From Longimicrobium sp. (GTDB lineage Bacteria > Gemmatimonadota > Gemmatimonadetes > Longimicrobiales > Longimicrobiaceae), in NCBI GenBank assembly GCA_036389795.1, contig DASVWD010000048.1:1-64000 (forward strand): a DNA stretch of 64,000 nt, written 5' to 3'. Made by a program: the position numbers and the translations under genes. The notes under the pieces are model-generated. The model saw only the letters and a program-made list of their open reading frames with translations. It was not told the origin of the DNA and did not search any database. Below are positions 1-64,000 of the stretch, one piece after another; positions within the stretch are counted from its first letter, which is position 1; each line of letters begins with the position of its first letter.

Positions 1-933
1 GTCGCGAGCGCCACCATGCCCCCCACGGCGGTCAAGAGCAGCATGGGGTTCACCATCGCGGGGGCGCCGCCGCCGCCCGCCGACCAGCAGCCGTTCGTCC
101 TGTACGCCGGCGTCTCGGACGACTACTTCCGCGCGCTCCGCATCCCGCTCAGGCAGGGGCGGGTCTTCGACACGCGCGATCATGCGGACGCGCCCCCGGT
201 GGTGGTGGTCAGCGAGACCATGGCGCGGCGCTACTGGCCCGCCGGCGGCGCGCTCGGCTCGCGCATCCGCATGGGGCCCGACCCGAACGCTCCCCTGCTG
301 GAGGTGATCGGCATCGTGGGCGACGTGCGCAACGACCCGGCGCGGCCCGACGCGGAGCCGATGGCGTACCGGCCCACCCGGCAGGAGCCGTGGCCCCTGG
401 CGACCTTCTTCCTCCGCACCCGGGGCGACCCGGACGCCCTGGTGCGGCCCGCGGAGCGCGCGCTGGCGGAGGTCGACCCCGGGCTCCCGGTGCAGCGCTC
501 GGTCACGCTCGGCGCGCTGCTCGGCGAGGGGCTGGCCGGGCGGAGGCTGCCGACCCTGCTGCTCACGGCCTTCGGCGCCCTGGCGCTCTTGCTGGCCTCG
601 GTGGGGGTCTACGCGATGTTCGCCAACCTGGCGGCCGCGCGGGAGCGGGAGTTCGGCGTGCGCATGGCGCTGGGCTCCAGCCGGGGCGCCATCGCCGGGC
701 TGGTGCTGCGGCAGGGAGCGGCGTGGATGGCCGCGGGGCTGGCGGGGGGCGCGCTCGGCATCGTGGCGGTGGCGCGGCTGCTGCGCACCCTGCTGTACGG
801 CGTGCCGCCGTTCGACCCGGTGGCGCTCGGCGTGGCGGTGGCGGTCCTGCTGGCGTGCGCCACCGTCGCGCTCCTCGTCCCCGTCCACCGGGCCACCCGG
901 GTGGACCCCGCCACGGCGCTGCGCGCGTCGTAG
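1..933 (+). CDS. ABC transporter permease, ADOP/MacB-FtsX type (5'-truncated by window edge)
   Basis: The reading frame is open from base 1, so the true start lies outside the window. The first part resembles a MacB-type periplasmic core domain. The last ~120 residues form the FtsX permease domain: a hydrophobic segment with VGVYAMFANLAAARERE, the conserved GVRMALG motif, two more membrane segments and the terminal RATRVDPATALRAS signature. This C-terminus is typical of the duplicated orphan permeases of Acidobacteria and Gemmatimonadota, which occur in many copies per genome and usually lack a linked ATPase. Substrate unknown; a role in export or in extracting molecules from the inner membrane is inferred from the family. 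A strong hairpin terminator follows, so this gene ends its transcription unit. Confidence 0.85.
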   Translation, partial: VASATMPPTAVKSSMGFTIAGAPPPPADQQPFVLYAGVSDDYFRALRIPLRQGRVFDTRDHADAPPVVVVSETMARRYWPAGGALGSRIRMGPDPNAPLLEVIGIVGDVRNDPARPDAEPMAYRPTRQEPWPLATFFLRTRGDPDALVRPAERALAEVDPGLPVQRSVTLGALLGEGLAGRRLPTLLLTAFGALALLLASVGVYAMFANLAAAREREFGVRMALGSSRGAIAGLVLRQGAAWMAAGLAGGALGIVAVARLLRTLLYGVPPFDPVALGVAVAVLLACATVALLVPVHRATRVDPATALRAS

Positions 934-952
934 CGCGCCCCGGGGGCACGGG

Positions 953-987
953 AAGGCCCGCCTCGCGGCATCGCGGGGCGGGCCTTT
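953..987 (+). terminator. Intrinsic terminator after the permease
   Basis: Near-perfect stem AAGGCCCGCC / GGCGGGCCTT with a GC-rich loop followed by TTTCGCG. It lies 20 bases after the permease stop and separates this gene from the convergent His-rich gene cluster. Confidence 0.7.
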
Positions 988-1095
988 CGCGCGTCGATCC
1001 TGGTCGTTGCCGCTCCGCCACCGCGGAAGTCGGCAGAGTCGGTCGAGGAGCTCTCCGCCGACCCTGCGCGGGGCCAGGCGTTTTCCGGACCGGCG

Positions 1096-1854
1096 CTACG
1101 GCTGGCCGTTGACGGCGCGGCGGACGCCCGGGTCCGCCCAGGCGCGCCGCAACGCGGAGTCCTGCTGGATGCGGCGCCGCACCACGGAATCGCGCACCAG
1201 CTCGGAGGCCAGCTCCAGCAGCTTGCGGTCGGCCGCGCTCGCGACGGCGGGTGCCTCGGCCGACGGGGGAGCGGCTCCGGCGCCGTGCCGGGCGTGGGCG
1301 GAAGGCTGGGGCTGCGCGCCCGCGTGCGCCGCGTGCTCGCCGGCCCGGGGCTGCGCTGCGCCATGCTCCGCGTGCGCATCGGCCCGTGGCTGTGCGGCGT
1401 GCACGCCGGGCCGGGGTTGCGCGGCCGCATGTGCTGTGTGACCCTCGCCGCTCTCTCGGCCGCCCGCGTGATCCCGGTGCTCGTCAGCGGAGCTCTGGCG
1501 CCCGGCAGGCCTCGCGGGGTGTCCGGCGTGCCCGACCGCGGCTGCGGCGCGACCGGTAACGCCCGCGTGTGCGGTGTGGTCCCCGGTCGAGCCGGCGTCG
1601 GATGGAGAGTGATCGCTCGCCGGGTGCTCCGAGCCGGAGTGCGCCGCGCCCGAGCCGTGGTCCACCGTCGCCGCGCCGGCAGAGTCGTGACCCATTCCGG
1701 CCATCGCATCGTGGCTCAGATGCGCTGGCGAGGCGGTGTCCGGCGCGGCGGGCGCGGCGCTGTCCGCGGGCGCGGCGGCGCGCTCCTCGCGCGGGCCGGA
1801 GCAGGCCGCGAGCAGCAGCGCGGCGGCCGCGCCGACCACGCGCTTCGCGTGCAT
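1096..1854 (-). CDS. His-rich lipoprotein, last gene of the CsoR-type copper cluster
   Basis: A 252-residue protein. It starts MHAKRVVGAAAALLLAACSG, a lipoprotein signal with a lipobox ending at Cys19, so it is probably anchored in a membrane and faces the periplasm. The next ~190 residues are low-complexity Ala/Gly/Pro with more than 20 His, many as HAEH, HAAH or DHTAH clusters, as expected of a metal-binding linker. The last ~45 residues form a folded-looking helical module (LLELASELVRDSVVRRRIQQ...LRRAWADP) that also occurs in the gene just upstream. It starts 11 bases after that gene stops. Copper binding is inferred from the His content and from the CsoR and CopZ genes in the same run. 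I do not recognise a named family. Confidence 0.7.
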   Translation of the reverse strand: MHAKRVVGAAAALLLAACSGPREERAAAPADSAAPAAPDTASPAHLSHDAMAGMGHDSAGAATVDHGSGAAHSGSEHPASDHSPSDAGSTGDHTAHAGVTGRAAAAVGHAGHPARPAGRQSSADEHRDHAGGRESGEGHTAHAAAQPRPGVHAAQPRADAHAEHGAAQPRAGEHAAHAGAQPQPSAHARHGAGAAPPSAEAPAVASAADRKLLELASELVRDSVVRRRIQQDSALRRAWADPGVRRAVNGQP

Positions 1855-1865
1855 GGTCCTGCGGT

Positions 1866-3578
1866 TCAATGACGGTGCTCCTGCGCGGGTGCCTGGCCCC
1901 GCTCCCGCCGCAGCGCGGCCAGGCGGCGCTGGACCTCGGGGTCGCTCCACAGGCGGTGCAGCTCGGGGTCGGCGTGCACGCGGGCCTCGACCGCGGGGTC
2001 GGAGAGGAGGCGGGCGACGAAGTCCACCGCACGCCGCACGTCCGCGGCGGGAGCGGCGCCGTGCCCGGCGTGCGCGCCGCCGCCCATCGCCCGCAGGAGA
2101 CGCTCGCGGTCCGCGGCGGGCATCTGCTCGGCCGCTTCCATCATCAGGCGGTGCAGGCCGCTGTCCGCCATCACACGCTCGCGGATCACCGGATCGGCCA
2201 GCAGGCGCAGGTACGTCTCGCGCATCGCCGACGCCGAATCGCCTTCGATGCCGCCCTTCATCTGCTCGTGCTGATGCGCAGGGGTCTCGGCCGGCCGAGG
2301 CGCGTGCTGGTGCCCTCCCGCCTGTGCCGGCTGCGGCTGAGCGTGCTGGTGCTCCTGAGTCGCCTGTCCGGCCGGCGCGGCGTCGTGGCCGGCGTGGCCG
2401 CCCGCGCCGTGGGCCATTACCGCGCCGCGCGCGACCGTCGGCTGCGGGAAACCGGCCAGGAAGCCCACCACCGGGCCACCCATGTTCTCCACCCCCATCG
2501 CCAGCGCCATCTCCCGCCACTCGTCCACCGTCATCAGGAACGAGGTGTCGTCGCGGTAGCGCGCGGCGGCCCGCAGGATCTCCTCGCGCTTCTTCTCCCG
2601 CGGCACCCGGGGCGAAGTGAGGATGTCGGAGATCACGTCGTGCATCCCGTGCAGGTTGTCGAAGATGATCGCCGCCTCGGGGTAGCGCGCCGCGAAGGTG
2701 GGGGCCACCGCCGCGGTCATCGGCATGATGCGCGGCATGTGCTCGGGCGCGTCCTCCAGCATCTGCCGGAAGCGCGCGACCGCCGCCGTCACGCCCCTCT
2801 GCCGCTCCTCGGGCGTGCGCCCGGTCAGCAGCGGCTCGTAGAGGCCCACCTGCAGCCAGTGGTATCCCCAGATCAGCCCGTTGAACTTCGGATACTTCTC
2901 CCGGAACGCGGTGGCGTAGTACTGCCCCTCCATCAGTTCCATGTTCTTGGGGCGGGAGCTGAAGGCGACGCTGGGCCGCGTCCGGTAGTAGCGCAGCAGG
3001 GCGGCGATCTCGGCGTCCTTCTCCGCCTGCGCGAGCCGCTCGTCGGCCAGCACGTCGTAGACCTGGCGGTGGAGGACGTGCGCCCACTCGAACATCAGCT
3101 TGGCCTCGGGGACGAGCTTGGCGTAGGCGACCTCGATGGCGCCCTCCTCCAGCGGCACGCGCGGCGGGTGGACCAGGAGGCGCCGGGTGATGAAGTCGTA
3201 CTCGCGCTCCTCCAGCCGCTCCGCGGGCGCGTCCGGCCGGCGCCACAGCTCCTCGTAGAGGATGGCGTGGCCGTAGTCGAAGGCGTTGAAGAGCCGGTCC
3301 GCCCCCGGGTAATTGCGCCGGAACACCCAGTTGTGCCCGGCCGGCAGGTAGAACTGCTCGCTCTCCTGCACCCACTGCGCGCCCGCCGGCGCGGCCGTCG
3401 CGGCGAGGGCGACGGCGGCGATCAGGACGGCGAGGGCGCGGCGCCATCTCTCCGTGCGCAGGTGGGGTCGCAGGCGGCTGAAGCCGCGGCTACAACGGCA
3501 GAAAGCCTCGCAAACCCCGCGAGGCTTCAACAGCTTCTGCGGGGAGGCTCCGGAGCCGAATCTCGGCGTCGTCTGCAT
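1866..3578 (-). CDS. His-rich exported protein of unknown family, copper cluster
   Basis: About 570 residues from ATG at 3578, which has a Shine-Dalgarno-like GAAGGA ten bases upstream. The N-terminus is odd. About 35 residues (around LLKPRGVCEAFCR) are encoded by a dispersed palindromic repeat, and only then comes a normal signal sequence (RRALAVLIAAVALAATAAPAGAQ). The middle ~330 residues are a well-structured, unrecognised domain with conserved-looking aromatic and charged stretches. Then follows a His/Gln/Met linker (HQHAQPQ, HQHAPRP, HQHEQMKGG) and two copies of a helical module: RLLADPVIRERVMADSGLHR and RLLSDPAVEARVHADPELHR. The same module ends the next gene. Probably periplasmic; metal handling is inferred from neighbours. 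A later non-ATG start inside the repeat cannot be excluded. Confidence 0.65.
   Translation of the reverse strand: MQTTPRFGSGASPQKLLKPRGVCEAFCRCSRGFSRLRPHLRTERWRRALAVLIAAVALAATAAPAGAQWVQESEQFYLPAGHNWVFRRNYPGADRLFNAFDYGHAILYEELWRRPDAPAERLEEREYDFITRRLLVHPPRVPLEEGAIEVAYAKLVPEAKLMFEWAHVLHRQVYDVLADERLAQAEKDAEIAALLRYYRTRPSVAFSSRPKNMELMEGQYYATAFREKYPKFNGLIWGYHWLQVGLYEPLLTGRTPEERQRGVTAAVARFRQMLEDAPEHMPRIMPMTAAVAPTFAARYPEAAIIFDNLHGMHDVISDILTSPRVPREKKREEILRAAARYRDDTSFLMTVDEWREMALAMGVENMGGPVVGFLAGFPQPTVARGAVMAHGAGGHAGHDAAPAGQATQEHQHAQPQPAQAGGHQHAPRPAETPAHQHEQMKGGIEGDSASAMRETYLRLLADPVIRERVMADSGLHRLMMEAAEQMPAADRERLLRAMGGGAHAGHGAAPAADVRRAVDFVARLLSDPAVEARVHADPELHRLWSDPEVQRRLAALRRERGQAPAQEHRH
3472..3533 (-). 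repeat. Dispersed palindromic repeat (REP-A), copy 1, inside the 5' coding end of a gene
   Basis: Contains the inverted pair AAGCCTCGC / GCGAGGCTT around AAACCCC, plus GGCTGAAGCCGCGGCTACAACGG. The same unit occurs at 17893, 19129 and 20463 on the opposite strand. Here it lies between the ribosome-binding site and the signal peptide of the His-rich gene and is translated in frame. Confidence 0.85.
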
Positions 3579-3604
3579 CGTCTGCGATTCCTTCACACCG
3601 CGAT

Positions 3605-4411
3605 CTATCGTAAGCCCGGGATCAGCGAGCGCAGGGCGAACGCGTGCGCCGTGCCGAAGGTCACGTACCACCCCTGCTCATCTCCCGCGAGCACGCGGCC
3701 GACGCCGGCGTCAACGTTGAACTGCGGGCTGAGCTGGTAGCGCAGGCCCGCCTCGGCCGTCCAGCGCAGCTCGGCGCCGTCCTCCAGCGGCCGCTCGGCG
3801 AAGGCGCCGGCCGTCACCAGCAGCGAGCGCAGCGGAAAAGCCCGGTCGACGGCCAGCCCCGCCATCCACCGCGACGCCTCGCCCCCCGCTCCCGGCTCGG
3901 GCCTGAAGGTGTAGGCGCCGTTCAGGTGGAAGCGCGCGAAGGTGAAGGTGCGCGTGGCGATGGCCTTGGCGGTGGCGTACGTCTCCGCCGGGGCCAGCCC
4001 GCCCACGGGGAGCAGCACTTCCGCGGCCAGAGCGAAGGCGGGGAGCGTGCGCGTCTCCACGTTCAGGTTGTGCAGCGCCGCCACGGCGATCCCCGCCAGC
4101 CCCCCGGCCTGCGCGTCGCCGCCGGCGTCCACCACCACCAGCGGGAAGCCGACCTCGAGCTGCGTGCGCGGGAAGATGCCGTACGCCAGCTCCGGCTCTA
4201 CCTCCCAGCTGTAGACGCCGCCGCTGGAGCGCTCCAGGCGCACGGGGGCCAGCTGCAGCTCGAAGGCGTGGCGCTCCACGGGGAGCGCGTCCTCGATGCG
4301 CAGCGGCCGCCCCGCGTCGGTGTTGTAGTAGTCCGTCTGCGCGCGGGCGGGCGCCGCCAGCGCCAGCGCGCACGCGGCGAGCCCCACCGCCCGCCAGGTC
4401 CGGATCGTCAT
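3605..4411 (-). CDS. Outer-membrane beta-barrel protein, copper cluster
   Basis: A 268-residue exported protein. The start is MTIRTWRAVG, followed by a cleavable signal ending PARAQ. The purine-rich GGGAGACGG just upstream supports this ATG over a GTG six codons earlier. The mature part alternates hydrophobic and polar residues in ~10-residue strands (ELQLAPVRLE, QLEVGFPLVVVD, FARFHLNGAYTF) and ends with a strand-like segment, consistent with a 12-stranded transporter or MetA-pathway-type barrel (PF13557-like). It lies 22 bases after csoR and 26 bases before the His-rich gene, so it is probably co-transcribed with both. A role in metal passage or export across the outer membrane is an inference from context only. 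Confidence 0.7.
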   Translation of the reverse strand: MTIRTWRAVGLAACALALAAPARAQTDYYNTDAGRPLRIEDALPVERHAFELQLAPVRLERSSGGVYSWEVEPELAYGIFPRTQLEVGFPLVVVDAGGDAQAGGLAGIAVAALHNLNVETRTLPAFALAAEVLLPVGGLAPAETYATAKAIATRTFTFARFHLNGAYTFRPEPGAGGEASRWMAGLAVDRAFPLRSLLVTAGAFAERPLEDGAELRWTAEAGLRYQLSPQFNVDAGVGRVLAGDEQGWYVTFGTAHAFALRSLIPGLR

Positions 4412-4433
4412 CCGTCTCCCGTGTTCCACCCCG

Positions 4434-4802
4434 CTACCGCGCGTGGCGGTAGACGAGGTCGAGCAGCTCGTCGTACATGGCCTCGGCGTCCCGGCCGCCG
4501 CTCCGGATGGCCGCCGTGGCGCAGTGCTTCAGGTGGTTGCGCATCAGCTCGCGGCCGGTGGCGCGCAGCGCCTCCTGGACGGAGGAGACCTGCACCATGA
4601 TGTCGGCGCAGTAGCGCTCCTCCTCCACCATGCGCTGCAGGCCGCGCACCTGCCCCTCGATGCGGCGCAGCCGCTTGAGCGCGCGGTCCTTGAACTCCGG
4701 GTCCACCCCCGCCGCCCTGCGACCCTCCTCGCCGGGCACGGCGCACCCGCACGAGGCCGGGTGCGCGCTCTCTTCGGCGAGGGACAGCGCTTCGTCCGCC
4801 AT
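4434..4802 (-). CDS. csoR: CsoR/FrmR-family metal-sensing repressor
   Basis: A 122-residue member of the DUF156 family of all-helical DNA-binding metal sensors. The core starts at about residue 36 with FKDRALKRLRRIEGQVRGLQRMVE. The three Cu(I) ligands of CsoR are all present: Cys65 in RYCADIMVQV, and His90 and Cys94 in NHLKHCATA, giving the Cys-His-Cys pattern of copper sensors. FrmR and RcnR carry other residues at these places. The extra ~30 N-terminal residues hold CGC, unusual for the family. It follows the CopZ-like gene by 16 bases. It is expected to bind the G-tract operator upstream at 5097-5115 and to release DNA when it binds copper. Confidence 0.9.
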   Translation of the reverse strand: MADEALSLAEESAHPASCGCAVPGEEGRRAAGVDPEFKDRALKRLRRIEGQVRGLQRMVEEERYCADIMVQVSSVQEALRATGRELMRNHLKHCATAAIRSGGRDAEAMYDELLDLVYRHAR

Positions 4803-4818
4803 GTGCGTCTCCTGGTCG

Positions 4819-5034
4819 TCAGCGCCGGGCCGCGGCGTGCGCCTCGTAGCCGAGGTCGTCCACCGCGGCGAGGATCGCGTCGGGCGCCACGCGGGCCGGG
4901 TCGTACCCCACCGTCGCGGTGCCCACCTCCACCCGCTCCACCTCCACCCCGTCGATCTCCGCGAGCGCCTCCGTCACCGCGCGCACGCAGTGGGCGCAGC
5001 TCATCCCCTCGATCCCGATCGTCAGCCGTTCCAT
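4819..5034 (-). CDS. copZ: CopZ-like copper chaperone (HMA domain)
   Basis: A 71-residue single heavy-metal-associated domain. It contains the metal site GMSCAHC (Cys13, Cys16) and the ferredoxin-like beta-alpha-beta-beta-alpha-beta pattern, ending with DDLGYEAH. Such proteins carry Cu(I) in the cytoplasm to export ATPases or to CsoR. It is the first gene of the leftward cluster and follows the putative CsoR-controlled promoter. No copper ATPase gene lies in the window, so its usual partner must be encoded elsewhere. The GAGGAG sequence about 6-11 bases before the ATG is a good ribosome-binding site. Confidence 0.9.
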   Translation of the reverse strand: MERLTIGIEGMSCAHCVRAVTEALAEIDGVEVERVEVGTATVGYDPARVAPDAILAAVDDLGYEAHAAARR

Positions 5035-5058
5035 GGCCGGTCTCCTCGCCAGTGGTGC

Positions 5059-5072
5059 ATACCCGGTGGTAT
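5059..5072. promoter_or_regulatory. Inverted repeat ATACC-CGGT-GGTAT in the copper operon leader
   Basis: A perfect 5-bp dyad with a 4-bp spacer, located between the predicted promoter and the copZ start. It resembles the TACC...GGTA half-sites of CsoR operators and could be a second repressor site. This is inference from sequence shape only. Confidence 0.35.
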
Positions 5073-5090
5073 CGATCTGATGTAGCGTAG

Positions 5091-5120
5091 ATGTTAGATA
5101 CCCCCTGCCCCTATCGTCAA
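5091..5120 (-). promoter_or_regulatory. Promoter of the copper cluster with a G-tract CsoR-type operator in the spacer
   Basis: On the minus strand: -35 TTGACG (5115-5120), 18-bp spacer, -10 TAACAT (5091-5096). The spacer reads as GATA - GGGGCAGGGGG - TATC (5097-5115), a G tract flanked by short AT inverted ends. That is the layout known for CsoR/RcnR-family operators. Binding there would cover the polymerase site. Confidence 0.55.
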
Positions 5121-5673
5121 GGGGCGGTCGGGATCTGGATCGTCCGTTTCGCCGACTGGATGCGGGAAATCCGTACCTCTGGCTCGATGAGCGGGCCGGG
5201 GAAACCGGGCCATGGCCGGGCTAGTGAGGCGCTCTCACGAGGAAACGGGGAAATCCAGATAGGCTCTGCCTACAGTCCCACGGCGTTCCGACTCGACTCT
5301 ACTAGCGCTGGTCACTCCGTTCAGAAAATCTCTTCCGGCCTTTAAATTGCATTGGAGGAAACGATCGGGCGGCGTAGCCGGTACCCGGCACTGGTATCGT
5401 GCACAGCTGCGGTGGATAGGTAATCTGATGCCGGCCGCCGTACGCGCCGGTGCCATCACTGTGGATCGGATGGATGCCCCGTGAAACGCACCTGTTGTCC
5501 TGCGGCCTGTTTTCGCCTTCACGTGCTCGCGTGGACTGAGGCGTGTTGCGGGTTGATGGGCATTACCCTGGCGACGTGAAAACAGCGGCCGCGCCTCGTG
5601 GAGGGCGCGGCCATTCGCGTTGGTCTCGCGAGGGCGCGACGACCGGCATCCATCCCCGCACCCCGGAGGGCCC
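5121..5673. other. Intergenic region between the copper cluster and the Cys-rich RiPP gene
   Basis: About 550 bases, less GC-rich than the surroundings, with no convincing gene on either strand. A strong hairpin GGCCGCGCC / GGCGCGGCC lies at 5587-5612, about 60 bases before the RiPP start; it may be an upstream terminator or a leader structure. I see no promoter I would defend. Confidence 0.5.
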
Positions 5674-5946
5674 ATGCGCAGCAAGCTCACGCTGAACCTG
5701 GAGCAACTGACCGTCGACTCGTTCCAGACGTCGGCGGTGGAGAAACCGAAGGGCACCGTCTTCGGCGAGCAGTGCACCTGCTACACCAACTGCACGTGCC
5801 CGGGCTGCCCCACCTGCGCCAACACCTGCGCCAACACGTGCGACGACGCCACGTGTGTGGGCTGTGGCTCGGGCTACAGCTGCGATGAAACCGGCTGCGA
5901 CTGCTCTATCAACGCAACACGCTGCGGCGGATACATCTGCCCCTGA
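5674..5946 (+). CDS. Cys/Thr-rich RiPP precursor with pinensin-like leader (orphan)
   Basis: A 90-residue peptide with GGAGGG five bases before the ATG. Residues 1-20 (MRSKLTLNLEQLTVDSFQTS) match the pattern K-L-x-L-x-x-x-L-x-V-x-S-F-x-T of the leaders of pinensin-type lanthipeptide precursors from Bacteroidota and Longimicrobium; this match is from memory of the family. The C-terminal ~58 residues hold 15 Cys, most in TC, GC or ANTC contexts (CTCYTNCTCPGC, ANTCANTC, CDETGCDC), plus many Thr and Ser. This composition suits lanthionine or disulfide formation. No LanB/LanC/LanM, radical-SAM, protease or transporter gene lies within 15 kb in this window, so maturation would need a distant enzyme set. 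An alternative is a secreted Cys-rich metal-binding peptide, but there is no signal peptide. Confidence 0.75.
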   Translation: MRSKLTLNLEQLTVDSFQTSAVEKPKGTVFGEQCTCYTNCTCPGCPTCANTCANTCDDATCVGCGSGYSCDETGCDCSINATRCGGYICP

Positions 5947-6020
5947 CGCACGGCTGGCGGCAGGCCGCCGGCGTTCTGGCGGATGCCGTTCACCGCGGGC
6001 GTGCTGTGCGTGATGCACCA

Positions 6021-6053
6021 CGGGCGGGGGCGCCGCACCGGCGCCCCCGTCCG
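6021..6053 (+). terminator. Hairpin terminator after the RiPP gene
   Basis: Fourteen-base stem CGGGCGGGGGCGCC pairing with GGCGCCCCCGTCCG with one mismatch, about 75 bases after the stop. The remaining sequence to 6321 holds a smaller AGCCCGCC..GGGCT hairpin near 6236 and no gene. Confidence 0.6.
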
Positions 6054-6321
6054 CTGATCCATTCCGAGCCGGCGCCCCTGTCGCAGCCGCCCGCGCCGGT
6101 CCGTCTCCTGCGTTCTGCGGCTCGCGCGTCGGATGGACAGCGGCAGCCGACAGCACGCCCGCAGTGACAGTAGCGAAACCCTTGTTGGGGCAGCACTTAG
6201 CTGCGGGTGGCTGATCCGCGGCAACAGCTGCGAAAAGCCCGCCTGCGCGGGCTCGTTCCGTGTGGAGGACAGGTTCGGCTCGCGTTCCCACGCTTCCGTG
6301 GACGGATCACAGGCGCGAAAA

Positions 6322-6348
6322 GCCCGCCGACCTCGTGGGTCGGCGGGC
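6322..6348 (-). terminator. rpsT intrinsic terminator
   Basis: Perfect 11-bp stem GCCCGCCGACC / GGTCGGCGGGC, followed on the minus strand by TTTTCGCGCC. It lies about 28 bases past the rpsT stop. Confidence 0.8.
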
Positions 6349-6376
6349 CTTCTGCTCCCGCGGTGTTCCGCCGGGC

Positions 6377-6634
6377 TTACGCGCCCAGCTTGCCGATGAA
6401 GGCGGTGAGGCGCGACTTGGCGCGGGCGGCCTTGTTCGGGTGGATGATCCGCTTGCGCGCGGCGCGGTCCAGCAGCGAGCTGGCCTCGCGCAGCGCCGAA
6501 GCGCCGGCCTCGCGGCTGTCGGCGCCGCGGACCTTCTTGAGCGCGGTGCGCAGGCGCGAGCGGAAGGCGCGGTTGCGGGCGGCGCGGATCTCGTTGGTCC
6601 GCATCCGCTTCTCGGCGGACTTGACGTTCGGCAA
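6377..6634 (-). CDS. rpsT: 30S ribosomal protein S20
   Basis: An 85-residue basic helical protein with the S20 signature: MPNVKSAEKRMRTNEIR at the start, the KKVR stretch, and ARKRIIHPNKAARAKSRL near the end. Length is normal for bacteria. S20 binds 16S rRNA early in small-subunit assembly. It is a single-gene unit with its own near-consensus promoter, a ~75-base leader containing a GC hairpin, and its own terminator. In other bacteria S20 represses its own translation through its mRNA leader; the hairpin here could serve that, but this is inference. Confidence 0.97.
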   Translation of the reverse strand: MPNVKSAEKRMRTNEIRAARNRAFRSRLRTALKKVRGADSREAGASALREASSLLDRAARKRIIHPNKAARAKSRLTAFIGKLGA

Positions 6635-6717
6635 GGCTCGGTCTCCAGAGAATACCGGCGCCCCAGTCGGGCGCCGCGGGATGGGGTCTTTCTCACACCC
6701 GGAAAACGGGAAGCCGA

Positions 6718-6746
6718 ATTATACCCGAACTGGCCGGAGGTGTCAA
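6718..6746 (-). promoter_or_regulatory. rpsT promoter, full consensus
   Basis: Minus strand TTGACA (6741-6746), 17-bp spacer, TATAAT (6718-6723). The transcript leader contains the hairpin GGCGCCCgactGGGGCGCC near 6657-6675. Confidence 0.9.
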
Positions 6747-6765
6747 CCCCAGTCCCCGCGCCGTT

Positions 6766-6794
6766 TTGACAAGCACCGCGCGCCCCGCTAGCTT
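6766..6794 (+). promoter_or_regulatory. Promoter of the site-2 protease gene (leaderless)
   Basis: TTGACA (6766-6771), 17-bp spacer, TAGCTT (6789-6794). The ATG is at 6802, the expected transcription start, so the message is probably leaderless. No Shine-Dalgarno is visible. Confidence 0.7.
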
Positions 6795-6801
6795 GCCGGC
6801 C

Positions 6802-7461
6802 ATGGGTGACTTCGACCTGCAGCGCGTCCTGCTCAGCCTCCCGATCCTCCTCCTCTCGCTCACCGCCCACGAGTTCGCGCACGCCTGGGTGGCGCTGAAG
6901 CAGGGGGACGACACCGCCTACATGCTGGGCCGGGTGACGCTGGACCCGCGCGCGCACCTGGACCCGATCGGGAGCCTGCTCTTCCCGGTCATCGCCATCG
7001 GGAGCGGGCTGCCGCTGCTGGGGTGGGCCAAGCCGGTGCCCACCAACTCGCGCAAGTACCGCCACTACCGGCGCGGCGACATCCTGGTCTCCATCGCCGG
7101 GGTGACGGCGAACCTGATCCTGGCGATCCTGTTCGCGCTGGTGCTGATCCCGATCGCCTGGTCTGCCGCGAGCGACGCCCCGGGGCCGCTGAACACGCTC
7201 CGCGACATGTGCGCGCTGGGCGTGGCGGGGAACGTGGGGCTCATCTTCTTCAACCTCCTTCCGATCCCGCCGCTGGACGGCTCGCACGTCTTCTACCACC
7301 TGCTCCCGCCGAAGCTGGGCGCCAGCTACCGGCAGCTCTACCCGTACGGGATGCTGATCCTGTGGGGGATGGTGCTCCTGGGCGGCTTCAGCTTCCTTTC
7401 GCCGCTGATCTACGGGGTCGCCAACCTGCTGGTCTGGCCGTCGGGCCTGCGGTTCGACTGA
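6802..7461 (+). CDS. Site-2 protease family (M50) integral membrane metalloprotease
   Basis: A 219-residue, very hydrophobic protein with four to five membrane segments. The zinc motif HEFAH is at residues 23-27 in the first membrane helix, and the second motif NLLPIPPLDGSH is near residue 150, where the Asp completes the zinc site. It belongs to the short M50 class (SREBP site-2 protease-like) without PDZ domains. The substrate is unknown. In many bacteria this gene sits just before scpA, as here with an 11-base gap, but a functional link to chromosome segregation is not established. Confidence 0.88.
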   Translation: MGDFDLQRVLLSLPILLLSLTAHEFAHAWVALKQGDDTAYMLGRVTLDPRAHLDPIGSLLFPVIAIGSGLPLLGWAKPVPTNSRKYRHYRRGDILVSIAGVTANLILAILFALVLIPIAWSAASDAPGPLNTLRDMCALGVAGNVGLIFFNLLPIPPLDGSHVFYHLLPPKLGASYRQLYPYGMLILWGMVLLGGFSFLSPLIYGVANLLVWPSGLRFD

Positions 7462-7472
7462 GCGGCGGACCG

Positions 7473-8219
7473 ATGGAGCTGCAGCTCGCCGCGCGCGACC
7501 CCTTCGAGGTCGACCTGGAGCGCTTCCACGGGCCGCTGGACCTGCTGCTGCACCTGATCCGCGGGCAGCAGATCGACATCTTCGACATCCCGATCTCGCG
7601 CATCACCGAGCAGTTCCTGGCGGCCATCCAGGGGGTGGAGCGGCTGGAGCTGGAGCGCGCGGGCGAGTTCCTGGAGATGGCGGCCACGCTGGTGCGCATC
7701 AAGGCGCAGATGCTCTTCCCCCGGCCCCCGGGCGGCGACGAGGAGGAGGACCCGCGCGCCGACCTGGTGCGGCGGCTGCTGGAGTACGAGCACTTCCGCG
7801 AGGCGGCGCGGCTGATGGAGCGCGCCGAGCGCGAGCGCGCCCGCATGTTCTCGCGCGGCTTCGTGGAGGTGCGCCCCGCGCCGAAGCTGTCGGACCTGCC
7901 GCTGGAGACCGCCTGGCAGGAGGTGTGGGACGCGGCGCTGCGCCTGCAGGAGCGCCTCTCCGAGCAGCAGACGGTGCACACCGTGCACGGCCGGCCGGTG
8001 CGCATCGAGGACAAGATGAACGAGGTGGTGGACGCGCTGGTGGAGCGGAAGCGCGTGGAGTTCGCCGCGCTGGTGGAGCCGTGGGGGACGCGCATCCACG
8101 CGGTGGCGCTCCTCCTGGCGTGCCTGGAGCTGGCCAAGCGCAGCGTGGTGCGCATCCGCCAGGCGTCGCCCTTCGCGTCCCTCTGGATCTACCGCCGCGC
8201 CCGCGGCGAGGAGAACTGA
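7473..8219 (+). CDS. scpA: Segregation and condensation protein A
   Basis: A 248-residue kleisin subunit of the SMC-ScpAB condensin complex. The N-terminus FEVDLERFHGPLDLLLHLIR and IDIFDIPISRITEQFL are the hallmark SMC-neck-binding segment. The C-terminal winged-helix region (ELAKRSVVRIRQASPF) contacts the SMC head. Length is normal. It overlaps scpB by ATGA, which implies coupled translation and fits their fixed stoichiometry. Confidence 0.95.
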   Translation: MELQLAARDPFEVDLERFHGPLDLLLHLIRGQQIDIFDIPISRITEQFLAAIQGVERLELERAGEFLEMAATLVRIKAQMLFPRPPGGDEEEDPRADLVRRLLEYEHFREAARLMERAERERARMFSRGFVEVRPAPKLSDLPLETAWQEVWDAALRLQERLSEQQTVHTVHGRPVRIEDKMNEVVDALVERKRVEFAALVEPWGTRIHAVALLLACLELAKRSVVRIRQASPFASLWIYRRARGEEN

Positions 8220-8791
8220 TGCGCGCCAGCCGGATGATCGAGGCGCTCCTCTTCGCCAGCGAGGCGCCGCTCTCGGCCGCGGAGCTGGCACGGGCGGACG
8301 AGGGGCTGGACGAGGAGCGGGTGGAGGCGGCCATCCTGGAGCTGCGCGCCGAGTACGAGCGCGACGAGCGGGCGTTCGGGATCTTCGAGGTGGGCGGCGG
8401 CTGGCAGCTCCTCACCCGGCCCGAGTTCGCGCCGGTGCTGGAGCGCTTCGACACGGTGCCCAGCGCGCAGCGGCTCTCGGGCCCCGCGCTGGAGACGCTG
8501 GCGATCATCGCCTACCGCCAGCCGGTGGGCCGCGCGGAGCTGGAGGAGATCCGCGGCGTGGGCGCCGGCGCGGTGCTCAAGACGCTCCAGGAGCGCGGGC
8601 TGATCGAGGTCGTCGGCCGCGGCGAGGGGCTGGGGCGGCCGCTCCTCTACGGGACCACGCCGTTCTGTTTGCAGCACTTCGGCTTCCGCGCGCTGGACGA
8701 CCTCCCGCGCCCCGAGGAGCTCCCGGTGGTGCTGGCCCGCCGCGCCCCGGAGCCCGACCCCCAGCTCACGCTCGGCGATGGCGCAGCATAG
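8219..8791 (+). CDS. scpB: Segregation and condensation protein B
   Basis: A 190-residue protein with two winged-helix domains that binds the middle of ScpA. Recognisable features are MIEALLFASEAPLS at the start, the central SGPALETLAIIAYRQPV, and EIRGVGAGAVLKTLQERGLIE. It starts at the ATG overlapping the scpA stop (ATGA) and itself overlaps the following pseudouridine synthase gene by 14 bases, so M50-scpA-scpB-rluB form one translationally coupled run. Confidence 0.95.
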   Translation: MRASRMIEALLFASEAPLSAAELARADEGLDEERVEAAILELRAEYERDERAFGIFEVGGGWQLLTRPEFAPVLERFDTVPSAQRLSGPALETLAIIAYRQPVGRAELEEIRGVGAGAVLKTLQERGLIEVVGRGEGLGRPLLYGTTPFCLQHFGFRALDDLPRPEELPVVLARRAPEPDPQLTLGDGAA

Positions 8792-9818
8792 GCCCAGGCC
8801 CCACCCGCACGCGGAGGAGGTGCGCCTCCAGACCTTCCTGGCGCGCGCGGGAATCGCCTCGCGGCGCGCCAGCGAGGAGCTGATCGCGGCGGGGCGGGTG
8901 TTCGTGAACGGGGTGAGCGTCACCGCGCCGGGGACCAAGGTGCGCCCCGGCGTCGACCGCGTGGCCGTGGACGGGGAGCCGGTGGAGGTGCAGCCGACCA
9001 CGTGGATCGCGCTGCACAAGCCGAAGGGGTACGTGACCACACGGCAGGACCAGTACGGCCGCCGCACGGTGTACGACCTGCTCCCGGAGCGCTTCCACAG
9101 CCTCTTCCACGTGGGCCGGCTGGACCGCGACAGCGAGGGGATCATCCTCCTCACCAACGAGGGCGAGGTGGCGAACCGGATGCTGCACCCCTCGTTCGGG
9201 ATCACCAAGGAGTACTGGGCCGACGTGGAGGGGAAGCCGACCTCGGAGCAGCTGCACCGGCTGACCGAGGGGGTGGAGGACGAGGGGGAGACGCTGCGCG
9301 CGGAGGAGGTGAGGCGCCTGCACCAGGTGGACGAGAACGTCTTCCGCCTGCAGCTGGTGCTGCGCGAGGGGAAGAAGCGCGAGGTGCGCCGCATGCTCGC
9401 CGCCGTGGGCCACCCGGTGCGGCGCCTGATCCGCCGCCGCTTCGGCCCCGTCTCCCTCGGCGAGCTGCCCTCGGGGAAGTGGCGCGTGGTCACCCCCGCC
9501 GAGCTGGCCTCGCTGCGCGCGAAGCCCACGAAGAGCCCGGCCGGCGCGGCGAAGCCGACCGATGCCGGAAAGCGGCCGGCCGGCGGCGCGAAGCCGGGTC
9601 CGGGCGCCGCGAAGAAGCCGGGCGGGGCGGGGAAGCCGGCCGGCGGCGGCGCGAAGACGGGCGGGGGCGCGAAGCGGGCCGCGGCGAAGGACTTCGGCGG
9701 CGCGAAGAAGGCCGGCGGGGCGGGGAAGGGAGATGGGCCTCCGGGGAAGAAGGCCGGGGGAACGAAGCGACCTTCGCGCTTCACGCCGAGGAAGGGCGGG
9801 CCGCGGGGCTCCTCGTAG
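8778..9818 (+). CDS. rluB: RluB/RsuA-family pseudouridine synthase with long basic tail
   Basis: A 346-residue protein. Residues ~16-60 form an S4 RNA-binding domain (RLQTFLARAGIASRRASEELI). The catalytic domain follows, with the family motif GRLDRDSEGIILLTN holding the catalytic Asp (LDRD) and the KKREVRRML segment. It isomerises one uridine in 16S or 23S rRNA; RluB acts on the 23S central loop. Beyond residue ~250 comes a ~95-residue tail made of Gly, Ala, Pro and Lys (KPAGGGAKTGGGAKR), probably disordered and RNA-binding. Such tails are common in high-GC relatives. The stop codon lies inside the start of a dispersed GTAGGGGCGAGGC repeat. Confidence 0.9.
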   Translation: MAQHRPRPHPHAEEVRLQTFLARAGIASRRASEELIAAGRVFVNGVSVTAPGTKVRPGVDRVAVDGEPVEVQPTTWIALHKPKGYVTTRQDQYGRRTVYDLLPERFHSLFHVGRLDRDSEGIILLTNEGEVANRMLHPSFGITKEYWADVEGKPTSEQLHRLTEGVEDEGETLRAEEVRRLHQVDENVFRLQLVLREGKKREVRRMLAAVGHPVRRLIRRRFGPVSLGELPSGKWRVVTPAELASLRAKPTKSPAGAAKPTDAGKRPAGGAKPGPGAAKKPGGAGKPAGGGAKTGGGAKRAAAKDFGGAKKAGGAGKGDGPPGKKAGGTKRPSRFTPRKGGPRGSS

Positions 9819-10083
9819 GGGCGAGGCCTGCCTCGCCCGTCCGGCGGCCGGGAGGCCCCCTCCCCGCGCGACCCTCGGCTGCTCGTTCCTCGCAGCCAGA
9901 GGGCGCGCTCCCTCCCCCGTTGCGCGGTGGAGGGGAACACCTCGGCGCTTTCGCGCGACGAAACTTGCCCCTGAGCGGGGTTGCGGTTCTCCCTCCCACC
10001 GCGCAGCGGGGGGAGGGTCGGGGAGGGGGGCGCCCCGCGGGCGGCGCCGATGCTGGTCGAAGCGAAGGCTGACTTTCTTCTGA
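9815..10083 (+). repeat. Non-coding stretch with a partial REP-B (GTAGGGGCGAG) repeat
   Basis: TCGTAGGGGCGAGGC, with the downstream CTGCCTCGCCCG, is a short palindromic piece of the REP-B element described at 30959. The rest is G/C-run sequence with a C-run/G-run inverted structure (CTCCCTCCCCC..GGGGGGAGGG) and no gene. No clear promoter for the next gene. Confidence 0.6.
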
Positions 10084-11796
10084 TTGACGAATAGACGAAT
10101 CGTGGACGTTCGCGACTCGCGTATCGTGATCCTGGGGGGCTCGGGGCTGGTGGGGATGGCCATCGCCCGCGAGCTGCTGCCGCTGAGACCAAAGCTCCTC
10201 GTCGTCTCCGCCCTCACCGAGCGCGAGGCGCGCGAGGGAGTCGAGGAGCTGGCGTCCCTGGCGGACGGCACGGAGCTGGTGCCGGAGTGGGGGAACCTCT
10301 TCGTCCCCGCGCAGCTGAAGACCGCCGGGCGCGACACGCTCCTGGACGACCCTGAGGCGCGCGGGGCGATGCTCGACGACCTGTACGGGCCCCTGGGCGA
10401 GGAGAGCCTCACCCGCAACGCGCTGGGCGAGCTGATCCTGCGCTACCGCCCCGACGCGGTGGTCGACTGCGTGAACACGGCCACGGCGTTCGCCTACCAG
10501 AACGTCTTCAAGAGCGCCGGCAACCTGCGCGAGGAGGCACGCCAGGGGCCGGTGGACCTGGAGACCGTCGAGAAGCACCTGGCCAACATCTCCCTCCCGC
10601 ACCTGATCCACCACGTGTGGGTGGCGCTCGGGGCCATGACGCGCGTCGGCACCCGCGTCTACCTGAAGGTGGGCACCGCGGGGACCGGGGGGATGGGGCT
10701 CAACATCCCCTTCACCCACTCGGAAGACCGCCCCAGCCGGCAGCTCCTGGCCAAGTCGGCGATCGCGGGGGCGCACACGCTCCTCCTCTACCTGATGGCG
10801 CGGACTCCCGGCGCCCCCGCGGTGAAGGAGATCAAGCCCACGGCGGCCATCAGCTGGAAGGCGATCCGCTCGGGCGAGGTGGTGTGGCGTGGGCTCCCGA
10901 TCACGCGCGTGGACTCGGTGGCGCCCGTCCCCGTGGGCGAGGCGTTCCCGCCGCGCGAGGGGGTGCGCTACCACCAGCGGCGGGTGATGAAGAAGGAGTT
11001 CGGCAAGGACTCGCTCTGGCGCGACACCGGCGAGGTGCTCACGGGCGTCTACCTGGACTCGGGCGAGAACGGCCTGTTCAGCCCCGACGAGTTCGAGGCG
11101 CTCACGGCGCTGGGGCTGATGGAGTACATCACCCCGGAGGAGATCGCCGTCGACGCCGTGCGCGAGATCGTGGGGCACCCCACGGGGCGCGACGTGGTGG
11201 CGGCGCTCGACGCGTCGACCTCGGGGCCCACCTTCCGCGCGGGGGTGCTGCGCCAGTCGGCGCTGGAGTACATGGACGCGCTGGAGAAGGACGGGCCGCG
11301 CTCGGTGGGCTTCGAGATGCTGGGCCCGCCGCGCCTCACCAAGCTCCTCTTCGAGGGCGAGATCCTGCGCCGCCTCTGCTGCGGCGGGCTGGACAACGCG
11401 GCGGCGCTGGACGCGGACGACGCGGCGCGCCGGGCCCAGGAGCTGGTGACGGGCGACGCGGACCTGCGCACGCGCATCCTCTCCAGCAAGCTGGCGGTGC
11501 TGCTCCCGGACGGCGAGCGGCTGCTGCGCGGGCGCAAGGTGGAGATCGAGCCCGCGCCCGGCGAGGCGGTGGACGACACCGCGCGCAAGGGGTGGGTGGA
11601 CCTGCGCGCGGCCAACTGGTCGCGCTGGCGCGAGCGCGCCGCGGCCGTGCTGGAGAGCATCGCCACGCGCGCGGGGCCGGAGGGCGGCTCGCGCTGGGAC
11701 GTGGAGCCGTGGCACCGCACGCGCACGATCCGCCCCGGCGCCCTGGCCGCCTGGGTCTTCCGCTACGAGGACCAGGGCGAGCGGATCAAGCGCTGA
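10084..11796 (+). CDS. NAD(P)-binding Rossmann-fold protein (SDR-like), function unknown
   Basis: About 570 residues, starting either at TTG 10084 or GTG 10102; neither has a good ribosome-binding site. The N-terminus has a classic dinucleotide-binding beta-alpha-beta unit: SRIVILGGSGLVGMAIAREL. A second nucleotide-fold motif follows at RYRPDAVVDCVNTATAFAYQN. Other segments (LKVGTAGTGGMGLNIPFTHSE, IKPTAAISWKAI) look enzyme-like. The protein is much longer than classical short-chain dehydrogenases, and the C-terminal half has no domain I recognise. I would call it an oxidoreductase-like protein without assigning a substrate. It appears to be a single-gene unit. Confidence 0.65.
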   Translation: MTNRRIVDVRDSRIVILGGSGLVGMAIARELLPLRPKLLVVSALTEREAREGVEELASLADGTELVPEWGNLFVPAQLKTAGRDTLLDDPEARGAMLDDLYGPLGEESLTRNALGELILRYRPDAVVDCVNTATAFAYQNVFKSAGNLREEARQGPVDLETVEKHLANISLPHLIHHVWVALGAMTRVGTRVYLKVGTAGTGGMGLNIPFTHSEDRPSRQLLAKSAIAGAHTLLLYLMARTPGAPAVKEIKPTAAISWKAIRSGEVVWRGLPITRVDSVAPVPVGEAFPPREGVRYHQRRVMKKEFGKDSLWRDTGEVLTGVYLDSGENGLFSPDEFEALTALGLMEYITPEEIAVDAVREIVGHPTGRDVVAALDASTSGPTFRAGVLRQSALEYMDALEKDGPRSVGFEMLGPPRLTKLLFEGEILRRLCCGGLDNAAALDADDAARRAQELVTGDADLRTRILSSKLAVLLPDGERLLRGRKVEIEPAPGEAVDDTARKGWVDLRAANWSRWRERAAAVLESIATRAGPEGGSRWDVEPWHRTRTIRPGALAAWVFRYEDQGERIKR

Positions 11797-11845
11797 GGCG
11801 GGGGATGACGATCGCGGCGGGTGATCGTCATCGTCCGACGTGAAG

Positions 11846-11970
11846 GCGGGGTTGCGAAGGGCCTTCGCAGGCTGGTTCCGTGCGATCCGCGGCCTCACGC
11901 GCCGAAGCCGGTGCCGCAGTCCGCGAAGGCGGACCTGGTGCCGTTGTAGCCCCCGGTTTCAACCGGGGGG
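11846..11970 (+). repeat. Degenerate dispersed repeat between genes
   Basis: Contains nested small palindromes (TTGCGAAGGGCCTTCGCAGG, GTCCGCGAAGGCGGAC) and CCCCGGTTTCAACCGGGG. Similar pieces (GTCCGCCTGCGCGGAC, CTGCGAAGGCAG, CGCGCCGAAGCCGG) recur at 53495-53600 before the second DUF5916 gene, so this is a second-tier dispersed family. No gene in 11797-12054. Confidence 0.5.
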
Positions 11971-12054
11971 ACCGGGGCAGACCTCCCGGCCATCATCCTC
12001 GCCCGACCCGAGATCCTCCCCCACCTCGTTTCCCACCCAGGCAGCGGGTTCGGT

Positions 12055-13605
12055 ATGAGCGACGTGAAGTCGGTGCCGGCGATGCTGGTGGACCTGGCGA
12101 AGGGGTTCGCGCTCAGCGAGTTCTACCCGGTCACGCACCCCACCTTCACCGAGGCGCTGCAGAAGCTGGCGGCCACCCTGCTGGCCTACGGCGAGGACCT
12201 GGTGCTGAACGTGGCGCCGGGCGGCATCGCCGTGCGCGGCGAGACGGTGGCGCGCCGCTCGCCGCACGTGCAGCGCCTGACCGCGCGGCTGCACGAGCAC
12301 GGCGTGCGCGAGCTGGCGCTGCGCCACGACGTGGGCGCCGAGTCGCTGGGGAGGCTGCTCTCGGCCATCGCGCTCCCGCCGCGGGTGGTGAAGGCGGTGG
12401 GCGGCTTCGCGGCGGCGCTCTCGGCGGCGGGGGCCCGGCGCGTGGTGGTCGACGGCGTGCGCGTGGAGCCCGCCCCGGCGGCCGCCCCCGCGGCGTCGGC
12501 GGGGCCCGCGTACCCGGGGACGGCGGCGCGCGCGGACGGGATCGCGCTCTGGTCCGCCCACGACATGTACCAGCAGGTGTCGCTCTCGGCCCGGCGGGTG
12601 GAGACGGAAGACCTGGAGCAGCTGCGCCACATGCTGCGCACCGGGAGCGACTCGGAGCGGGTGGAGGCGCTGCAGCGGATGGAGTTCGTGGCGCAGTGGT
12701 TCCTGCAGCGGGGGATGCTGGACCGCGCCGTGGGCGTGCTCGACGACCTGCGTCGCGACGCGGAGAGCATGGCGGGGAAGAACCCGGCCACGCGCGGCCA
12801 CGTGATGCTCGCCATGCACCGCCTCGCCAGCCACGCCGTTGTCGAGGAGCTGGTGGGCCGCCTGGGGCGGGCGAGGAGCGAGGAGGAGCGCGCGGGCTAC
12901 CGCTCCACGCTGCTGCACCTGGGCGCCGACGTGGTGACGCCGCTGGTGCGCGCGCTGGTGGGGGCCACCGACCTCTCGGCGCGGCGCGCCTACCGCGACG
13001 CGCTGGTGGAGCTGGACCGCGTGGGCGTCCCCCTGCTGGAGGACATGGTGGGCGACAACCGCTGGTTCGTGGTCCGCAACATGGTGGGGATCCTGGGCGA
13101 GGTGAAGAGCGCCGACGCGCTGGAGCACTTCGCCCGCACCATCAAGCACGACGACGCGCGCGTGCGCCGCGAGACGGTGATCGCGCTCAGCAAGTTCGGC
13201 GGCGACGAGGCGGTGCCGCTCCTGGCGCAGGCGCTGAACGACGGCGAGGCGGGGCTGCGCGCGGCCGCCGCGCTGGGCCTGGGCCTCACCAAGGCGCAGA
13301 CGGCGGTGATCCCGCTGATGAAGCGGCTGGGCCAGGAGACCGACCAGGAGGCGGTGCTGGAGATCCTGCGCGCGCTGGGCCGCTGCGGCGACCCCCGCGC
13401 CGTCCCCGTGCTAGCCGAGCGCGCCTCCGCCGGCGGCTTCTTCTCGCGCACCCCCGTCCCCGTGCGCGTGGAGGCCGTCTCCGCCCTCGGCCAGATCGGC
13501 GGCGACGCGGCCAGGGCCGTGCTCCAGCGCCTGCTGCAGGACCGCACTGCCGAGGTGCGCGACGCGGCGCTCAAGGCGATCGGGGGAGCGGGGCAGCCGG
13601 CGTAG
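12055..13605 (+). CDS. HEAT-repeat protein
   Basis: A 516-residue protein. Residues 1-130 form an unrecognised N-terminal domain (SEFYPVTHPTFTEALQKLAATL...GGIAVRGETVAR), followed by an Ala/Pro linker around residue 145. From about residue 190 on it is a solenoid of HEAT/PBS-lyase-type helical pairs, for example HDDARVRRETVIALSKFGGDEAVPLLAQAL and DRTAEVRDAALKAIGGAG. These repeats bind protein partners; no catalytic site is visible. Its last ~38 codons are duplicated as a fragment at 16656-16772. A hairpin terminator follows near 13645. Role unknown. Confidence 0.8.
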   Translation: MSDVKSVPAMLVDLAKGFALSEFYPVTHPTFTEALQKLAATLLAYGEDLVLNVAPGGIAVRGETVARRSPHVQRLTARLHEHGVRELALRHDVGAESLGRLLSAIALPPRVVKAVGGFAAALSAAGARRVVVDGVRVEPAPAAAPAASAGPAYPGTAARADGIALWSAHDMYQQVSLSARRVETEDLEQLRHMLRTGSDSERVEALQRMEFVAQWFLQRGMLDRAVGVLDDLRRDAESMAGKNPATRGHVMLAMHRLASHAVVEELVGRLGRARSEEERAGYRSTLLHLGADVVTPLVRALVGATDLSARRAYRDALVELDRVGVPLLEDMVGDNRWFVVRNMVGILGEVKSADALEHFARTIKHDDARVRRETVIALSKFGGDEAVPLLAQALNDGEAGLRAAAALGLGLTKAQTAVIPLMKRLGQETDQEAVLEILRALGRCGDPRAVPVLAERASAGGFFSRTPVPVRVEAVSALGQIGGDAARAVLQRLLQDRTAEVRDAALKAIGGAGQPA

Positions 13606-13644
13606 AGGAGAGCAGGGGCTGGGCGGATGCGACGGCAGGCTTCC

Positions 13645-13682
13645 ACGCGGCGGGCACGGTCATCCGCACCGGGCCCGCCGTG
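13645..13682 (+). terminator. Probable terminator after the HEAT gene
   Basis: Imperfect stem CACGCGGCGGGC ... GCCCGCCGTG followed by TCCGTTCTC. Weaker than others in the window. Confidence 0.45.
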
Positions 13683-13758
13683 TCCGTTCTCGTCCGGGCT
13701 GCCCGCCCCGCCAAGTGCCCAAGCCACGGCCGCAACGGCGCAGTATGTCCCTGATGCG

Positions 13759-13785
13759 TTGACATTTAGCGCGTTTTGCTAATAT
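13759..13785 (+). promoter_or_regulatory. Promoter of the first DUF5916 gene
   Basis: TTGACA (13759-13764) and TAATAT (13780-13785) with a short 15-bp spacer. It sits in an AT-richer patch about 80 bases before the ATG. Confidence 0.55.
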
Positions 13786-13865
13786 TCCAGCACTTCGAAT
13801 CATCTCCCGCCCCGGGCGATTCCTATCCACCGGACGCACTTCCAGCCGAACCGGCACGCATCCCT

Positions 13866-16550
13866 ATGACGTTTCGCGTTTTTCCGCTGCTCGCCCTCGC
13901 GGCGCTCCTGGCGGTCCCCGCGGCGGGCGCCGCGCAGGCCCGCGACACCACCACCGTGCGCGTGGTCTCCGCCGCCCGCGCCACGGGCGAGATCCACATC
14001 GACGGCCGCCTGGACGAGCCGGCGTGGGACAGCGCCGGCGTGGCCGGCGACTTCGTGCAGAGCTGGCCCAACCCGGGGCAGCCCGCCACGGAGCGCACCG
14101 AGGCGCGCGTGCTCTACGACGAGAGCGCCGTCTACGTGGCGGTGCGGATGTACGACTCCCACCCCGACTCGATCGCCGCGCAGCTGGCCCGGCGCGACGC
14201 CAGCGGGATCTTCTCCGACTGGGTGCACGTGGCGCTGGACAGCTACCACGACCGCCGCACCGGCTTCCGCTTCTCGCTGAACCCCAAGGGGGTGCAGAAG
14301 GACGTCTTCCACTCCAACGACGTCAACGAGGACCTCGACTGGGACGCCGTCTGGGAGTCGGCCACCCGCGTCGACTCGGCCGGGTGGACCGCCGAGATCC
14401 GCGTCCCCTTCTCGCAGCTGCGCTTCAGCGGGGCCGAGCCGGCGGGCGGGCGCGTCTGGGGGCTGCAGATCCAGCGCGACATCGCCCGCAAGAACGAGCG
14501 CGACAGCTGGTCGCTCTGGACCCGGAACGATCCCGGCTACGTCTCCCGCTTCGGCGACCTCACCGGGCTGGTGGGGGTGCGGCCCGTGCGGCGGCTGGAG
14601 CTCATGCCGTACCTGAGCAGCCGGCTGAGCCGCGCGCCCGGCGAGGAGGCGAACCCGTTCTACTCCAGCAACGACGTGGCCTTCTCGGCGGGCGCCGACT
14701 TCAAGGTGGGGGTCACCTCGGGGCTCACCCTGACCGGGACCATCAACCCCGACTTCGGGCAGGTGGAGGTGGACCCCGCCGTGGTCAACCTCTCCGCCTT
14801 CGAGACCTTCTTCCCGGAGAAGCGCCCGTTCTTCGTGGAGGGCGCCGACATCTTCCGCTTCGGCGAGGTCCGCAGCTACAACAACTACGGCTTCGAGGAG
14901 TACTTCTACTCGCGGCGGATCGGGCGCCAGCCGCAGCGGGCCCTCACCGGCGACACCCTCCTCTTCGTCGACGCGCCGGCGCAGTCCACCATCCTGGGCG
15001 CCGTCAAGCTGAGCGGGAAGGCCGGCCCGTGGACGCTGGGGGTGATGAACGCGCTGACCGCCGAGGAGCGGGCGCGCTTCGTCACGGCGGACGGGCGCGG
15101 CAGCGCGGTGGTGGAGCCGCTCAGCGACTACCTGGTGGGGCGCGTGCGGCGCGAGTTCCGCGGCGGCGGCACCGTGCTGGGCGCCATGGGCACCGCGACG
15201 CTCCGCGACCTCTCGGACCCCGGGTTCCCCTCGCTGCTGCGCGAGCGCGCCTTCTTCGCGGGGGTCGACGGCGAGCACTCGTGGGACCGGCGGCGGTGGA
15301 CGCTCTCCGGCTACCTGGCGGGCACGCGCGTGGAGGGGAGCCGGGACGTGATCACCACCACGCAGCTCTCGTCGTCGCGCTACTACCAGCGCCCCGACGC
15401 CGACTACCTGGAGCTCGACCCCGACCGCACCTCGCTGGACGGGTACATGGCCGAGGCGGCGATCCAGAGGAGCGGCGCGCTGCACGGCTCGGTGGGCGTC
15501 AAGGTCACCAGCCCCGGCTTCGAGATCAACGACCTGGGCTTCCAGGGGCGCACCGACCATCGCGCCGTCACCACGCTGCTCGGGCGGCGCTGGGACACCC
15601 CCGGCAAGCTCTTCCGCGACGGCGGCGTCTTCGGCTACACCTACCACGTGTGGAACTTCGGGGGCGAGTCGATCCTGCAGGGCGGCGCGGTGGGCGCCGA
15701 CGCCACCCTCCACAGCTTCTGGGCCATGGGGGGCCGGGTGGGCTTCCGCCCCTGGTACGACGACGACCGGCTGACCCGCGGCGGGCCGCTGGCGCGGGCC
15801 CCCGGGCGCTGGGAGCTCTCGGGGTACGTGGCGTCCGACTCGCGCAAGGCGGTCTCCTTCGGCGCGGACGCGTTCGTCGCGGAGAAGGGCGAGGGGGGGT
15901 GGGACCGCTCGGTGTCGGTGGGCGTGGACTACCGGCCCAGCAGCGCCGTGCGGCTCCGGTTCGCCCCGTCGCTCGGCAGGAGCCTGGGGAGCGCCCAGTT
16001 CGTCCGCGCGGTCGACGACCCGCTGGCCACGGAGACCTTCGGGCGCCGCTACGTCTTCGCCGACATCGACCAGACCACCGTGGCGATGGAGACGCGGCTG
16101 GACTGGACGTTCTCGCCCACGCTCAGCCTGCAGCTCTTCGCCCAGCCTTTCGTGGCGGCGGGCGACTACAGCGACTTCAAGGAGTTCGAGCGCCCCGGCA
16201 CGTACGACTTCGCCGTGTACGGGGAGGACCGCGGGACGCTGACGCGCGGCGAGAGCTGCGCAGAGCCCGCCCAGCCGGGGGGCCTGTACCTGGTGGACCC
16301 CGACGCCGCGGGCCCGGCGCCGTGCTTCGCCTTCGGCGAGCGCGACTTCAACGTGCGCAGCCTGCGCGGCAACGCGGTGCTGCGCTGGGAGTACCGCCCG
16401 GGCTCGGTGCTCTTCCTGGTGTGGCAGCAGCAGCGCGACGGCTTCGAGGCGGTGGGCGACTTCGACTTCGGCCGCGACGCCGGCGAGGTGTTCCGCGCCC
16501 CGGCCCAGAACGTGTTCGTGATCAAGGCGACGTACTGGCTGGGCCGGTAG
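13866..16550 (+). CDS. DUF5916 outer-membrane protein with CBM9-like domain, paralogue 1
   Basis: An 894-residue exported protein. The signal peptide is MTFRVFPLLALAALLAVPA, cleaved near AGAAQA. Residues ~35-230 form a carbohydrate-binding family-9-like beta-sandwich (IHIDGRLDEPAWDSA, VYVAVRMYDS, WTAEIRVPFSQLRF). The rest is the DUF5916 region with many beta strands ending in an outer-membrane-type terminal strand (VFVIKATYWLGR). Conserved segments INPDFGQVEVDPAVVNLSAF and FFPEKRPFFVEG are hallmarks of this family. These proteins are thought to be barrel proteins involved in uptake or surface binding; no substrate is known. A paralogue lies at 53637-56351 and keeps the same motifs. It has its own promoter and a perfect terminator. 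Confidence 0.88.
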   Translation: MTFRVFPLLALAALLAVPAAGAAQARDTTTVRVVSAARATGEIHIDGRLDEPAWDSAGVAGDFVQSWPNPGQPATERTEARVLYDESAVYVAVRMYDSHPDSIAAQLARRDASGIFSDWVHVALDSYHDRRTGFRFSLNPKGVQKDVFHSNDVNEDLDWDAVWESATRVDSAGWTAEIRVPFSQLRFSGAEPAGGRVWGLQIQRDIARKNERDSWSLWTRNDPGYVSRFGDLTGLVGVRPVRRLELMPYLSSRLSRAPGEEANPFYSSNDVAFSAGADFKVGVTSGLTLTGTINPDFGQVEVDPAVVNLSAFETFFPEKRPFFVEGADIFRFGEVRSYNNYGFEEYFYSRRIGRQPQRALTGDTLLFVDAPAQSTILGAVKLSGKAGPWTLGVMNALTAEERARFVTADGRGSAVVEPLSDYLVGRVRREFRGGGTVLGAMGTATLRDLSDPGFPSLLRERAFFAGVDGEHSWDRRRWTLSGYLAGTRVEGSRDVITTTQLSSSRYYQRPDADYLELDPDRTSLDGYMAEAAIQRSGALHGSVGVKVTSPGFEINDLGFQGRTDHRAVTTLLGRRWDTPGKLFRDGGVFGYTYHVWNFGGESILQGGAVGADATLHSFWAMGGRVGFRPWYDDDRLTRGGPLARAPGRWELSGYVASDSRKAVSFGADAFVAEKGEGGWDRSVSVGVDYRPSSAVRLRFAPSLGRSLGSAQFVRAVDDPLATETFGRRYVFADIDQTTVAMETRLDWTFSPTLSLQLFAQPFVAAGDYSDFKEFERPGTYDFAVYGEDRGTLTRGESCAEPAQPGGLYLVDPDAAGPAPCFAFGERDFNVRSLRGNAVLRWEYRPGSVLFLVWQQQRDGFEAVGDFDFGRDAGEVFRAPAQNVFVIKATYWLGR

Positions 16551-16586
16551 GACCGCCGGAACGCACGCGCGCGAGCTCGCAAACCG

Positions 16587-16624
16587 AACCGCTCCGGCAC
16601 GAGAGATCTCGTGCCGGAGCGGTT
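16587..16624 (+). terminator. Strong intrinsic terminator
   Basis: Perfect 18-bp stem (AACCGCTCCGGCACGAGA / its complement) followed by TTTTGTAG. It is the longest perfect stem in the window and ends the DUF5916 transcript. Confidence 0.9.
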
Positions 16625-16631
16625 TTGTAGC

Positions 16632-16772
16632 TTGTCGGCAGAAGCTGCGCCTGGCAAGATCGGTGGTGACGCGGTGAAGGCCGTGCTCCAGCGCCTGCTG
16701 CAGGACCGCGCCGGAGAGGTGCGCGAGGCTGCGCTCAAGGCGATTGGGAGCGCGGGGCAGCCAATCTCGTGA
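16632..16772 (+). pseudogene. Duplicated 3' fragment of the HEAT-repeat gene
   Basis: From 16656 the frame encodes KIGGDAVKAVLQRLLQDR and then EVREAALKAIGSAGQP before a stop at 16770-16772. This matches, nearly residue for residue, the last ~38 codons of the HEAT gene (13491-13605: QIGGDAARAVLQRLLQDR, EVRDAALKAIGGAGQP). There is no start codon or ribosome-binding site, so it is a remnant left by a segmental duplication. It directly abuts the lower-GC gene 16786-17769. Confidence 0.85.
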
Positions 16773-16785
16773 TACGCCGCGTTCA

Positions 16786-17769
16786 CTACAGGTTGAGTCC
16801 TTCAGACGTCCTGACGCCCGGAGCCTTGCCACGGAAGTAGCAGTCGACTCCGAACGAATTTGAGAGGGAATTCAGTTGCGTGTACAGATCGGAGTACCGT
16901 CCATCGCGATCCAGTACCTCCAGGTGATAGAGAACCCCCTGGAGATCGGCGTCACTGATTCTTTTCGCGAGCCGGGACTGTAGATCGACCCCGTGCCACA
17001 GCTTGGTCGCCTCGATCACGCGAACGACCGCTTCTTCCGGTCCTCTGAGCCAGAACAGCCAGAGAGTGGGTACGGAAGCGGTTGCGATCCCGGTTGCAGA
17101 AGCGCCCGAGCGCGACAGTTCACTGAACTTGGCATCGAGTCGAGTGATCGCCTCGAACAAGAATTTCTCCACGCCGGGAGCGTCTTTGTCGCGAATGACA
17201 TCGCGTATAATCATGCCCTCCTTGGCGCGGTAGATCGGGTTATCCGGTTCCTTGGTCTTAACCGCCTCCTCTACCGCTGCCCTGAGCGCCGTCCGGAGTT
17301 CCGGCACGCCCGCCATGTCGTTCCGGTAAGTGATCGTCCGCTGGTCGCGAATGTCGAAAGGGAGTGCCAGGGGCTCTTGCGCTATAGTGACCACGGGCTT
17401 CCGCACTGCATGCCGCACGGCGAGCTCGTACATCACGTTCGGATTGAGTTCCGTCAGGTTCGCCACGACGAGATCGGCATCGAGTAGCCGCTCGATGATC
17501 TGGCTCGTGATCGAACCGCTGAGCGACATCTCGTGAGCGACCTCGACCACGTAGCCAAGCTCGGCGAGAACCGGTCGAATGACGGCATTCATCAGCCCCG
17601 TGATGGCTCGCCGGGTTTCGGTCGCGTCGCCGCCGATCGGCGAGATGACAAAACAGGTTTTGGGAGGCTGGGACCTGGCGCCGTCGTCGGCACGGGATGG
17701 TTTCTCCGAGTTCGAACCTTCGTGTTGGTCGGCGCCTTTTTCGCGGGGTGTCGTTTCGGAGGAGGTCAT
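16786..17769 (-). CDS. Nucleoside 2-deoxyribosyltransferase-fold (TIR-like clan) protein
   Basis: About 327 residues from ATG at 17769; an in-frame ATG at 17823 is an alternative, and neither has a clear ribosome-binding site. After a ~45-residue polar N-terminus comes KTCFVISPIGGD. Then GYVVEVAHEMSLSGSITSQI and DADLVVANLTELNPNVMYEL are typical of the nucleoside 2-deoxyribosyltransferase-like superfamily, with the Asp/Asn and Glu residues of the usual catalytic region. Relatives occur as effectors in bacterial defence and as stand-alone genes. The C-terminal ~150 residues are helical and unrecognised. The gene has clearly lower GC and more A/T-ending codons than its neighbours, and is flanked by a gene fragment and a repeat, which suggests horizontal acquisition. 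Nucleotide or NAD cleavage is an inference. Confidence 0.6.
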   Translation of the reverse strand: MTSSETTPREKGADQHEGSNSEKPSRADDGARSQPPKTCFVISPIGGDATETRRAITGLMNAVIRPVLAELGYVVEVAHEMSLSGSITSQIIERLLDADLVVANLTELNPNVMYELAVRHAVRKPVVTIAQEPLALPFDIRDQRTITYRNDMAGVPELRTALRAAVEEAVKTKEPDNPIYRAKEGMIIRDVIRDKDAPGVEKFLFEAITRLDAKFSELSRSGASATGIATASVPTLWLFWLRGPEEAVVRVIEATKLWHGVDLQSRLAKRISDADLQGVLYHLEVLDRDGRYSDLYTQLNSLSNSFGVDCYFRGKAPGVRTSEGLNL

Positions 17770-17892
17770 TGTAAGCCCGGTTCGACAGAGGAATTCTGGA
17801 TTGTGCGCTATCCGATAAGACATAGGCCAGCCGCCAACGGCACGCAAGAATCTCGACTAGGCTGCCAGCCCGCCAACGGATCTCGCTGTTGT

Positions 17893-17961
17893 GAAGCCTC
17901 GCGGAGTTTGTGAGGCTTTCCTTTCTGTCGTTGTAGCCGCGGCTCCTCGGCTTCAGCCGCC
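17893..17961 (+). repeat. REP-A repeat, copy 2
   Basis: GAAGCCTCGC..GTGAGGCTTTC then GTTGTAGCCGCGGC..CTTCAGCCGCC. It overlaps the stop codon of the downstream-reading LytS kinase gene, so the final residues of that protein derive from the repeat. Confidence 0.85.
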
Positions 17962-19080
17962 TTCGGCGTCTCGCAACGGCAGCACCACCCGCGCGACCGC
18001 CCCCTCCCCACCCTCCGCATCCTCCAGCTCCAGGCGGGCATCGGCGCCGTACAGGTGCTCCAGGCGGGCGCGGATGTTGTTCAGGCCCACACCGCTCCCG
18101 GGCCGCCGGTGGTTCGCCGCGACGCCGGGGCCGTTGTCGCGCACTTCGACGATAAGGCGGGAGCCCTCCACGCGGGCCGTGACCGTCACCCGCTGCTCCC
18201 GGCGGCCGCCGGGGACGCCGTACTTGAGCGCGTTCTCCACCAGCGGCTGGAGGAGAAGGCCGGGAACCAGCGCCCGCCGCGTCTCGGGTGCGACCTCCAT
18301 GCGGACGTCGAGCCGGTCGCCGAAGCGTGTCCGCTGGATCGCCAGGTAGCGGTCGAGGACGGAGAGCTCGCGCTCGAGCGGGACCTCCTGCGCGCCGGAG
18401 CCTTCGAGGGTGAGCCGCAGCAGGTCCTGGAGCTGGGCGATGGTCCGCGACGCGAGCCGCGGGTCCTGGTGGATCAGCTCGGAGATGGCGTTCAGGGTGT
18501 TGAAGAGGAAGTGCGGCTGCATCTGCATCCGGAGCGCGCCGAGCCGCGCGCGTGCGTACTCGGCCTCCAGGCGCGAGGCCGCCAGCCGCAGCCGGGCGGC
18601 GTCGCGCTCGCGCTCGCGCACCCGCTCGGCGTACGCCAGCGCCAGCGCGACCCCCAGCACGAACCAGTACAGCAGGAAGTGCCAGTGCAGGCTGCTGAGG
18701 AAGGCGTCCGTCCAGCGCAGCGTCGGGTCCGGCGCCAGGTACTGGTGGAAGGGGAAGACGACCGACACCGCCGCCGCCCCGAACGCCAGCGCGCCGAGGG
18801 AGTGGATCGCCGTCCACGCCGGCCAGCGCCGCCGCTCCCACGGGAAGCGCTCGGCCAGGTGGAAGACGCCCAGCGTCAGCGCGGCCCCGGTGAGCGCGCG
18901 CATCGTCACGTCCGCGGGCCCCGCCGGCGCCACCCACGGCACCAGCACGCGCGGGTCCAGCCCCCACAGGAACGCCAGCCACCCCAGCGCCACCGCCGCG
19001 GCGCGCACCAGCCGCCCGCGCGGCGCGAACGGCTCCGGCGCGGGCAGGGCCTCGAGGATCGGGAGCGGCTCGGCGTGCAT
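17953..19080 (-). CDS. LytS/YehU-type sensor histidine kinase (intact)
   Basis: A 375-residue membrane kinase. Residues ~25-155 hold four membrane helices (for example LVRAAAVALGWLAFLWGL, LLYWFVLGVALALAYAE). Next comes a short coiled coil and the HisKA_7TM-less His_kinase domain (PF06580) with the phospho-acceptor motif MQPHFLFNTLNAISEL. The ATP-binding domain has N-box VENALKYGV, G1 box DNGPG and GVGLNNIRARL. These kinases usually pair with LytTR-type response regulators, but none is adjacent. The next gene on the same strand is a diverged tandem copy that has lost the catalytic residues. The input signal is unknown. Confidence 0.9.
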   Translation of the reverse strand: MHAEPLPILEALPAPEPFAPRGRLVRAAAVALGWLAFLWGLDPRVLVPWVAPAGPADVTMRALTGAALTLGVFHLAERFPWERRRWPAWTAIHSLGALAFGAAAVSVVFPFHQYLAPDPTLRWTDAFLSSLHWHFLLYWFVLGVALALAYAERVRERERDAARLRLAASRLEAEYARARLGALRMQMQPHFLFNTLNAISELIHQDPRLASRTIAQLQDLLRLTLEGSGAQEVPLERELSVLDRYLAIQRTRFGDRLDVRMEVAPETRRALVPGLLLQPLVENALKYGVPGGRREQRVTVTARVEGSRLIVEVRDNGPGVAANHRRPGSGVGLNNIRARLEHLYGADARLELEDAEGGEGAVARVVLPLRDAEGG

Positions 19081-19082
19081 GG

Positions 19083-19190
19083 TTCGAGGTACGGGGTACG
19101 AGGTACGTAGTACGTTGTGCCGTTGCTGTTGAAGCCTCGCGGGGTTTGCGAGGCTTTCTGTAGTCGTAGCCGCGGCTTCAGCCGCCCTTT
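19083..19190 (+). repeat. REP-A repeat copy 3 with adjoining TACGAGG short repeats
   Basis: 19083-19118 is a run of GGTACG/GAGGTACG-like units. 19129-19190 is REP-A (GAAGCCTCGC, GCGAGGCTTTC, CGCGGCTTCAGCCGCC). It separates the two kinase genes and runs up to the stop codon of the second one. Confidence 0.85.
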
Positions 19191-20313
19191 ACACCCCCGC
19201 CTCCACCGCCGCGCCTTCCTCCACCTCACGATACGGCAGGCTCACCCGCAGCACGGGAGCGCCGTCCGCGTCCGCACCCTGCTCCAGGCGAGCGTCCGCG
19301 CCATGGAGCTGCCGCAGCCGGGCGCGCACGTCGTCCAGCCCCGCGCCGTCCATGGACCGTGCGGGCGGGAGACGGCCCTCGCCGCGCACCTCCAGCAGGA
19401 GCCGCCCGCCGTCCCTCCACGCGGCGACGTCGATCCGCCGCGTCTCGTCATCCGCCGATGCGTGGTGGAGCAGGGAAGCGACGATGGGCTGGAGGAGGAA
19501 GGCGGGGACGCGGGCCTCGCACGCGTCCGGCGTGACCTCGCGCCGCACCGCGACGCGGCCGGGGAGGCGGACCTGCTGGATGGCGAGGTAGGTGTCCAGG
19601 AAGGCGAGGTCGACGTGCAGGGCGACCTCCTGCACGTCGAAGTGGCTCACCGTCATCCGCAGCAGGTCGGCGAGGCGCACCGTCAGGTGGTCCGCCAGGT
19701 CGGGGTCGCGCGCGGCCAGCTCCGAGACGGCGTCCAGCGTGCCGAAGAGGAGCTGCGGCTGCACCTGCATCCGCGCCGCGGCGAGGCGCGCCTTCGCCAC
19801 CCCCGCCTCCAGGTCTGCGGCGCGGATGGCCAGGCGGGCGGCCAGGCGGTCGCGCTCCCGCGCCCGGCGGTGCCAGTGCAGCGCCAGGCCGATCCCCAGC
19901 ACGTAGCAGTACCACGTCAGGTCGAAGCGGAAGCCCTTCCGGATCTCCGCGAAGTACGGCTTCGTCTCCGCGCCGAGGAGCCAGCGGTCCTCCGCGTACG
20001 TGGCGTTCCCCGCCGCGAAGGCCACCAGCAGCGCCCCCGCCGCGTGAGCCCCCAGCGCCGCCGCCCGCCGCCCGCGCCCGAACGGGAAGCGGCGCGCCAG
20101 CCAGAAGATGAAGAAGGTGAGCAGCGCCCACACGAGCGCCTCGCGGAACCACCCCGCCGCCTCGTCGACGTGGTTGAGCCGCCCCGTCATCAGCAGCGGC
20201 TCCGTGGTCCAGAACAGCGCCCACGCCGCCCACCCCGCGAACACCGCCGCCACGTACTTCAGGCGCCCGGTCCGCGGCAGCTCGGCGGTCGGATCGGAGT
20301 CGGCGATCTGCAT
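19189..20313 (-). CDS. LytS-type pseudokinase (degenerate tandem copy)
   Basis: A 374-residue protein, start MQIADSDPTAELPR. It shares with its neighbour the four-helix membrane region, the linker and the overall kinase sequence. Key residues have changed: phospho-acceptor QPHFLFNTLN has become QPQLLFGTLD, so the His is Gln. The N-box VENALKYG has become VASLLHHA, so the Asn is gone. The G1 box DNGPG has become GEGRL. The frame is open over the full length and the surrounding residues remain conserved (LLQPIVASLL, GAGLDDVRARL), so this is a maintained protein rather than a decaying gene. It likely cannot bind ATP or accept phosphate, and may form heterodimers with, or sequester, the intact kinase. 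Confidence 0.8.
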   Translation of the reverse strand: MQIADSDPTAELPRTGRLKYVAAVFAGWAAWALFWTTEPLLMTGRLNHVDEAAGWFREALVWALLTFFIFWLARRFPFGRGRRAAALGAHAAGALLVAFAAGNATYAEDRWLLGAETKPYFAEIRKGFRFDLTWYCYVLGIGLALHWHRRARERDRLAARLAIRAADLEAGVAKARLAAARMQVQPQLLFGTLDAVSELAARDPDLADHLTVRLADLLRMTVSHFDVQEVALHVDLAFLDTYLAIQQVRLPGRVAVRREVTPDACEARVPAFLLQPIVASLLHHASADDETRRIDVAAWRDGGRLLLEVRGEGRLPPARSMDGAGLDDVRARLRQLHGADARLEQGADADGAPVLRVSLPYREVEEGAAVEAGV

Positions 20314-20462
20314 CGGATCAGGCGAAAGAGAGAGCCGGTGGCGCCGTCGGGCGGGCGCGGACGGCGCGTCTCCACCACGATGAACGCGCGCGGCGCCACT
20401 GACAAGACACGATCCGTGGCACCCGCGAACAGTGCGATGCCACGGATTCGCTGGTTGTTGCC

Positions 20463-20524
20463 GTTGAAGCCTCGCGCAGTTTGCGAGGCTTCCTGCGGTT
20501 GTTGCCGCGGCTTCAGCCGCCTTT
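20463..20524 (+). repeat. REP-A repeat, copy 4
   Basis: GTTGAAGCCTCGCGCAGT, GCGAGGCTTCC and GTTGCCGCGGCTTCAGCCG. It lies upstream of the pseudokinase gene, so the kinase pair is bracketed and divided by three same-orientation copies. Confidence 0.85.
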
Positions 20525-20668
20525 TCCCAGCCCTTCCCCCAATTCCCACCCCCCGGAACCAATCCCCCCCGATTTGACCTACCACCCGCCCCGGCACGAA
20601 GATTCCCACGACGTCGGAGCGGGACCGCCCCCGAGGCGTCCCCGACGCGGACCCGTGAATCGAAGCCG

Positions 20669-21655
<987 letters not shown>

Positions 21656-22115
21656 CCCGGGCGAGCGTGATGCGTACTTTCGCACTCTCGCACTCTCGCA
21701 CTTTCGCACTGCGGTTCTTGGGCGTGTCCCTCCGCTGCGCTCCGGGCCGGGCTGCGCGCGCCGTAGGGCACGATACCACCGTGCCCAACGGCGCCGGGCC
21801 ACCGCCGCCACGATACCCCCTGTGGCGGCGGCGTCCCGGCCCTCCGGGCGCGCATCCCTCACGCGAGTCTCGCCCGGCGAAGGTGTTCGTAGCAACTGCG
21901 AGCCTGCGAGTCCGTGCGGAGCCTGCGTCGGCGCGTGACTCCGCCTCACGCGCATGCGCCGGCGTCCGCCGGTCGAGGCAGGCCTCGCCCCTACGGGCCG
22001 ATCCCGCATTCCGCACGTCACGAGCGCAGCGAGGAAGTCCCTCCCCCAGGTTGTTTTGGGGGAGGGACAGGCGCCTCAGGCGCCAGGGAGAGGGCCCCGC
22101 GGGGGGCGGCCCCCC
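21656..22115. repeat. 460-bp gap inside the Bat operon, filled with repeats
   Basis: Holds a run of CGCACTTTCGCACTCT units (21671-21712), a REP-B end (GAGGCAGGCCTCGCCCCTAC, 21974-21993), a perfect 12-bp hairpin GTCCCTCCCCCA / TGGGGGAGGGAC (22037-22068) and a small GGCGCCTCAGGCGCC palindrome. No gene. The hairpin could attenuate read-through from moxR to the DUF58 gene. Confidence 0.6.
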
Positions 22116-23071
<956 letters not shown>

Positions 23072-23075
<4 letters not shown>

Positions 23076-24082
23076 AGCGCGCGGCCCTCCTCGCCCTCTG
23101 CCTCCTCCTCGCCCCCGCGGCCGAGGCGCAGGCGCCGCGCCCCTCCCAGGGGTCGCGGCTCTCCCAGGCGCAGCGCGTGGAGCTGAACCTGGCCGGCGCC
23201 ACCGAGGTCGCGCCCGACACGGTGACGGTGGGAGAGCGCTTCCGCGTGGTCCTCTCGCTCTGGCTCCCCCCCGGCGCGTGGGTGGAGCTGGAGCCGCCGG
23301 AAGACACCACGCGGCTGCAGTTCGTCTTCCGCCCCCGCACCACCCGGCCCGACAGCACCAGCGGCCGCATCCGCGTCGACCTCGAGATGGTGGCGTGGCG
23401 GACGGGGCTGCCGGACACCGCCGTCGTGCGGGCCCGCTCGGTGATGCCGGACGGGAGCACGCGCAGCGTCCGGCTCGACCTCAGGCTCCCCGTCGTCCGC
23501 TCCGTCCTCCCGCGCGACACCACGAAGCACGTCCCCCGCGGCCCCAGGGACGTGTGGGGCCCCGGGCGCGACTGGCGCCTGGTCGCGCTCCTGGCCGCGC
23601 TCGCCGCCCTGCTGCTGGTCCTGGTCACCTGGCTGCTCGTCCGCCGCCGGCGCCGGAAGCCGCCCGCGGTGAGCGGCACGCCGAAGGAGCGCGCGATCAA
23701 GATCCTGGAGCACGCGCGGAAGTCGGGGCTGGCGGAGGCGGGGGACTGGAAGGGGTTCTACACGCTGGTCGCCCAGGCGCTGCGCGGCTACGCGGCGGCG
23801 CTGGAGCCGAGGTGGGGCGCGGACCTGACGACGTCGGAGCTGCTGGCGCGGATGCGCGAGGACGGCGTCCCCGCCGAGTCGCTCGACCCGGTCGCCCACG
23901 TCCTCCGCGTCGCCGACCTGGCCAAGTTCGCGCGCCACCGCCGCGCGCTGGACGACGCTCTCCACGACTGGACCGCCGCGCGCCAGTGGGTGGAGACGTT
24001 CACGCGCGCCGTCCGCGAGCCGGAAGCGCCCGAGCCCGCGCTGGCCGGCGCCGGGGCGGGGGCGGGGGAGGGGGTGCGATGA
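23072..24082 (+). CDS. Membrane protein of the Bat operon (BatD/DUF4381-like)
   Basis: A 336-residue protein. The signal peptide ends PAAEAQA. Residues ~30-165 form a beta-rich exported domain (VGERFRVVLSLWLPPGAWVE). A single membrane helix is near residue 175 (LVALLAALAALLLVLVTWLL), followed by a basic stop-transfer and a ~120-residue cytoplasmic helical domain (FYTLVAQALRGYAAALEPRW). The layout matches the small membrane proteins between DUF58 and VWA genes in other genomes, a reduced BatD-like role. The assignment rests on position and topology. It overlaps the following gene by ATGA. Confidence 0.65.
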
Positions 24083-25071
24083 CGCTCGCCTTCGCGCACC
24101 CGTGGGCGCTCGCGCTCCTCCTCGCCATCCCCCTCTGGCTGGCGCTGGTCCGCCGCCGCCGGCGCGACGAGGGGATCGTCTACGCGCGCGCCTCCACCCT
24201 GGCCGCGGTGCGCACGCGGCGCGCGGCCGTCTTCGGCGCGCTTCCCGAGGTGCTGCGCGCGCTGGCGTTCGCGTGCCTGATCGTCGCGCTGGCGGGGCCG
24301 CGCACGGGGGCGTCGGTCACCGAGGAGGAGTCGGAGGGGATCGACATCATGATCGCCCTCGACGTCTCCTCGTCGATGCTGGCCGAGGACTTCCGGCCGC
24401 GCAACCGGCTGGGGGCGGCCAAGGAGACCGTCGGCCGCTTCATCGAGGCCCGGCCGCACGACCGCATCGGGCTGGTGGCCTTCGCGGGCGAGGCGCTCAC
24501 GCAGGTCCCCGCCACCGGCGACCACGCCTACCTCTCCGCCGCGCTCGACGGCCTGCAGATCGGCCAGCTCGGCGACGGCACGGCGATCGGGCTGGGGCTG
24601 GCCACCGCCGCCAACCGGCTGCGCGGCGCCGCCGGCGAGTCGCGCGTGGTGATCCTGATGAGCGACGGCGAGAACAACCGCGGCAGCATCGACCCGCGCG
24701 ACGCCGCCCGCGCCGCCGGGGCGCTGGGGATCCGCGTCTTCACCATCGGCGTGGGGTCGCGCACGCGCGCACGCATCCCCGTGGCCCGCACGCCCGGCGG
24801 GGGCCTGCGCTACGCGCTGATGCCGGTGGACGTGGACGAGGGGCTCCTCACCGAGATCGCGCGCGCCACCGGCGGGCGCTACTACCGGGCGACCGACAAC
24901 CTGGCGCTGCGGCGCATCTACGACGAGATCGACCGGCTGACCCGGACGCGGGTGCGGGTGCGGCGCTACGTGCGCTTCACCGAGCGCTACCTGCCGTTCC
25001 TGCTGGCCGGGGCGGCGCTGCTGGTGGCCGAGTGGTGCTTCCGCGCCACCCGCTGGGGGAGGGTGCCGTGA
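24079..25071 (+). CDS. batA: VWA-domain membrane protein (BatA-like)
   Basis: A 330-residue protein. Two N-terminal membrane helices (residues ~8-25 and ~58-75) precede a von Willebrand A domain with a complete MIDAS metal site: DVSSS at residues 95-99, a threonine in the GDGTAIGLGL loop, and the Asp in ILMSDGENN. A C-terminal membrane helix follows (PFLLAGAALLVAEWCF). BatA proteins probably form an inner-membrane complex served by MoxR; the family was linked to aerotolerance in Bacteroides. It is translationally coupled to its neighbours by 4-bp overlaps on both sides. Confidence 0.9.
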   Translation: MTLAFAHPWALALLLAIPLWLALVRRRRRDEGIVYARASTLAAVRTRRAAVFGALPEVLRALAFACLIVALAGPRTGASVTEEESEGIDIMIALDVSSSMLAEDFRPRNRLGAAKETVGRFIEARPHDRIGLVAFAGEALTQVPATGDHAYLSAALDGLQIGQLGDGTAIGLGLATAANRLRGAAGESRVVILMSDGENNRGSIDPRDAARAAGALGIRVFTIGVGSRTRARIPVARTPGGGLRYALMPVDVDEGLLTEIARATGGRYYRATDNLALRRIYDEIDRLTRTRVRVRRYVRFTERYLPFLLAGAALLVAEWCFRATRWGRVP

Positions 25072-26120
25072 ACGGGCTGCTGCACCCCGAGCTGCTGCAC
25101 CTGGTGCCGCTGCTGCCCGCCGTCGTCGGCGCGGCGATGCTGCTCTGGGCTCGCCGCCGCCGCCAGGCCGCCGAGGCGCTGGGCGAGGCCGGGCTGGTGC
25201 GCCGCCTGGCCCCGACGGACCTGCTGGCCGCGCCCAACCTCCGCATCGCGCTGGTGAGCGTGGCGGCGCTGCTGCTGGGGGTGGCCGCCGTGGGCCCGCT
25301 CTGGGGGGTGGAGCGCGCCCCCCGCTCCGCCAGCGCGGCCGACGTGGTGCTGGTGCTCGACGCCTCGAACTCCATGCGCGTGGAGGACGTGCGCCCCGAC
25401 CGGCTGGAGTGGGAGCGCACCGCCACGCGGGCGATGCTGGACCGGCTGCAGGGCTCGCGCGTGGGGCTGGTGGTCTTCGCCGGCCGCGGCTACCTGGTCT
25501 CGCCGCTCACCGACGACTTCGGCGCGCTGGAGCTGTACCTGGACGGCCTCTCGCCCGAGGTGCTCACGCAGGGCGGCTCCAGTCTCTCCGACGCCATCGC
25601 CAATGCCCTCTCGCTCCTGGTGCGCGGGGGCGGCGCGGGCGCGGCGGGCTCCATCGTGCTGGTCACCGACGGCGACGCGCTGGAGGAGCGCGGCCAGGTG
25701 GTCCGCGCCGCGGCGGTGGCCGCGCGCGTCGGGGTCCCCGTGCACGCGGTGGGGATCGGCACCCCGCGCGGCGGCCCGGTCCCGCACTTCGACCCGGTGA
25801 GCGGGCGGCGCGAGGGGTACAAGCGCGACCCGGAGACGGGGGAGATGGCGGTCTCGCGCCTGGGCCACGACCTGCTGCGCGAGGTGGCGCGGCGCACGGG
25901 CGGCGTCTACCGTCCGCTCCGCAGTCCCGGGGACGTGGCGTGGGTGGTCGACGCCGTGCGCACCGTCCCCGCCGGGCGCGGGACGAACCGCGCGGGGACG
26001 GCGCCGGGGAACCGCTACGAGTGGTTCCTGGGCGCCGCGCTCCTCCTGCTGGCGCTCGACTCCCTGCTGGTCGAGCGCGCGGGGCGGCGCCGGGGGCTGA
26101 ACGGAGGAGGCGGGCGATGA
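25068..26120 (+). CDS. batB: VWA-domain membrane protein (BatB-like)
   Basis: A 350-residue protein starting at GTG 25068, overlapping the batA stop (GTGA). It has two N-terminal membrane helices, then a VWA domain with MIDAS motif DASNS (residues 98-102), GGSSLSDAI and VLVTDGDALEE. A C-terminal membrane helix near residue 325 follows. It resembles batA in layout but is clearly diverged. The VWA faces the periplasm if topology follows the family. The next gene encodes the TPR partner, overlapping by ATGA. Confidence 0.9.
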   Translation: MNGLLHPELLHLVPLLPAVVGAAMLLWARRRRQAAEALGEAGLVRRLAPTDLLAAPNLRIALVSVAALLLGVAAVGPLWGVERAPRSASAADVVLVLDASNSMRVEDVRPDRLEWERTATRAMLDRLQGSRVGLVVFAGRGYLVSPLTDDFGALELYLDGLSPEVLTQGGSSLSDAIANALSLLVRGGGAGAAGSIVLVTDGDALEERGQVVRAAAVAARVGVPVHAVGIGTPRGGPVPHFDPVSGRREGYKRDPETGEMAVSRLGHDLLREVARRTGGVYRPLRSPGDVAWVVDAVRTVPAGRGTNRAGTAPGNRYEWFLGAALLLLALDSLLVERAGRRRGLNGGGGR

Positions 26121-26806
26121 GGACGCTGTTCGTGCTCGCCGTCGCCTTCCCGCTGCTGGGCGGCGGGATCGCGGAGGGGAACCGCGCCTACCGCTCGGGC
26201 CAGGCGCGCCGCGCGGCCGAGGTCTACGCGCGCCGCCTGGAGCGGGGAGACTCGTCGGCGATCGTGCGCTACAACCTGGGGACGGCGCTGCTGCGGCTGG
26301 GGCGCTGGGACCAGGCCCGCCCGCACCTGGAGGCCGCTGCCGACGCGCGCGGCCCGCGGGCGCTCCTGGTCCGCGCGCACTACAACGCCGGCAACACCGA
26401 CCTGGAGCCCGTCTTCCGCCGCAAGGTCCCCGACGAGCAGCGCCGGCAGCGGCTGGAGCGGGCGATCGCGCGCTACAAGCAGGCGCTCCGGCTGCACCCG
26501 GCGGACCTGGACGCCAAGTGGAACCTGGAGCTCGCCCAGAAGCTGCTGGAGCGCGAGCCGAGCGGCGGCGGAGCGCAGTCGCAGGGGCAGGGCGGGGGAG
26601 GGGGCGGCGGCGAGGAGGACCAGCCGGCCCCGGCGCCGCAGCCGGCGCCAGCGCCCGCGCCGCAGCCGGGCGGCTCCGCGCCGCGCGTCAGCCGCTCCGA
26701 GGCCGAGCGCATCCTGGCCGGCGCCGCGCAGCAGGAGCAGGACGCCCAGCGCTCGGTGCTGGAGCGCAACCGCAGCGCGCGCCAGGTACCGGCACGGGAC
26801 TGGTGA
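26117..26806 (+). CDS. TPR protein (BatC-like), last gene of the Bat operon
   Basis: A 229-residue protein. A short hydrophobic N-terminal signal (RTLFVLAVAFPLLGGG) is followed by TPR units (YRSGQARRAAEVYARRLE, VRYNLGTALLRLGRWDQARP) and RYKQALRLHPADLDAKWNLE. Then comes a ~60-residue Gly/Gln/Pro linker and a charged C-terminal helix with KxxR-type residues ending VPARDW. The arrangement VWA-VWA-TPR is BatA-BatB-BatC. No full-length BatD follows; a convergent gene starts 6 bases later, so the operon ends here without a clear terminator. Confidence 0.85.
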   Translation: MRTLFVLAVAFPLLGGGIAEGNRAYRSGQARRAAEVYARRLERGDSSAIVRYNLGTALLRLGRWDQARPHLEAAADARGPRALLVRAHYNAGNTDLEPVFRRKVPDEQRRQRLERAIARYKQALRLHPADLDAKWNLELAQKLLEREPSGGGAQSQGQGGGGGGGEEDQPAPAPQPAPAPAPQPGGSAPRVSRSEAERILAGAAQQEQDAQRSVLERNRSARQVPARDW

Positions 26807-26812
26807 GGGCGG

Positions 26813-27889
26813 CTAGAGTTCGAAGTCGGCCCAAACCGCGCCGTGGTCCGAGGCGGCATCCTTGGGCCGCTTGACCGTGTCAAACGCCTGGACCTGTCCG
26901 TTCGTGAACTTGTCGACACCGAAAATCCCACGCCGCTCCACGCCCGCGTCCTTCAGGGCGGCGCGCAGCGGCTCCGAGACCAGCATGAAGTCGATCTGCT
27001 CGTTCTTCTTGTAGTGGTAGGTCCACCGGTCCGCCGCGTCCGAGAAGGTCAGCGCCAGGACGTCGTGCAGGTGCTTGACCCCGAGCAGAGGCTTCAGAGG
27101 CTTGCTGTCCGGCGTGTCGTTCAGGTCGCCAACGACGATCACCCGGTCCTTCCTCAGGTCGAAGTTCGTCTGGAGTATCTCGGCTACCCTCTCAGCTTGC
27201 CGCTTCCTTTTCGCGTCGGAAGTCGCCTGTGCGCCGTAGCCTTTCGATTTGAAGTGGTTCAGCAGGATCCACACGGCCCCGACCGGGGTGTCGACCTCGA
27301 TCTCGAGGCAGTCGCGCGAGAAAATGGAACTGTTGCCGGACCGGTCGTCCACGTGGCTGCGCAGCGTGAGGAGCGGGAAGCGGCTCGCCAGCGCCACGTC
27401 GATCCCGCGCGGGTCGTTGCCGTCGATCAGCATCAGGTGCCTGTAATCCTTGAATGTTCCCTTCTTCGGCAGCCGGTCGATGCAGAAGTGCTTGAGGACG
27501 GGCCGGCTCTCCACCTCGACCAGGCAGCAGATGTCGGCGTTGACGGTGCGGATCACCCGCGCGGTGTTCGCTCGCGCCTCCTCGGTGAATCTCTCCTTCT
27601 TGAAGTCGATGAAGCCGCCCCAGTCGTCGACGCCGTCCGCCTTCACCTGGGTCTTGTTCCGGTCGAACAGCTTCCCGCGCACTTCGGCGATTTCGATCCA
27701 TTCCTTCAACTCGTGGTAGAGCTTGAGGATTTTCTCTTTGTCGTATGTTTTGCGCTTGAGCTCCTGGCGCAGTTCCTCTACCCTCGCGAGCAGGGGGTCC
27801 GCCTGCGCGTTGTCGTCGAAGTTGAGGAGCCTCGCGCGCTCGAACAGGTTCTCGACGTTGAAGCTGGCGACGCGGAATCGGGTGGGCAT
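26813..27889 (-). CDS. Endonuclease/exonuclease/phosphatase-family protein
   Basis: A 358-residue protein with ATG at 27889 preceded by CCGGAGA. All motifs of the EEP fold are visible: FRVASFNVENLF near the start (Asn), CCLVEVES (metal-binding Glu), GIDVALASRFP, LLNHFKSKGYG (His), VVGDLNDTPDS (Asp and Asn) and ASDHGAVWADFEL (final Asp-His pair). It therefore keeps the full catalytic set for Mg-dependent phosphodiester cleavage. The substrate may be DNA, RNA, lipid or a nucleotide. No signal peptide is seen. Codon use is less GC-extreme than in neighbours, and the gene has its own promoter, suggesting acquisition. Confidence 0.85.
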   Translation of the reverse strand: MPTRFRVASFNVENLFERARLLNFDDNAQADPLLARVEELRQELKRKTYDKEKILKLYHELKEWIEIAEVRGKLFDRNKTQVKADGVDDWGGFIDFKKERFTEEARANTARVIRTVNADICCLVEVESRPVLKHFCIDRLPKKGTFKDYRHLMLIDGNDPRGIDVALASRFPLLTLRSHVDDRSGNSSIFSRDCLEIEVDTPVGAVWILLNHFKSKGYGAQATSDAKRKRQAERVAEILQTNFDLRKDRVIVVGDLNDTPDSKPLKPLLGVKHLHDVLALTFSDAADRWTYHYKKNEQIDFMLVSEPLRAALKDAGVERRGIFGVDKFTNGQVQAFDTVKRPKDAASDHGAVWADFEL

Positions 27890-27939
27890 GGGAAGTCTCC
27901 GGAAAGGGAATCGAAGAAGTAAAGATGAACCGCGGACTA

Positions 27940-27969
27940 TCGTTACGGTTTTCGCGGCGCGGCGGTCAA
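27940..27969 (-). promoter_or_regulatory. Promoter of the EEP-family gene
   Basis: Minus strand TTGACC (27964-27969), 18-bp spacer, TAACGA (27940-27945), about 50 bases before the ATG. Confidence 0.55.
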
Positions 27970-28087
27970 GGATTTCGTGCATTCATGGAGGGGCGCACCC
28001 TGCAACGGGTACGCCCCCCGCCTCCCTGTACGATCCATGGCTCCCCCGGGATGACGTCTGGTGGATACCCCGCTCTGGAAAGCAAAA

Positions 28088-28150
28088 CCGGCCCGACTTC
28101 GCGCCGGGCCGGCTCCGTGGTTCGTACTCCGTACCTCGTACCCCGTACTC
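28088..28150 (-). terminator. Terminator of the zinc-ribbon gene, with a short repeat beside it
   Basis: Stem CCGGCCCG / CGGGCCGG (28088-28112) followed on the minus strand by TTTTGC. 28119-28150 holds the TACTCCGTACCTCGTACC repeat, the complement of the run at 19083-19118. Confidence 0.75.
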
Positions 28151-28155
28151 TCGGC

Positions 28156-28515
28156 TCAGTCCACGTGATAGAGGAACCGCCCGCAGTTCTGGCACGAGCG
28201 GATCTCGGCGTTGCGCTCGGCGTCGGAGGCCTGCGCGGTGGGGACGGCCACGAAGCAGCCGTAGCAGGTGCCGCGGATCACCGGCACCACCACGCGCGCG
28301 TGCTTGCCGGCCATGCGGCGGTAGCGGCTCTGCACCGGCGGGTCGAGCGCCTCCTCCATCTCGGCGATCTTGTCGTCCAGGACCTTGAGCGCCTCGTCGA
28401 CGCCCAGGCCGAACACCTGCTCCTGGACCTCGCGCTCGCCGGCCTCGGCCAGCTCGCGGCGCTGCGTCTTCAGGTCCTGGATCTCCAGCAGGGCTTCCAG
28501 TTGCGGATTCAGCAT
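28156..28515 (-). CDS. C4 zinc-ribbon protein with coiled-coil N-terminus
   Basis: A 119-residue protein. Residues 1-60 are a coiled coil rich in Glu and Leu (LEALLEIQDLKTQRRELAEA, KVLDDKIAEMEEAL). The C-terminus carries a zinc ribbon with GTCYGCFVAVP and SCQNCGRFLY. The full-length family is about 240 residues, with a longer coiled coil and the same ribbon; this is a short version. Function is not established; a nucleic-acid or protein-scaffold role is likely. It follows the PtsN-like gene by 16 bases, so the two are probably co-transcribed. Confidence 0.75.
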   Translation of the reverse strand: MLNPQLEALLEIQDLKTQRRELAEAGEREVQEQVFGLGVDEALKVLDDKIAEMEEALDPPVQSRYRRMAGKHARVVVPVIRGTCYGCFVAVPTAQASDAERNAEIRSCQNCGRFLYHVD

Positions 28516-28531
28516 CGTTCCGGTGTGCTCC

Positions 28532-28984
28532 TCAGACGCCCTTCTCCTCGAGCAGCGCCAGGAACTCCCTGGGCTCGCTCATCTGCTCCAGCCGCCCCGC
28601 CACGTCGGGCTCCTTGGCGAACTGCGCGATGCGCCCCAGCACGGGCAGGTACTGGTTCGACACCTCCAGCGGAGGGGCGACGATCAGGAAGAAGTTGTGC
28701 ACGGGCTGGTCGTCGATGGCCTTGAAGTCGACGCCGCCCTTCTTGCGGCCGAACGCCACGCGCAGGCGGTTGACCACCAGCGAGCGGCAGTGGGGGATGG
28801 CGATCCCCTTGCCGATGCCGGTGGAGCCGAGGTTCTCGCGGCGCTTGAGCATCTTGAACAGGATGCCCTGCGCCTTGTCGTCCACGCCCAGCAGGCCGAT
28901 GAGCTCCTTCAGGATCTCGTCCTTCGACTCGCCCCTGAGGTCGAGCTGGACCGCGTCCTCGGTCAAGAACTCACGAAGATTCAT
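28532..28984 (-). CDS. ptsN: PTS EIIA (PtsN-like) regulatory protein
   Basis: A 150-residue single EIIA domain of the mannitol/fructose (PtsN) class. The start at 28984 gives the normal length. The phosphorylated His is His65 in GKGIAIPHCRS. The flanking TGIGKGIAIPH and HNFFLIVAPPLE match the family. No sugar-specific EIIB/EIIC is nearby, so a regulatory rather than transport role is likely. It has a clear promoter at 29042-29070. Confidence 0.88.
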   Translation of the reverse strand: MNLREFLTEDAVQLDLRGESKDEILKELIGLLGVDDKAQGILFKMLKRRENLGSTGIGKGIAIPHCRSLVVNRLRVAFGRKKGGVDFKAIDDQPVHNFFLIVAPPLEVSNQYLPVLGRIAQFAKEPDVAGRLEQMSEPREFLALLEEKGV

Positions 28985-29041
28985 ATCGTCCAATCGGTTG
29001 GTTCGATTACAAAACGTCCGGGTCCGGAAAAAGGACGCGCC

Positions 29042-29070
29042 AATGTAACCGCCGTCCTCCGGCCTGTCAA
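29042..29070 (-). promoter_or_regulatory. ptsN promoter
   Basis: Minus strand TTGACA (29065-29070), 17-bp spacer, TACATT (29042-29047). It is identical in both hexamers to the tRNA promoter at 47897. Confidence 0.75.
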
Positions 29071-29154
29071 AGCAACCACTTAGCCGGATGATCGGGAGGA
29101 CGGCGGGTCGGAATCCGCGTGCTGCGAAAGTCGTCGGAGCGTCGGCGAGGAAAG

Positions 29155-29231
29155 GTCTCACACAGAGAAACGGAGGAACAGAGAACCGAAGTCCTCGCGC
29201 TCCTCTGTTTCTCCGTTTCTCCGTGTGACTT
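29155..29231. repeat. Long inverted repeat of the CACGCAGAG family, copy 1
   Basis: Left arm TCTCACACAGAGAAACGGAG (29157-29176) pairs with right arm CTCCGTTTCTCCGTGTGA (29211-29228), extending inward through AACAGAG/CTCTGTTT. It lies between the ptsN promoter and the graspetide ligase 3' end and may act as a terminator-like structure. Confidence 0.8.
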
Positions 29232-29269
29232 CGATCTGTTCGAAACCAGGAGAATGCTCGGAACCTGCC

Positions 29270-30211
29270 TCACGCGGCGGCCAGGTAGTCGAGGATCGCG
29301 TCGCTCACCGCGTGCCCGCTCGCCCGGTCGAAGGCGGCGAACATGGGGCCGCTGTTGATCTCCAGGAACACCAGCTCGCCGGTGTCGGGGTCGGTCTTGA
29401 AGTCGGCGGCGCCGTACTCCATCGCGAGCCGGCCCATCAGCCGCCCGAGCCCCGCGATCAGCCCCGGGTCGATGCTCTCCAGGTCGCGCGGCTCCACGCG
29501 CGTGGCGTCGTCCGCGCGGTAGTCCAGCCGGTCGCTGATCACGGTGAACGGGAGGAAGCGCCCGCCGATGCCGTAGATGCGCACCTCCGGCACCACCAGC
29601 CGCTGCTGCACGATCGCCGGCGCGGCCGAGCGGCCGTCGCGGCGCGGCGTCTTCGCCAGCAGGTCGCGGATCAGCTGCGTGTAGCCGCCGCCGGCCACCG
29701 GCTTGGCGATCATCTCCGCCGCGCCCTCCACCCGCTCCAGCGCGTCCAGGTGGTTGGTGATCAGCGTGCGGGGGATGCGGAGCCCGCAGGCGGCCGCGGC
29801 GCGGAGCATGAACGGCTTGTTCGTCTGGCCGGCGTAGCCGCGGTTCATCACCCGCACGTCGTCGTGCGCCAGCAGCCATCCCTGGAGCGCCGTGTGCCAC
29901 GCCTGCGCCCGGAAGCCGACGGCCGCGCGCCGGTCGGCCATGGCGTGGAACACGTCGTAGCGCATGAAGCCGGCGGCCGGGCGCACCTCGCGGCCGTCCA
30001 GCACCAGCGTGTCCGCCTGCACGTCCCAGGTGAGCGCGGGCGTCGTCTGGGGCCCGGCCAGCACCGGCAGCACCGGGAGCGCGCGCTCGCGGGCGCGGCG
30101 CAGGAGGGAGAGGAGGTTGGGGTCGGTCTCGCCGCCGGCGACCAGCAGCGGGCGGCGGGTATCGCGAAGCGCGCGCGCGGGGGCGCGGCGCGGGGCCTGG
30201 AGTGTCGGCAT
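29270..30211 (-). CDS. ATP-grasp peptide ligase (graspetide synthetase)
   Basis: A 313-residue ATP-grasp enzyme starting MPTLQAPRRAP. The N-terminal ~100 residues form the pre-ATP-grasp region. After that come VMNRGYAGQTNKPFMLR and CGLRIPRTLITNHLDAL, typical of the MvdC/MvdD/PsnB class. The ATP-binding Lys is in AEMIAKPVAGGG. The Mg-binding acidic residues are in GAADFKTDPDTG and FLEINSGPMFAAFD (Glu and Asn). Graspetide ligases join core Ser/Thr/Lys side chains to Asp/Glu side chains. The gene 94 bases upstream on the same strand encodes a matching substrate with five TTxxxxEE cores. No second ligase, protease or transporter is adjacent. Confidence 0.88.
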   Translation of the reverse strand: MPTLQAPRRAPARALRDTRRPLLVAGGETDPNLLSLLRRARERALPVLPVLAGPQTTPALTWDVQADTLVLDGREVRPAAGFMRYDVFHAMADRRAAVGFRAQAWHTALQGWLLAHDDVRVMNRGYAGQTNKPFMLRAAAACGLRIPRTLITNHLDALERVEGAAEMIAKPVAGGGYTQLIRDLLAKTPRRDGRSAAPAIVQQRLVVPEVRIYGIGGRFLPFTVISDRLDYRADDATRVEPRDLESIDPGLIAGLGRLMGRLAMEYGAADFKTDPDTGELVFLEINSGPMFAAFDRASGHAVSDAILDYLAAA

Positions 30212-30255
30212 GGCTGAGCATCCCTCGAGGGTGGACGGTCTCGGCTCCAGCGAAA

Positions 30256-30285
30256 GCCCCACCCGGCGCGTACGCCGGGTGGGGC
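30256..30285 (-). terminator. Attenuator-like hairpin between graspetide precursor and ligase
   Basis: Perfect 13-bp stem GCCCCACCCGGCG / CGCCGGGTGGGGC followed on the minus strand by TTTCGC. It would end most transcripts after the precursor and let a minority reach the ligase gene. Confidence 0.75.
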
Positions 30286-30305
30286 GGTCCGTCGGTCGCG
30301 GTGGA

Positions 30306-30542
30306 TCAGAACTGCCCGAACGGGTCGACCACGCCGGCCTCGTACTGCCTGGAATCCTCCTCGCCCAGCGACATGGTGGTGGGGTCCTCCTCGCCGATCG
30401 CCTCGGTCGTGGGGTCCTTGTCCTCCTCGCCGAGGGCCAGGGTGGTGTAGCCGCCGTCCTCTTCGCCGAGGGAGAGGGTCGTGGGGTCGGACGACGCCGA
30501 GTAGCGGTCCTCTTCGCCGATCGCCAGGGTCGTGAACGACAT
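30306..30542 (-). CDS. Graspetide precursor with five TTxxxxEE core repeats
   Basis: A 78-residue peptide with a strong ribosome-binding site (AAGGAGA, nine bases before the ATG). It contains five near-identical cores: TTLAIGEED (residues 4-12), TTLSLGEED (21-29), TTLALGEED (33-41), TTEAIGEED (45-53) and TTMSLGEED (55-63). Each fits TTxxxxEE, the consensus of plesiocin (group 2 graspetides), in which two Thr are esterified to two Glu to make a hairpin bicycle. Linkers are only one to eight residues. The first core starts at residue 4, so there is no room for a normal N-terminal leader. The non-repetitive C-terminal tail (SRQYEAGVVDPFGQF) is the only obvious place for enzyme recognition. The ATP-grasp ligase gene follows. 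Confidence 0.88.
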   Translation of the reverse strand: MSFTTLAIGEEDRYSASSDPTTLSLGEEDGGYTTLALGEEDKDPTTEAIGEEDPTTMSLGEEDSRQYEAGVVDPFGQF

Positions 30543-30958
30543 GAGAGTGTCTCCTTGCAGATGTATGCGGTCAGGAGAGGCGGAAGCCTCTCCGCGATGG
30601 GCCGCTTGTCCCCGGCCCCGGGAGCGCTCCGCACCTCGCGGAGGCGCCGGCCTATATGGAAAGCTTTGTTCCAATTCCCGTCCATCGAGCCGCGGCCGGG
30701 AAGATCTCCAAATTCCGGAAAGACGCCAGGCGCACCGAACTCGTGATGCACGAAGATGATGCACGGGCCCGCCCTCCAAGGCGATTTCGCACGCTTGAGA
30801 CCCGGGTTGACAAACAAATGGATCAGGATAGGATGCGTCCGGAGCTGCGGCGCCCGTGCCCCATTGGGGACCTCGCGTCCCAATCGAGGGGCCGCACCTG
30901 GGACGGGAATGGCGCAGTAGCGTCCCGAGCAACGAATCAGGACCGAACAACCTGGGAA
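30543..30958. other. Intergenic region upstream of the graspetide precursor
   Basis: A perfect 8-bp hairpin GGAGAGGC-GGAA-GCCTCTCC lies at 30574-30593 in the presumed 5' leader of the precursor mRNA. A TATAGG (30651-30656, minus) is a possible -10 but has no matching -35. A plus-strand TTGACA-N16-TAGGAT at 30807-30834 points toward dusB. The region is AT-richer than average. A GGGGACCTCGCGTCCC palindrome lies near 30867. No gene seen. Confidence 0.45.
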
Positions 30959-31066
30959 TTCGTAGGGGCGAGGCATGCCTCGCCCGGCGGATGCCGGCTC
31001 GTGCGCGCAGGCGGCCTCTTGCGCTGCGGCCGCCTGTGCTCGGACTCGCATGCTCGCCCCTACGAA
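30959..31066. repeat. REP-B element (MITE-like), complete copy
   Basis: 108 bp bounded by perfect 14-bp terminal inverted repeats TTCGTAGGGGCGAG and CTCGCCCCTACGAA. The inside begins GCATGCCTCGCCCGGCGGATG and ends GGACTCGCATG. Another copy at 34956-35058 and fragments at 9815 and 21974 share the ends. No coding capacity. No obvious target-site duplication beyond the ends. Confidence 0.85.
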
Positions 31067-31102
31067 ACACATCGCAGCCATCCGGGACGGCGGACGCCAA
31101 GG

Positions 31103-31131
31103 TTGAATCGCCCTGCGCTTTTCGGTATCCT
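31103..31131 (+). promoter_or_regulatory. dusB promoter (leaderless)
   Basis: TTGAAT (31103-31108), 17-bp spacer, TATCCT (31126-31131). The ATG at 31138 coincides with the expected start of transcription. Confidence 0.6.
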
Positions 31132-31137
31132 TTCCCC

Positions 31138-32136
31138 ATGCGCGAGAGCTTCTTCGAGATGCTGCGGAGGGACGACCGCGTCCCGCTGTACCTGGCCCCG
31201 CAGGCGGGGGTCAGCGAGAGCCCGTTCCGCCGGCTCTGCCGCTCGTTCGGGGCGGACGTGGTGGTCTCCGAGTTCGTCTCGGCCGAGGGGATCCGGCGGC
31301 ACGACAGGAGGACGCACTCGTACCTGCGCTTCCACGACGACGAGCGGCCGATCGGCATCCAGATCTTCGGCTCCGACCCGCAGGCGATGGCCGAGGCCGC
31401 CGCGCTGGTGGAGGAGGTGTACGCGCCGGACTACCTGGACATCAACTTCGGCTGCCCGGTCAAGAAGGTCGCGCTCAGGAACGGCGGCTCGGGGTGCCTG
31501 CGCGACCTGGACCTGGTGCAGGGCATCATCCGCGCGGTGAAGGGCGCCCTCTCCATCCCCACCACGGTGAAGATCCGCAGCGGGTGGAACGAGGAGATGA
31601 GGAACCCGGTGGAGATCGCGCTGCGCTGCCAGGACGCGGGCGCCGAGGTGCTCACGCTGCACGCCCGCACGCGCACGCAGATGTACAGCGGCACGGCCGA
31701 CTGGGACGAGATCGCCGCCGTGGTGGACGCGCTCGACATCCCCGTGATCGGCAACGGCGACGTGTGGAACGGCGAAGACGCGAAGCGGATGCACGACCAC
31801 ACGCGCTGCGCGGGGATCATGATCGCGCGCGGGTCGCACGGGCAGCCGTGGATCTTCGGGCAGGCGCGGGCGGCGCTGGAGGGGCGCCCGGTGCCGCCGG
31901 ACCCCGACCCGGCCGAGCGCTTCCGCATCATCATCCACCACGCCCGCCTCGCCATCGCCTGGGAGAGGGACGAGGAGAAGGCGATGATCGAGTTCCGCAA
32001 GCACCTGGGGTGGTACACCAAGGGGCTGCCGAACGGGCGCGTGCTGCGGCAGGAGCTCTTCGAGGTGACGTCGCTCGCCGAGGCCGAGGAGAAGCTGGAG
32101 CGCTACCTCGAGGAGTACGAGGGGGTCGCCGCGTGA
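31138..32136 (+). CDS. dusB: tRNA-dihydrouridine synthase
   Basis: A 332-residue FMN-dependent TIM-barrel enzyme that reduces uridines in the tRNA D-loop. Visible motifs: LYLAPQAGVSESPFRRLC at the start, YLDINFGCPVKKVALRNGGS with the catalytic Cys, TVKIRSGW, LTLHARTRTQMYSG, and IPVIGNGDVWNGEDA for the FMN phosphate site, then GIMIARGSHGQPWIF. The C-terminal helical domain (FRKHLGWYTKGL) contacts tRNA. It overlaps larB by four bases. Confidence 0.93.
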   Translation: MRESFFEMLRRDDRVPLYLAPQAGVSESPFRRLCRSFGADVVVSEFVSAEGIRRHDRRTHSYLRFHDDERPIGIQIFGSDPQAMAEAAALVEEVYAPDYLDINFGCPVKKVALRNGGSGCLRDLDLVQGIIRAVKGALSIPTTVKIRSGWNEEMRNPVEIALRCQDAGAEVLTLHARTRTQMYSGTADWDEIAAVVDALDIPVIGNGDVWNGEDAKRMHDHTRCAGIMIARGSHGQPWIFGQARAALEGRPVPPDPDPAERFRIIIHHARLAIAWERDEEKAMIEFRKHLGWYTKGLPNGRVLRQELFEVTSLAEAEEKLERYLEEYEGVAA

Positions 32137-32894
32137 CGCCCGAGAAGCTGCGCCTGCTCCTCTCCGAGGTGGCCAGCGGCGCCGTGGCGCCCGACGAGGC
32201 GGAGCGGCGCCTGGCCTGGACGCCGTTCGAGCAGCTCCCCTTCGCCTCGGTGGACCACCACCGGGCGCTCCGGCAGGGCTTCCCCGAGGTGATCTTCGGG
32301 GAGGGGAAGACGCCCGAGCAGGTGGTCGGCATCGCGCAGCGCATCGCCGCGCGGGGCGACGGGGTGCTGGTGACGCGCGTGGCCCCGGCCGCGGCGCACG
32401 CGCTGCGCGCCGCTTTCCCGTCGATCGAGCTGAACGCGCTGGGGCGCACGGCGTGGCTGGCGCCGGCGGAGCCGACCGAGCGCACGGTGCGCGGCACGGT
32501 CCTGGTCGTCACCGCGGGCACCAGCGACCTCCCCGTGGCCGAGGAGGCGGCGGTGACGGCGCACGCCTTCGGCAACCCCGTCGAGCGGATGACGGACGTG
32601 GGCGTGGCCGGGCTGCACCGCCTGCTCGCGCAGGGCGAGAAGCTGCGCTCCGCGGCGGTGATCATCGTGGTCGCGGGGATGGAGGGGGCGCTCCCGTCGG
32701 TCGTCGGCGGGCTGGTCTCCGTCCCCGTGATCGCGGTGCCGACCAGCGTGGGGTACGGCGCCTCGTTCGGCGGCGTGGCCGCGCTGCTGGGGATGCTGAA
32801 CAGCTGCGCGTCGGGCGTCACCGTGGTGAACATCGACAACGGCTTCGGCGCCGCCTGCGCCGCGGCCCGCATCAACCTCCTGCCGGCCTCCTGA
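32133..32894 (+). CDS. larB: LarB, pyridinium-3,5-biscarboxylate mononucleotide synthase
   Basis: A 253-residue protein starting at GTG 32133 (GTGA overlap with dusB). It is a member of the LarB/PurE-like family. Signature parts are FASVDHHRALRQGFPEVIFGEGKTPEQ and the PurE-like C-terminal domain with VVTAGTSDLPVAEEA, VIIVVAGMEGALPSVVGGL and PTSVGYGASFGG. LarB carboxylates and hydrolyses nicotinic acid adenine dinucleotide, the first step of the nickel-pincer cofactor of lactate racemase. LarC and LarE, needed for later steps, are not in this window. Confidence 0.92.
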   Translation: MTPEKLRLLLSEVASGAVAPDEAERRLAWTPFEQLPFASVDHHRALRQGFPEVIFGEGKTPEQVVGIAQRIAARGDGVLVTRVAPAAAHALRAAFPSIELNALGRTAWLAPAEPTERTVRGTVLVVTAGTSDLPVAEEAAVTAHAFGNPVERMTDVGVAGLHRLLAQGEKLRSAAVIIVVAGMEGALPSVVGGLVSVPVIAVPTSVGYGASFGGVAALLGMLNSCASGVTVVNIDNGFGAACAAARINLLPAS

Positions 32895-34852
32895 CGATTC
32901 CCGCTCCCGCCGGCCGTCCCAACGCCGTTCCTCCCCTCGCCGCCGGCGCCGCGGCGTACCTCCTCGCGCTCGCCCTCCTCGGCGTCCTGCCGAAGCGGGG
33001 GATCGGCCTCGCCGTCGTCCTGCTCGCCGGCCTGGCCGCGTGGGCGTACGCGGCGAGGCGGGAGAAGGGGGATCTGGTCCTCGCCGCCTGGCCGCCGCTC
33101 CACCTCCTGGTCTGGCTCACCGGCTCGCTCGCCTCGCCGCTCATCGCGCTCCCCGCGGCGTGGGTGGTCGCGCTCGGGAGATTCCGCCCGCAGGCCGCCC
33201 CCGCCGCGGCCGTCGCCGCCGCGCTCCTCGTCCCGCTCGCGGAGTGGATTCATCTCGGCCCGCCGTCGCTCGCGTCGATCCTCCGCTACGAGCTGCTGAT
33301 CGGCCTGGCGGCGGCGTACGCGCTCGTCGGCCGGCCGCGCGCTCCGCGGACGGCGGGGGCGGCGCGGCAGCCGGTGCAGGCGGCGGAGGAGCCGGCCGCG
33401 CGCGCGGGGGACGTCGAAGCGATGGAGGCGGCGCTGGAGCTGGCGCGGCTGGCAGCCGGGGCGCACGAGGCGGCGCTGTGGAAGGCGGACGCGGAGTGGC
33501 AGAGCGCGTCGCTCGTCGCCCGCGCGGCCGCGCCCGGGGCGCCGTCGCCCGCGCCCGTCGTGGCGCTGGAGGGGAGCCCGTACCGCTGGGCCATCGAGGA
33601 GCAGATCCCGCAGCGGGTGGAGCCGGGCCGGCGCGAGCTCCCCGTCGCCTGGGCCGCGGAGATGCTGATCGTTCCCGTCGACCTGCCGGAGGGGGTGCTG
33701 GCGCTCGCCTATCCAGCTCCTGCGCCTTCGGGTGCCGACGCGGCGGCGCTGGAGGCGGGGCGGCACCTGTCGACGCTCGCCGCGCTGCTGCGCCTGCGCG
33801 CCGACGCGGAGCACGAGGACGCGCGCGTGCGGGCCATCGCCGAGGCCGCGCGGACGCTCCCGGGCGAGATCGAGGTGGACGCCTTCGCGCGGCGGCTGGC
33901 GGGCGTGGTGCGGCGGGGGACGGGCGCGGCGGGGGCGGCCGTTGCGCTGGGGCTGGACGAGGCGGGGCGCGGGCGCGTGCTGGAGGTGGACGACACCGGC
34001 CCCGCGCCGGTGTTCGCGGCGGACTTCGGCGAAGACGAGTCGCGGCTGGCGCTGGCGCTCAAGCACGCGGTGGACCTCACCTACGAGGACCTGCGTCGCG
34101 ACCGCGAGCGCCTGCCGCTCTGCACGCCGGGCGAGCAGTGGCGCGTTTCCCCGCGCTCGGCCGCCGTCTTCCCGCTGGTGGCGGACGGGCGGGCGCTGGG
34201 GGCGGTGGTCGTCTGGCACCCCGAGCCCGGGCGCTTCGGCGAGAAGGAGACGGAGCTGCTGCGGCTGGTGTGCGGCCTGGCCCCGCTGCCGCTGCGCCGC
34301 GCCCGCGAGTACCAGGCGCTCGACCAGCGGGCGCACACCGACGCGCTCACGGGGCTGCCGAACCGCGCCGCGTTCGAGGAGCGGCTGGTGACGCTCAGCC
34401 ACGTCTTCGACCGCTACGCGCGGGCGTTCGGGGTGCTGGTGCTGGACATCGACTTCTTCAAGAAGTTCAACGACACGCACGGCCACGAGGCGGGCGACCG
34501 CGTCCTGCAGCACGTGGCCAACCTGCTGCGCCTCTCCGTGCGCGACGTGGACCTGCCGGCGCGCCTGGGCGGCGAGGAGTTCGTGGTGCTGCTCCCGGAG
34601 ACCGGCCTGCGCGCCTCGGCCGAGGTGGGCGAGCGCGTCCGCCGGGCGATCGAGGCGCGGCCGGTGATGTGGAACGGCCGCCCGCTCTCCGTCACCGTAT
34701 CGGTGGGCGCGGCCGCCTGCCCGGACTGCACCCCCGCGCCTGCCCTCACGCTCAAGCTGGCCGACGAGGCCCTCTACCGCGCGAAAGGCGCCGGCCGCAA
34801 CCGCGTCTCGCTGGCGCCCAAGGTGGGGAAGGAGAGCGGGGCGGGGGCCTGA
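32891..34852 (+). CDS. Membrane diguanylate cyclase with GAF-like region (start uncertain)
   Basis: About 653 residues if it begins at CTG 32891, which overlaps the larB stop. I find no ATG, GTG or TTG in frame between larB's end and the first membrane helices, so the start is unusual or misread. Residues ~15-145 hold four membrane segments (LAVVLLAGLAAWAYA, LIALPAAWVVAL). Two GAF-like stretches follow (residues ~180-290 and ~310-460). The GGDEF domain has GGEEF at residues 560-564, and RxxD (Arg551, Asp554) five residues earlier forms the product-inhibition I-site. It therefore should make cyclic di-GMP under feedback control. Confidence 0.82.
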   Translation: MTIPAPAGRPNAVPPLAAGAAAYLLALALLGVLPKRGIGLAVVLLAGLAAWAYAARREKGDLVLAAWPPLHLLVWLTGSLASPLIALPAAWVVALGRFRPQAAPAAAVAAALLVPLAEWIHLGPPSLASILRYELLIGLAAAYALVGRPRAPRTAGAARQPVQAAEEPAARAGDVEAMEAALELARLAAGAHEAALWKADAEWQSASLVARAAAPGAPSPAPVVALEGSPYRWAIEEQIPQRVEPGRRELPVAWAAEMLIVPVDLPEGVLALAYPAPAPSGADAAALEAGRHLSTLAALLRLRADAEHEDARVRAIAEAARTLPGEIEVDAFARRLAGVVRRGTGAAGAAVALGLDEAGRGRVLEVDDTGPAPVFAADFGEDESRLALALKHAVDLTYEDLRRDRERLPLCTPGEQWRVSPRSAAVFPLVADGRALGAVVVWHPEPGRFGEKETELLRLVCGLAPLPLRRAREYQALDQRAHTDALTGLPNRAAFEERLVTLSHVFDRYARAFGVLVLDIDFFKKFNDTHGHEAGDRVLQHVANLLRLSVRDVDLPARLGGEEFVVLLPETGLRASAEVGERVRRAIEARPVMWNGRPLSVTVSVGAAACPDCTPAPALTLKLADEALYRAKGAGRNRVSLAPKVGKESGAGA

Positions 34853-34889
34853 TGCGCGCGCAGGCGCCCGCCGGACGCACCGAACCCTC

Positions 34890-35058
34890 GTAGGGGCGAG
34901 GCCTCCTCGACCGTTGTCCGGGACCGCGCAGGCCTCCACCGAACGCACCGAACCCGTAGGGGCGAGGCATGCCTCGACCGGCGGATGCCAGCCTCCACGC
35001 GACAGGCCGGCTCACGTGCCGGTGCCGCCTCCGTTCGGACTCGCAGGCTCGCCCCTAC
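34890..35058. repeat. REP-B element plus a nested partial copy
   Basis: A truncated copy begins GTAGGGGCGAGGC at 34890. A complete copy runs from GTAGGGGCGAGGCATGCCTC (34956) to CTCGCCCCTAC (35048-35058). It has inner similarity to the 30959 element (CGGCGGATGCC, GGACTCGCA). Non-coding. Confidence 0.8.
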
Positions 35059-35093
35059 AAACTGATTATTTCGCCTGTGTCCGGTCCCCCAAA

Positions 35094-35206
35094 GCTGTCA
35101 TCCTGATACCGAATCCGTAAGATTAGTTGGTGTGCGCTTGTCATCCTGAGGCCCGATCGCACGAAACCAGCATACGCCTGGATGATCGCAGGGCGAAGGA
35201 TCTACT
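35094..35206. repeat. CATCCTGAG / GAAGGATCT type interspersed repeat
   Basis: GTCATCCTGATACC (35097) and CTTGTCATCCTGAGGCCCGA (35138-35157) are followed by GGGCGAAGGATCTACTCG (35190-35207). This CATCCTGAG...GAAGGATCT pattern is a common intergenic repeat in several phyla, from memory. No gene in 34853-35326. Confidence 0.5.
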
Positions 35207-35326
35207 CGCCTCGCCACGTGGGTTGGGCGCGGCAGCGACACGGATGCCCGCCGCCTCATCCACTGTTCAACCGGTTCGGTACGAGACACTTGAACCCGGA
35301 TCCCGCCCAGGTCTCGGCGACCGCCG

Positions 35327-36091
35327 TCAGCCGACGAAGGTGCGCAGGTACCAGTCGACGATCGCCTGCCCCCACGGCTGCGCGATCCCGGCGCCCAGGG
35401 CCAGGAAGATGCCGAAGGGGACCAGCTTCCCCGTGCGCAGGCTGATGGGGCCGAAGATCAGGCTCCCGGCCAGGGCGCCCAGGAAGATGGTGAGCAGCAC
35501 CCCCACCGGGCCCAGGAAGGCGCCCACCATCGCCATCATCTTGATGTCGCCGCCGCCCATCGCCGGCTTCTTGAACGCCCACTCGCCCAGCACCGCCACC
35601 ACCCAGAGCAGCACGAACCCCAGCACCGCCCCCAGCACCGCCTGCAGCGGCTCGATTCCCCCCGGCGCCAGGGACAGGAGCAGCCCGATCACCAGCCCGC
35701 CCAGGGTGAACTGGTCGGGGATCACGTAGGCGCGCGCGTCGGTGAGCGCGATCCCCAGCAGCAGGGTGAAGAAGAGCGCCGTCGCGAGCGCCTGCCACGA
35801 GAGCCCGTGGCGCAGCACCGCCGCCACCCACAGCGACGCCGTGGCCAGCTCGATGATCGGGTACTGGATGGAGATGCGCGCGCCGCACTCCCGGCAGCGG
35901 CCCCGCAGCAGCAGCCAGCCCAGGACGGGGATGTTGTCGCGCCAGCGGATGCGCGTGCCGCACTCCGGGCAGCGCGAGGGGGGCGAGACCACCGACTCCC
36001 CCTCGGGCCAGCGGTAGACGCACACGTTGAGGAACGAGCCCACGCACGCCCCGATCACGGCCGCGTAGGCCCACAGCAGCAGGTCCGGCAA
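35327..36091 (-). CDS. pilD: Prepilin peptidase / N-methyltransferase (PilD/GspO)
   Basis: A 254-residue polytopic membrane protein starting at TTG 36091. The N-terminal methyltransferase domain has GSFLNVCVYRWP and two zinc CxxC pairs (CPECGTRIRW, CRECGARIS). The aspartic protease sites are in LTDARAYVIPDQ and GGGDIKMMAMVGAFLGP, each with the required Asp. It cleaves and methylates type IV prepilins or type II secretion pseudopilins. No pilin or secretion genes are in the window. It follows the rRNA methyltransferase gene by 8 bases. Confidence 0.93.
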   Translation of the reverse strand: MPDLLLWAYAAVIGACVGSFLNVCVYRWPEGESVVSPPSRCPECGTRIRWRDNIPVLGWLLLRGRCRECGARISIQYPIIELATASLWVAAVLRHGLSWQALATALFFTLLLGIALTDARAYVIPDQFTLGGLVIGLLLSLAPGGIEPLQAVLGAVLGFVLLWVVAVLGEWAFKKPAMGGGDIKMMAMVGAFLGPVGVLLTIFLGALAGSLIFGPISLRTGKLVPFGIFLALGAGIAQPWGQAIVDWYLRTFVG

Positions 36092-36099
36092 AGCTCAGC

Positions 36100-36876
36100 T
36101 CACCTGAGGAGTTCGTGGAGGAGGATGGCCCCGGCGGCGGCCACGTTCAGCGACTCGGTCCGCCCGCGCAAGGGGACGCCCGCCCGCAGGTCGGCCCGCG
36201 CGAGAGTCTCGGCGCCCACCCCGGCGCCCTCGTTCCCCAGCACCAGCGCGGCCCGGCGCGGCGGCGGCACCGGGAGCGGCGCAGCGCCCACCACCGCGGC
36301 GACCACCGCCACGGCGCGCTCCGCCAGCCACGGCGCCGCCTCGTCCCAGGTCGCCGGGACCACCGGCAGGCGGAAGGAGGAGCCCATGGCGGCGCGCACC
36401 GCCTTGGGGTTCCAGGGGTCCACCGTGCCGGGGAGCGCCAGCACCCCCGCCGCCCCCAGCGCCTCGGCGGTGCGCACCAGCGTGCCGAAGTTGCCGGGGT
36501 CCTGCACCGCGTCCAGCACCAGCAGCACCGCGGGCTCGGCGTCCACCTTCAGGCCCGCCAGCGTGGCGCGGGGGATCGCCGCCACGGCCAGCACCCCCTG
36601 CGGCTGCTCGGTCCCGGCGAGGTCGCGCAGCTCCCGCTCCCCCGTCTCGCGCAGGGGAAGGCCGCGCTCCTCGACCGACCGGCGGAGCGCCGCCCCCCGC
36701 GGGGTGTCCTCCAGCGAGGACGAGGCGACGACCATCCGCACCGGGAGCGGCGAGGCCAGGAGGTCCTCCACGGCGCGTACCCCCTCCACCAGGAACAGTC
36801 CCTCGGCCTCGCGGTGCTTCCGCACGGCGAGCGAGCGTACCAGCCGCTCCTCGCGGCGCGTGAGCGGTGCCCCCAT
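36100..36876 (-). CDS. SpoU-family RNA 2'-O-methyltransferase (TrmH/RlmB type)
   Basis: A 258-residue protein starting MGAPLTRREERLVRSL. The N-terminal L30e-like substrate domain (LFLVEGVRAVEDLL) is followed by the knotted SPOUT domain with motif 1 DPGNFGTLVRTAEALG, motif 2 ALVLGNEGAGV and motif 3 ESLNVAAAGAILLHEL. It methylates a ribose in rRNA or tRNA using S-adenosylmethionine. The exact target cannot be told from sequence. It is divergent from the M48 gene pair. Confidence 0.9.
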   Translation of the reverse strand: MGAPLTRREERLVRSLAVRKHREAEGLFLVEGVRAVEDLLASPLPVRMVVASSSLEDTPRGAALRRSVEERGLPLRETGERELRDLAGTEQPQGVLAVAAIPRATLAGLKVDAEPAVLLVLDAVQDPGNFGTLVRTAEALGAAGVLALPGTVDPWNPKAVRAAMGSSFRLPVVPATWDEAAPWLAERAVAVVAAVVGAAPLPVPPPRRAALVLGNEGAGVGAETLARADLRAGVPLRGRTESLNVAAAGAILLHELLR

Positions 36877-36939
36877 CTGGTCCGAGACTTGCCTCCCCTC
36901 CCCTCCCAACCCGAACACCCCAGGCGGATGGAGAGTGTT

Positions 36940-37779
36940 ATGAGAATTCGACTTACGAGCCCCCTCCGCGCCGGCGCCCTGGCGCTGGCCCTGGGCGGCA
37001 CGGCCGTCGCGGGAGGGTGCGCGCCGGCGGTCACCACGCAGCAGGAGCAGCAGCTCGGGGCCAACTACGCGGCCCAGATCAACCGCCAGCTCCCGCTGAT
37101 CACCGACCGCGCCACCAACGACTACGTCAACCAGCTCGGCCGCAGGATCGCGTCGCAGGCGGACCAGCGCGGGATCCCGTACACGTTTTACGTCGTCAAC
37201 TCCGACGTTGTCAACGCCTTCGCCATCCCCGGCGGCTACGTCTACGTCAACCGCGGGGTGATCGAGCGCGCCGACAACATGTCGGAGCTGGCCGGCGTGC
37301 TGGCCCACGAGATCGGCCACGTGGTGGAGCGGCACGGCCTGCAGCAGATGCAGCGCGCGCAGAACGCCAACACCATGCTGGGGGTGCTCTACGGCGTGCT
37401 GCTGCGCCGGCCGCCCTCGACGGTGGAGCGCGCGGGCATCCAGGTGGGCGGCAGCGCCGTGTTCGCCGGCTACGGCCGCGACGCCGAGCGCGAGGCCGAC
37501 CGGGTGGCCATCACCTACCTGGTGCGCAGCGGGATCAGCCCCAACGGGCTCCCCAGCTTCTTCGAGGAGCTCCTGAGCGAGCGCCGGCGCAACCCCAGCC
37601 GGGTGGAGCAGTGGTTCTCCACGCACCCGCTGGAGCAGGAGCGCGTCGCCAACACCCGCGCCGCCATCCAGGCCACGCCGGGCGCGAACAGCTCCCGGCT
37701 GACCACCGACACGCGCGAGTTCCAGAGCTTCCGGGCGCGCGTCCGCTCGCTGACTCCCGTGCCGCGGGACCGGCGGTGA
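36940..37779 (+). CDS. M48-family metalloprotease lipoprotein, first of a tandem pair
   Basis: A 279-residue protein. ATG 36940 is preferred over an ATG four codons earlier because GGAGAG lies 5-10 bases before it. The signal ends with a lipobox at VAGGC, so it is probably lipid-anchored. The zinc motif is [16 protein letters not shown] with the third ligand in EREADRVAI. AFAIPGGYVYVNRGVIE is a conserved M48 stretch. Such proteins (BepA/LoiP-like) act in outer-membrane protein quality control. It overlaps the next, related gene by GTGA. Confidence 0.9.
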   Translation: MRIRLTSPLRAGALALALGGTAVAGGCAPAVTTQQEQQLGANYAAQINRQLPLITDRATNDYVNQLGRRIASQADQRGIPYTFYVVNSDVVNAFAIPGGYVYVNRGVIERADNMSELAGVLAHEIGHVVERHGLQQMQRAQNANTMLGVLYGVLLRRPPSTVERAGIQVGGSAVFAGYGRDAEREADRVAITYLVRSGISPNGLPSFFEELLSERRRNPSRVEQWFSTHPLEQERVANTRAAIQATPGANSSRLTTDTREFQSFRARVRSLTPVPRDRR

Positions 37780-38642
37780 GCGCCCGGTTCGGCGGCGGCG
37801 TCCGGACCCGGCGCCTCCGCGCCCGGGTCCGGCCCGCGGGGGCCGCGCTCGCCCTGCTTCCGCTGCTGCTGGCGGGGTGCATCAGCGAGAAGCGCGAGCA
37901 GGCGCTCGGCGACCAGATCGCCGCGAACGTGAACGCGCGCGTCCCCCTGGTGCGGGACGTCCCGCTGAACCTGTACGTCAACGAGCTGGGCGGGCTGATC
38001 GCCCGCCACAGCGCGCGCCCCGACGTCCGCTACCACTTCTACATCGTCGACACCGACGCGGTGAACGCCTTCGCCCTGCCGGGCGGGCACATCTACGTCA
38101 ACCGCGGGCTGATCGAGCGCACCAGCAACGTCTCCGAGCTCGCCGGGGTGCTGGCGCACGAGATCGGGCACGTGGCGGCCCGGCACGGCGCCAAGAACCT
38201 GCAGCGGCAGATGCGCACCAGCTCGATGTCGACGCTGCTGTACCAGACGATCCTGGGGCGCAAGCCGCTGCTGGACCAGCAGGCGCTGCAGCTGGGGAAC
38301 CAGCTCTGGTTCGCGGCGCACTCGCGGCACGACGAGGCCGAGGCCGACCGGCTGGCGGTGGGGTACCTGATCGACACCGGCGTGGACCCCAACGGGATGC
38401 TGACGCTCTTCGACAGCCTGGCGCACGAGGAGCAGGCGGCGCCCGACGGGACGCCGGCCGCCGCGTGGTTCTCCACCCACCCGGCCACCGCGCACCGCAT
38501 CGAGGTCACCCGCGCGCGCATCGCCGAGCTGCTCCCGGCGCACCCGCGCGAGCAGCTGGCCACCAACAACGCGTCGTACCCGCTCTTCCTGCGGCGGCTG
38601 TACGCGCTGCCGCCGCCGGCGCCCGTCTTCAACCTGAACTGA
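37776..38642 (+). CDS. M48-family metalloprotease lipoprotein, second of a tandem pair
   Basis: A 288-residue protein starting at GTG 37776. Signal with lipobox LLLAGC. The zinc site [16 protein letters not shown] and [12 protein letters not shown] are intact. [18 protein letters not shown] mirrors the upstream gene, so the pair arose by tandem duplication, but they now differ through much of their length. It is translationally coupled to its partner, which suggests joint action. A terminator follows 8 bases after the stop. Confidence 0.9.
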
Positions 38643-38649
38643 AGCGCCC

Positions 38650-38674
38650 GGGGCCCCGCCGCACGCGGGGCCCC
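38650..38674 (+). terminator. Terminator after the M48 pair
   Basis: Perfect 10-bp stem GGGGCCCCGC / GCGGGGCCCC followed by TTCGCTT. Confidence 0.7.
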
Positions 38675-38759
38675 TTCGCTTCCCGGCGCCCCTTGCGCCC
38701 GGCCGCCCCGCGCCGTCTCATTCCCCCGCGAGACGAAGCCGTTCCAGGAGATCGAGACG

Positions 38760-39566
38760 ATGACGACCCTGCCCGTCGCGCTGACCATCGCCGGGTCCGA
38801 CTCCGGCGGGGGCGCCGGCGTCCAGGCCGACCTCAAGACCTTCCACGCGTTCGGCGTCTTCGGCGCCAGCGCGCTGACGGCGGTCACGGTGCAGAACACG
38901 CGCGGCGTCACGGGCGTGCACGCCATCCCCGTCGACACCGTGCGCGCGCAGGTCCGCGCCGTGGCCGAGGACCTGCCGCCGGCCGCCTGCAAGACGGGGA
39001 TGCTGGCCACCTCCGAGCTGGTGCGCGCCGTGGCGGCGTCGATCCGCGAGCACCGGCTCCCCAACTACGTGCTGGACCCGGTGATGGTGGCCACCAGCGG
39101 CGACCGCCTGCTGGACGCCGACGCCGAGCGGACGATCGCCCGGGAGCTGCTCCCGCTGGCGGCGCTGGCGACGCCCAACCTGGACGAGGCGGCGCTCCTG
39201 GTGGGCGAGGCGCTGGAGGACGAGGCGGGGATGCGGCGCGCGGCGGCCGCGCTGGTGGAGATGGGCGCCCGGGCCGCGCTGGTGAAGGGCGGCCACCTGC
39301 GCGCGCCCGAGCTGGTGGACGTGCTCTTCGACGGGCGCGAGTGGCGCGAGTGGCGCCGCCCGAAGCTCGACACGCGCAGCACGCACGGCACGGGGTGCAC
39401 CCTCTCCGCCGCCGTGGCCGCGGGCCTCGCGCACGGCCGGCCGCTCCGCCGCGCGGTGGAAGACGCGCTGGAGTACGTGCAGCGGGCGCTCGCGGCCGCC
39501 CCCGGCCTCGGCTCCGGCCACGGCCCGCTGAACCACATGGTCCCCGCGCCGCCGCCGGGGCCATAG
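38760..39566 (+). CDS. thiD: Hydroxymethylpyrimidine / phosphomethylpyrimidine kinase
   Basis: A 268-residue ribokinase-fold enzyme of thiamine synthesis that phosphorylates HMP twice. Motifs: [21 protein letters not shown] at the start, [34 protein letters not shown] and the anion-hole [17 protein letters not shown] with the catalytic base position in GTGC. Length is normal. No other thi gene is in the window. A 16-bp terminator stem follows. Confidence 0.95.
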
Positions 39567-39593
39567 CCGCTACGGGCGCGAGGTCCTTCGAGC

Positions 39594-39630
39594 CCGAAGC
39601 CCCTCCTCGATCGGCGAGGAGGGGCTTCGG
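39594..39630 (+). terminator. thiD terminator
   Basis: Perfect 16-bp stem CCGAAGCCCCTCCTCG / CGAGGAGGGGCTTCGG with a 5-base loop. Confidence 0.75.
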
Positions 39631-39697
39631 CGTTCCGTGGGCACCGTCGGGCTCATACCAGATTGCCGAGCATTGTTCTGGTTCCGAACGGATTGGG

Positions 39698-39772
39698 AAT
39701 CACACAGAGGACACAGAGAACACGGAGGAACTGAAGACTCGATTGAAGTTTCTCTGTGTCCTCTGTGTGAGA
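39698..39772. repeat. Long inverted repeat of the CACGCAGAG family, copy 2
   Basis: Left arm TCACACAGAGGACACAGAGA (39700-39719) and right arm TCTCTGTGTCCTCTGTGTGA (39751-39770) are a perfect 20-bp inverted repeat. The centre is ~30 bases. Located between convergent thiD and the 39817 gene. Confidence 0.9.
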
Positions 39773-39816
39773 CTTTATCGGAAAGCTGTACCCGAACGAT
39801 TCTCTGCAAAGTGGTA

Positions 39817-40137
39817 TCAGCTCTCCGGCGTGCCGGAGCCGCCGGGGAGGGCAGCGGGGGCGGAGCCGCCCACCTCCAGCTTGCGGCGGAAGTCGGACTC
39901 CTCCAGCAGGAGCTGCACCGAGCGGTCGATGCTGTTCAGGTGCTCCTCCATCAGCGCCATGCGCCGCTCCAGCATCACCACCGCGTCGTCGTTGCCCCTC
40001 AGCTCCCGGTACCGCGCCCACGACTCCATCACCGGCTTGAGCGCGATGCGCGCGGTGATGCCGACGATCGGCACCAGGATGGTCAGGCCGCCGAAGATGA
40101 CGCCCAGGATGGGGATGAGCAGTTCGAAGCCGTCCAT
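39817..40137 (-). CDS. Small membrane protein with coiled coil, function unknown
   Basis: A 106-residue protein. The N-terminal helix FELLIPILGVIFGGLTILVPIVG spans the membrane, followed by RIALKPVMESWARYREL and a charged heptad stretch DDAVVMLERRMALMEEHLNS that should form a coiled coil. The C-terminus is Gly/Pro-rich. This topology resembles small phage-shock or envelope-stress proteins, but I see no family signature. It is a single gene between convergent thiD and punA. Confidence 0.65.
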   Translation of the reverse strand: MDGFELLIPILGVIFGGLTILVPIVGITARIALKPVMESWARYRELRGNDDAVVMLERRMALMEEHLNSIDRSVQLLLEESDFRRKLEVGGSAPAALPGGSGTPES

Positions 40138-40264
40138 GAGAGCTATCGCGGGCGCAGGTGGTGGGCTAATCGAGTAAACGGCAGGCGCTTACGGCCGCCG
40201 CGGGGGATTGGTTTCAGCAGCGCCGCCGCGCGATCCGCCGGGCGGCCCGACGGGTCCGGAGGGC

Positions 40265-41110
40265 TTAGGCGGCCGCCTCCGAGGCGAGGTTGACCGGGGC
40301 GACGCGGGGAAGCACCCCGCGCACCAGCGCCACCAGCCGGTCGCGCACCCGGGCGCCGACCTCGATCACCTCGTCGTGCGTGAGGGGGTGGCCCGCCAGC
40401 CCTGCGGCCAGGTTGGTGATGCAGGAGATCCCCAGGCAGCGGACCCCCAGCGCCCGCGCCACCAGCACCTCGGGCACGGTCGACATCCCCACCGCGTCGG
40501 CGCCGAGGCGGGCCAGCATGCGGATCTCGGCGGGGGTCTCGTAGCTGGGGCCCAGCACCGCCGCGTAGACGCCCTGCGTGACCGGGATCCCCAGCCCGAG
40601 CGCCACCTCCTCGGCCACGCGGCGCAGCTCCCGGTCGTACGGGTCCGACATGTCGGGGAAGCGCTGCTCGCCGGGGACCACGCGGCCGATCAGCGGGTTG
40701 CGCCACATCAGGTTGAGGTGGTCGGCGATCAGCATCAGGTCGCCGGGCTCCATCCCGGGGCGCAGCCCGCCGGCGGCGTTGGTGAGCACCATCACCTCGG
40801 CCCCGAGCGCCGCCAGCGCGCGCACGGGGAGCGCCACGTCCTCGGGCCGCCACCCCTCGTACAGGTGGAAGCGGCCCTGCATGGCGGCCACCTCCACCCC
40901 CTCCAGCCGCCCGGCCACCAGCGCGCCCGCGTGCCCCGCCAGCTCCTGCGTGCGCCGCGGGAAGCCGGGGATCTCGCCGAACGGGATGCGCACCGCGTCC
41001 TCGATCTCCTCCGCCAGCCCGCCGAGTCCCGACCCCAGCACCAGCACCGCGCCCGGCGCCCGCGTGATCCGCTCGCGCAGGAAGTGCAGCGTCTCCGTGA
41101 TCCCCGTCAT
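40265..41110 (-). CDS. punA: Purine nucleoside phosphorylase, trimeric type
   Basis: A 281-residue enzyme that splits purine nucleosides with phosphate. Family I motifs: LVLGSGLGGLAEEI (phosphate site), GRFHLYEGW, VLTNAAGGLRPGMEPGD, DHLNLMWRNPL, GVYAAVLGPSYETPAEIRML with the ribose-binding region, and VGMSTVPEVLVARALG with the base-contacting residues. Salvage pathway enzyme of the cytoplasm. It has a good promoter and the strong site GGGGAGGAGAG before the ATG. Confidence 0.95.
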   Translation of the reverse strand: MTGITETLHFLRERITRAPGAVLVLGSGLGGLAEEIEDAVRIPFGEIPGFPRRTQELAGHAGALVAGRLEGVEVAAMQGRFHLYEGWRPEDVALPVRALAALGAEVMVLTNAAGGLRPGMEPGDLMLIADHLNLMWRNPLIGRVVPGEQRFPDMSDPYDRELRRVAEEVALGLGIPVTQGVYAAVLGPSYETPAEIRMLARLGADAVGMSTVPEVLVARALGVRCLGISCITNLAAGLAGHPLTHDEVIEVGARVRDRLVALVRGVLPRVAPVNLASEAAA

Positions 41111-41134
41111 CTCTCCTCCCCTGGAAGCGCCGGA

Positions 41135-41163
41135 GATATAGGCGCCTCCCCCGGACGGCGCAA
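41135..41163 (-). promoter_or_regulatory. punA promoter
   Basis: Minus strand TTGCGC (41158-41163), 17-bp spacer, TATATC (41135-41140). Confidence 0.65.
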
Positions 41164-41235
41164 CGTGACGGGAAGGTCGGACCCAGGACGACGGGTGGAG
41201 CGCCGCCGGTACGGATCTGGCCGGAGCGCCCGGGC

Positions 41236-41925
41236 ATGACGAAATCCGACCGACAGGACCACACGGGCGAGCGGCGGGACGGCGGGAGCCGCGCGCTCGC
41301 GCTGGGCGCCGTGGCGGTGGGCGCGGCGGCGGGGTTCGCGCTGCTGAACGCCGCCGTCGTCCGCCGCCACACCGCGGCCGCCGACGAGGAGGTGCGCAGG
41401 CGCACGGCGAGCCCCCGCGGCCACCCGGCCCGCCGCGTGGCCCGAGCCATGGCGCCCGCCGGCAAGTGGTGGACGTACGTCCCGGCGGCGCTCGCGGCGT
41501 CCACCTGCGTGCTCGCCGGCCCCGGGCCGCGCGGGGAGGACGCGGCGCGGTCGCGCAGGGCCGGCGCGGGCGCCGTGATGCTGGCGGGCGCCGTGGCCAC
41601 CGCGCTCAACCCGGCGTTCGACCGCTGGCTCCCCCAGCCGCCGACGCCGCCCGGGCACCGGAAGCGCAACAAGCCGGTCTTCCCGAGCGGCCACGCCTTC
41701 GGCCCCGGCGCCGTGTCCCTGGCCGCCGCGTACGTCCTGGCGCGCGAGGAGATCGCCCGCCCCGCCGCCACCGTCCCTGTGGCGCTGGCGCTGCCGCTCG
41801 CGCTGGCCGGTGGCCGCGTGCTGGAGGAGAAGCACTGGGCGTCCGACGTGCTCGGCGGACTCCTGGGCGGCCTCGCCGTCGCCGCCGCGTGCCTCGCCGC
41901 GTACGAGGCCGTGCGCGGGCGATGA
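41236..41925 (+). CDS. PAP2-family membrane phosphatase
   Basis: A 229-residue protein with about five membrane segments. Phosphatase motifs: KRNKPVFPSGHAF (motif 2, PSGH) and GGRVLEEKHWASDVLGG (motif 3: Arg, His and Asp of RxxxxxHxxxD). Motif 1 (KxxxxxxRP) is loosely represented by RKRNKP. It probably removes phosphate from a lipid such as undecaprenyl or phosphatidyl phosphate. No partner genes nearby. The 214 bases after it contain TATCTT at 42066 but no convincing promoter. Confidence 0.82.
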   Translation: MTKSDRQDHTGERRDGGSRALALGAVAVGAAAGFALLNAAVVRRHTAAADEEVRRRTASPRGHPARRVARAMAPAGKWWTYVPAALAASTCVLAGPGPRGEDAARSRRAGAGAVMLAGAVATALNPAFDRWLPQPPTPPGHRKRNKPVFPSGHAFGPGAVSLAAAYVLAREEIARPAATVPVALALPLALAGGRVLEEKHWASDVLGGLLGGLAVAAACLAAYEAVRGR

Positions 41926-42139
41926 CGGCGGGCGGCGCCGCCACGAACCCGTCCACTCGAGGAGCCTCTCCCGGCCTGACGGGTCTGCTCCCGAGGCCAC
42001 CCTCTCCGCGCCACCGTACGCAGGCACCTGCCCACGCGCTGGCGCACCTTTTCCGGTCGCGAATGTATCTTGCCCGGACGAGCGGACCAGCCTAGATTCG
42101 GAATAAACTGGACGGACCGCACCCAGCCAACGGGCTTCC

Positions 42140-42601
42140 ATGTCGCGGAAGATCACGGCCGACGAGGTCGCCGACTACTTCATCGCCCTGGCGCACCAGC
42201 GGAGCGCTTCGGTGAACAACCTGAAGCTCCAGAAGCTGCTGTACTACGCGCAGGCGTGGCACCTGGCGCTGTACAACCGGCCGCTGTTCCCGGAGAAGTT
42301 CCAGGCGTGGATCTCCGGACCGGTGATCCCGTCCGTATACTGGCGCTTCAAGGAGTTCGGAATCTGCGACATCCCCCCGTCTCCGGCCGTCCCGGCACTT
42401 CCGCCCGATGCCGCGGCGTTCCTGAACGAAGTAGCGGGCGAATACCTTCTCCTGGACGAGTGGGAGCTCGACGGAATGACGCGCCGCGAGCTTCCCTGGC
42501 TGGAGGCCCGCGGGGGGATCGATCCCGCGGACCCTTGCAGCACCGAGCTTTCGGAAGAGGACATGCGGGCATACTTCCGGCGCCTCGCCGACGCCGCCTG
42601 A
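42140..42601 (+). CDS. Panacea-domain (DUF4065/SocA-like) protein, probable antitoxin
   Basis: A 153-residue protein. The domain opens with KITADEVADYFIALAHQ and continues with the family hallmark NNLKLQKLLYYAQAWHLAL, then FQAWISGPVIPSVYWRF. Panacea domains occur in Caulobacter SocA and in many toxin-antitoxin pairs, where the domain neutralises varied toxins. The gene is three bases upstream of a small unrecognised gene, in the order antitoxin-toxin. Codon use is less GC-extreme than the surroundings. Confidence 0.85.
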   Translation: MSRKITADEVADYFIALAHQRSASVNNLKLQKLLYYAQAWHLALYNRPLFPEKFQAWISGPVIPSVYWRFKEFGICDIPPSPAVPALPPDAAAFLNEVAGEYLLLDEWELDGMTRRELPWLEARGGIDPADPCSTELSEEDMRAYFRRLADAA

Positions 42602-42604
42602 GTC

Positions 42605-43000
42605 GTGAAGCGAGATCTCCGCTCCCCAGGGATCCGGCGCGCAGATCGGCTGCTGCTTTTCTCGTTCAGGTTCCTCGATACGTCGCATCCGGCGTTCGAC
42701 GTCGGCGGGCAGAGCGGGCGCTATTTCCAGCTCCTCCTGGCGCGTCTGAGGGAGTTGTCGATGCTCAGCGTGTCCGAGTTTCGCGCCAGCCGCTCGGGAA
42801 CCCTGCGGGTCCATCCGATCAACTTCGCGGACGAGCGCGTATCGGTCGACGGGTTCGGCATCCGCGGCGACATCGACGCGGACGAGCTGGCGTGGCAGTT
42901 CGCCCTCTCGGCGAACGAGCACGGGCGGGTGCACGGGTTCCTGGTCGACGACACCTTCTTCGTGCGCTGGCTGGACCCGGAGCACAACCTCTACGCCTGA
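42605..43000 (+). CDS. Putative Panacea-linked toxin, family unknown
   Basis: A 131-residue protein starting at GTG 42605. Segments such as FSFRFLDTSHPAFDVGGQ, YFQLLLARLRELSMLSVSEF, HPINFADERVSVDGFG and the terminal EHGRVHGFLVDDTFFVRWLD look like a conserved family often found beside Panacea genes, but I cannot name it. No known nuclease or kinase motif is visible. Toxicity is inferred only from size and partnership. It ends 33 bases before a hairpin terminator, so the pair is a complete two-gene unit. Confidence 0.6.
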   Translation: MKRDLRSPGIRRADRLLLFSFRFLDTSHPAFDVGGQSGRYFQLLLARLRELSMLSVSEFRASRSGTLRVHPINFADERVSVDGFGIRGDIDADELAWQFALSANEHGRVHGFLVDDTFFVRWLDPEHNLYA

Positions 43001-43032
43001 GCCCCGGGCGAGGGACCGGCGAGCCTGCCGGG

Positions 43033-43056
43033 AGCGGCGCCCATCGCGGCGCCGCT
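43033..43056 (+). terminator. Terminator after the Panacea module
   Basis: Perfect 9-bp stem AGCGGCGCC / GGCGCCGCT followed by TCGCGTTT. The rest of the gap to dnaK has no gene, no CIRCE element and no clear promoter. Confidence 0.7.
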
Positions 43057-43272
43057 TCGCGTTTCATGCGCCTGCCGGGACGGCACGCGGCGAAACCCGC
43101 CACAATGGCCCGGAACCGCGGCGCGAAGCTGCGGATATGGCAGGAAAACGGGAGAAACAGGTGGCATCGGCGTTGCACCCCCCGGCAGGCAGCAACCCTG
43201 TGCGCCGGGGGCCGAGGGCAGGCCCCGGGGCGCCATCATCCCACGTCTACCAACGAACGCGAAAGGACCTAG

Positions 43273-45249
<1,977 letters not shown>

Positions 45250-45279
45250 CGCCGCCGGCGCTCGCCTCCGCCGCGAGGG

Positions 45280-45316
45280 CTTCGGCCCCGTCCCGATGGC
45301 CGGGGCGGGGCCGAAG
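45280..45316 (+). terminator. dnaK terminator
   Basis: CTTCGGCCCCGTCCC pairing with GGGGCGGGGCCGAAG, one mismatch, followed by TCTT. Confidence 0.75.
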
Positions 45317-45329
45317 TCTTGCAGCGCAC

Positions 45330-45386
45330 GGCGAGTGCGAAAGTGCGAAGTGCGAGAGTGCGAAAGTGCGGAGTACGAGGTGCGGC
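45330..45386. repeat. Tandem GTGCGAAA short-unit repeat
   Basis: GCGAGTGCGAAAGTGCGAAG, then GTGCGAGAGTGCGAAAGTGC and GGAGTACGAGGTGCGG: degenerate ~9-bp units. The complement occurs at 21671-21712, and a short piece at 47040-47062. Confidence 0.75.
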
Positions 45387-45474
45387 GTGCAGCCGGGGAA
45401 CCGCGCCGGGGCGGCGGGGTTAATCCTCGGCTAATCCGCGCGGGCTTCCCGAGCGCGCGGCTTCGACGGCAGTA

Positions 45475-45506
45475 TTGATGGGGCGCTCCAGCCCCCGATG
45501 TACCCT
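45475..45506 (+). promoter_or_regulatory. Probable htrA promoter
   Basis: TTGATG (45475-45480), 18-bp spacer, TGTACC (45499-45504). It overlaps an upstream ATG at 45498, which favours the ATG at 45522 as the real start. Confidence 0.45.
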
Positions 45507-45521
45507 CACCCGCAGCGTGCC

Positions 45522-47036
45522 ATGCCAGATCCAGTTCGTGCCAAGCTCAAGCTGATCGGCTTCACGGCCGTGGCGTTCACCGGCGGGATCCTGCTGGCCT
45601 CGGGGCTCGACCTCACGGCCGGGAGCCACGCCACCACGGTGCTGCAGACGGCGCCCACCCGGCAGGACATCAAGCCGGTGGCCGACCTCAGCCAGGCCTT
45701 CATCTCCATCGCCGAGTCGGTGACGCCGGCGGTGGTGGCGATCGAGACCGAGCGCAACGCCGGCGCCCAGGGGCGCGACCGGGAGCAGGTTCCCGAGGAC
45801 CTCCGGCGGATGTTCCCGTTCCGCTTCCCCGACCAGGACGTGCCGCAGGAGGCGCGCGGCTCGGGGTTCCTCATCAGCGAGGACGGCTACATCATCACCA
45901 ACAACCACGTGGTGCAGGAGGCCGACCGGATCAACGTGGTCTTCCAGGACAACCGGCACCTGCAGGCGCGCCTGGTGGGGCGCGACCCCAACACCGACAT
46001 CGCGGTGATCAAGGTGGAGGGGCGCTTCCCCATGGTGCGCATGGCCCGCTCCGAGGAGGCGCGCATCGGCGAGTGGGTGCTGGCCATCGGCAACCCGCTG
46101 GACCTGGGGATCACCGTGACCTCGGGGATCATCAGCGCCAAGGGGCGGGGGCTCGACATCATCCGGCAGTCGTCGGGGAGCAACTGGGCGATCGAGGACT
46201 TCATCCAGACCGACGCGCCGATCAACCCCGGCAACTCGGGCGGCCCGCTGGTGAACCTGCGCGGCGAGGTGGTGGGGGTGAACACGGCCATCGCCTCGCG
46301 CACCGGCTTCTACTCGGGGTACGGGTTCGCCGTCCCCATCGACCTGGCGCGGCGCATCGCCGACGACCTGATCCGCTACGGCAAGGTGCGCCGGCCCGCG
46401 CTGGGGGTGCACGTGACGCAGGTGTCGCCCGAGGACGCCGAGGTCTACAAGCTGGAGCGCATCGAGGGCGTGGTGGCGCAGGACTTCCCCGAGGGGAGCG
46501 CCGCCCGCCGCGCCGGCCTGGAGCCGGGCGACGTGATCGTGTCGGTCGACGGCAAGCCGGTGGAGCGCGTGGGCCAGTTCCAGCGCATCATCGCCTCGTA
46601 CCGCCCGGGCGACGAGGTCACCCTGGACCTGATCCGCTACGGCAACCGCCGCCGCGTGAAGGTCACGCTGTCGGAGGCGCCCACCGAGCCAGTGGCCACG
46701 CGCGTGGCCGGCGGCCCCGAGCGCGGCACTCCCGAGAGCGAGTCGGGCTCCCGGCTGGGGGTGGCGGTGTCGCCGCTCACGACGGAGCTGGCCCGGCAGC
46801 TCGGCTACGACCAGACCGGCGGCATCGTCATCACCGACGTGCAGCCGTACGGCCCGGTGGGCCGCCTGGGCGTGGGCGAGGGGACGCGCATCCTGGCGGT
46901 GGACGGCCGGCCGGTGCCGGACGTGGCCTCCTTCCGCCGCGCCGTGGCGGGGAAGGGGCCGGGCGACATCGTCTCGCTCCAGCTGCAGTTCCGCAACGGC
47001 TCGCGGACGATCCTGAACGTGCGGCTGCCGTCGTGA
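45522..47036 (+). CDS. degQ: HtrA/DegQ-type periplasmic serine protease
   Basis: About 504 residues from ATG 45522. An N-terminal membrane anchor/signal (LKLIGFTAVAFTGGILLASGL) is followed by the trypsin-like domain with His in GYIITNNHVVQEADR, Asp in NTDIAVIKVEG and Ser in INPGNSGGPLVNLRGEVVG. Two PDZ domains follow (GVVAQDFPEGSAARRAGLEP and GIVITDVQPYGPVGRLGV). This is the Do/DegP/DegQ architecture: a protease-chaperone of the cell envelope. Its place beside dnaK fits stress protection, though each gene has its own terminator and promoter. Confidence 0.95.
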   Translation: MPDPVRAKLKLIGFTAVAFTGGILLASGLDLTAGSHATTVLQTAPTRQDIKPVADLSQAFISIAESVTPAVVAIETERNAGAQGRDREQVPEDLRRMFPFRFPDQDVPQEARGSGFLISEDGYIITNNHVVQEADRINVVFQDNRHLQARLVGRDPNTDIAVIKVEGRFPMVRMARSEEARIGEWVLAIGNPLDLGITVTSGIISAKGRGLDIIRQSSGSNWAIEDFIQTDAPINPGNSGGPLVNLRGEVVGVNTAIASRTGFYSGYGFAVPIDLARRIADDLIRYGKVRRPALGVHVTQVSPEDAEVYKLERIEGVVAQDFPEGSAARRAGLEPGDVIVSVDGKPVERVGQFQRIIASYRPGDEVTLDLIRYGNRRRVKVTLSEAPTEPVATRVAGGPERGTPESESGSRLGVAVSPLTTELARQLGYDQTGGIVITDVQPYGPVGRLGVGEGTRILAVDGRPVPDVASFRRAVAGKGPGDIVSLQLQFRNGSRTILNVRLPS

Positions 47037-47108
47037 CCGCGAAGTGCCGAGTGCGAAGTGCTGAGCAGGTGAGGAGCTGGAGGTAGGATCGATGTCTGCC
47101 TGACGAGG

Positions 47109-47137
47109 AACGGCCGCCCGATGCGTGGGCGGCCGTT
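47109..47137 (+). terminator. Terminator downstream of htrA
   Basis: Perfect 11-bp stem AACGGCCGCCC / GGGCGGCCGTT followed by CGCGTTG. Confidence 0.6.
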
Positions 47138-47148
47138 CGCGTTGTCGA

Positions 47149-47208
47149 ATCACGCAGAGCAGCAGAGGAGAGCGCTGTTCTCTGCTGACTCTGCTGCTCT
47201 GCGTGAGA
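47149..47208. repeat. Long inverted repeat of the CACGCAGAG family, copy 3
   Basis: Left arm TCACGCAGAGCAGCAGAG (47149-47166) and right arm CTCTGCTGCTCTGCGTGA (47190-47207) pair over ~18 bp. Confidence 0.9.
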
Positions 47209-47258
47209 CATTCGGTTTCAACCTCGATCCAGCACGACGTCCGGCGATGCGGCGCGGC

Positions 47259-47564
47259 TCACGCGGCCCGCGACGGCTCGTGGCCGCGGCGGTGGAAGGC
47301 GGGGCCGCGCCAGCCGCAGGCGGTGCAGGTGCGGTAGCTGGAGCGGCCGAGGGTGAGCAGGCGCAGCGGCCGGAACCACGGGGGCGGGCGCCGGCGGACG
47401 GTGCGCCGGCGGCAGCGCGGGCAGTCCTTCCCGAACGCGGGGCCCGAGAGGTCGAGCTCCGGCTTCCAGCGGCGCGAGCGCCAGTACGGCAGCAGCCACT
47501 CGCAGCGGGGACAGCGCAGCGTGGTGAAGCGCACGGTGTGCGCGCACTTCCGGCAGAGCAGCAT
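47259..47564 (-). CDS. Small zinc-ribbon protein, hypothetical
   Basis: A 101-residue basic protein starting MLLCRKCAHTVRF. Four CxxC pairs are visible: CRKC, CPRC, CPRC and CTAC (in YRTCTACGWRGPAFHRRG), enough for two zinc ribbons. It has a Trp/Arg-rich centre (LLPYWRSRRWKPEL). I do not recognise a family; DNA or RNA binding is a guess. It lies just downstream of the tRNA terminator on the same strand. Confidence 0.5.
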   Translation of the reverse strand: MLLCRKCAHTVRFTTLRCPRCEWLLPYWRSRRWKPELDLSGPAFGKDCPRCRRRTVRRRPPPWFRPLRLLTLGRSSYRTCTACGWRGPAFHRRGHEPSRAA

Positions 47565-47641
47565 GCGAGTCGTCGTCGAGAGGCGGACGGCCTCCCGCGT
47601 CCGGCGAGGGAGCGGGGGCCGCCCGGTGCATGCGCACGAAA

Positions 47642-47669
47642 AAGGCCGCTCCCGACAGGAAGCGGCCTT
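47642..47669 (-). terminator. Terminator of the tRNA-Met transcript
   Basis: Stem AAGGCCGCT / AGCGGCCTT with a C/A-rich loop, followed on the minus strand by TTTTTCGTG. Confidence 0.85.
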
Positions 47670-47687
47670 CGATCTTTCGGGATGCAG

Positions 47688-47761
47688 TAGCAGGGGGGGG
47701 ACTCGAACCCCCGACCCCGGCATTATGAGTGCCGTGCTCTAACCAGCTGAGCTACCCTGCC
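47688..47761 (-). tRNA. tRNA-Met (elongator), anticodon CAT
   Basis: A 74-base cloverleaf. The acceptor stem GGCAGGG / CCCTGCT has a G-T first pair. The D-arm is GCTCAGCTGGTTAGAGC. The anticodon stem-loop is CGGCA-CTCATAA-TGCCG with CAT at 47725-47727. The T-arm is GGGGGTTCGAGTCCCCC. The D-arm and anticodon surroundings match the elongator Met tRNA rather than tRNA-Ile2. CCA is not encoded. Confidence 0.95.
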
Positions 47762-47777
47762 TCGGGCCGACGAAAGA

Positions 47778-47800
47778 GGCCGGTCCGCCGGGGACCGGCC
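47778..47800 (-). terminator. Hairpin between the two tRNA genes
   Basis: Perfect 9-bp stem GGCCGGTCC / GGACCGGCC followed on the minus strand by TCTTTCG. It could terminate after initiator tRNA or act as a processing site. Confidence 0.6.
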
Positions 47801-47810
47801 CCTTTCGGGA

Positions 47811-47884
<74 letters not shown>

Positions 47885-47896
47885 TCGTAGGCCATA

Positions 47897-47921
47897 AATG
47901 TAAGCGCCAGGCCCGCGTGTG

Positions 47922-47925
<4 letters not shown>
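47897..47925 (-). promoter_or_regulatory. Promoter of the tRNA pair
   Basis: Minus strand TTGACA (47920-47925), 17-bp spacer, TACATT (47897-47902). The -35 overlaps the stop codon of ftsB. The expected start is just before the initiator tRNA. Confidence 0.8.
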
Positions 47926-49598
<1,673 letters not shown>

Positions 49599-49650
49599 CA
49601 GAATCGCGGGTGGACTGTTCCGCTCGGCACGAGGTCCGGCAAAAGATTTT

Positions 49651-49733
49651 TCTCACGCAGAGGAAGCAGAGGTAGCAGAGAAACACCATGCGGATGATGA
49701 GTTCTCTGCTACCTCTGCTGACTCTGCGTGAGG
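49651..49733. repeat. Long inverted repeat of the CACGCAGAG family, copy 4
   Basis: Left arm CTCACGCAGAG..GCAGAGGTAGCAGAGAA (49652-49682) and right arm TTCTCTGCTACCTCTGC..CTCTGCGTGAG (49702-49732). About 29 of 32 positions pair. It sits between the divergent eno and TPR promoters. Confidence 0.9.
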
Positions 49734-49818
49734 CCTGTTGTTTTCAGGATTCGGAATCGATGCCTGTGGGACCGGCCCCCGCGCAGGCGTGGGACGGCGC
49801 AAACCTCCGCGCCGTTGC

Positions 49819-49847
49819 TTGTAAACGGTTCCGCGTCTCGCTATCTT
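49819..49847 (+). promoter_or_regulatory. Promoter of the TPR gene
   Basis: TTGTAA (49819-49824), 17-bp spacer, TATCTT (49842-49847), about 70 bases before the ATG at 49919. Confidence 0.6.
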
Positions 49848-49918
49848 CTTCGTCCTACTGCCATTCCGGCCCGCCGAGCCCGTTCCCCCGACGCGCGGCC
49901 CCACCCCACCCGACCCGC

Positions 49919-51925
49919 ATGGCGAACCCGGCGAAACTGAGGGAGCAGGCCCGCGCCTACGAGCTGCGCGACCAGTGGCACGCGGCCATCGGCACCTACC
50001 ACGAGCTGCTGGAGGCGTCCGAGGGCGGCGACGTCGACATCGGCATCTGGAACCGCATCGGCGACCTGCACCTGCGGCTGAACGAGACCGAGCTCGCCAT
50101 CCAGGCGTACGAGTCGGCCGTCTCCGCGTACGTGGAGGTGGGGCTCTACAACAACGCCATCGCGCTCTGCCGCAAGGTGCTGCGCCTGGTGCCGGGGCGG
50201 GCGCAGACCTACCTGCGCCTGGGGCAGATCAGCGCCGCCAAGGGGTTCTTCGCCGACGCGCGGCAGAACTTCCTGGAGTACGCCGACCGCATGCGCAAAG
50301 CGGGGAAGGTGGACGCCGCCTTCGACGCGCTGAAGGAGTTCGCCGACCTCTCCCCCGACCCGGCGGACGTGCGCCGCCTGCTGGCCGACCAGTTCCTGGC
50401 CCACGGCCGCCGCGACGAAGCCGTCGAGCAGCTCCGCCTCCTCCTGGCCCCGCTCGTGGAGAGCGGCGACCGCGAGGGGGCCGACGCGGTGCGGCAGCAG
50501 ATCCTGGGCATCGACCCCGGCGCCTCCACCGAGCCGCTCGCGCGCGCCGCCCGGGCCGCCGCGGGCGACGACTTCCAGCAGGCCTTCGACAGCGGCGGGC
50601 CGGGCGCGCCGTCCGCCGGGGCCGGCGGCGCGCGCGCCGACCACGTGCCGACCGCCCCGGAGGAGGCCGCCGCGCCGGGCGAGGTCGCGCCGATCGCCGG
50701 GCTGGAGAGCACGATGATCGGCACGGGCCGCGGCGGAGCGGCCGCGGCGGACGACGACGAGGAGGTGGTGGGCGGCGACCTGCCGCTCATCGACCCCGAC
50801 GCCGCGCCCGCGCCGGCCGCCGACCCCGCGCGCTTCGGCGAGGTCTCGCTCGGGCAGCCGCTGGAATTCGCCCCCGGCGCGGGCGACGACGAGGAGGAGG
50901 GCGAGCCGCTCCCGCTGATCGACCCGGGCGAGGAGCCCGTGGCGCCGGGGCGCGACCGGCTGCCGGAGCTGCGGGCCCGGGTGGCCGCCGCCCCGGCCGA
51001 CCACGCCGCCCGCGACGAGCTGGTGCACGCGCTGCACGAGCGCGGGCTCTCGCACGAGGTGCCGGCGCTGCTGGAGGAGGCGCACCGCGACCTGGCGGTG
51101 CGGGGGCAGTACCTGGACGCCATCCAGCCCCTCTCGGCGCTCGTCCGCCTGCGCCCCGGCGACCCGCTGCTCCTGCAGAAGCGGGTGGAGTACGCCTTCA
51201 AGTCGGGCGACCGCGACGCGCAGGTGGAGGCGTACCTGGCGCTCGGCCGCCACTTCACCGCCTCGGGCGACCGGGCGCGCGGCGAGGCCGTCTTCCAGCG
51301 CGTGCTGGAGCTGGACCCGCAGAACCCGGAGGCCCGCGCCGCCGTCCCGCGCCAGGCGCCCGCCGCCCCGGCGCAGCCGGCCGCCGAGTACGTGGACCTG
51401 GGCGCGCTGATCCTGGACGACGAGCGCGAGACCACCACCCGCTTCGTGGTGGAGGAGAAGGAGCCCAGCGGCGACGAGGACCGCGACTTCGCCGAGATGC
51501 TGGCCCACTTCCGCCAGAAGGTGGCCGAGAACATCGAGGTGGAGGACGTGCAGAGCCACTACGACCTGGGGCTCGCCTTCAAGGAGATGGGGCTGGTGGA
51601 CGAGGCGATCGCCGAGTTCCAGGTGGCGCTGCGCGGCGGGGCCAACCCGCTGGCCACGCTGGAGCTGCTGGGCCAGTGCTTCGTGGAGAAGGGGCAGTAC
51701 GCGGTGGCGGCGCGCGTGCTGGACCGCGCCTACCGGCTGCCGCACGCCTCCGACGCCGAGCTGGTGGGGGTGCTCTACCAGCTGGGGCGCGTGGAGGAGG
51801 CGCTCGGGCGGCCCGCGCAGGCCATCGAGTACTACGAGCGGGTGCTCTCGGTGGACATCCGCTTCCGCGACACCGCGCGGCGGATCGAGGCGCTCAGGGC
51901 GGCCAGCGGCGCGGCGCCGCTTTGA
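49919..51925 (+). CDS. Large TPR protein with acidic disordered linkers, paralogue 1
   Basis: A 668-residue cytoplasmic protein (no signal). Residues 1-180 hold TPR units (YELRDQWHAAIGTYHELLEA, LYNNAIALCRKVLRLVPG). Residues ~200-345 are a low-complexity Ala/Pro/Asp/Glu linker with repeated motifs LPLIDP (twice) and FGEVSLGQPLEF. More TPRs follow (residues ~350-470), then a second linker (EYVDLGALILDDE) and a final TPR block (YDLGLAFKEMGLVDEAIAEF, AIEYYERVLSVD). The motif (F/W)GEVxL recurs in the second TPR protein at 62389. A scaffold role is likely; nothing in the sequence indicates catalysis. Confidence 0.8.
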   Translation: MANPAKLREQARAYELRDQWHAAIGTYHELLEASEGGDVDIGIWNRIGDLHLRLNETELAIQAYESAVSAYVEVGLYNNAIALCRKVLRLVPGRAQTYLRLGQISAAKGFFADARQNFLEYADRMRKAGKVDAAFDALKEFADLSPDPADVRRLLADQFLAHGRRDEAVEQLRLLLAPLVESGDREGADAVRQQILGIDPGASTEPLARAARAAAGDDFQQAFDSGGPGAPSAGAGGARADHVPTAPEEAAAPGEVAPIAGLESTMIGTGRGGAAAADDDEEVVGGDLPLIDPDAAPAPAADPARFGEVSLGQPLEFAPGAGDDEEEGEPLPLIDPGEEPVAPGRDRLPELRARVAAAPADHAARDELVHALHERGLSHEVPALLEEAHRDLAVRGQYLDAIQPLSALVRLRPGDPLLLQKRVEYAFKSGDRDAQVEAYLALGRHFTASGDRARGEAVFQRVLELDPQNPEARAAVPRQAPAAPAQPAAEYVDLGALILDDERETTTRFVVEEKEPSGDEDRDFAEMLAHFRQKVAENIEVEDVQSHYDLGLAFKEMGLVDEAIAEFQVALRGGANPLATLELLGQCFVEKGQYAVAARVLDRAYRLPHASDAELVGVLYQLGRVEEALGRPAQAIEYYERVLSVDIRFRDTARRIEALRAASGAAPL

Positions 51926-51950
51926 CACCGCCGGAAGCCGCCCTTAGCTT
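51922..51950 (+). promoter_or_regulatory. Promoter of the polyprenyl synthase gene
   Basis: TTGACA (51922-51927), 17-bp spacer, TAGCTT (51945-51950). Both hexamers match the M50 promoter at 6766. The -35 overlaps the stop codon of the TPR gene. Confidence 0.75.
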
Positions 51951-51993
51951 ACCGCCGTTTTCACCCCCGGTCCCGACGCGACACACCCGGCGA

Positions 51994-52983
51994 ATGACGC
52001 TGCGCACCGCACCTCCCCGGCTCTCCGACATCCACGCGCCCGTCCGCGAGCGGCTGGACGCCGTGGTCGACGAGATCCGCCGCATCGTGGTCTCCGACTT
52101 CGCGCCGGTCGACGAGGTCAACCACTACCTGCTCAAGCTGCGCGGCAAGCTCTTCCGCCCCGGGCTGGTGCTCCTCTGCGACGAGCTGGGGGGCGGCTCG
52201 CACCGCGAGGCCGAGACGCTGGCGGCCATCATCGAGCTGGTGCACCTGGCCACGCTGGTGCACGACGACGCGGTGGACCACTCGGTGCTGCGCCGGGGGA
52301 TGCCCACGGTGAACGCCCTCTGGAGCCACCAGGTGGCCATCATCATGGGCGACTACCTGTACTCGCGCTCGATCACCGAGATCACCCGGCTGGGCCAGCT
52401 GGAGCCGATCCGGGTGATCGCCGCGGCGGCCAACGCCATGACCGTGGGCGAGATGCGGCAGCTGGTGTCGCACGACGCGCTGCACTTCTCCGAGGACGAC
52501 TACTACCGGCTGATCGACAGCAAGACGGCCTCGCTGATGGCGGCCGCCTGCGAGATGGGGGCGCTCACCGGCGCGCCGGCGTACCGCGGGCAGGTGGCGC
52601 GCTACGGGCGCTGGCTGGGGCACGCCTTCCAGATCGCCGACGACCTGCTGGACTACACGGCCGACGCCGAGGTGACGGGGAAGCCGTCGGGGCTGGACCT
52701 GCGCGAGCACAAGGTGACGCTGCCGCTGATCCACGCGCTGCCGCGGCTGGGGCCGGCCGAGCGCGCGGAGGTCGAGGCGCTCTTCCGCGACCCCGAGCCG
52801 GCCGACGAGGCGATCCACGAGGTGGTGGAGCTGGTGAAGGCGCACGGCGGGCTCGACTACGCGCGCGAGAAGGCGGGCGAGGCGGCGCAGTGGGCGCACG
52901 ACGCGCTGGAGGGGCTCCCCGAGGGCCCGGCGCTGGAGAGCCTGCGCGAGAGCATCACCTACGCGGTGGAGCGCCGCAAGTGA
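51994..52983 (+). CDS. Trans-polyprenyl diphosphate synthase (IspB-type)
   Basis: A 329-residue isoprenoid chain-elongation enzyme. KLRGKLFRPGLVLL binds the diphosphate. The first Asp-rich motif is LVHDDAVDHS (DDxxD at 91-95), and the second is FQIADDLLDYTAD. Length and motifs suit long-chain products such as the side chain of menaquinone. The residues just before DDxxD (ATLVH, without bulky aromatics) fit a long product, but the chain length cannot be fixed from sequence. No menaquinone genes are in the window. Confidence 0.9.
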   Translation: MTLRTAPPRLSDIHAPVRERLDAVVDEIRRIVVSDFAPVDEVNHYLLKLRGKLFRPGLVLLCDELGGGSHREAETLAAIIELVHLATLVHDDAVDHSVLRRGMPTVNALWSHQVAIIMGDYLYSRSITEITRLGQLEPIRVIAAAANAMTVGEMRQLVSHDALHFSEDDYYRLIDSKTASLMAAACEMGALTGAPAYRGQVARYGRWLGHAFQIADDLLDYTADAEVTGKPSGLDLREHKVTLPLIHALPRLGPAERAEVEALFRDPEPADEAIHEVVELVKAHGGLDYAREKAGEAAQWAHDALEGLPEGPALESLRESITYAVERRK

Positions 52984-53059
52984 CGGCACCGCATTTGCCG
53001 GGGCACGGCGGGCGCACGGGCGGGCCAGGCGGAAACGGACACCGGGGGCGGGAGGGGAG

Positions 53060-53335
53060 ATGAGCGCGACGACGCGCCGGCGGATGGGGCGGCTGCTGGT
53101 GGTGGTGCTGATCGGGCTGGTGCTGGGGGCGCTCTTGTCGGAGCTGGCGGTGCGCTTCATGCCCGACAGCACGGCGCGCACCTTCTTCACCACCTCGGTG
53201 TCGGCGGCGTTCGGGCCGCTGGTGATCGACCTGGTGGCCGTGGGTTTCACCATCGGCCCGCTGGTGATCCGGCTCGACTTCCTCTCCGTGCTCGGCGTGC
53301 TGGTGGTGGCGCTGGCCGCGCGGACGTGGCTCTGA
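53060..53335 (+). CDS. Small membrane protein (DUF4321-like)
   Basis: A 91-residue protein with GGGAGGGGAG before the ATG. Two hydrophobic segments: LLVVVLIGLVLGALLSEL near the N-terminus and LVIRLDFLSVLGVLVVALAA at the end. The middle VIDLVAVGFTIGPLVIRL matches the pattern of DUF4321 proteins. Function unknown. It is followed by a strong terminator. Confidence 0.72.
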   Translation: MSATTRRRMGRLLVVVLIGLVLGALLSELAVRFMPDSTARTFFTTSVSAAFGPLVIDLVAVGFTIGPLVIRLDFLSVLGVLVVALAARTWL

Positions 53336-53392
53336 GGCGGGCGAAGAGCGAAATCGATCGGGATCGAGGTCGATCAGGGATGGATGACGGGA

Positions 53393-53421
53393 GGGCGCGA
53401 CCGCGGGCGGCGGTCGCGCCC
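53393..53421 (+). terminator. Terminator after the small membrane protein
   Basis: Perfect 11-bp stem GGGCGCGACCG / CGGTCGCGCCC followed by TTCGTCGTTG. Confidence 0.75.
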
Positions 53422-53459
53422 TTCGTCGTTGCTGGGCCGGGGTGGGGAGCCAGGGCGAA

Positions 53460-53636
53460 TGAATTCGCTGCAACAACTACACGAAGTCCGCCTGCGCGGA
53501 CTGGCGGGCTGCGCCCGCGCGCTTCGCGCACCGAAGCCAGCCCCCTGGCGCCGAAGCCGGCTCGCGCGCCGAACCAGCCTGCGAAGGCAGGCTTCTCGCC
53601 GCTGTTGCCGCGGCTGCAACCGCCCGGCTCGACACC
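53460..53636. repeat. Degenerate dispersed repeat with nested palindromes
   Basis: AAGTCCGCCTGCGCGGACT, GCGGGCTGCGCCCGC, CCTGCGAAGGCAGG and a REP-A-like tail TTGCCGCGGCTGCAACCGCC. It shares blocks with 11846-11970. No gene. Confidence 0.6.
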
Positions 53637-56351
53637 CTACCGCCCGAGCCAGTAGGTCGCCTTGACGACGAACACGTTGTCGGCGTGGCGGCGGAAGATC
53701 TCGCCGAGGTCGCGCCGCGCGTCGAAGTCGCCGACGCCGTCCGTGCCGCTGCGCTCCTGCTGCCACACGAAGAAGAGCGTGCTCCCGGGCCGGTACTCCC
53801 AGCGCAGCACCGCGCTCCCGCGCAGGCTGCGCACGCGGAAGTCGGGATCGGCGAAGTCGAAGTCCGCCGTCGCGGGGTCCCGGTCCGGGTCGAGGCGGTA
53901 GCGCGCCGGCCGGCCCCCGGAGTCGCGGGCCGCCACCCGGACCTGCAGCGTGTCGAAGTAGGCGCGCGCGCCGCTCCGCGGGCGGACGTACTCCTGGAAG
54001 CCGGTGTAGCTCCCGGCCGAGACGAAGGGCTGCGCGAACAGCTCGAGGGTGAGCTCCGGGGTGAACGTCCAGTTGAGCCGGGTGCCCAGCGAGAGCGTCC
54101 GCTGCCGCATCTCGGCGAAGACGGCCCGCCGCCCGTAGAACGCGCTCGCCGAGGGGTCCTGGAACTGCTCGACGTACTGCCCCATGTCGTTCATGGCGGA
54201 GAAGGACGGTGCGAAGGCGAGCTCCGCGCCCGCCGCCGGCTTCCAGCGCAGCGACGCCGTCATCCGCCAGTAGCTGCTCCGGTCCCCCCAGCGGGCCCGG
54301 ACGGGGTTCACCTCCAGCACCACCGCGCGGCGGGGGTCGGTGGAGACCTCGGGCGACACGTACCAGCTCCAGGCCCGCCGCACCGCCGCGCCGCCGCGCG
54401 TCATCCGGTCGTCGATGACGGAGGGGCGGTAGTGGCCGTAGAGGGAGACCGTCCAGTAGTTCCGCAGCTGCGCGCTGGCGTTGGAGTGGAGCTGCAGGTC
54501 GGTGCGGTCCCCGTCGAAGTTGTACTGCTGCTGGCCGCCGCCGACCCACGTCGCGCCGCGGTACCACGAGCCCGGCCGGGTCCACCGGTGCTGGAGGTTG
54601 GCGGCCATCCACACGTAGTCGGCGCGGGTGAGGAAGGCGAGGTCGTTGACCTCGAAGCCCGGGCTGCGGTAGTTGACCATCGCCTCCCAGCGCCACGCCC
54701 CCTGGTCCCGGCTGGCCCGCAGGTACCCGCCGAAGCCGCGCAGCGCTTCCGCCGAGGTGTCGTACTCGTCCGGGAAGACGCCGCCGCCCCCGCCGCGGCG
54801 GTCGGGGCGCTGGAAGTAGCGGGCGCTGGAGCGCTGCAGCCGGGCGATGGCGAGCGAGTCGCCCGCGACGCTGGAGAGCACGAAGTTGCCCATCAGCGAG
54901 TATCCGTTCCCGCGGGTGGCGAGCGTCCAGTCGAAGCCCAGGGCCTCGGCGTGCGCGGGGAGCTGCGCGCGGAGCGGACCGTCGTCCTCGCCGAAGCGGC
55001 GGAGCACCGACGTCGCCATCGCGCCCCAGGTGAACCGGCCGCCGCCCGTGGTGCGCCGCACGCGGCCCAGCCAGTAGCTGGTCAGCGGCTCCACCGCCAC
55101 CTCGCCGCGCACGCCGAGGGTGTCCTGCACCAGGGCGGCCTCCCGCGCGGTGACCGCCTCCAGGAGGGCGACCTGCCACCCGCCCGGGGCGCGCCCGGTG
55201 AGCCGGGCGGCGCCGAGGAGGCGCGTGGCGCGGGGAACCTCCCGGAAGCGGTAGTCACCCTGCACGGCGCCCTGCGGCGCCCGGCCGATGCGGCGGGAGT
55301 AGAAGACGTTCATCCCGCTCGCGTTGCTGCAGGTGAAGCAGCTGAACCCCCCGAAGAACAGGAGCCCGCTCTCCTCCACGAAGAAGGGGCGCTTCTCGGC
55401 GAAGTAGCTCTCGAACGCCGACAGGTTCACCACGGCCGGGTCCTGCTCCACCTGGCCGAAGTCGGGGTTGACGGTGACCGACAGGGTGAAGCTGCTCCCC
55501 AGGAGGAGGCGCGCGTCGGCGCCCGTCCGCGCGCCGTAGCGGCGCTCCGCCTGGAACGGGCTCCCCGGCTCCGTGGGTGTCACGTCGCTGGCCCGCGCCA
55601 GCACGTAGGGGACGAGCTCGACGCCCCGCGGACGGTCGCGGACGACGATCCCCTCCAGGTGCCCGAAGCGGTGGGGGCCGCCCGCCTCCCGCCGCCCCCA
55701 GAACGCCCACATCGTGGTCTCGCCCAGGCGCTCCACCCAGCGCCAGACCTGCATCCCCCAGAGCTGGGCCGTGTCGCGCCCGAAGCGGAGCTGGCTCCAG
55801 GGGATGCGGATCTCCGCCGTCCATCCCAGCGAGTCGACGCGCGCGACGTAGTCCCACACCGGGTCCCACGACGGGTCGGCGCCCGGCGAGGCCTGCCCCG
55901 CGTCTCCCTTCACCCCGGACGGGTTCACGGTGAAGACGGTGCGGCCCGCGTGGTCGTGGTAGGTGTCGAAGACGAGCTGGAGCCGGTCTGCCTCGGCGAC
56001 CTGGTCGCGGCGGACCAGGCGGGTGCGCACCCCGCGCGCGCCGAGCGAGTCGTACATGCGCGCGCCGACGTAGAGCGCCCGGGCGTCGTAGGCGAAGCGC
56101 ACCTCCGTCTCCTGCGTGGCGGGCCGCCCCTCGTCGGGCTCCTGCTGGCGGAAGCCCGTGGCCGGCACCCCGCCGCTCCACGCGGCCTCGTCCAGCGCGC
56201 CGTCCAGGGTGATCGGCGCGGCGGTCTCGACGGCCACCGCCCGGGGCCGCCCGGCGTGCTCGTCCGGCGCGGGCGCCTGCGCGGCGAGCGAGATGGGCGC
56301 GAGCGAGGCCCAGGCGGCGAGCAGCGGGGTGCAGCGGCGTCTGCGGGACAT
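53637..56351 (-). CDS. DUF5916 outer-membrane protein with CBM9-like domain, paralogue 2
   Basis: A 904-residue exported protein; signal peptide cleaved near PISLAAQA. Residues ~40-225 form the CBM9-like domain (ITLDGALDEAAWSGG, LYVGARMYDS, WTAEIRIPWSQLRFG). The DUF5916 barrel follows, with VNPDFGQVEQDPAVVNLSAF and FAEKRPFFVEESG, and the same C-terminal strand VFVVKATYWLGR as the paralogue at 13866. A Cys pair in GGFSCFTCSNASG is unique to this copy. Uptake or binding of an unknown ligand is inferred from family context. Its 5' end lies 63 bases from the end of the beta-lactamase-like gene on the same strand. Confidence 0.88.
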   Translation of the reverse strand: MSRRRRCTPLLAAWASLAPISLAAQAPAPDEHAGRPRAVAVETAAPITLDGALDEAAWSGGVPATGFRQQEPDEGRPATQETEVRFAYDARALYVGARMYDSLGARGVRTRLVRRDQVAEADRLQLVFDTYHDHAGRTVFTVNPSGVKGDAGQASPGADPSWDPVWDYVARVDSLGWTAEIRIPWSQLRFGRDTAQLWGMQVWRWVERLGETTMWAFWGRREAGGPHRFGHLEGIVVRDRPRGVELVPYVLARASDVTPTEPGSPFQAERRYGARTGADARLLLGSSFTLSVTVNPDFGQVEQDPAVVNLSAFESYFAEKRPFFVEESGLLFFGGFSCFTCSNASGMNVFYSRRIGRAPQGAVQGDYRFREVPRATRLLGAARLTGRAPGGWQVALLEAVTAREAALVQDTLGVRGEVAVEPLTSYWLGRVRRTTGGGRFTWGAMATSVLRRFGEDDGPLRAQLPAHAEALGFDWTLATRGNGYSLMGNFVLSSVAGDSLAIARLQRSSARYFQRPDRRGGGGGVFPDEYDTSAEALRGFGGYLRASRDQGAWRWEAMVNYRSPGFEVNDLAFLTRADYVWMAANLQHRWTRPGSWYRGATWVGGGQQQYNFDGDRTDLQLHSNASAQLRNYWTVSLYGHYRPSVIDDRMTRGGAAVRRAWSWYVSPEVSTDPRRAVVLEVNPVRARWGDRSSYWRMTASLRWKPAAGAELAFAPSFSAMNDMGQYVEQFQDPSASAFYGRRAVFAEMRQRTLSLGTRLNWTFTPELTLELFAQPFVSAGSYTGFQEYVRPRSGARAYFDTLQVRVAARDSGGRPARYRLDPDRDPATADFDFADPDFRVRSLRGSAVLRWEYRPGSTLFFVWQQERSGTDGVGDFDARRDLGEIFRRHADNVFVVKATYWLGR

Positions 56352-56414
56352 GACCCTGGCGATGCGGGTTGGGGGTGGACGCGCGTCGGGAGGATGAGAA
56401 GTCGCCGGAGACCG

Positions 56415-57383
56415 CTACCGGCGTGCGGCGGACGTGGGCGCGGCGGCCCAGTGGCAGTAGGCCTCCCGGGTGATCGCGGCGATGGCGCGCTCGACGGCCG
56501 TGTCGGGGGCGGCGGCGTTGCGGACGAAGATCGCGACGGCCAGGTGCCCCGCGCCGCCGGGGAGCGTGACGATGCCGACGTCGTTGACGGCGGCCGGCCC
56601 GCGCTCGCCCGGCTGCCCCCAGGTGCCGGTCTTGTGCGCCACGACGGTCCCTTCCGGCACCCCGGCGACGATGCGGGTGGCCGGGTTCGCCGTGCGGGTC
56701 ATCCAGCCGAGGAGGAGCGCGCTCTCCCGGGGCGCCAGGAGCCGCCCGCCGTGCAGGGCGGCGAGCAGCGCCGTGGCGGTCCCGGGCGTCATGCTGTCGC
56801 GCTCCTCGCCGGCGGCGATGCGGCCGCCCACCTCGCGGCCCAGGCGGGTGTACGGCCGGTCGACGCGCACGCCGGGGAAGCCGAGGCGGCGGAGCTCGGC
56901 CGTGACCGAGTCGGCGCCGCCGGCCAGCCGCAGGAGCGCGTCGCTGGCGGTGTTGTCGCTCTGCGAGACGGCGCGCCGGAGGAGGTCTTCCACGGTGAGG
57001 GAGACGCCGGCCGGGTGGGCCTCGCGCAACGGGCTGTGCCCGGGGCTCATCTCCGCGGCGGCGATCGCGACCGTGTCGGAGAGCCGGATGCGCCCGCGCC
57101 CGGCCTGGCGCAGCACGCGGACGGCGATCGGGAGCTTGGTCACGCTCGACATGAAGAACGGCTCCCCGGCGTGGAGCCCCGCGGACGCGCCGCTCTCCAG
57201 GTGCCGCGCGTGGAAGCCGATCCGACCGCCGATCTCCGTCTCCCGCGCGCGCACGGCGCGGAGGAGTTGCTCCGTCGCGTCCGGAGACGGAGTGGCGGCG
57301 GGGCACTGCGCGGCCGCCGGCGCGGAGCAGATCAGCGCTGCAGCCGCCAGGAGGCAGCCGTGGAGCAAGGGGTGTCGCAGCAT
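56415..57383 (-). CDS. bla: Class A beta-lactamase-like serine hydrolase (omega-loop Glu missing)
   Basis: A 322-residue exported protein with signal LLAAAALICSAPAAAQ. Catalytic motifs: SVTK (Ser80, Lys83), SDN (142-144) and KTG (251-253, in HKTGTWGQ). In the omega loop, where class A enzymes have RWEPELN, this protein reads RPYTRLG (176-182), so Glu166 and Asn170 are replaced by Tyr and Gly. The nearby Glu in GREVGG could be displaced, but no plain equivalent is seen. Without that Glu, hydrolysis of the acyl-enzyme would be poor. Expression control by BlaI/BlaR1 is strongly suggested by two operator dyads in its promoter, so it is a real resistance-type regulon member. Confidence 0.85.
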   Translation of the reverse strand: MLRHPLLHGCLLAAAALICSAPAAAQCPAATPSPDATEQLLRAVRARETEIGGRIGFHARHLESGASAGLHAGEPFFMSSVTKLPIAVRVLRQAGRGRIRLSDTVAIAAAEMSPGHSPLREAHPAGVSLTVEDLLRRAVSQSDNTASDALLRLAGGADSVTAELRRLGFPGVRVDRPYTRLGREVGGRIAAGEERDSMTPGTATALLAALHGGRLLAPRESALLLGWMTRTANPATRIVAGVPEGTVVAHKTGTWGQPGERGPAAVNDVGIVTLPGGAGHLAVAIFVRNAAAPDTAVERAIAAITREAYCHWAAAPTSAARR

Positions 57384-57407
57384 CGTCGGACCTGTAGCAG
57401 AGGTTCA

Positions 57408-57454
57408 TACGAAGATCTTCGTACAAGGTACCACGAAAGGATTCGTAGTGTCAA
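57408..57454 (-). promoter_or_regulatory. bla promoter with two BlaI-type operators
   Basis: Minus strand TTGACA (57449-57454), 18-bp spacer, TACCTT (57425-57430). Dyad 2 (ACGAA-AGGA-TTCGT, 57433-57446) lies in the spacer. Dyad 1 (TACGAAGATCTTCGTA, 57408-57423, perfect 16-bp palindrome) lies over the transcription start. Confidence 0.85.
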
Positions 57455-57510
57455 GCACGGTGTTTCGGCCATAGAATCTGTTTCAATCAGCAGGCGGAAT
57501 CACGAGAGAC

Positions 57511-57540
57511 TTGCCTTCCACGAATCTCTTCGTATATAAT
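57511..57540 (+). promoter_or_regulatory. blaI-blaR1 promoter with a BlaI-type operator
   Basis: TTGCCT (57511-57516), 18-bp spacer, TATAAT (57535-57540). Dyad 3 (ACGAA-TCTC-TTCGT, 57520-57533) fills the spacer. It has the same dyad as in the divergent bla promoter, so the regulator likely represses its own operon. Confidence 0.88.
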
Positions 57541-57588
57541 GTCAGGCCGTGGGTGTTCTTCGTCCCTTTCCGACCCGGCAGTCCGACC

Positions 57589-57987
57589 ATGCAGCGTCCG
57601 CCACCGCTCCCCACCGAGGGAGAGCTCCGCCTGCTGCGCGTCCTGTGGGAGCGCGGCCCCAGCACCGTGCGCGAGGTGCAGCAAGCCCTGAGCGGGACGG
57701 GCGAGAGCGGGTACACGACGGTGCTGAAGCTCCTGCAGATCATGCACGGCAAGGGGCTGGTGATCCGCGACGAGAGCAGCCGCACCCACGTCTACGCCGC
57801 GGCGGTCCCGCCCGAGACCACCCAGCGGCAGCTCGTGAGCGACCTGATCGAGCGCGCGTTCGGGGGGTCGGCGCACCACCTGGTGATGCAGGCGCTCTCG
57901 CCGCAGGTGGCCAGCCGCGAGGACCTGGACCGCATCCGCGCGCTCCTCGACGAGCTGGAGCGCCGGGAGGGAGGAGGGACGCCGTGA
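57589..57987 (+). CDS. blaI: BlaI/MecI-family repressor
   Basis: A 132-residue winged-helix repressor. The DNA-binding half has TEGELRLLRVLWERGPSTVREVQ and the recognition-helix area GYTTVLKLLQIMHGKGLV. The C-terminal half is a dimerisation domain (LVSDLIERAFGGSAHH). BlaI is cleaved after BlaR1 senses beta-lactams. The Asn-Phe-type cleavage site of staphylococcal BlaI is not obvious. It overlaps blaR1 by GTGA. Confidence 0.92.
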   Translation: MQRPPPLPTEGELRLLRVLWERGPSTVREVQQALSGTGESGYTTVLKLLQIMHGKGLVIRDESSRTHVYAAAVPPETTQRQLVSDLIERAFGGSAHHLVMQALSPQVASREDLDRIRALLDELERREGGGTP

Positions 57988-60179
57988 GCGCCGCTTCCGC
58001 GGGAGTGCTGCACGCCGTCGGGTGGGCGCTGGTCCACTCGCTCTGGCAGTGCACCGCGCTGGCCCTGGCCCTGGCGGCCGCGCTCCGCGCCATGCGCCGC
58101 GCGCCGGCCACCCACCGCTACACGTTGTCGTGCGCCACCCTGGCGCTGATGCTGGCGACGACGGCGGGGACGGCCGTCGTCCTCGCGCGCTCGCCTTCAC
58201 CCGCCGCGAGCCGGTCGGCCGAGGCCGTGCCGGCGCCGGGCTCCGGGGAGGCCGCTCCCGCCGGGGCGCGGCCGGGGCCCGCCGCGCCCGCGGCCCCCGA
58301 GCTCAGCCCGCGCTGGGTGCCGCTCCGGGCGGGGCGCATCGCTCCGGCGGGGCTGCGCGCGGCGGTGGAGCCGCTCCTGCCGGCCCTGGTGGCCGCCTGG
58401 CTCGCGGGCGTCGCGCTCCTCTCGCTGCGGCTGGCGGGAGGCTGGCGGCGCGCCCGGCGCCTGGTGCGGGAGGGAACCGAGGCCGCCCCGGAGCCGGTGC
58501 GGCGCCTGGTGGCCCGGCTCGCCCGGGAGCTCGGCCTCTCCCGGCCCGTCGAGGTCCTGATGTCCGGCGCGGTGCACGTGCCCTCGGTGGTGGGGTGGCT
58601 GCGGCCGGTGATCCTCCTCCCGCTCTCCGCCCTCACCGGGATCGAGCCGCGCCACCTGGAGCTGCTGATCCTGCACGAGCTCGCCCACATCCGCCGCTAC
58701 GACTACCTGGTGAACCTGGTGCAGTCCGCGGCCGAGACCCTGCTCTTCCACCACCCCGCGGTCTGGTGGGTGGGCGGGCGGATCCGGGCCGAGCGCGAGC
58801 ACTGCTGCGACGACGTGGCGGCGCGCCTGGGGAGCGTGCGCGACTACATCGCGGCGCTGGCGCGGATGGAGGAGGTCCGGCGCTCGCGCCTGCCGCTGGT
58901 GCTGGCCGCCGACGGCGGGTCGCTGCTCGCGCGCGCCCTGCGCCTGGCGGAGCAGCGGTCCCCGCGCGCCGCGTCCCCGGCGCGCCTCGCTGGAGCGGGC
59001 GCGGCGCTGCTGGCCACGGCGGCGCTGGCGTTCGCGCTGCTGGGCGGCCGGCGGGGGCCGCCCTCCGCTCCGCCTCCGGCCCCGGCCGTCTCGGCGGTGC
59101 CGGCGCCCGGGCGGCCGCCGGTGGAGCGGGCGGCGCAGGCGGTCCCGTGCCCCGGCGCGCCGCCCGAGCCGGGATCCACGCGCTGCCCGGACCTGGAGCG
59201 CGCGGTCGCGGAGCTGCTGGCCGGCCGGGGCGCGCCGGAGGGGAGCGTGGCGGTGGTCGAGGACGTGGGCACCGGCGCCGTCCTGGCCTACCTGGCGTCC
59301 GGACCGGACGGAAACACCGCGGCGCTGACGGAGGCGGCCGTCCCCGGCTCGGTCTGGAAGCTGGTGGTCGCGTCGCTCTGGTGGGAGAGCGGCCAGGGCG
59401 ATGCGCCGGTGCCCTGCCCCGCGGAGCTCGCCGTGGGCGCCCGGACGGTGCGCAACTCGGTCCGCGCCCTGCCGCGCGTGCTCTCCGGGCCGCAGGAGAT
59501 GCTCGTCCACTCGTGCAACACCGCGGCGGTGGAGATGGCGCTCCGGCTGCGCGACGCGGTGGGCGCCGCGCGCGTGGAGGCGGGCTTGCGCCGGCTCGGC
59601 TTCGGCGGGGACGGCGGCGCGGGCCGCGACACGGCGTTCTGGGCCACGCGCTCGGAGGCGTTCCGGGCGCGCATGAGCCCCGAGCTCGCGCGGGCGGCGG
59701 TCGGGGCCGGCGAGGCGGACCTCGACTGGGCCGACTTCGCGCTGGGGATGCGCCGCGTGTCGGTGAGCCCGCTGCACGTGGCGCGCTTCGTCCAGGCGAT
59801 CGGCAACGGCGGCACGATGCTCCCGCCCACGCTGGACGCCGCGCTGGCCGGGAGGTCTCCGGGGCACCGGGCACTCTCGCCGGAGACGGCGGAGCGGCTG
59901 CAGCACGCCATGCTCGACGTGGTCCGCCGCGGAACGGCGCGCGGCGCGGACAGCGTGCTGGCGGGATCTCCCTGGCGGCTGGGCGGGAAGACGGGCACCG
60001 TCCCCGGAGCGCACCCGAAGGGCGACGGCTGGTTCGCCGGGCTGGCGTTCGACGCGGCGGGGCGGGCGCGCTACGCGGTCGTGGTCCGGATCCCGGGCGG
60101 CGGGCCCGGCGGCCGCGAGCCGGCCCGGGTGGCCGCCCAGATCGTGCGGATGCTCCCGGGGCCGGCCGCGTCCTCCTGA
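57984..60179 (+). CDS. blaR1: BlaR1-type M56 peptidase with PBP-type sensor domain
   Basis: A 731-residue protein starting at GTG 57984. N-terminal membrane helices flank a zinc-peptidase domain with LLILHELAHIRRYDYLV (His231, Glu232, His235) and the third ligand in RAEREHCCDDVAA. After a Pro/Ala linker (~360-420) comes a penicillin-binding domain with SVWK (Ser456), SCN in LVHSCNTAAVEM, and KTGT (Lys669). The sensor resembles a transpeptidase (PF00905) more than the class D-type sensor of staphylococcal BlaR1. Beta-lactam acylation should trigger the peptidase to inactivate BlaI. Confidence 0.88.
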   Translation: MSAASAGVLHAVGWALVHSLWQCTALALALAAALRAMRRAPATHRYTLSCATLALMLATTAGTAVVLARSPSPAASRSAEAVPAPGSGEAAPAGARPGPAAPAAPELSPRWVPLRAGRIAPAGLRAAVEPLLPALVAAWLAGVALLSLRLAGGWRRARRLVREGTEAAPEPVRRLVARLARELGLSRPVEVLMSGAVHVPSVVGWLRPVILLPLSALTGIEPRHLELLILHELAHIRRYDYLVNLVQSAAETLLFHHPAVWWVGGRIRAEREHCCDDVAARLGSVRDYIAALARMEEVRRSRLPLVLAADGGSLLARALRLAEQRSPRAASPARLAGAGAALLATAALAFALLGGRRGPPSAPPPAPAVSAVPAPGRPPVERAAQAVPCPGAPPEPGSTRCPDLERAVAELLAGRGAPEGSVAVVEDVGTGAVLAYLASGPDGNTAALTEAAVPGSVWKLVVASLWWESGQGDAPVPCPAELAVGARTVRNSVRALPRVLSGPQEMLVHSCNTAAVEMALRLRDAVGAARVEAGLRRLGFGGDGGAGRDTAFWATRSEAFRARMSPELARAAVGAGEADLDWADFALGMRRVSVSPLHVARFVQAIGNGGTMLPPTLDAALAGRSPGHRALSPETAERLQHAMLDVVRRGTARGADSVLAGSPWRLGGKTGTVPGAHPKGDGWFAGLAFDAAGRARYAVVVRIPGGGPGGREPARVAAQIVRMLPGPAASS

Positions 60180-60219
60180 TCCAGATCGGGCAAAAAGATT
60201 TGTCTCAAGCAGTTTGAAG

Positions 60220-60250
60220 TTCTCTGCTATCTCTGCTTCCTCTGCGTGAG
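60220..60250. repeat. CACGCAGAG family, half-copy
   Basis: The right arm TTCTCTGC..CTCTGC..CTCTGCGTGAG matches copies 1-4. The left arm is degenerate (TCTCAAGCAG, 60203). Confidence 0.7.
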
Positions 60251-60278
60251 GCCGGCAGTTTTCTGTTCCAAAACCAAT

Positions 60279-60310
60279 CGCCCCGCCCTCCGAAGCCGGA
60301 GGGCGGGGCG
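60279..60310 (-). terminator. ppiD terminator
   Basis: Perfect 14-bp stem CGCCCCGCCCTCCG / CGGAGGGCGGGGCG. On the minus strand the sequence beyond the stem is ATTGGTTTTGG. Confidence 0.8.
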
Positions 60311-60335
60311 GTCGATTTTACCGGAGAGTCCGGGT

Positions 60336-62165
60336 TCAGCTCGCGCGGCCGAAGACCTTGTCGCGGTTGTCCTTGATCTTGGAGCGCTTGCGCACGCTGT
60401 CCATCCAGCGGGCCAGCTGCTCCTGCTGCACGCGCATGGTGACGATCGAGCGCAGCTGCTCCTTCTCGGCCTCGAACGCCCGCCGGTCGGCGGGGGTGTG
60501 CGCGGTGGGGCGCACGATGAAGAGCCCCGCCGGGGTCTCCACCACGTCGCTCACCCGCCCCACCGGGGTGCCGAACGCCGCGCCGGTGGCCGCCGACGCC
60601 TGGCCGAACACGGTGTTCGGCTCGTTGCGCGTGAACGGACCCACCGTGCCCACCGTGAGCCCGCGCCGGGCCGCCGCCTGCTGCAGCGTGGCGCCGCGGC
60701 GCACCTCGGCCACGATCTGCTGCCCCACCTGCCGCGCCGCCGCGCGCTTCTTCTCCAGGATGAGCTGCTCGCGGATCTGCGGGGTGGCCTGGGCCAGCGT
60801 CATGGCGCCCGCGGGGGTGTAGCTCTCCAGCCGCACCAGGTACAGCGCCTGCTCGCCGTCGAAGAGCTGGCTCACCGGGTGCGCGCCGGCCTCCTCGTCG
60901 CGCGAGGCGCCGGACGCCCACTGCAGCGCCTCGAGCGCCGGGCCCACGCCGGGGATGTACGGCAGGCTCTCGGAGACCGTCACCCCCTGGCGCAGGGTGG
61001 CGCCCACCGCGCGCGCCGCCTGCTCGATGCGGCCGTTCTCGGCCAGCGTCTCCAGCGAGTCGGCCCGCGCGTCCAGGCGGGCCAGCTCCTCGTCGCTCTT
61101 CTGCTCCGGGAGCAGGATGTGGCGCACCTTGGCGGTGGCCGAGTCGGTGCGCTCGGTGACCTGCAGCAGGTGCCAGCCGTACTGCGTCTGCACCGGCTCG
61201 GAGACCTGCCCCGCCGGCGTGGCCCACACCGCCGAGTCGAACGCGGCCACCATCTGCCCGCGGGTGACGGTGCCCAGGTCGCCGCCCTGCGGGGCGCTCT
61301 GGGGGTCGCGCGACTCGCGGCGCGCCACCTCGGCGAAGTCGGCGCCGGCCAGGATCTGCTGGCGCAGCTGCCGCGCCTTCGCCAGCGTGGCCTGGCGGTC
61401 GGCCTCGGTGACGGCGGTGGGGAGGTAGGCCACGGTGAAGCGCGCCGACTCGGGGCGCTTGAACTCGTCCTTCTTCTCCTCGTAGCGGCGCCGGATCTCG
61501 GCCTCGCCCACCTGCACGGTGCCGGGGGCGACGCGGGGGTTGGAGAGGTCGAGCGCCACGTACTCGGCGGTGACCCGCTCGTTCTGGTCCTGCCAGTAGC
61601 GCCACAGCTCCGCGTCGGAGACCCAGGCGCCGGCGGCGATCTGCTGCTGCAGCTTGGACTGCGGGATCACCTGCCGGTAGTACTGCTCCAGGTCGTTGAG
61701 CACCTGGTCGCTGGCCTGGCTGCGCAGGAACTGCCGGTACTTGTTGATGTCGAACTGCCCGTTGGTCAGGAAGATCTCCTGCTGGGCGATCTGGGGCGCG
61801 GGGATGTTGAGCGCGGCGAAGCGGATCTCGTCGTCGCTGACGCCGATGCCGCGCCGGGCCATCTCCTGCTGGACCAGGATGTCGTTGACCAGCTCGTCCC
61901 AGGCGCGGTCCTCGAGCTGCTTCTGCTGCTCGGCGGTGAGGCGCGCCTGGCCCTGCTGGCGGAGCTGCTCCTGGAGCTGCTGCACCTTGGCCTGGTACGC
62001 CTCCAGGGTGATGGCCTGGCCGTTGACGCTCCCCAGCTCGCCGGGGCGGCCGCCGCCGGCGCCGGTGACCTCCATCCCGAACGTGAACACCATCCAGGCG
62101 AGGAAGGCGCCGACGATCACGACGACCATGAACTTGCCGGCCTTGCTGCGAATGAGCTGCATCAT
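60336..62165 (-). CDS. ppiD: Periplasmic peptidyl-prolyl isomerase chaperone (PpiD/SurA-like)
   Basis: A 609-residue protein. One membrane helix (residues ~12-30, FMVVVIVGAFLAWMVFTFG) is followed by a SurA_N-like chaperone domain (ELVNDILVQQEMARRGIGVSD). A parvulin domain follows with FAEVARRESRDPQSAPQGGDLG, then LQVTERTDSATAKVRHILLPE begins a second parvulin-like unit that may be inactive. The single N-terminal anchor and large periplasmic part match PpiD, which assists newly exported proteins. Two adjacent ATGs (62165 and 62162) could start it. The palindrome near 62190-62215 may be a leader structure. Confidence 0.88.
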   Translation of the reverse strand: MMQLIRSKAGKFMVVVIVGAFLAWMVFTFGMEVTGAGGGRPGELGSVNGQAITLEAYQAKVQQLQEQLRQQGQARLTAEQQKQLEDRAWDELVNDILVQQEMARRGIGVSDDEIRFAALNIPAPQIAQQEIFLTNGQFDINKYRQFLRSQASDQVLNDLEQYYRQVIPQSKLQQQIAAGAWVSDAELWRYWQDQNERVTAEYVALDLSNPRVAPGTVQVGEAEIRRRYEEKKDEFKRPESARFTVAYLPTAVTEADRQATLAKARQLRQQILAGADFAEVARRESRDPQSAPQGGDLGTVTRGQMVAAFDSAVWATPAGQVSEPVQTQYGWHLLQVTERTDSATAKVRHILLPEQKSDEELARLDARADSLETLAENGRIEQAARAVGATLRQGVTVSESLPYIPGVGPALEALQWASGASRDEEAGAHPVSQLFDGEQALYLVRLESYTPAGAMTLAQATPQIREQLILEKKRAAARQVGQQIVAEVRRGATLQQAAARRGLTVGTVGPFTRNEPNTVFGQASAATGAAFGTPVGRVSDVVETPAGLFIVRPTAHTPADRRAFEAEKEQLRSIVTMRVQQEQLARWMDSVRKRSKIKDNRDKVFGRAS

Positions 62166-62306
62166 GGTGCGTTACGAGCTCCGTCCGAGCGGCGCCCCGC
62201 GGGGGGCGCCGGTTGTGCGTCAGGGGGGGACCCGGTACAGTCGGGAAGTGAAGTCGCCAAAGATATTTAGACGGCGCCGGGGACGCAACCCGCGCCCGCG
62301 CGCGTG

Positions 62307-62336
62307 TTGACAGTGCCGCGCCGCGCCCTGTAAGTT
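62307..62336 (+). promoter_or_regulatory. Promoter of the second TPR gene
   Basis: TTGACA (62307-62312), 18-bp spacer, TAAGTT (62331-62336), about 50 bases before the ATG at 62389. Confidence 0.7.
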
Positions 62337-62388
62337 GCTCCCCCTGTCTCCCAAGCCCCGCCCGGCCTTTCCCGAGCCCAGCACCGCC

Positions 62389-64000
62389 ATGGCCGAACCG
62401 TCTGCCGACCTCGCCGCCCGCATCGAGTCGCTCAAGGCGAGCCACGCGGAGAACCCGGCGCGCTTCTTCATGCCGCTGGCCAGCGCGTACCGCGAGGCGG
62501 GCGAGGTGGGGCGGGCCGAGGAGCTGCTGCGCGAGAACCTGAAGCGCCACCCGGGCTACCTGAGCGCGCACGTGCTGCTGGGCCGCTGCCTGGCCGACCG
62601 CGGCGCCCTGGCCGAGGCGCGCAACGAGTTCCAGTACGTGCTCTCGGTGGACCCGCAGAACCTGATCGCGCTGCGCACGCTGGGCGACATGGCGGCGGCG
62701 CAGGGGCAGACGGGCGAGGCGAGGCGCTGGTACGGCGAGCTGCTGGTGGTGGACCCCATGAACGCCGAGGCGCGCCAGGCGCTCTCGGCCCTCGACGCGC
62801 ACCCCGCGGCGCCCGCCGTGGAGCCCGGGCCGGCTCCCTCGCCCGCGGCGGCGTCCGGGCCGGAGCCCGCGCACGAGTTCGGCGCGGTCGACCTGGACGG
62901 GCCCGCCGCGCCGCCGGCCGGCCCCGCGCAGCCCGCGGACGCGGCCGAGTGGGGCGAGGTGCGCCTGGACGAGGAGCCGCGCCCCGCGGAGGGCGCCCCG
63001 GACGCGGCGGCGCCGTGGGGCGAGGTGACCCTGGCCGAGCCGCTGGGCGGGGGGACGCCGCGGGAGGCGGAAGAGGATCGGCCCGCGGGCGCCGGCTTCG
63101 ACGCGCTCGACTTCGGGACGGTGGACTTCTCCGCCGCGGACGCCGGGCCCCCGGGGCGCGAGTCGCCCGCCGCGCCGTCCGGCGTGGACGCGTGGGGGTC
63201 TCTGGACGACGGGCAGCTGGGCGCGGCGCCGGCCGAGCGGCTGGAGGGGCTGGGCGGCTTCTTCGAGGAGGAGGAGGAGCCCGCGCCCGAGGAGGAGCAC
63301 CACGACGAGGGCGAGGTGGTCACCGAGACCATGGCGGAGCTCTACGCCCGCCAGGGCTTCCTGGACCGCGCGGCCGACGTCTACCGCGAGCTGGTCCGCC
63401 GCCGCGGCCGCGAGCCCGCGCTGGTGCGCCGCCTGGAGGAGCTGGAGGCGCAGATGCAGGCCGGCGGCGCCGAGGCGGCCGTGGGCGAGGGCTTCGGCGC
63501 GGCGCCGGCGGCGGCCGCCCGCGACGAGGAGCCGCGGGAGGAGGGCCCGCCCTCGTGGCTGGAGACGGTGGACGCCGTCGCCTCGGGCGCGGTCCCGGCC
63601 TCGACGCTCCCCGACGTCGGCCTGGAGCCCGGGCTCCCCGACCTGGACCTCGCGTCGGACCTGCACGCCTCGCCTGCCGTCGAGCGCGAGGAGGCCGCCG
63701 CAGCAGCGGACTTCGCCGGTGCGACGGACTTCGCCGCCACGCTCTCCCCGGAGCCGGCGCCCGAGCCCGCCTTCGCCGCGGCCGGCGCGGGCGCGGAAGC
63801 GGGGGGCGACGCCTTCGCCGACTCCTTCGCCGGGGGCTTCGGAGACGCCGAGGGCGCCCCGTCCACGGCCGGAGCGGGCCCGTCCGCCGTGGCGGAGGAG
63901 CCGGAGCAGGTCGAGTGGGAAGCGCCGCGGGCCGAGGAGACGGAGCCCGCCGCCGCGCTCGCGGCAGCGCCGGAGCAGGAAACGGATACGGATACGGAGA
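62389..64000 (+). CDS. TPR protein with long acidic linker, paralogue 2 (3'-truncated by window edge)
   Basis: At least 537 residues; the stop lies beyond the window. Residues 1-135 are TPR units (LASAYREAGEVGRAEELLRE, VLLGRCLADRGALAEARNEF, WYGELLVVDPMNAEARQALS). Then comes a long low-complexity Ala/Pro/Glu region holding four variants of one short motif: FGAVDLDGP, WGEVRLDEE, WGEVTLAEP and FGTVDFSAA. One further helical TPR-like pair follows (MAELYARQGFLDRAADVYREL), then more acidic linker. The TPR gene at 49919 has the same design and one such motif. It is probably a scaffold with peptide-like binding sites in its linkers. Confidence 0.75.
   Translation, partial: MAEPSADLAARIESLKASHAENPARFFMPLASAYREAGEVGRAEELLRENLKRHPGYLSAHVLLGRCLADRGALAEARNEFQYVLSVDPQNLIALRTLGDMAAAQGQTGEARRWYGELLVVDPMNAEARQALSALDAHPAAPAVEPGPAPSPAAASGPEPAHEFGAVDLDGPAAPPAGPAQPADAAEWGEVRLDEEPRPAEGAPDAAAPWGEVTLAEPLGGGTPREAEEDRPAGAGFDALDFGTVDFSAADAGPPGRESPAAPSGVDAWGSLDDGQLGAAPAERLEGLGGFFEEEEEPAPEEEHHDEGEVVTETMAELYARQGFLDRAADVYRELVRRRGREPALVRRLEELEAQMQAGGAEAAVGEGFGAAPAAAARDEEPREEGPPSWLETVDAVASGAVPASTLPDVGLEPGLPDLDLASDLHASPAVEREEAAAAADFAGATDFAATLSPEPAPEPAFAAAGAGAEAGGDAFADSFAGGFGDAEGAPSTAGAGPSAVAEEPEQVEWEAPRAEETEPAAALAAAPEQETDTDTE

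Follow-up and report, generated by a model that had tools for sequence, protein, structure and literature searches.

How a ligase recognizes a precursor that appears to carry no N-terminal leader is the question raised by a two-gene locus in Longimicrobium sp. (Gemmatimonadota), found on the minus strand of the 64,000-nucleotide stretch that we analyzed (GCA_036389795.1, contig DASVWD010000048.1, positions 1 to 64,000; hereafter, the window). The initial annotation described a 78-residue graspetide precursor with five tandem TTxxxxEE cores starting at residue 4 and an ATP-grasp ligase following on the same strand, and suggested that recognition might use either the C-terminal tail or the first core. 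The observation was confirmed, with a small correction (the linkers, DRYSASSDP, DGGY, DKDP and DP, are of 9, 4, 4, and 2 residues, not one to eight, and 16 residues follow the last core). Its interpretation was supported as well and, of its two recognition ideas, the comparative evidence strongly favors the tail.

A leaderless precursor and its ligase

Features of the graspetide locus, in window coordinates
Feature	Position (strand)	Description
Precursor	30306..30542 (-)	78 aa, five TTxxxxEE cores, no N-terminal leader
Ribosome-binding site	30550..30556 (-)	AAGGAGA, 7 nt before the ATG
Core 1	30510..30533 (-)	TTLAIGEE, residues 4-11
Core 2	30459..30482 (-)	TTLSLGEE, residues 21-28
Core 3	30423..30446 (-)	TTLALGEE, residues 33-40
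Core 4	30387..30410 (-)	TTEAIGEE, residues 45-52
Core 5	30357..30380 (-)	TTMSLGEE, residues 55-62
C-terminal tail	30309..30356 (-)	DSRQYEAGVVDPFGQF, residues 63-78, proposed follower
End motif	30309..30326 (-)	DPFGQF, conserved ([N]PFGx[F/Y] in relatives), proposed ligase recognition sequence
Hairpin	30256..30285 (-)	13-bp perfect hairpin between precursor stop and ligase start, likely attenuator or mRNA processing/stability element
Ligase	29270..30211 (-)	Graspetide-type ATP-grasp ligase, 313 aa, closest solved relative PsnB

The precursor opens with MSF, directly followed by the first core, and family searches with it (Pfam, NCBIfam, PDB) gave nothing. Ninety-four bases separate it from the ligase, and the hairpin in this gap (-47.9 kcal/mol for the gap, z -2.95) has counterparts at most related loci, where strong hairpins of different sequence follow the precursor stop. 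This fits a device that keeps precursor mRNA above ligase mRNA, although this is an inference.

The best solved relatives of the ligase are PsnB, CdnC, AMdnB, MdnB/MdnC, and PruB, and the ATP-grasp residues are conserved in 30 relatives. PsnB, the plesiocin synthetase, is the closest by single sequence, by profile (E 3e-30), and by the fold of the AlphaFold model (pLDDT 88; Foldseek E 5e-17), with a whole-chain TM of only about 0.47, probably because of domain orientation. In a phylogenetic tree the family stands apart from the microviridin-type ligases with full support, whereas PsnB sits on a very long branch whose place is unsure. An apparent stop inside the second ligase of the genome does not indicate a pseudogene, since it is only the precursor stop, with precursor and ligase in one frame. 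No ligase was found on plasmids.

The reading frame upstream of the ATG stays open for 296 codons, so length alone does not exclude an earlier start. However, GC at third codon positions (GC3) is 0.95 in the precursor and 0.98 in the ligase, against 0.51-0.60 in the in-frame upstream sequence, and we consider the start well fixed. Homologs with a conserved upstream leader in frame had been named in advance as the finding that would overturn the leaderless reading, and none appeared among the Gemmatimonadota. In 16 precursors from related Gemmatimonadota genomes, every start has a ribosome-binding site, 2 to 8 residues precede the first core, and the N-termini share no motif. Seven of them (L004c, L005b, L007, L013a, L013b, L085, and L091; L numbers denote loci, and letters precursors within them) have no ATG, GTG, or TTG between the preceding in-frame stop and the start, with only 5 codons of room in L091, 7 in L007, 19 in L005b, and 20 in L013b. 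A 17th precursor, with 12 to 13 cores, is encoded in the window's own genome (L117:2655-3536, plus strand, at the end of contig C133, which cuts off whatever follows). It is also leaderless, with a GC3 of 0.95 after MPGKKTPI and 0.67-0.71 before it.

Conservation of the C-terminal tail

An alignment of homologous precursors had been proposed beforehand to test whether the tail is conserved, and it is. All 17 Gemmatimonadota precursors end in [P/A][F/L]Gx[F/Y]. In the 16 compared by position, the last residue is F in 16/16, followed inwards by G at -3 (16/16), F at -4 (15/16), P at -5 (14/16), and N at -6 (13/16), these being the only conserved positions outside the cores; shuffled precursors end that way at a rate of 6e-5. 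The 17th ends in NPFGHY. The distance from the last core to the end is nearly constant, mostly 15 to 19 residues. Considering that at least ten of these precursors were found by their cores alone and all have the tail, the tail was not selected for. The architecture, found beside or apart from homologous ligases, is far beyond chance. Short precursors of 36 to 40 aa with one or two cores were found at L002, L005, L007, and L013 (third precursor), several with Lys in place of the first Thr and Cys inside the cores (e.g., KTLACGED...TTARGCEE), for which a lactam and possibly a disulfide between the cores are predicted.

The reverse search was also made. The DNA pattern for NPFGxF-stop gave 10 hits in 22 genomes of relatives (about 102 Mb) and none with the reversed pattern; all 10 are precursors with graspetide-type cores in genomes that carry the ligase. 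Three of them (L085, L091, and L092) are multicore orphans with no ligase within the 1.2 to 1.5 kb examined on either side, so they would have to be modified in trans. L091 and L092 share a neighboring gene that looks like an N-acetylglucosamine/BadF-type kinase.

Outside the phylum, a scan of genome contigs with the single ligase sequence found nothing, but a profile of the ligases found 33 named loci. Two are Gemmatimonadota contigs already seen, and the rest belong to Cyanobacteria (Moorena, Symploca, Okeania, Oscillatoria, Trichodesmium, and Crocosphaera), Acidobacteriota, Verrucomicrobiota, Aquabacterium, Alphaproteobacteria, and Bacteroidota, with ligase identities of 33 to 49%. Precursors lie directly upstream, and 23 of 26 carry the PFGx[F/Y/R]-type tail (SPFGRY, GPFGWY, NPFGSF, GPFGAF, GPFGAY, SALGSF, GAFGSF, NPFGRR, GPFGER, and similar), although about ten of the cyanobacterial ones are close relatives, so the number of independent cases is smaller. 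In Crocosphaera watsonii (L028), a transposase-like gene abuts and appears to truncate the precursor. The three precursors without the tail are from Bacteroidota, two of them with a GG-type N-terminal leader-like stretch; leader-like N-termini were seen in some distant relatives of this phylum (L024 and L027).

The N-termini of these precursors differ completely, being a shared 110-residue domain in Cyanobacteria, Verrucomicrobiota, and Alphaproteobacteria (L025, L029-L038, and L043-L052), a short VTGA-type stretch in Aquabacterium, and other short N-termini, or nothing, elsewhere. The model of the 110-residue domain from cyanobacterial and alphaproteobacterial precursors is a confident all-beta one, without a significant match in the PDB, and its fold is unknown. 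Cores and tail are thus the only shared parts.

The tail is not required by the whole ligase family. Two paralogous ligases (L014 and L015, about 50% identity) lie directly downstream of a vanadium bromoperoxidase gene (L097, ORF ending at 3518, plus strand, and L098:3404-5347, minus strand, respectively; E 6.6e-98 to PDB 1qhb, homology to about residue 549 of 647), whose last 90 to 100 residues hold about six TTxxxxEE-like repeats without PFG, possibly a graspetide-modified enzyme tail. Only one alignment column, residue 199 in the numbering of ligase sequence P0002, separates ligases of tail-bearing precursors (A/V in 32) from tail-less ones (F, F, S, M, and T in 5). It is a possible part of the tail-binding site, but only a lead, not corrected for relatedness.

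Proposed recognition through a C-terminal follower

The best explanation, in which we have fairly high confidence, is a plesiocin-type cluster whose ligase recognizes its substrate through a C-terminal follower ending in PFGx(F/Y). In this view, the leader groove of the ligase binds the tail, and the enzyme activates the Glu side chains of each core with ATP and joins them to the two Thr, probably distributively as reported for PsnB (PMC5934393), giving up to ten ester links and a chain of five bicycles. The gene pair, the absence of a leader, the conservation of the tail, and the ligase family rest on the sequences analyzed here. On the other hand, that the tail binds the ligase, that esters form, and that the product is a multivalent protease inhibitor released or exported by unknown host factors are inferences, since dehydration, cross-links, binding, and dependence of activity on the tail were not measured, and precursor and ligase were not modeled together. 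Experiments on the fuscimiditide ligase ThfB support this view, since its leader works when moved to the C-terminus (at about half the rate) and truncations point to RPFG as the likely recognition tetrapeptide (PMC13003496), while a survey of 2,174 precursors found Phhx(1,2)h to be the general leader motif (PMC8939145). The natural tail carries the same PFG. However, Aquabacterium precursors have both the VTG(A)-type stretch and the tail, and a conserved tail could also serve stability, export, or proteolysis.

The alternative that survives best, although unlikely, is that the ligase reads the cores themselves (the first or any core), while the tail docks to an exporter or a maturation protease or protects the peptide from degradation. 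The cores are highly repetitive, PsnB is reported to work distributively on repeats (PMC5934393), ThfB has weak affinity for its core alone, and the haloperoxidase-fused cores and the Bacteroidota precursors lack the tail. Against it, ThfB did not modify a core without its leader (PMC13003496), no transporter or protease gene is shared by the loci (an EamA-like transporter gene lies convergent to the ligase at L100, L103, and L104 but is absent from the window locus), the tail carries the PFG of a known leader recognition sequence, and precursors with one or two divergent cores (L002, L005b, and L007) keep the tail. A leader supplied in trans, or a partner protein presenting the precursor, is very unlikely; partner-dependent graspetides such as rosaritide exist (PMC13097080), but there is no third conserved gene at the loci, and the three orphan precursors keep the same tail. 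A hidden leader from another in-frame start, favored only by the open upstream frame, is rejected by GC3 (also for the long precursor of the same genome), the ribosome-binding sites, and the seven relatives without any possible upstream start.

It is about as likely as not that a whole clade of graspetide synthetases spread over several phyla reads its substrates from the C-terminus, freeing the N-terminus so that cores can be strung in any number, left orphan and modified in trans, or fused behind folded domains, and that one branch may cross-link the C-terminal tail of a full-size vanadium bromoperoxidase. All graspetide precursors in the papers that we read are guided by an N-terminal leader and none of these papers mentions a natural C-terminal motif, although some central papers were not covered and an earlier mention cannot be excluded. 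Since a large mining study used motifs in the N-terminal 30 residues to call precursors (PMC8939145), this family could be missed or mis-scored. A natural follower with the short motif PFGxF would be a compact, portable tag for putting cross-linked cores on the end of any protein, and would show that leader position in this enzyme family is evolutionarily switchable.

Comparison with known graspetide systems

The best family match of the ligase in NCBIfam is TIGR04187 (GRASP_SAV_5884 ATP-grasp peptide maturases; E 2e-23), but its 83 bits are far below the curated cutoff of 350, so it is not a member by that test. The locus has the graspetide-type ligase and the adjacent precursor with conserved donor (Thr/Ser/Lys) and acceptor (Glu/Asp) residues of the graspetides, a pattern also found in the 17 Gemmatimonadota precursors, but not the N-terminal leader with which the class is usually described, which is typical of the class but not its chemical definition. 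It does have the conserved C-terminal PFGx[F/Y/R] tail in the absence of a conserved N-terminus by which we propose to define follower-directed graspetides (17/17 in Gemmatimonadota, 23/26 elsewhere). Microviridin (MdnA/MdnB/MdnC) shares the ATP-grasp macrocyclase family and a P-h-h-x-h type motif (PFFARFL) that guides the enzyme, but has an N-terminal helical leader, a different core, and two ligases, while the ligases studied here form a separate clade.

With plesiocin (graspetide group 2) the locus shares the tandem TTxxxxEE cores and a single PsnB-like ligase, at only about 23 to 26% identity to PsnB; the plesiocin precursor was not compared. Known precursors of the class have N-terminal leaders, and here there is none and the conserved motif is at the C-terminus. 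Fuscimiditide (ThfA/ThfB) with its repositioned leader (PMC13003496) offers C-terminal recognition of a graspetide precursor and PFG within its likely recognition tetrapeptide, although its natural leader is N-terminal, its core topology is nested, and an aspartimide is added. There the arrangement was engineered, in 2026, while the one proposed here is natural, with the motif at the very end, and nature seems already to use it.
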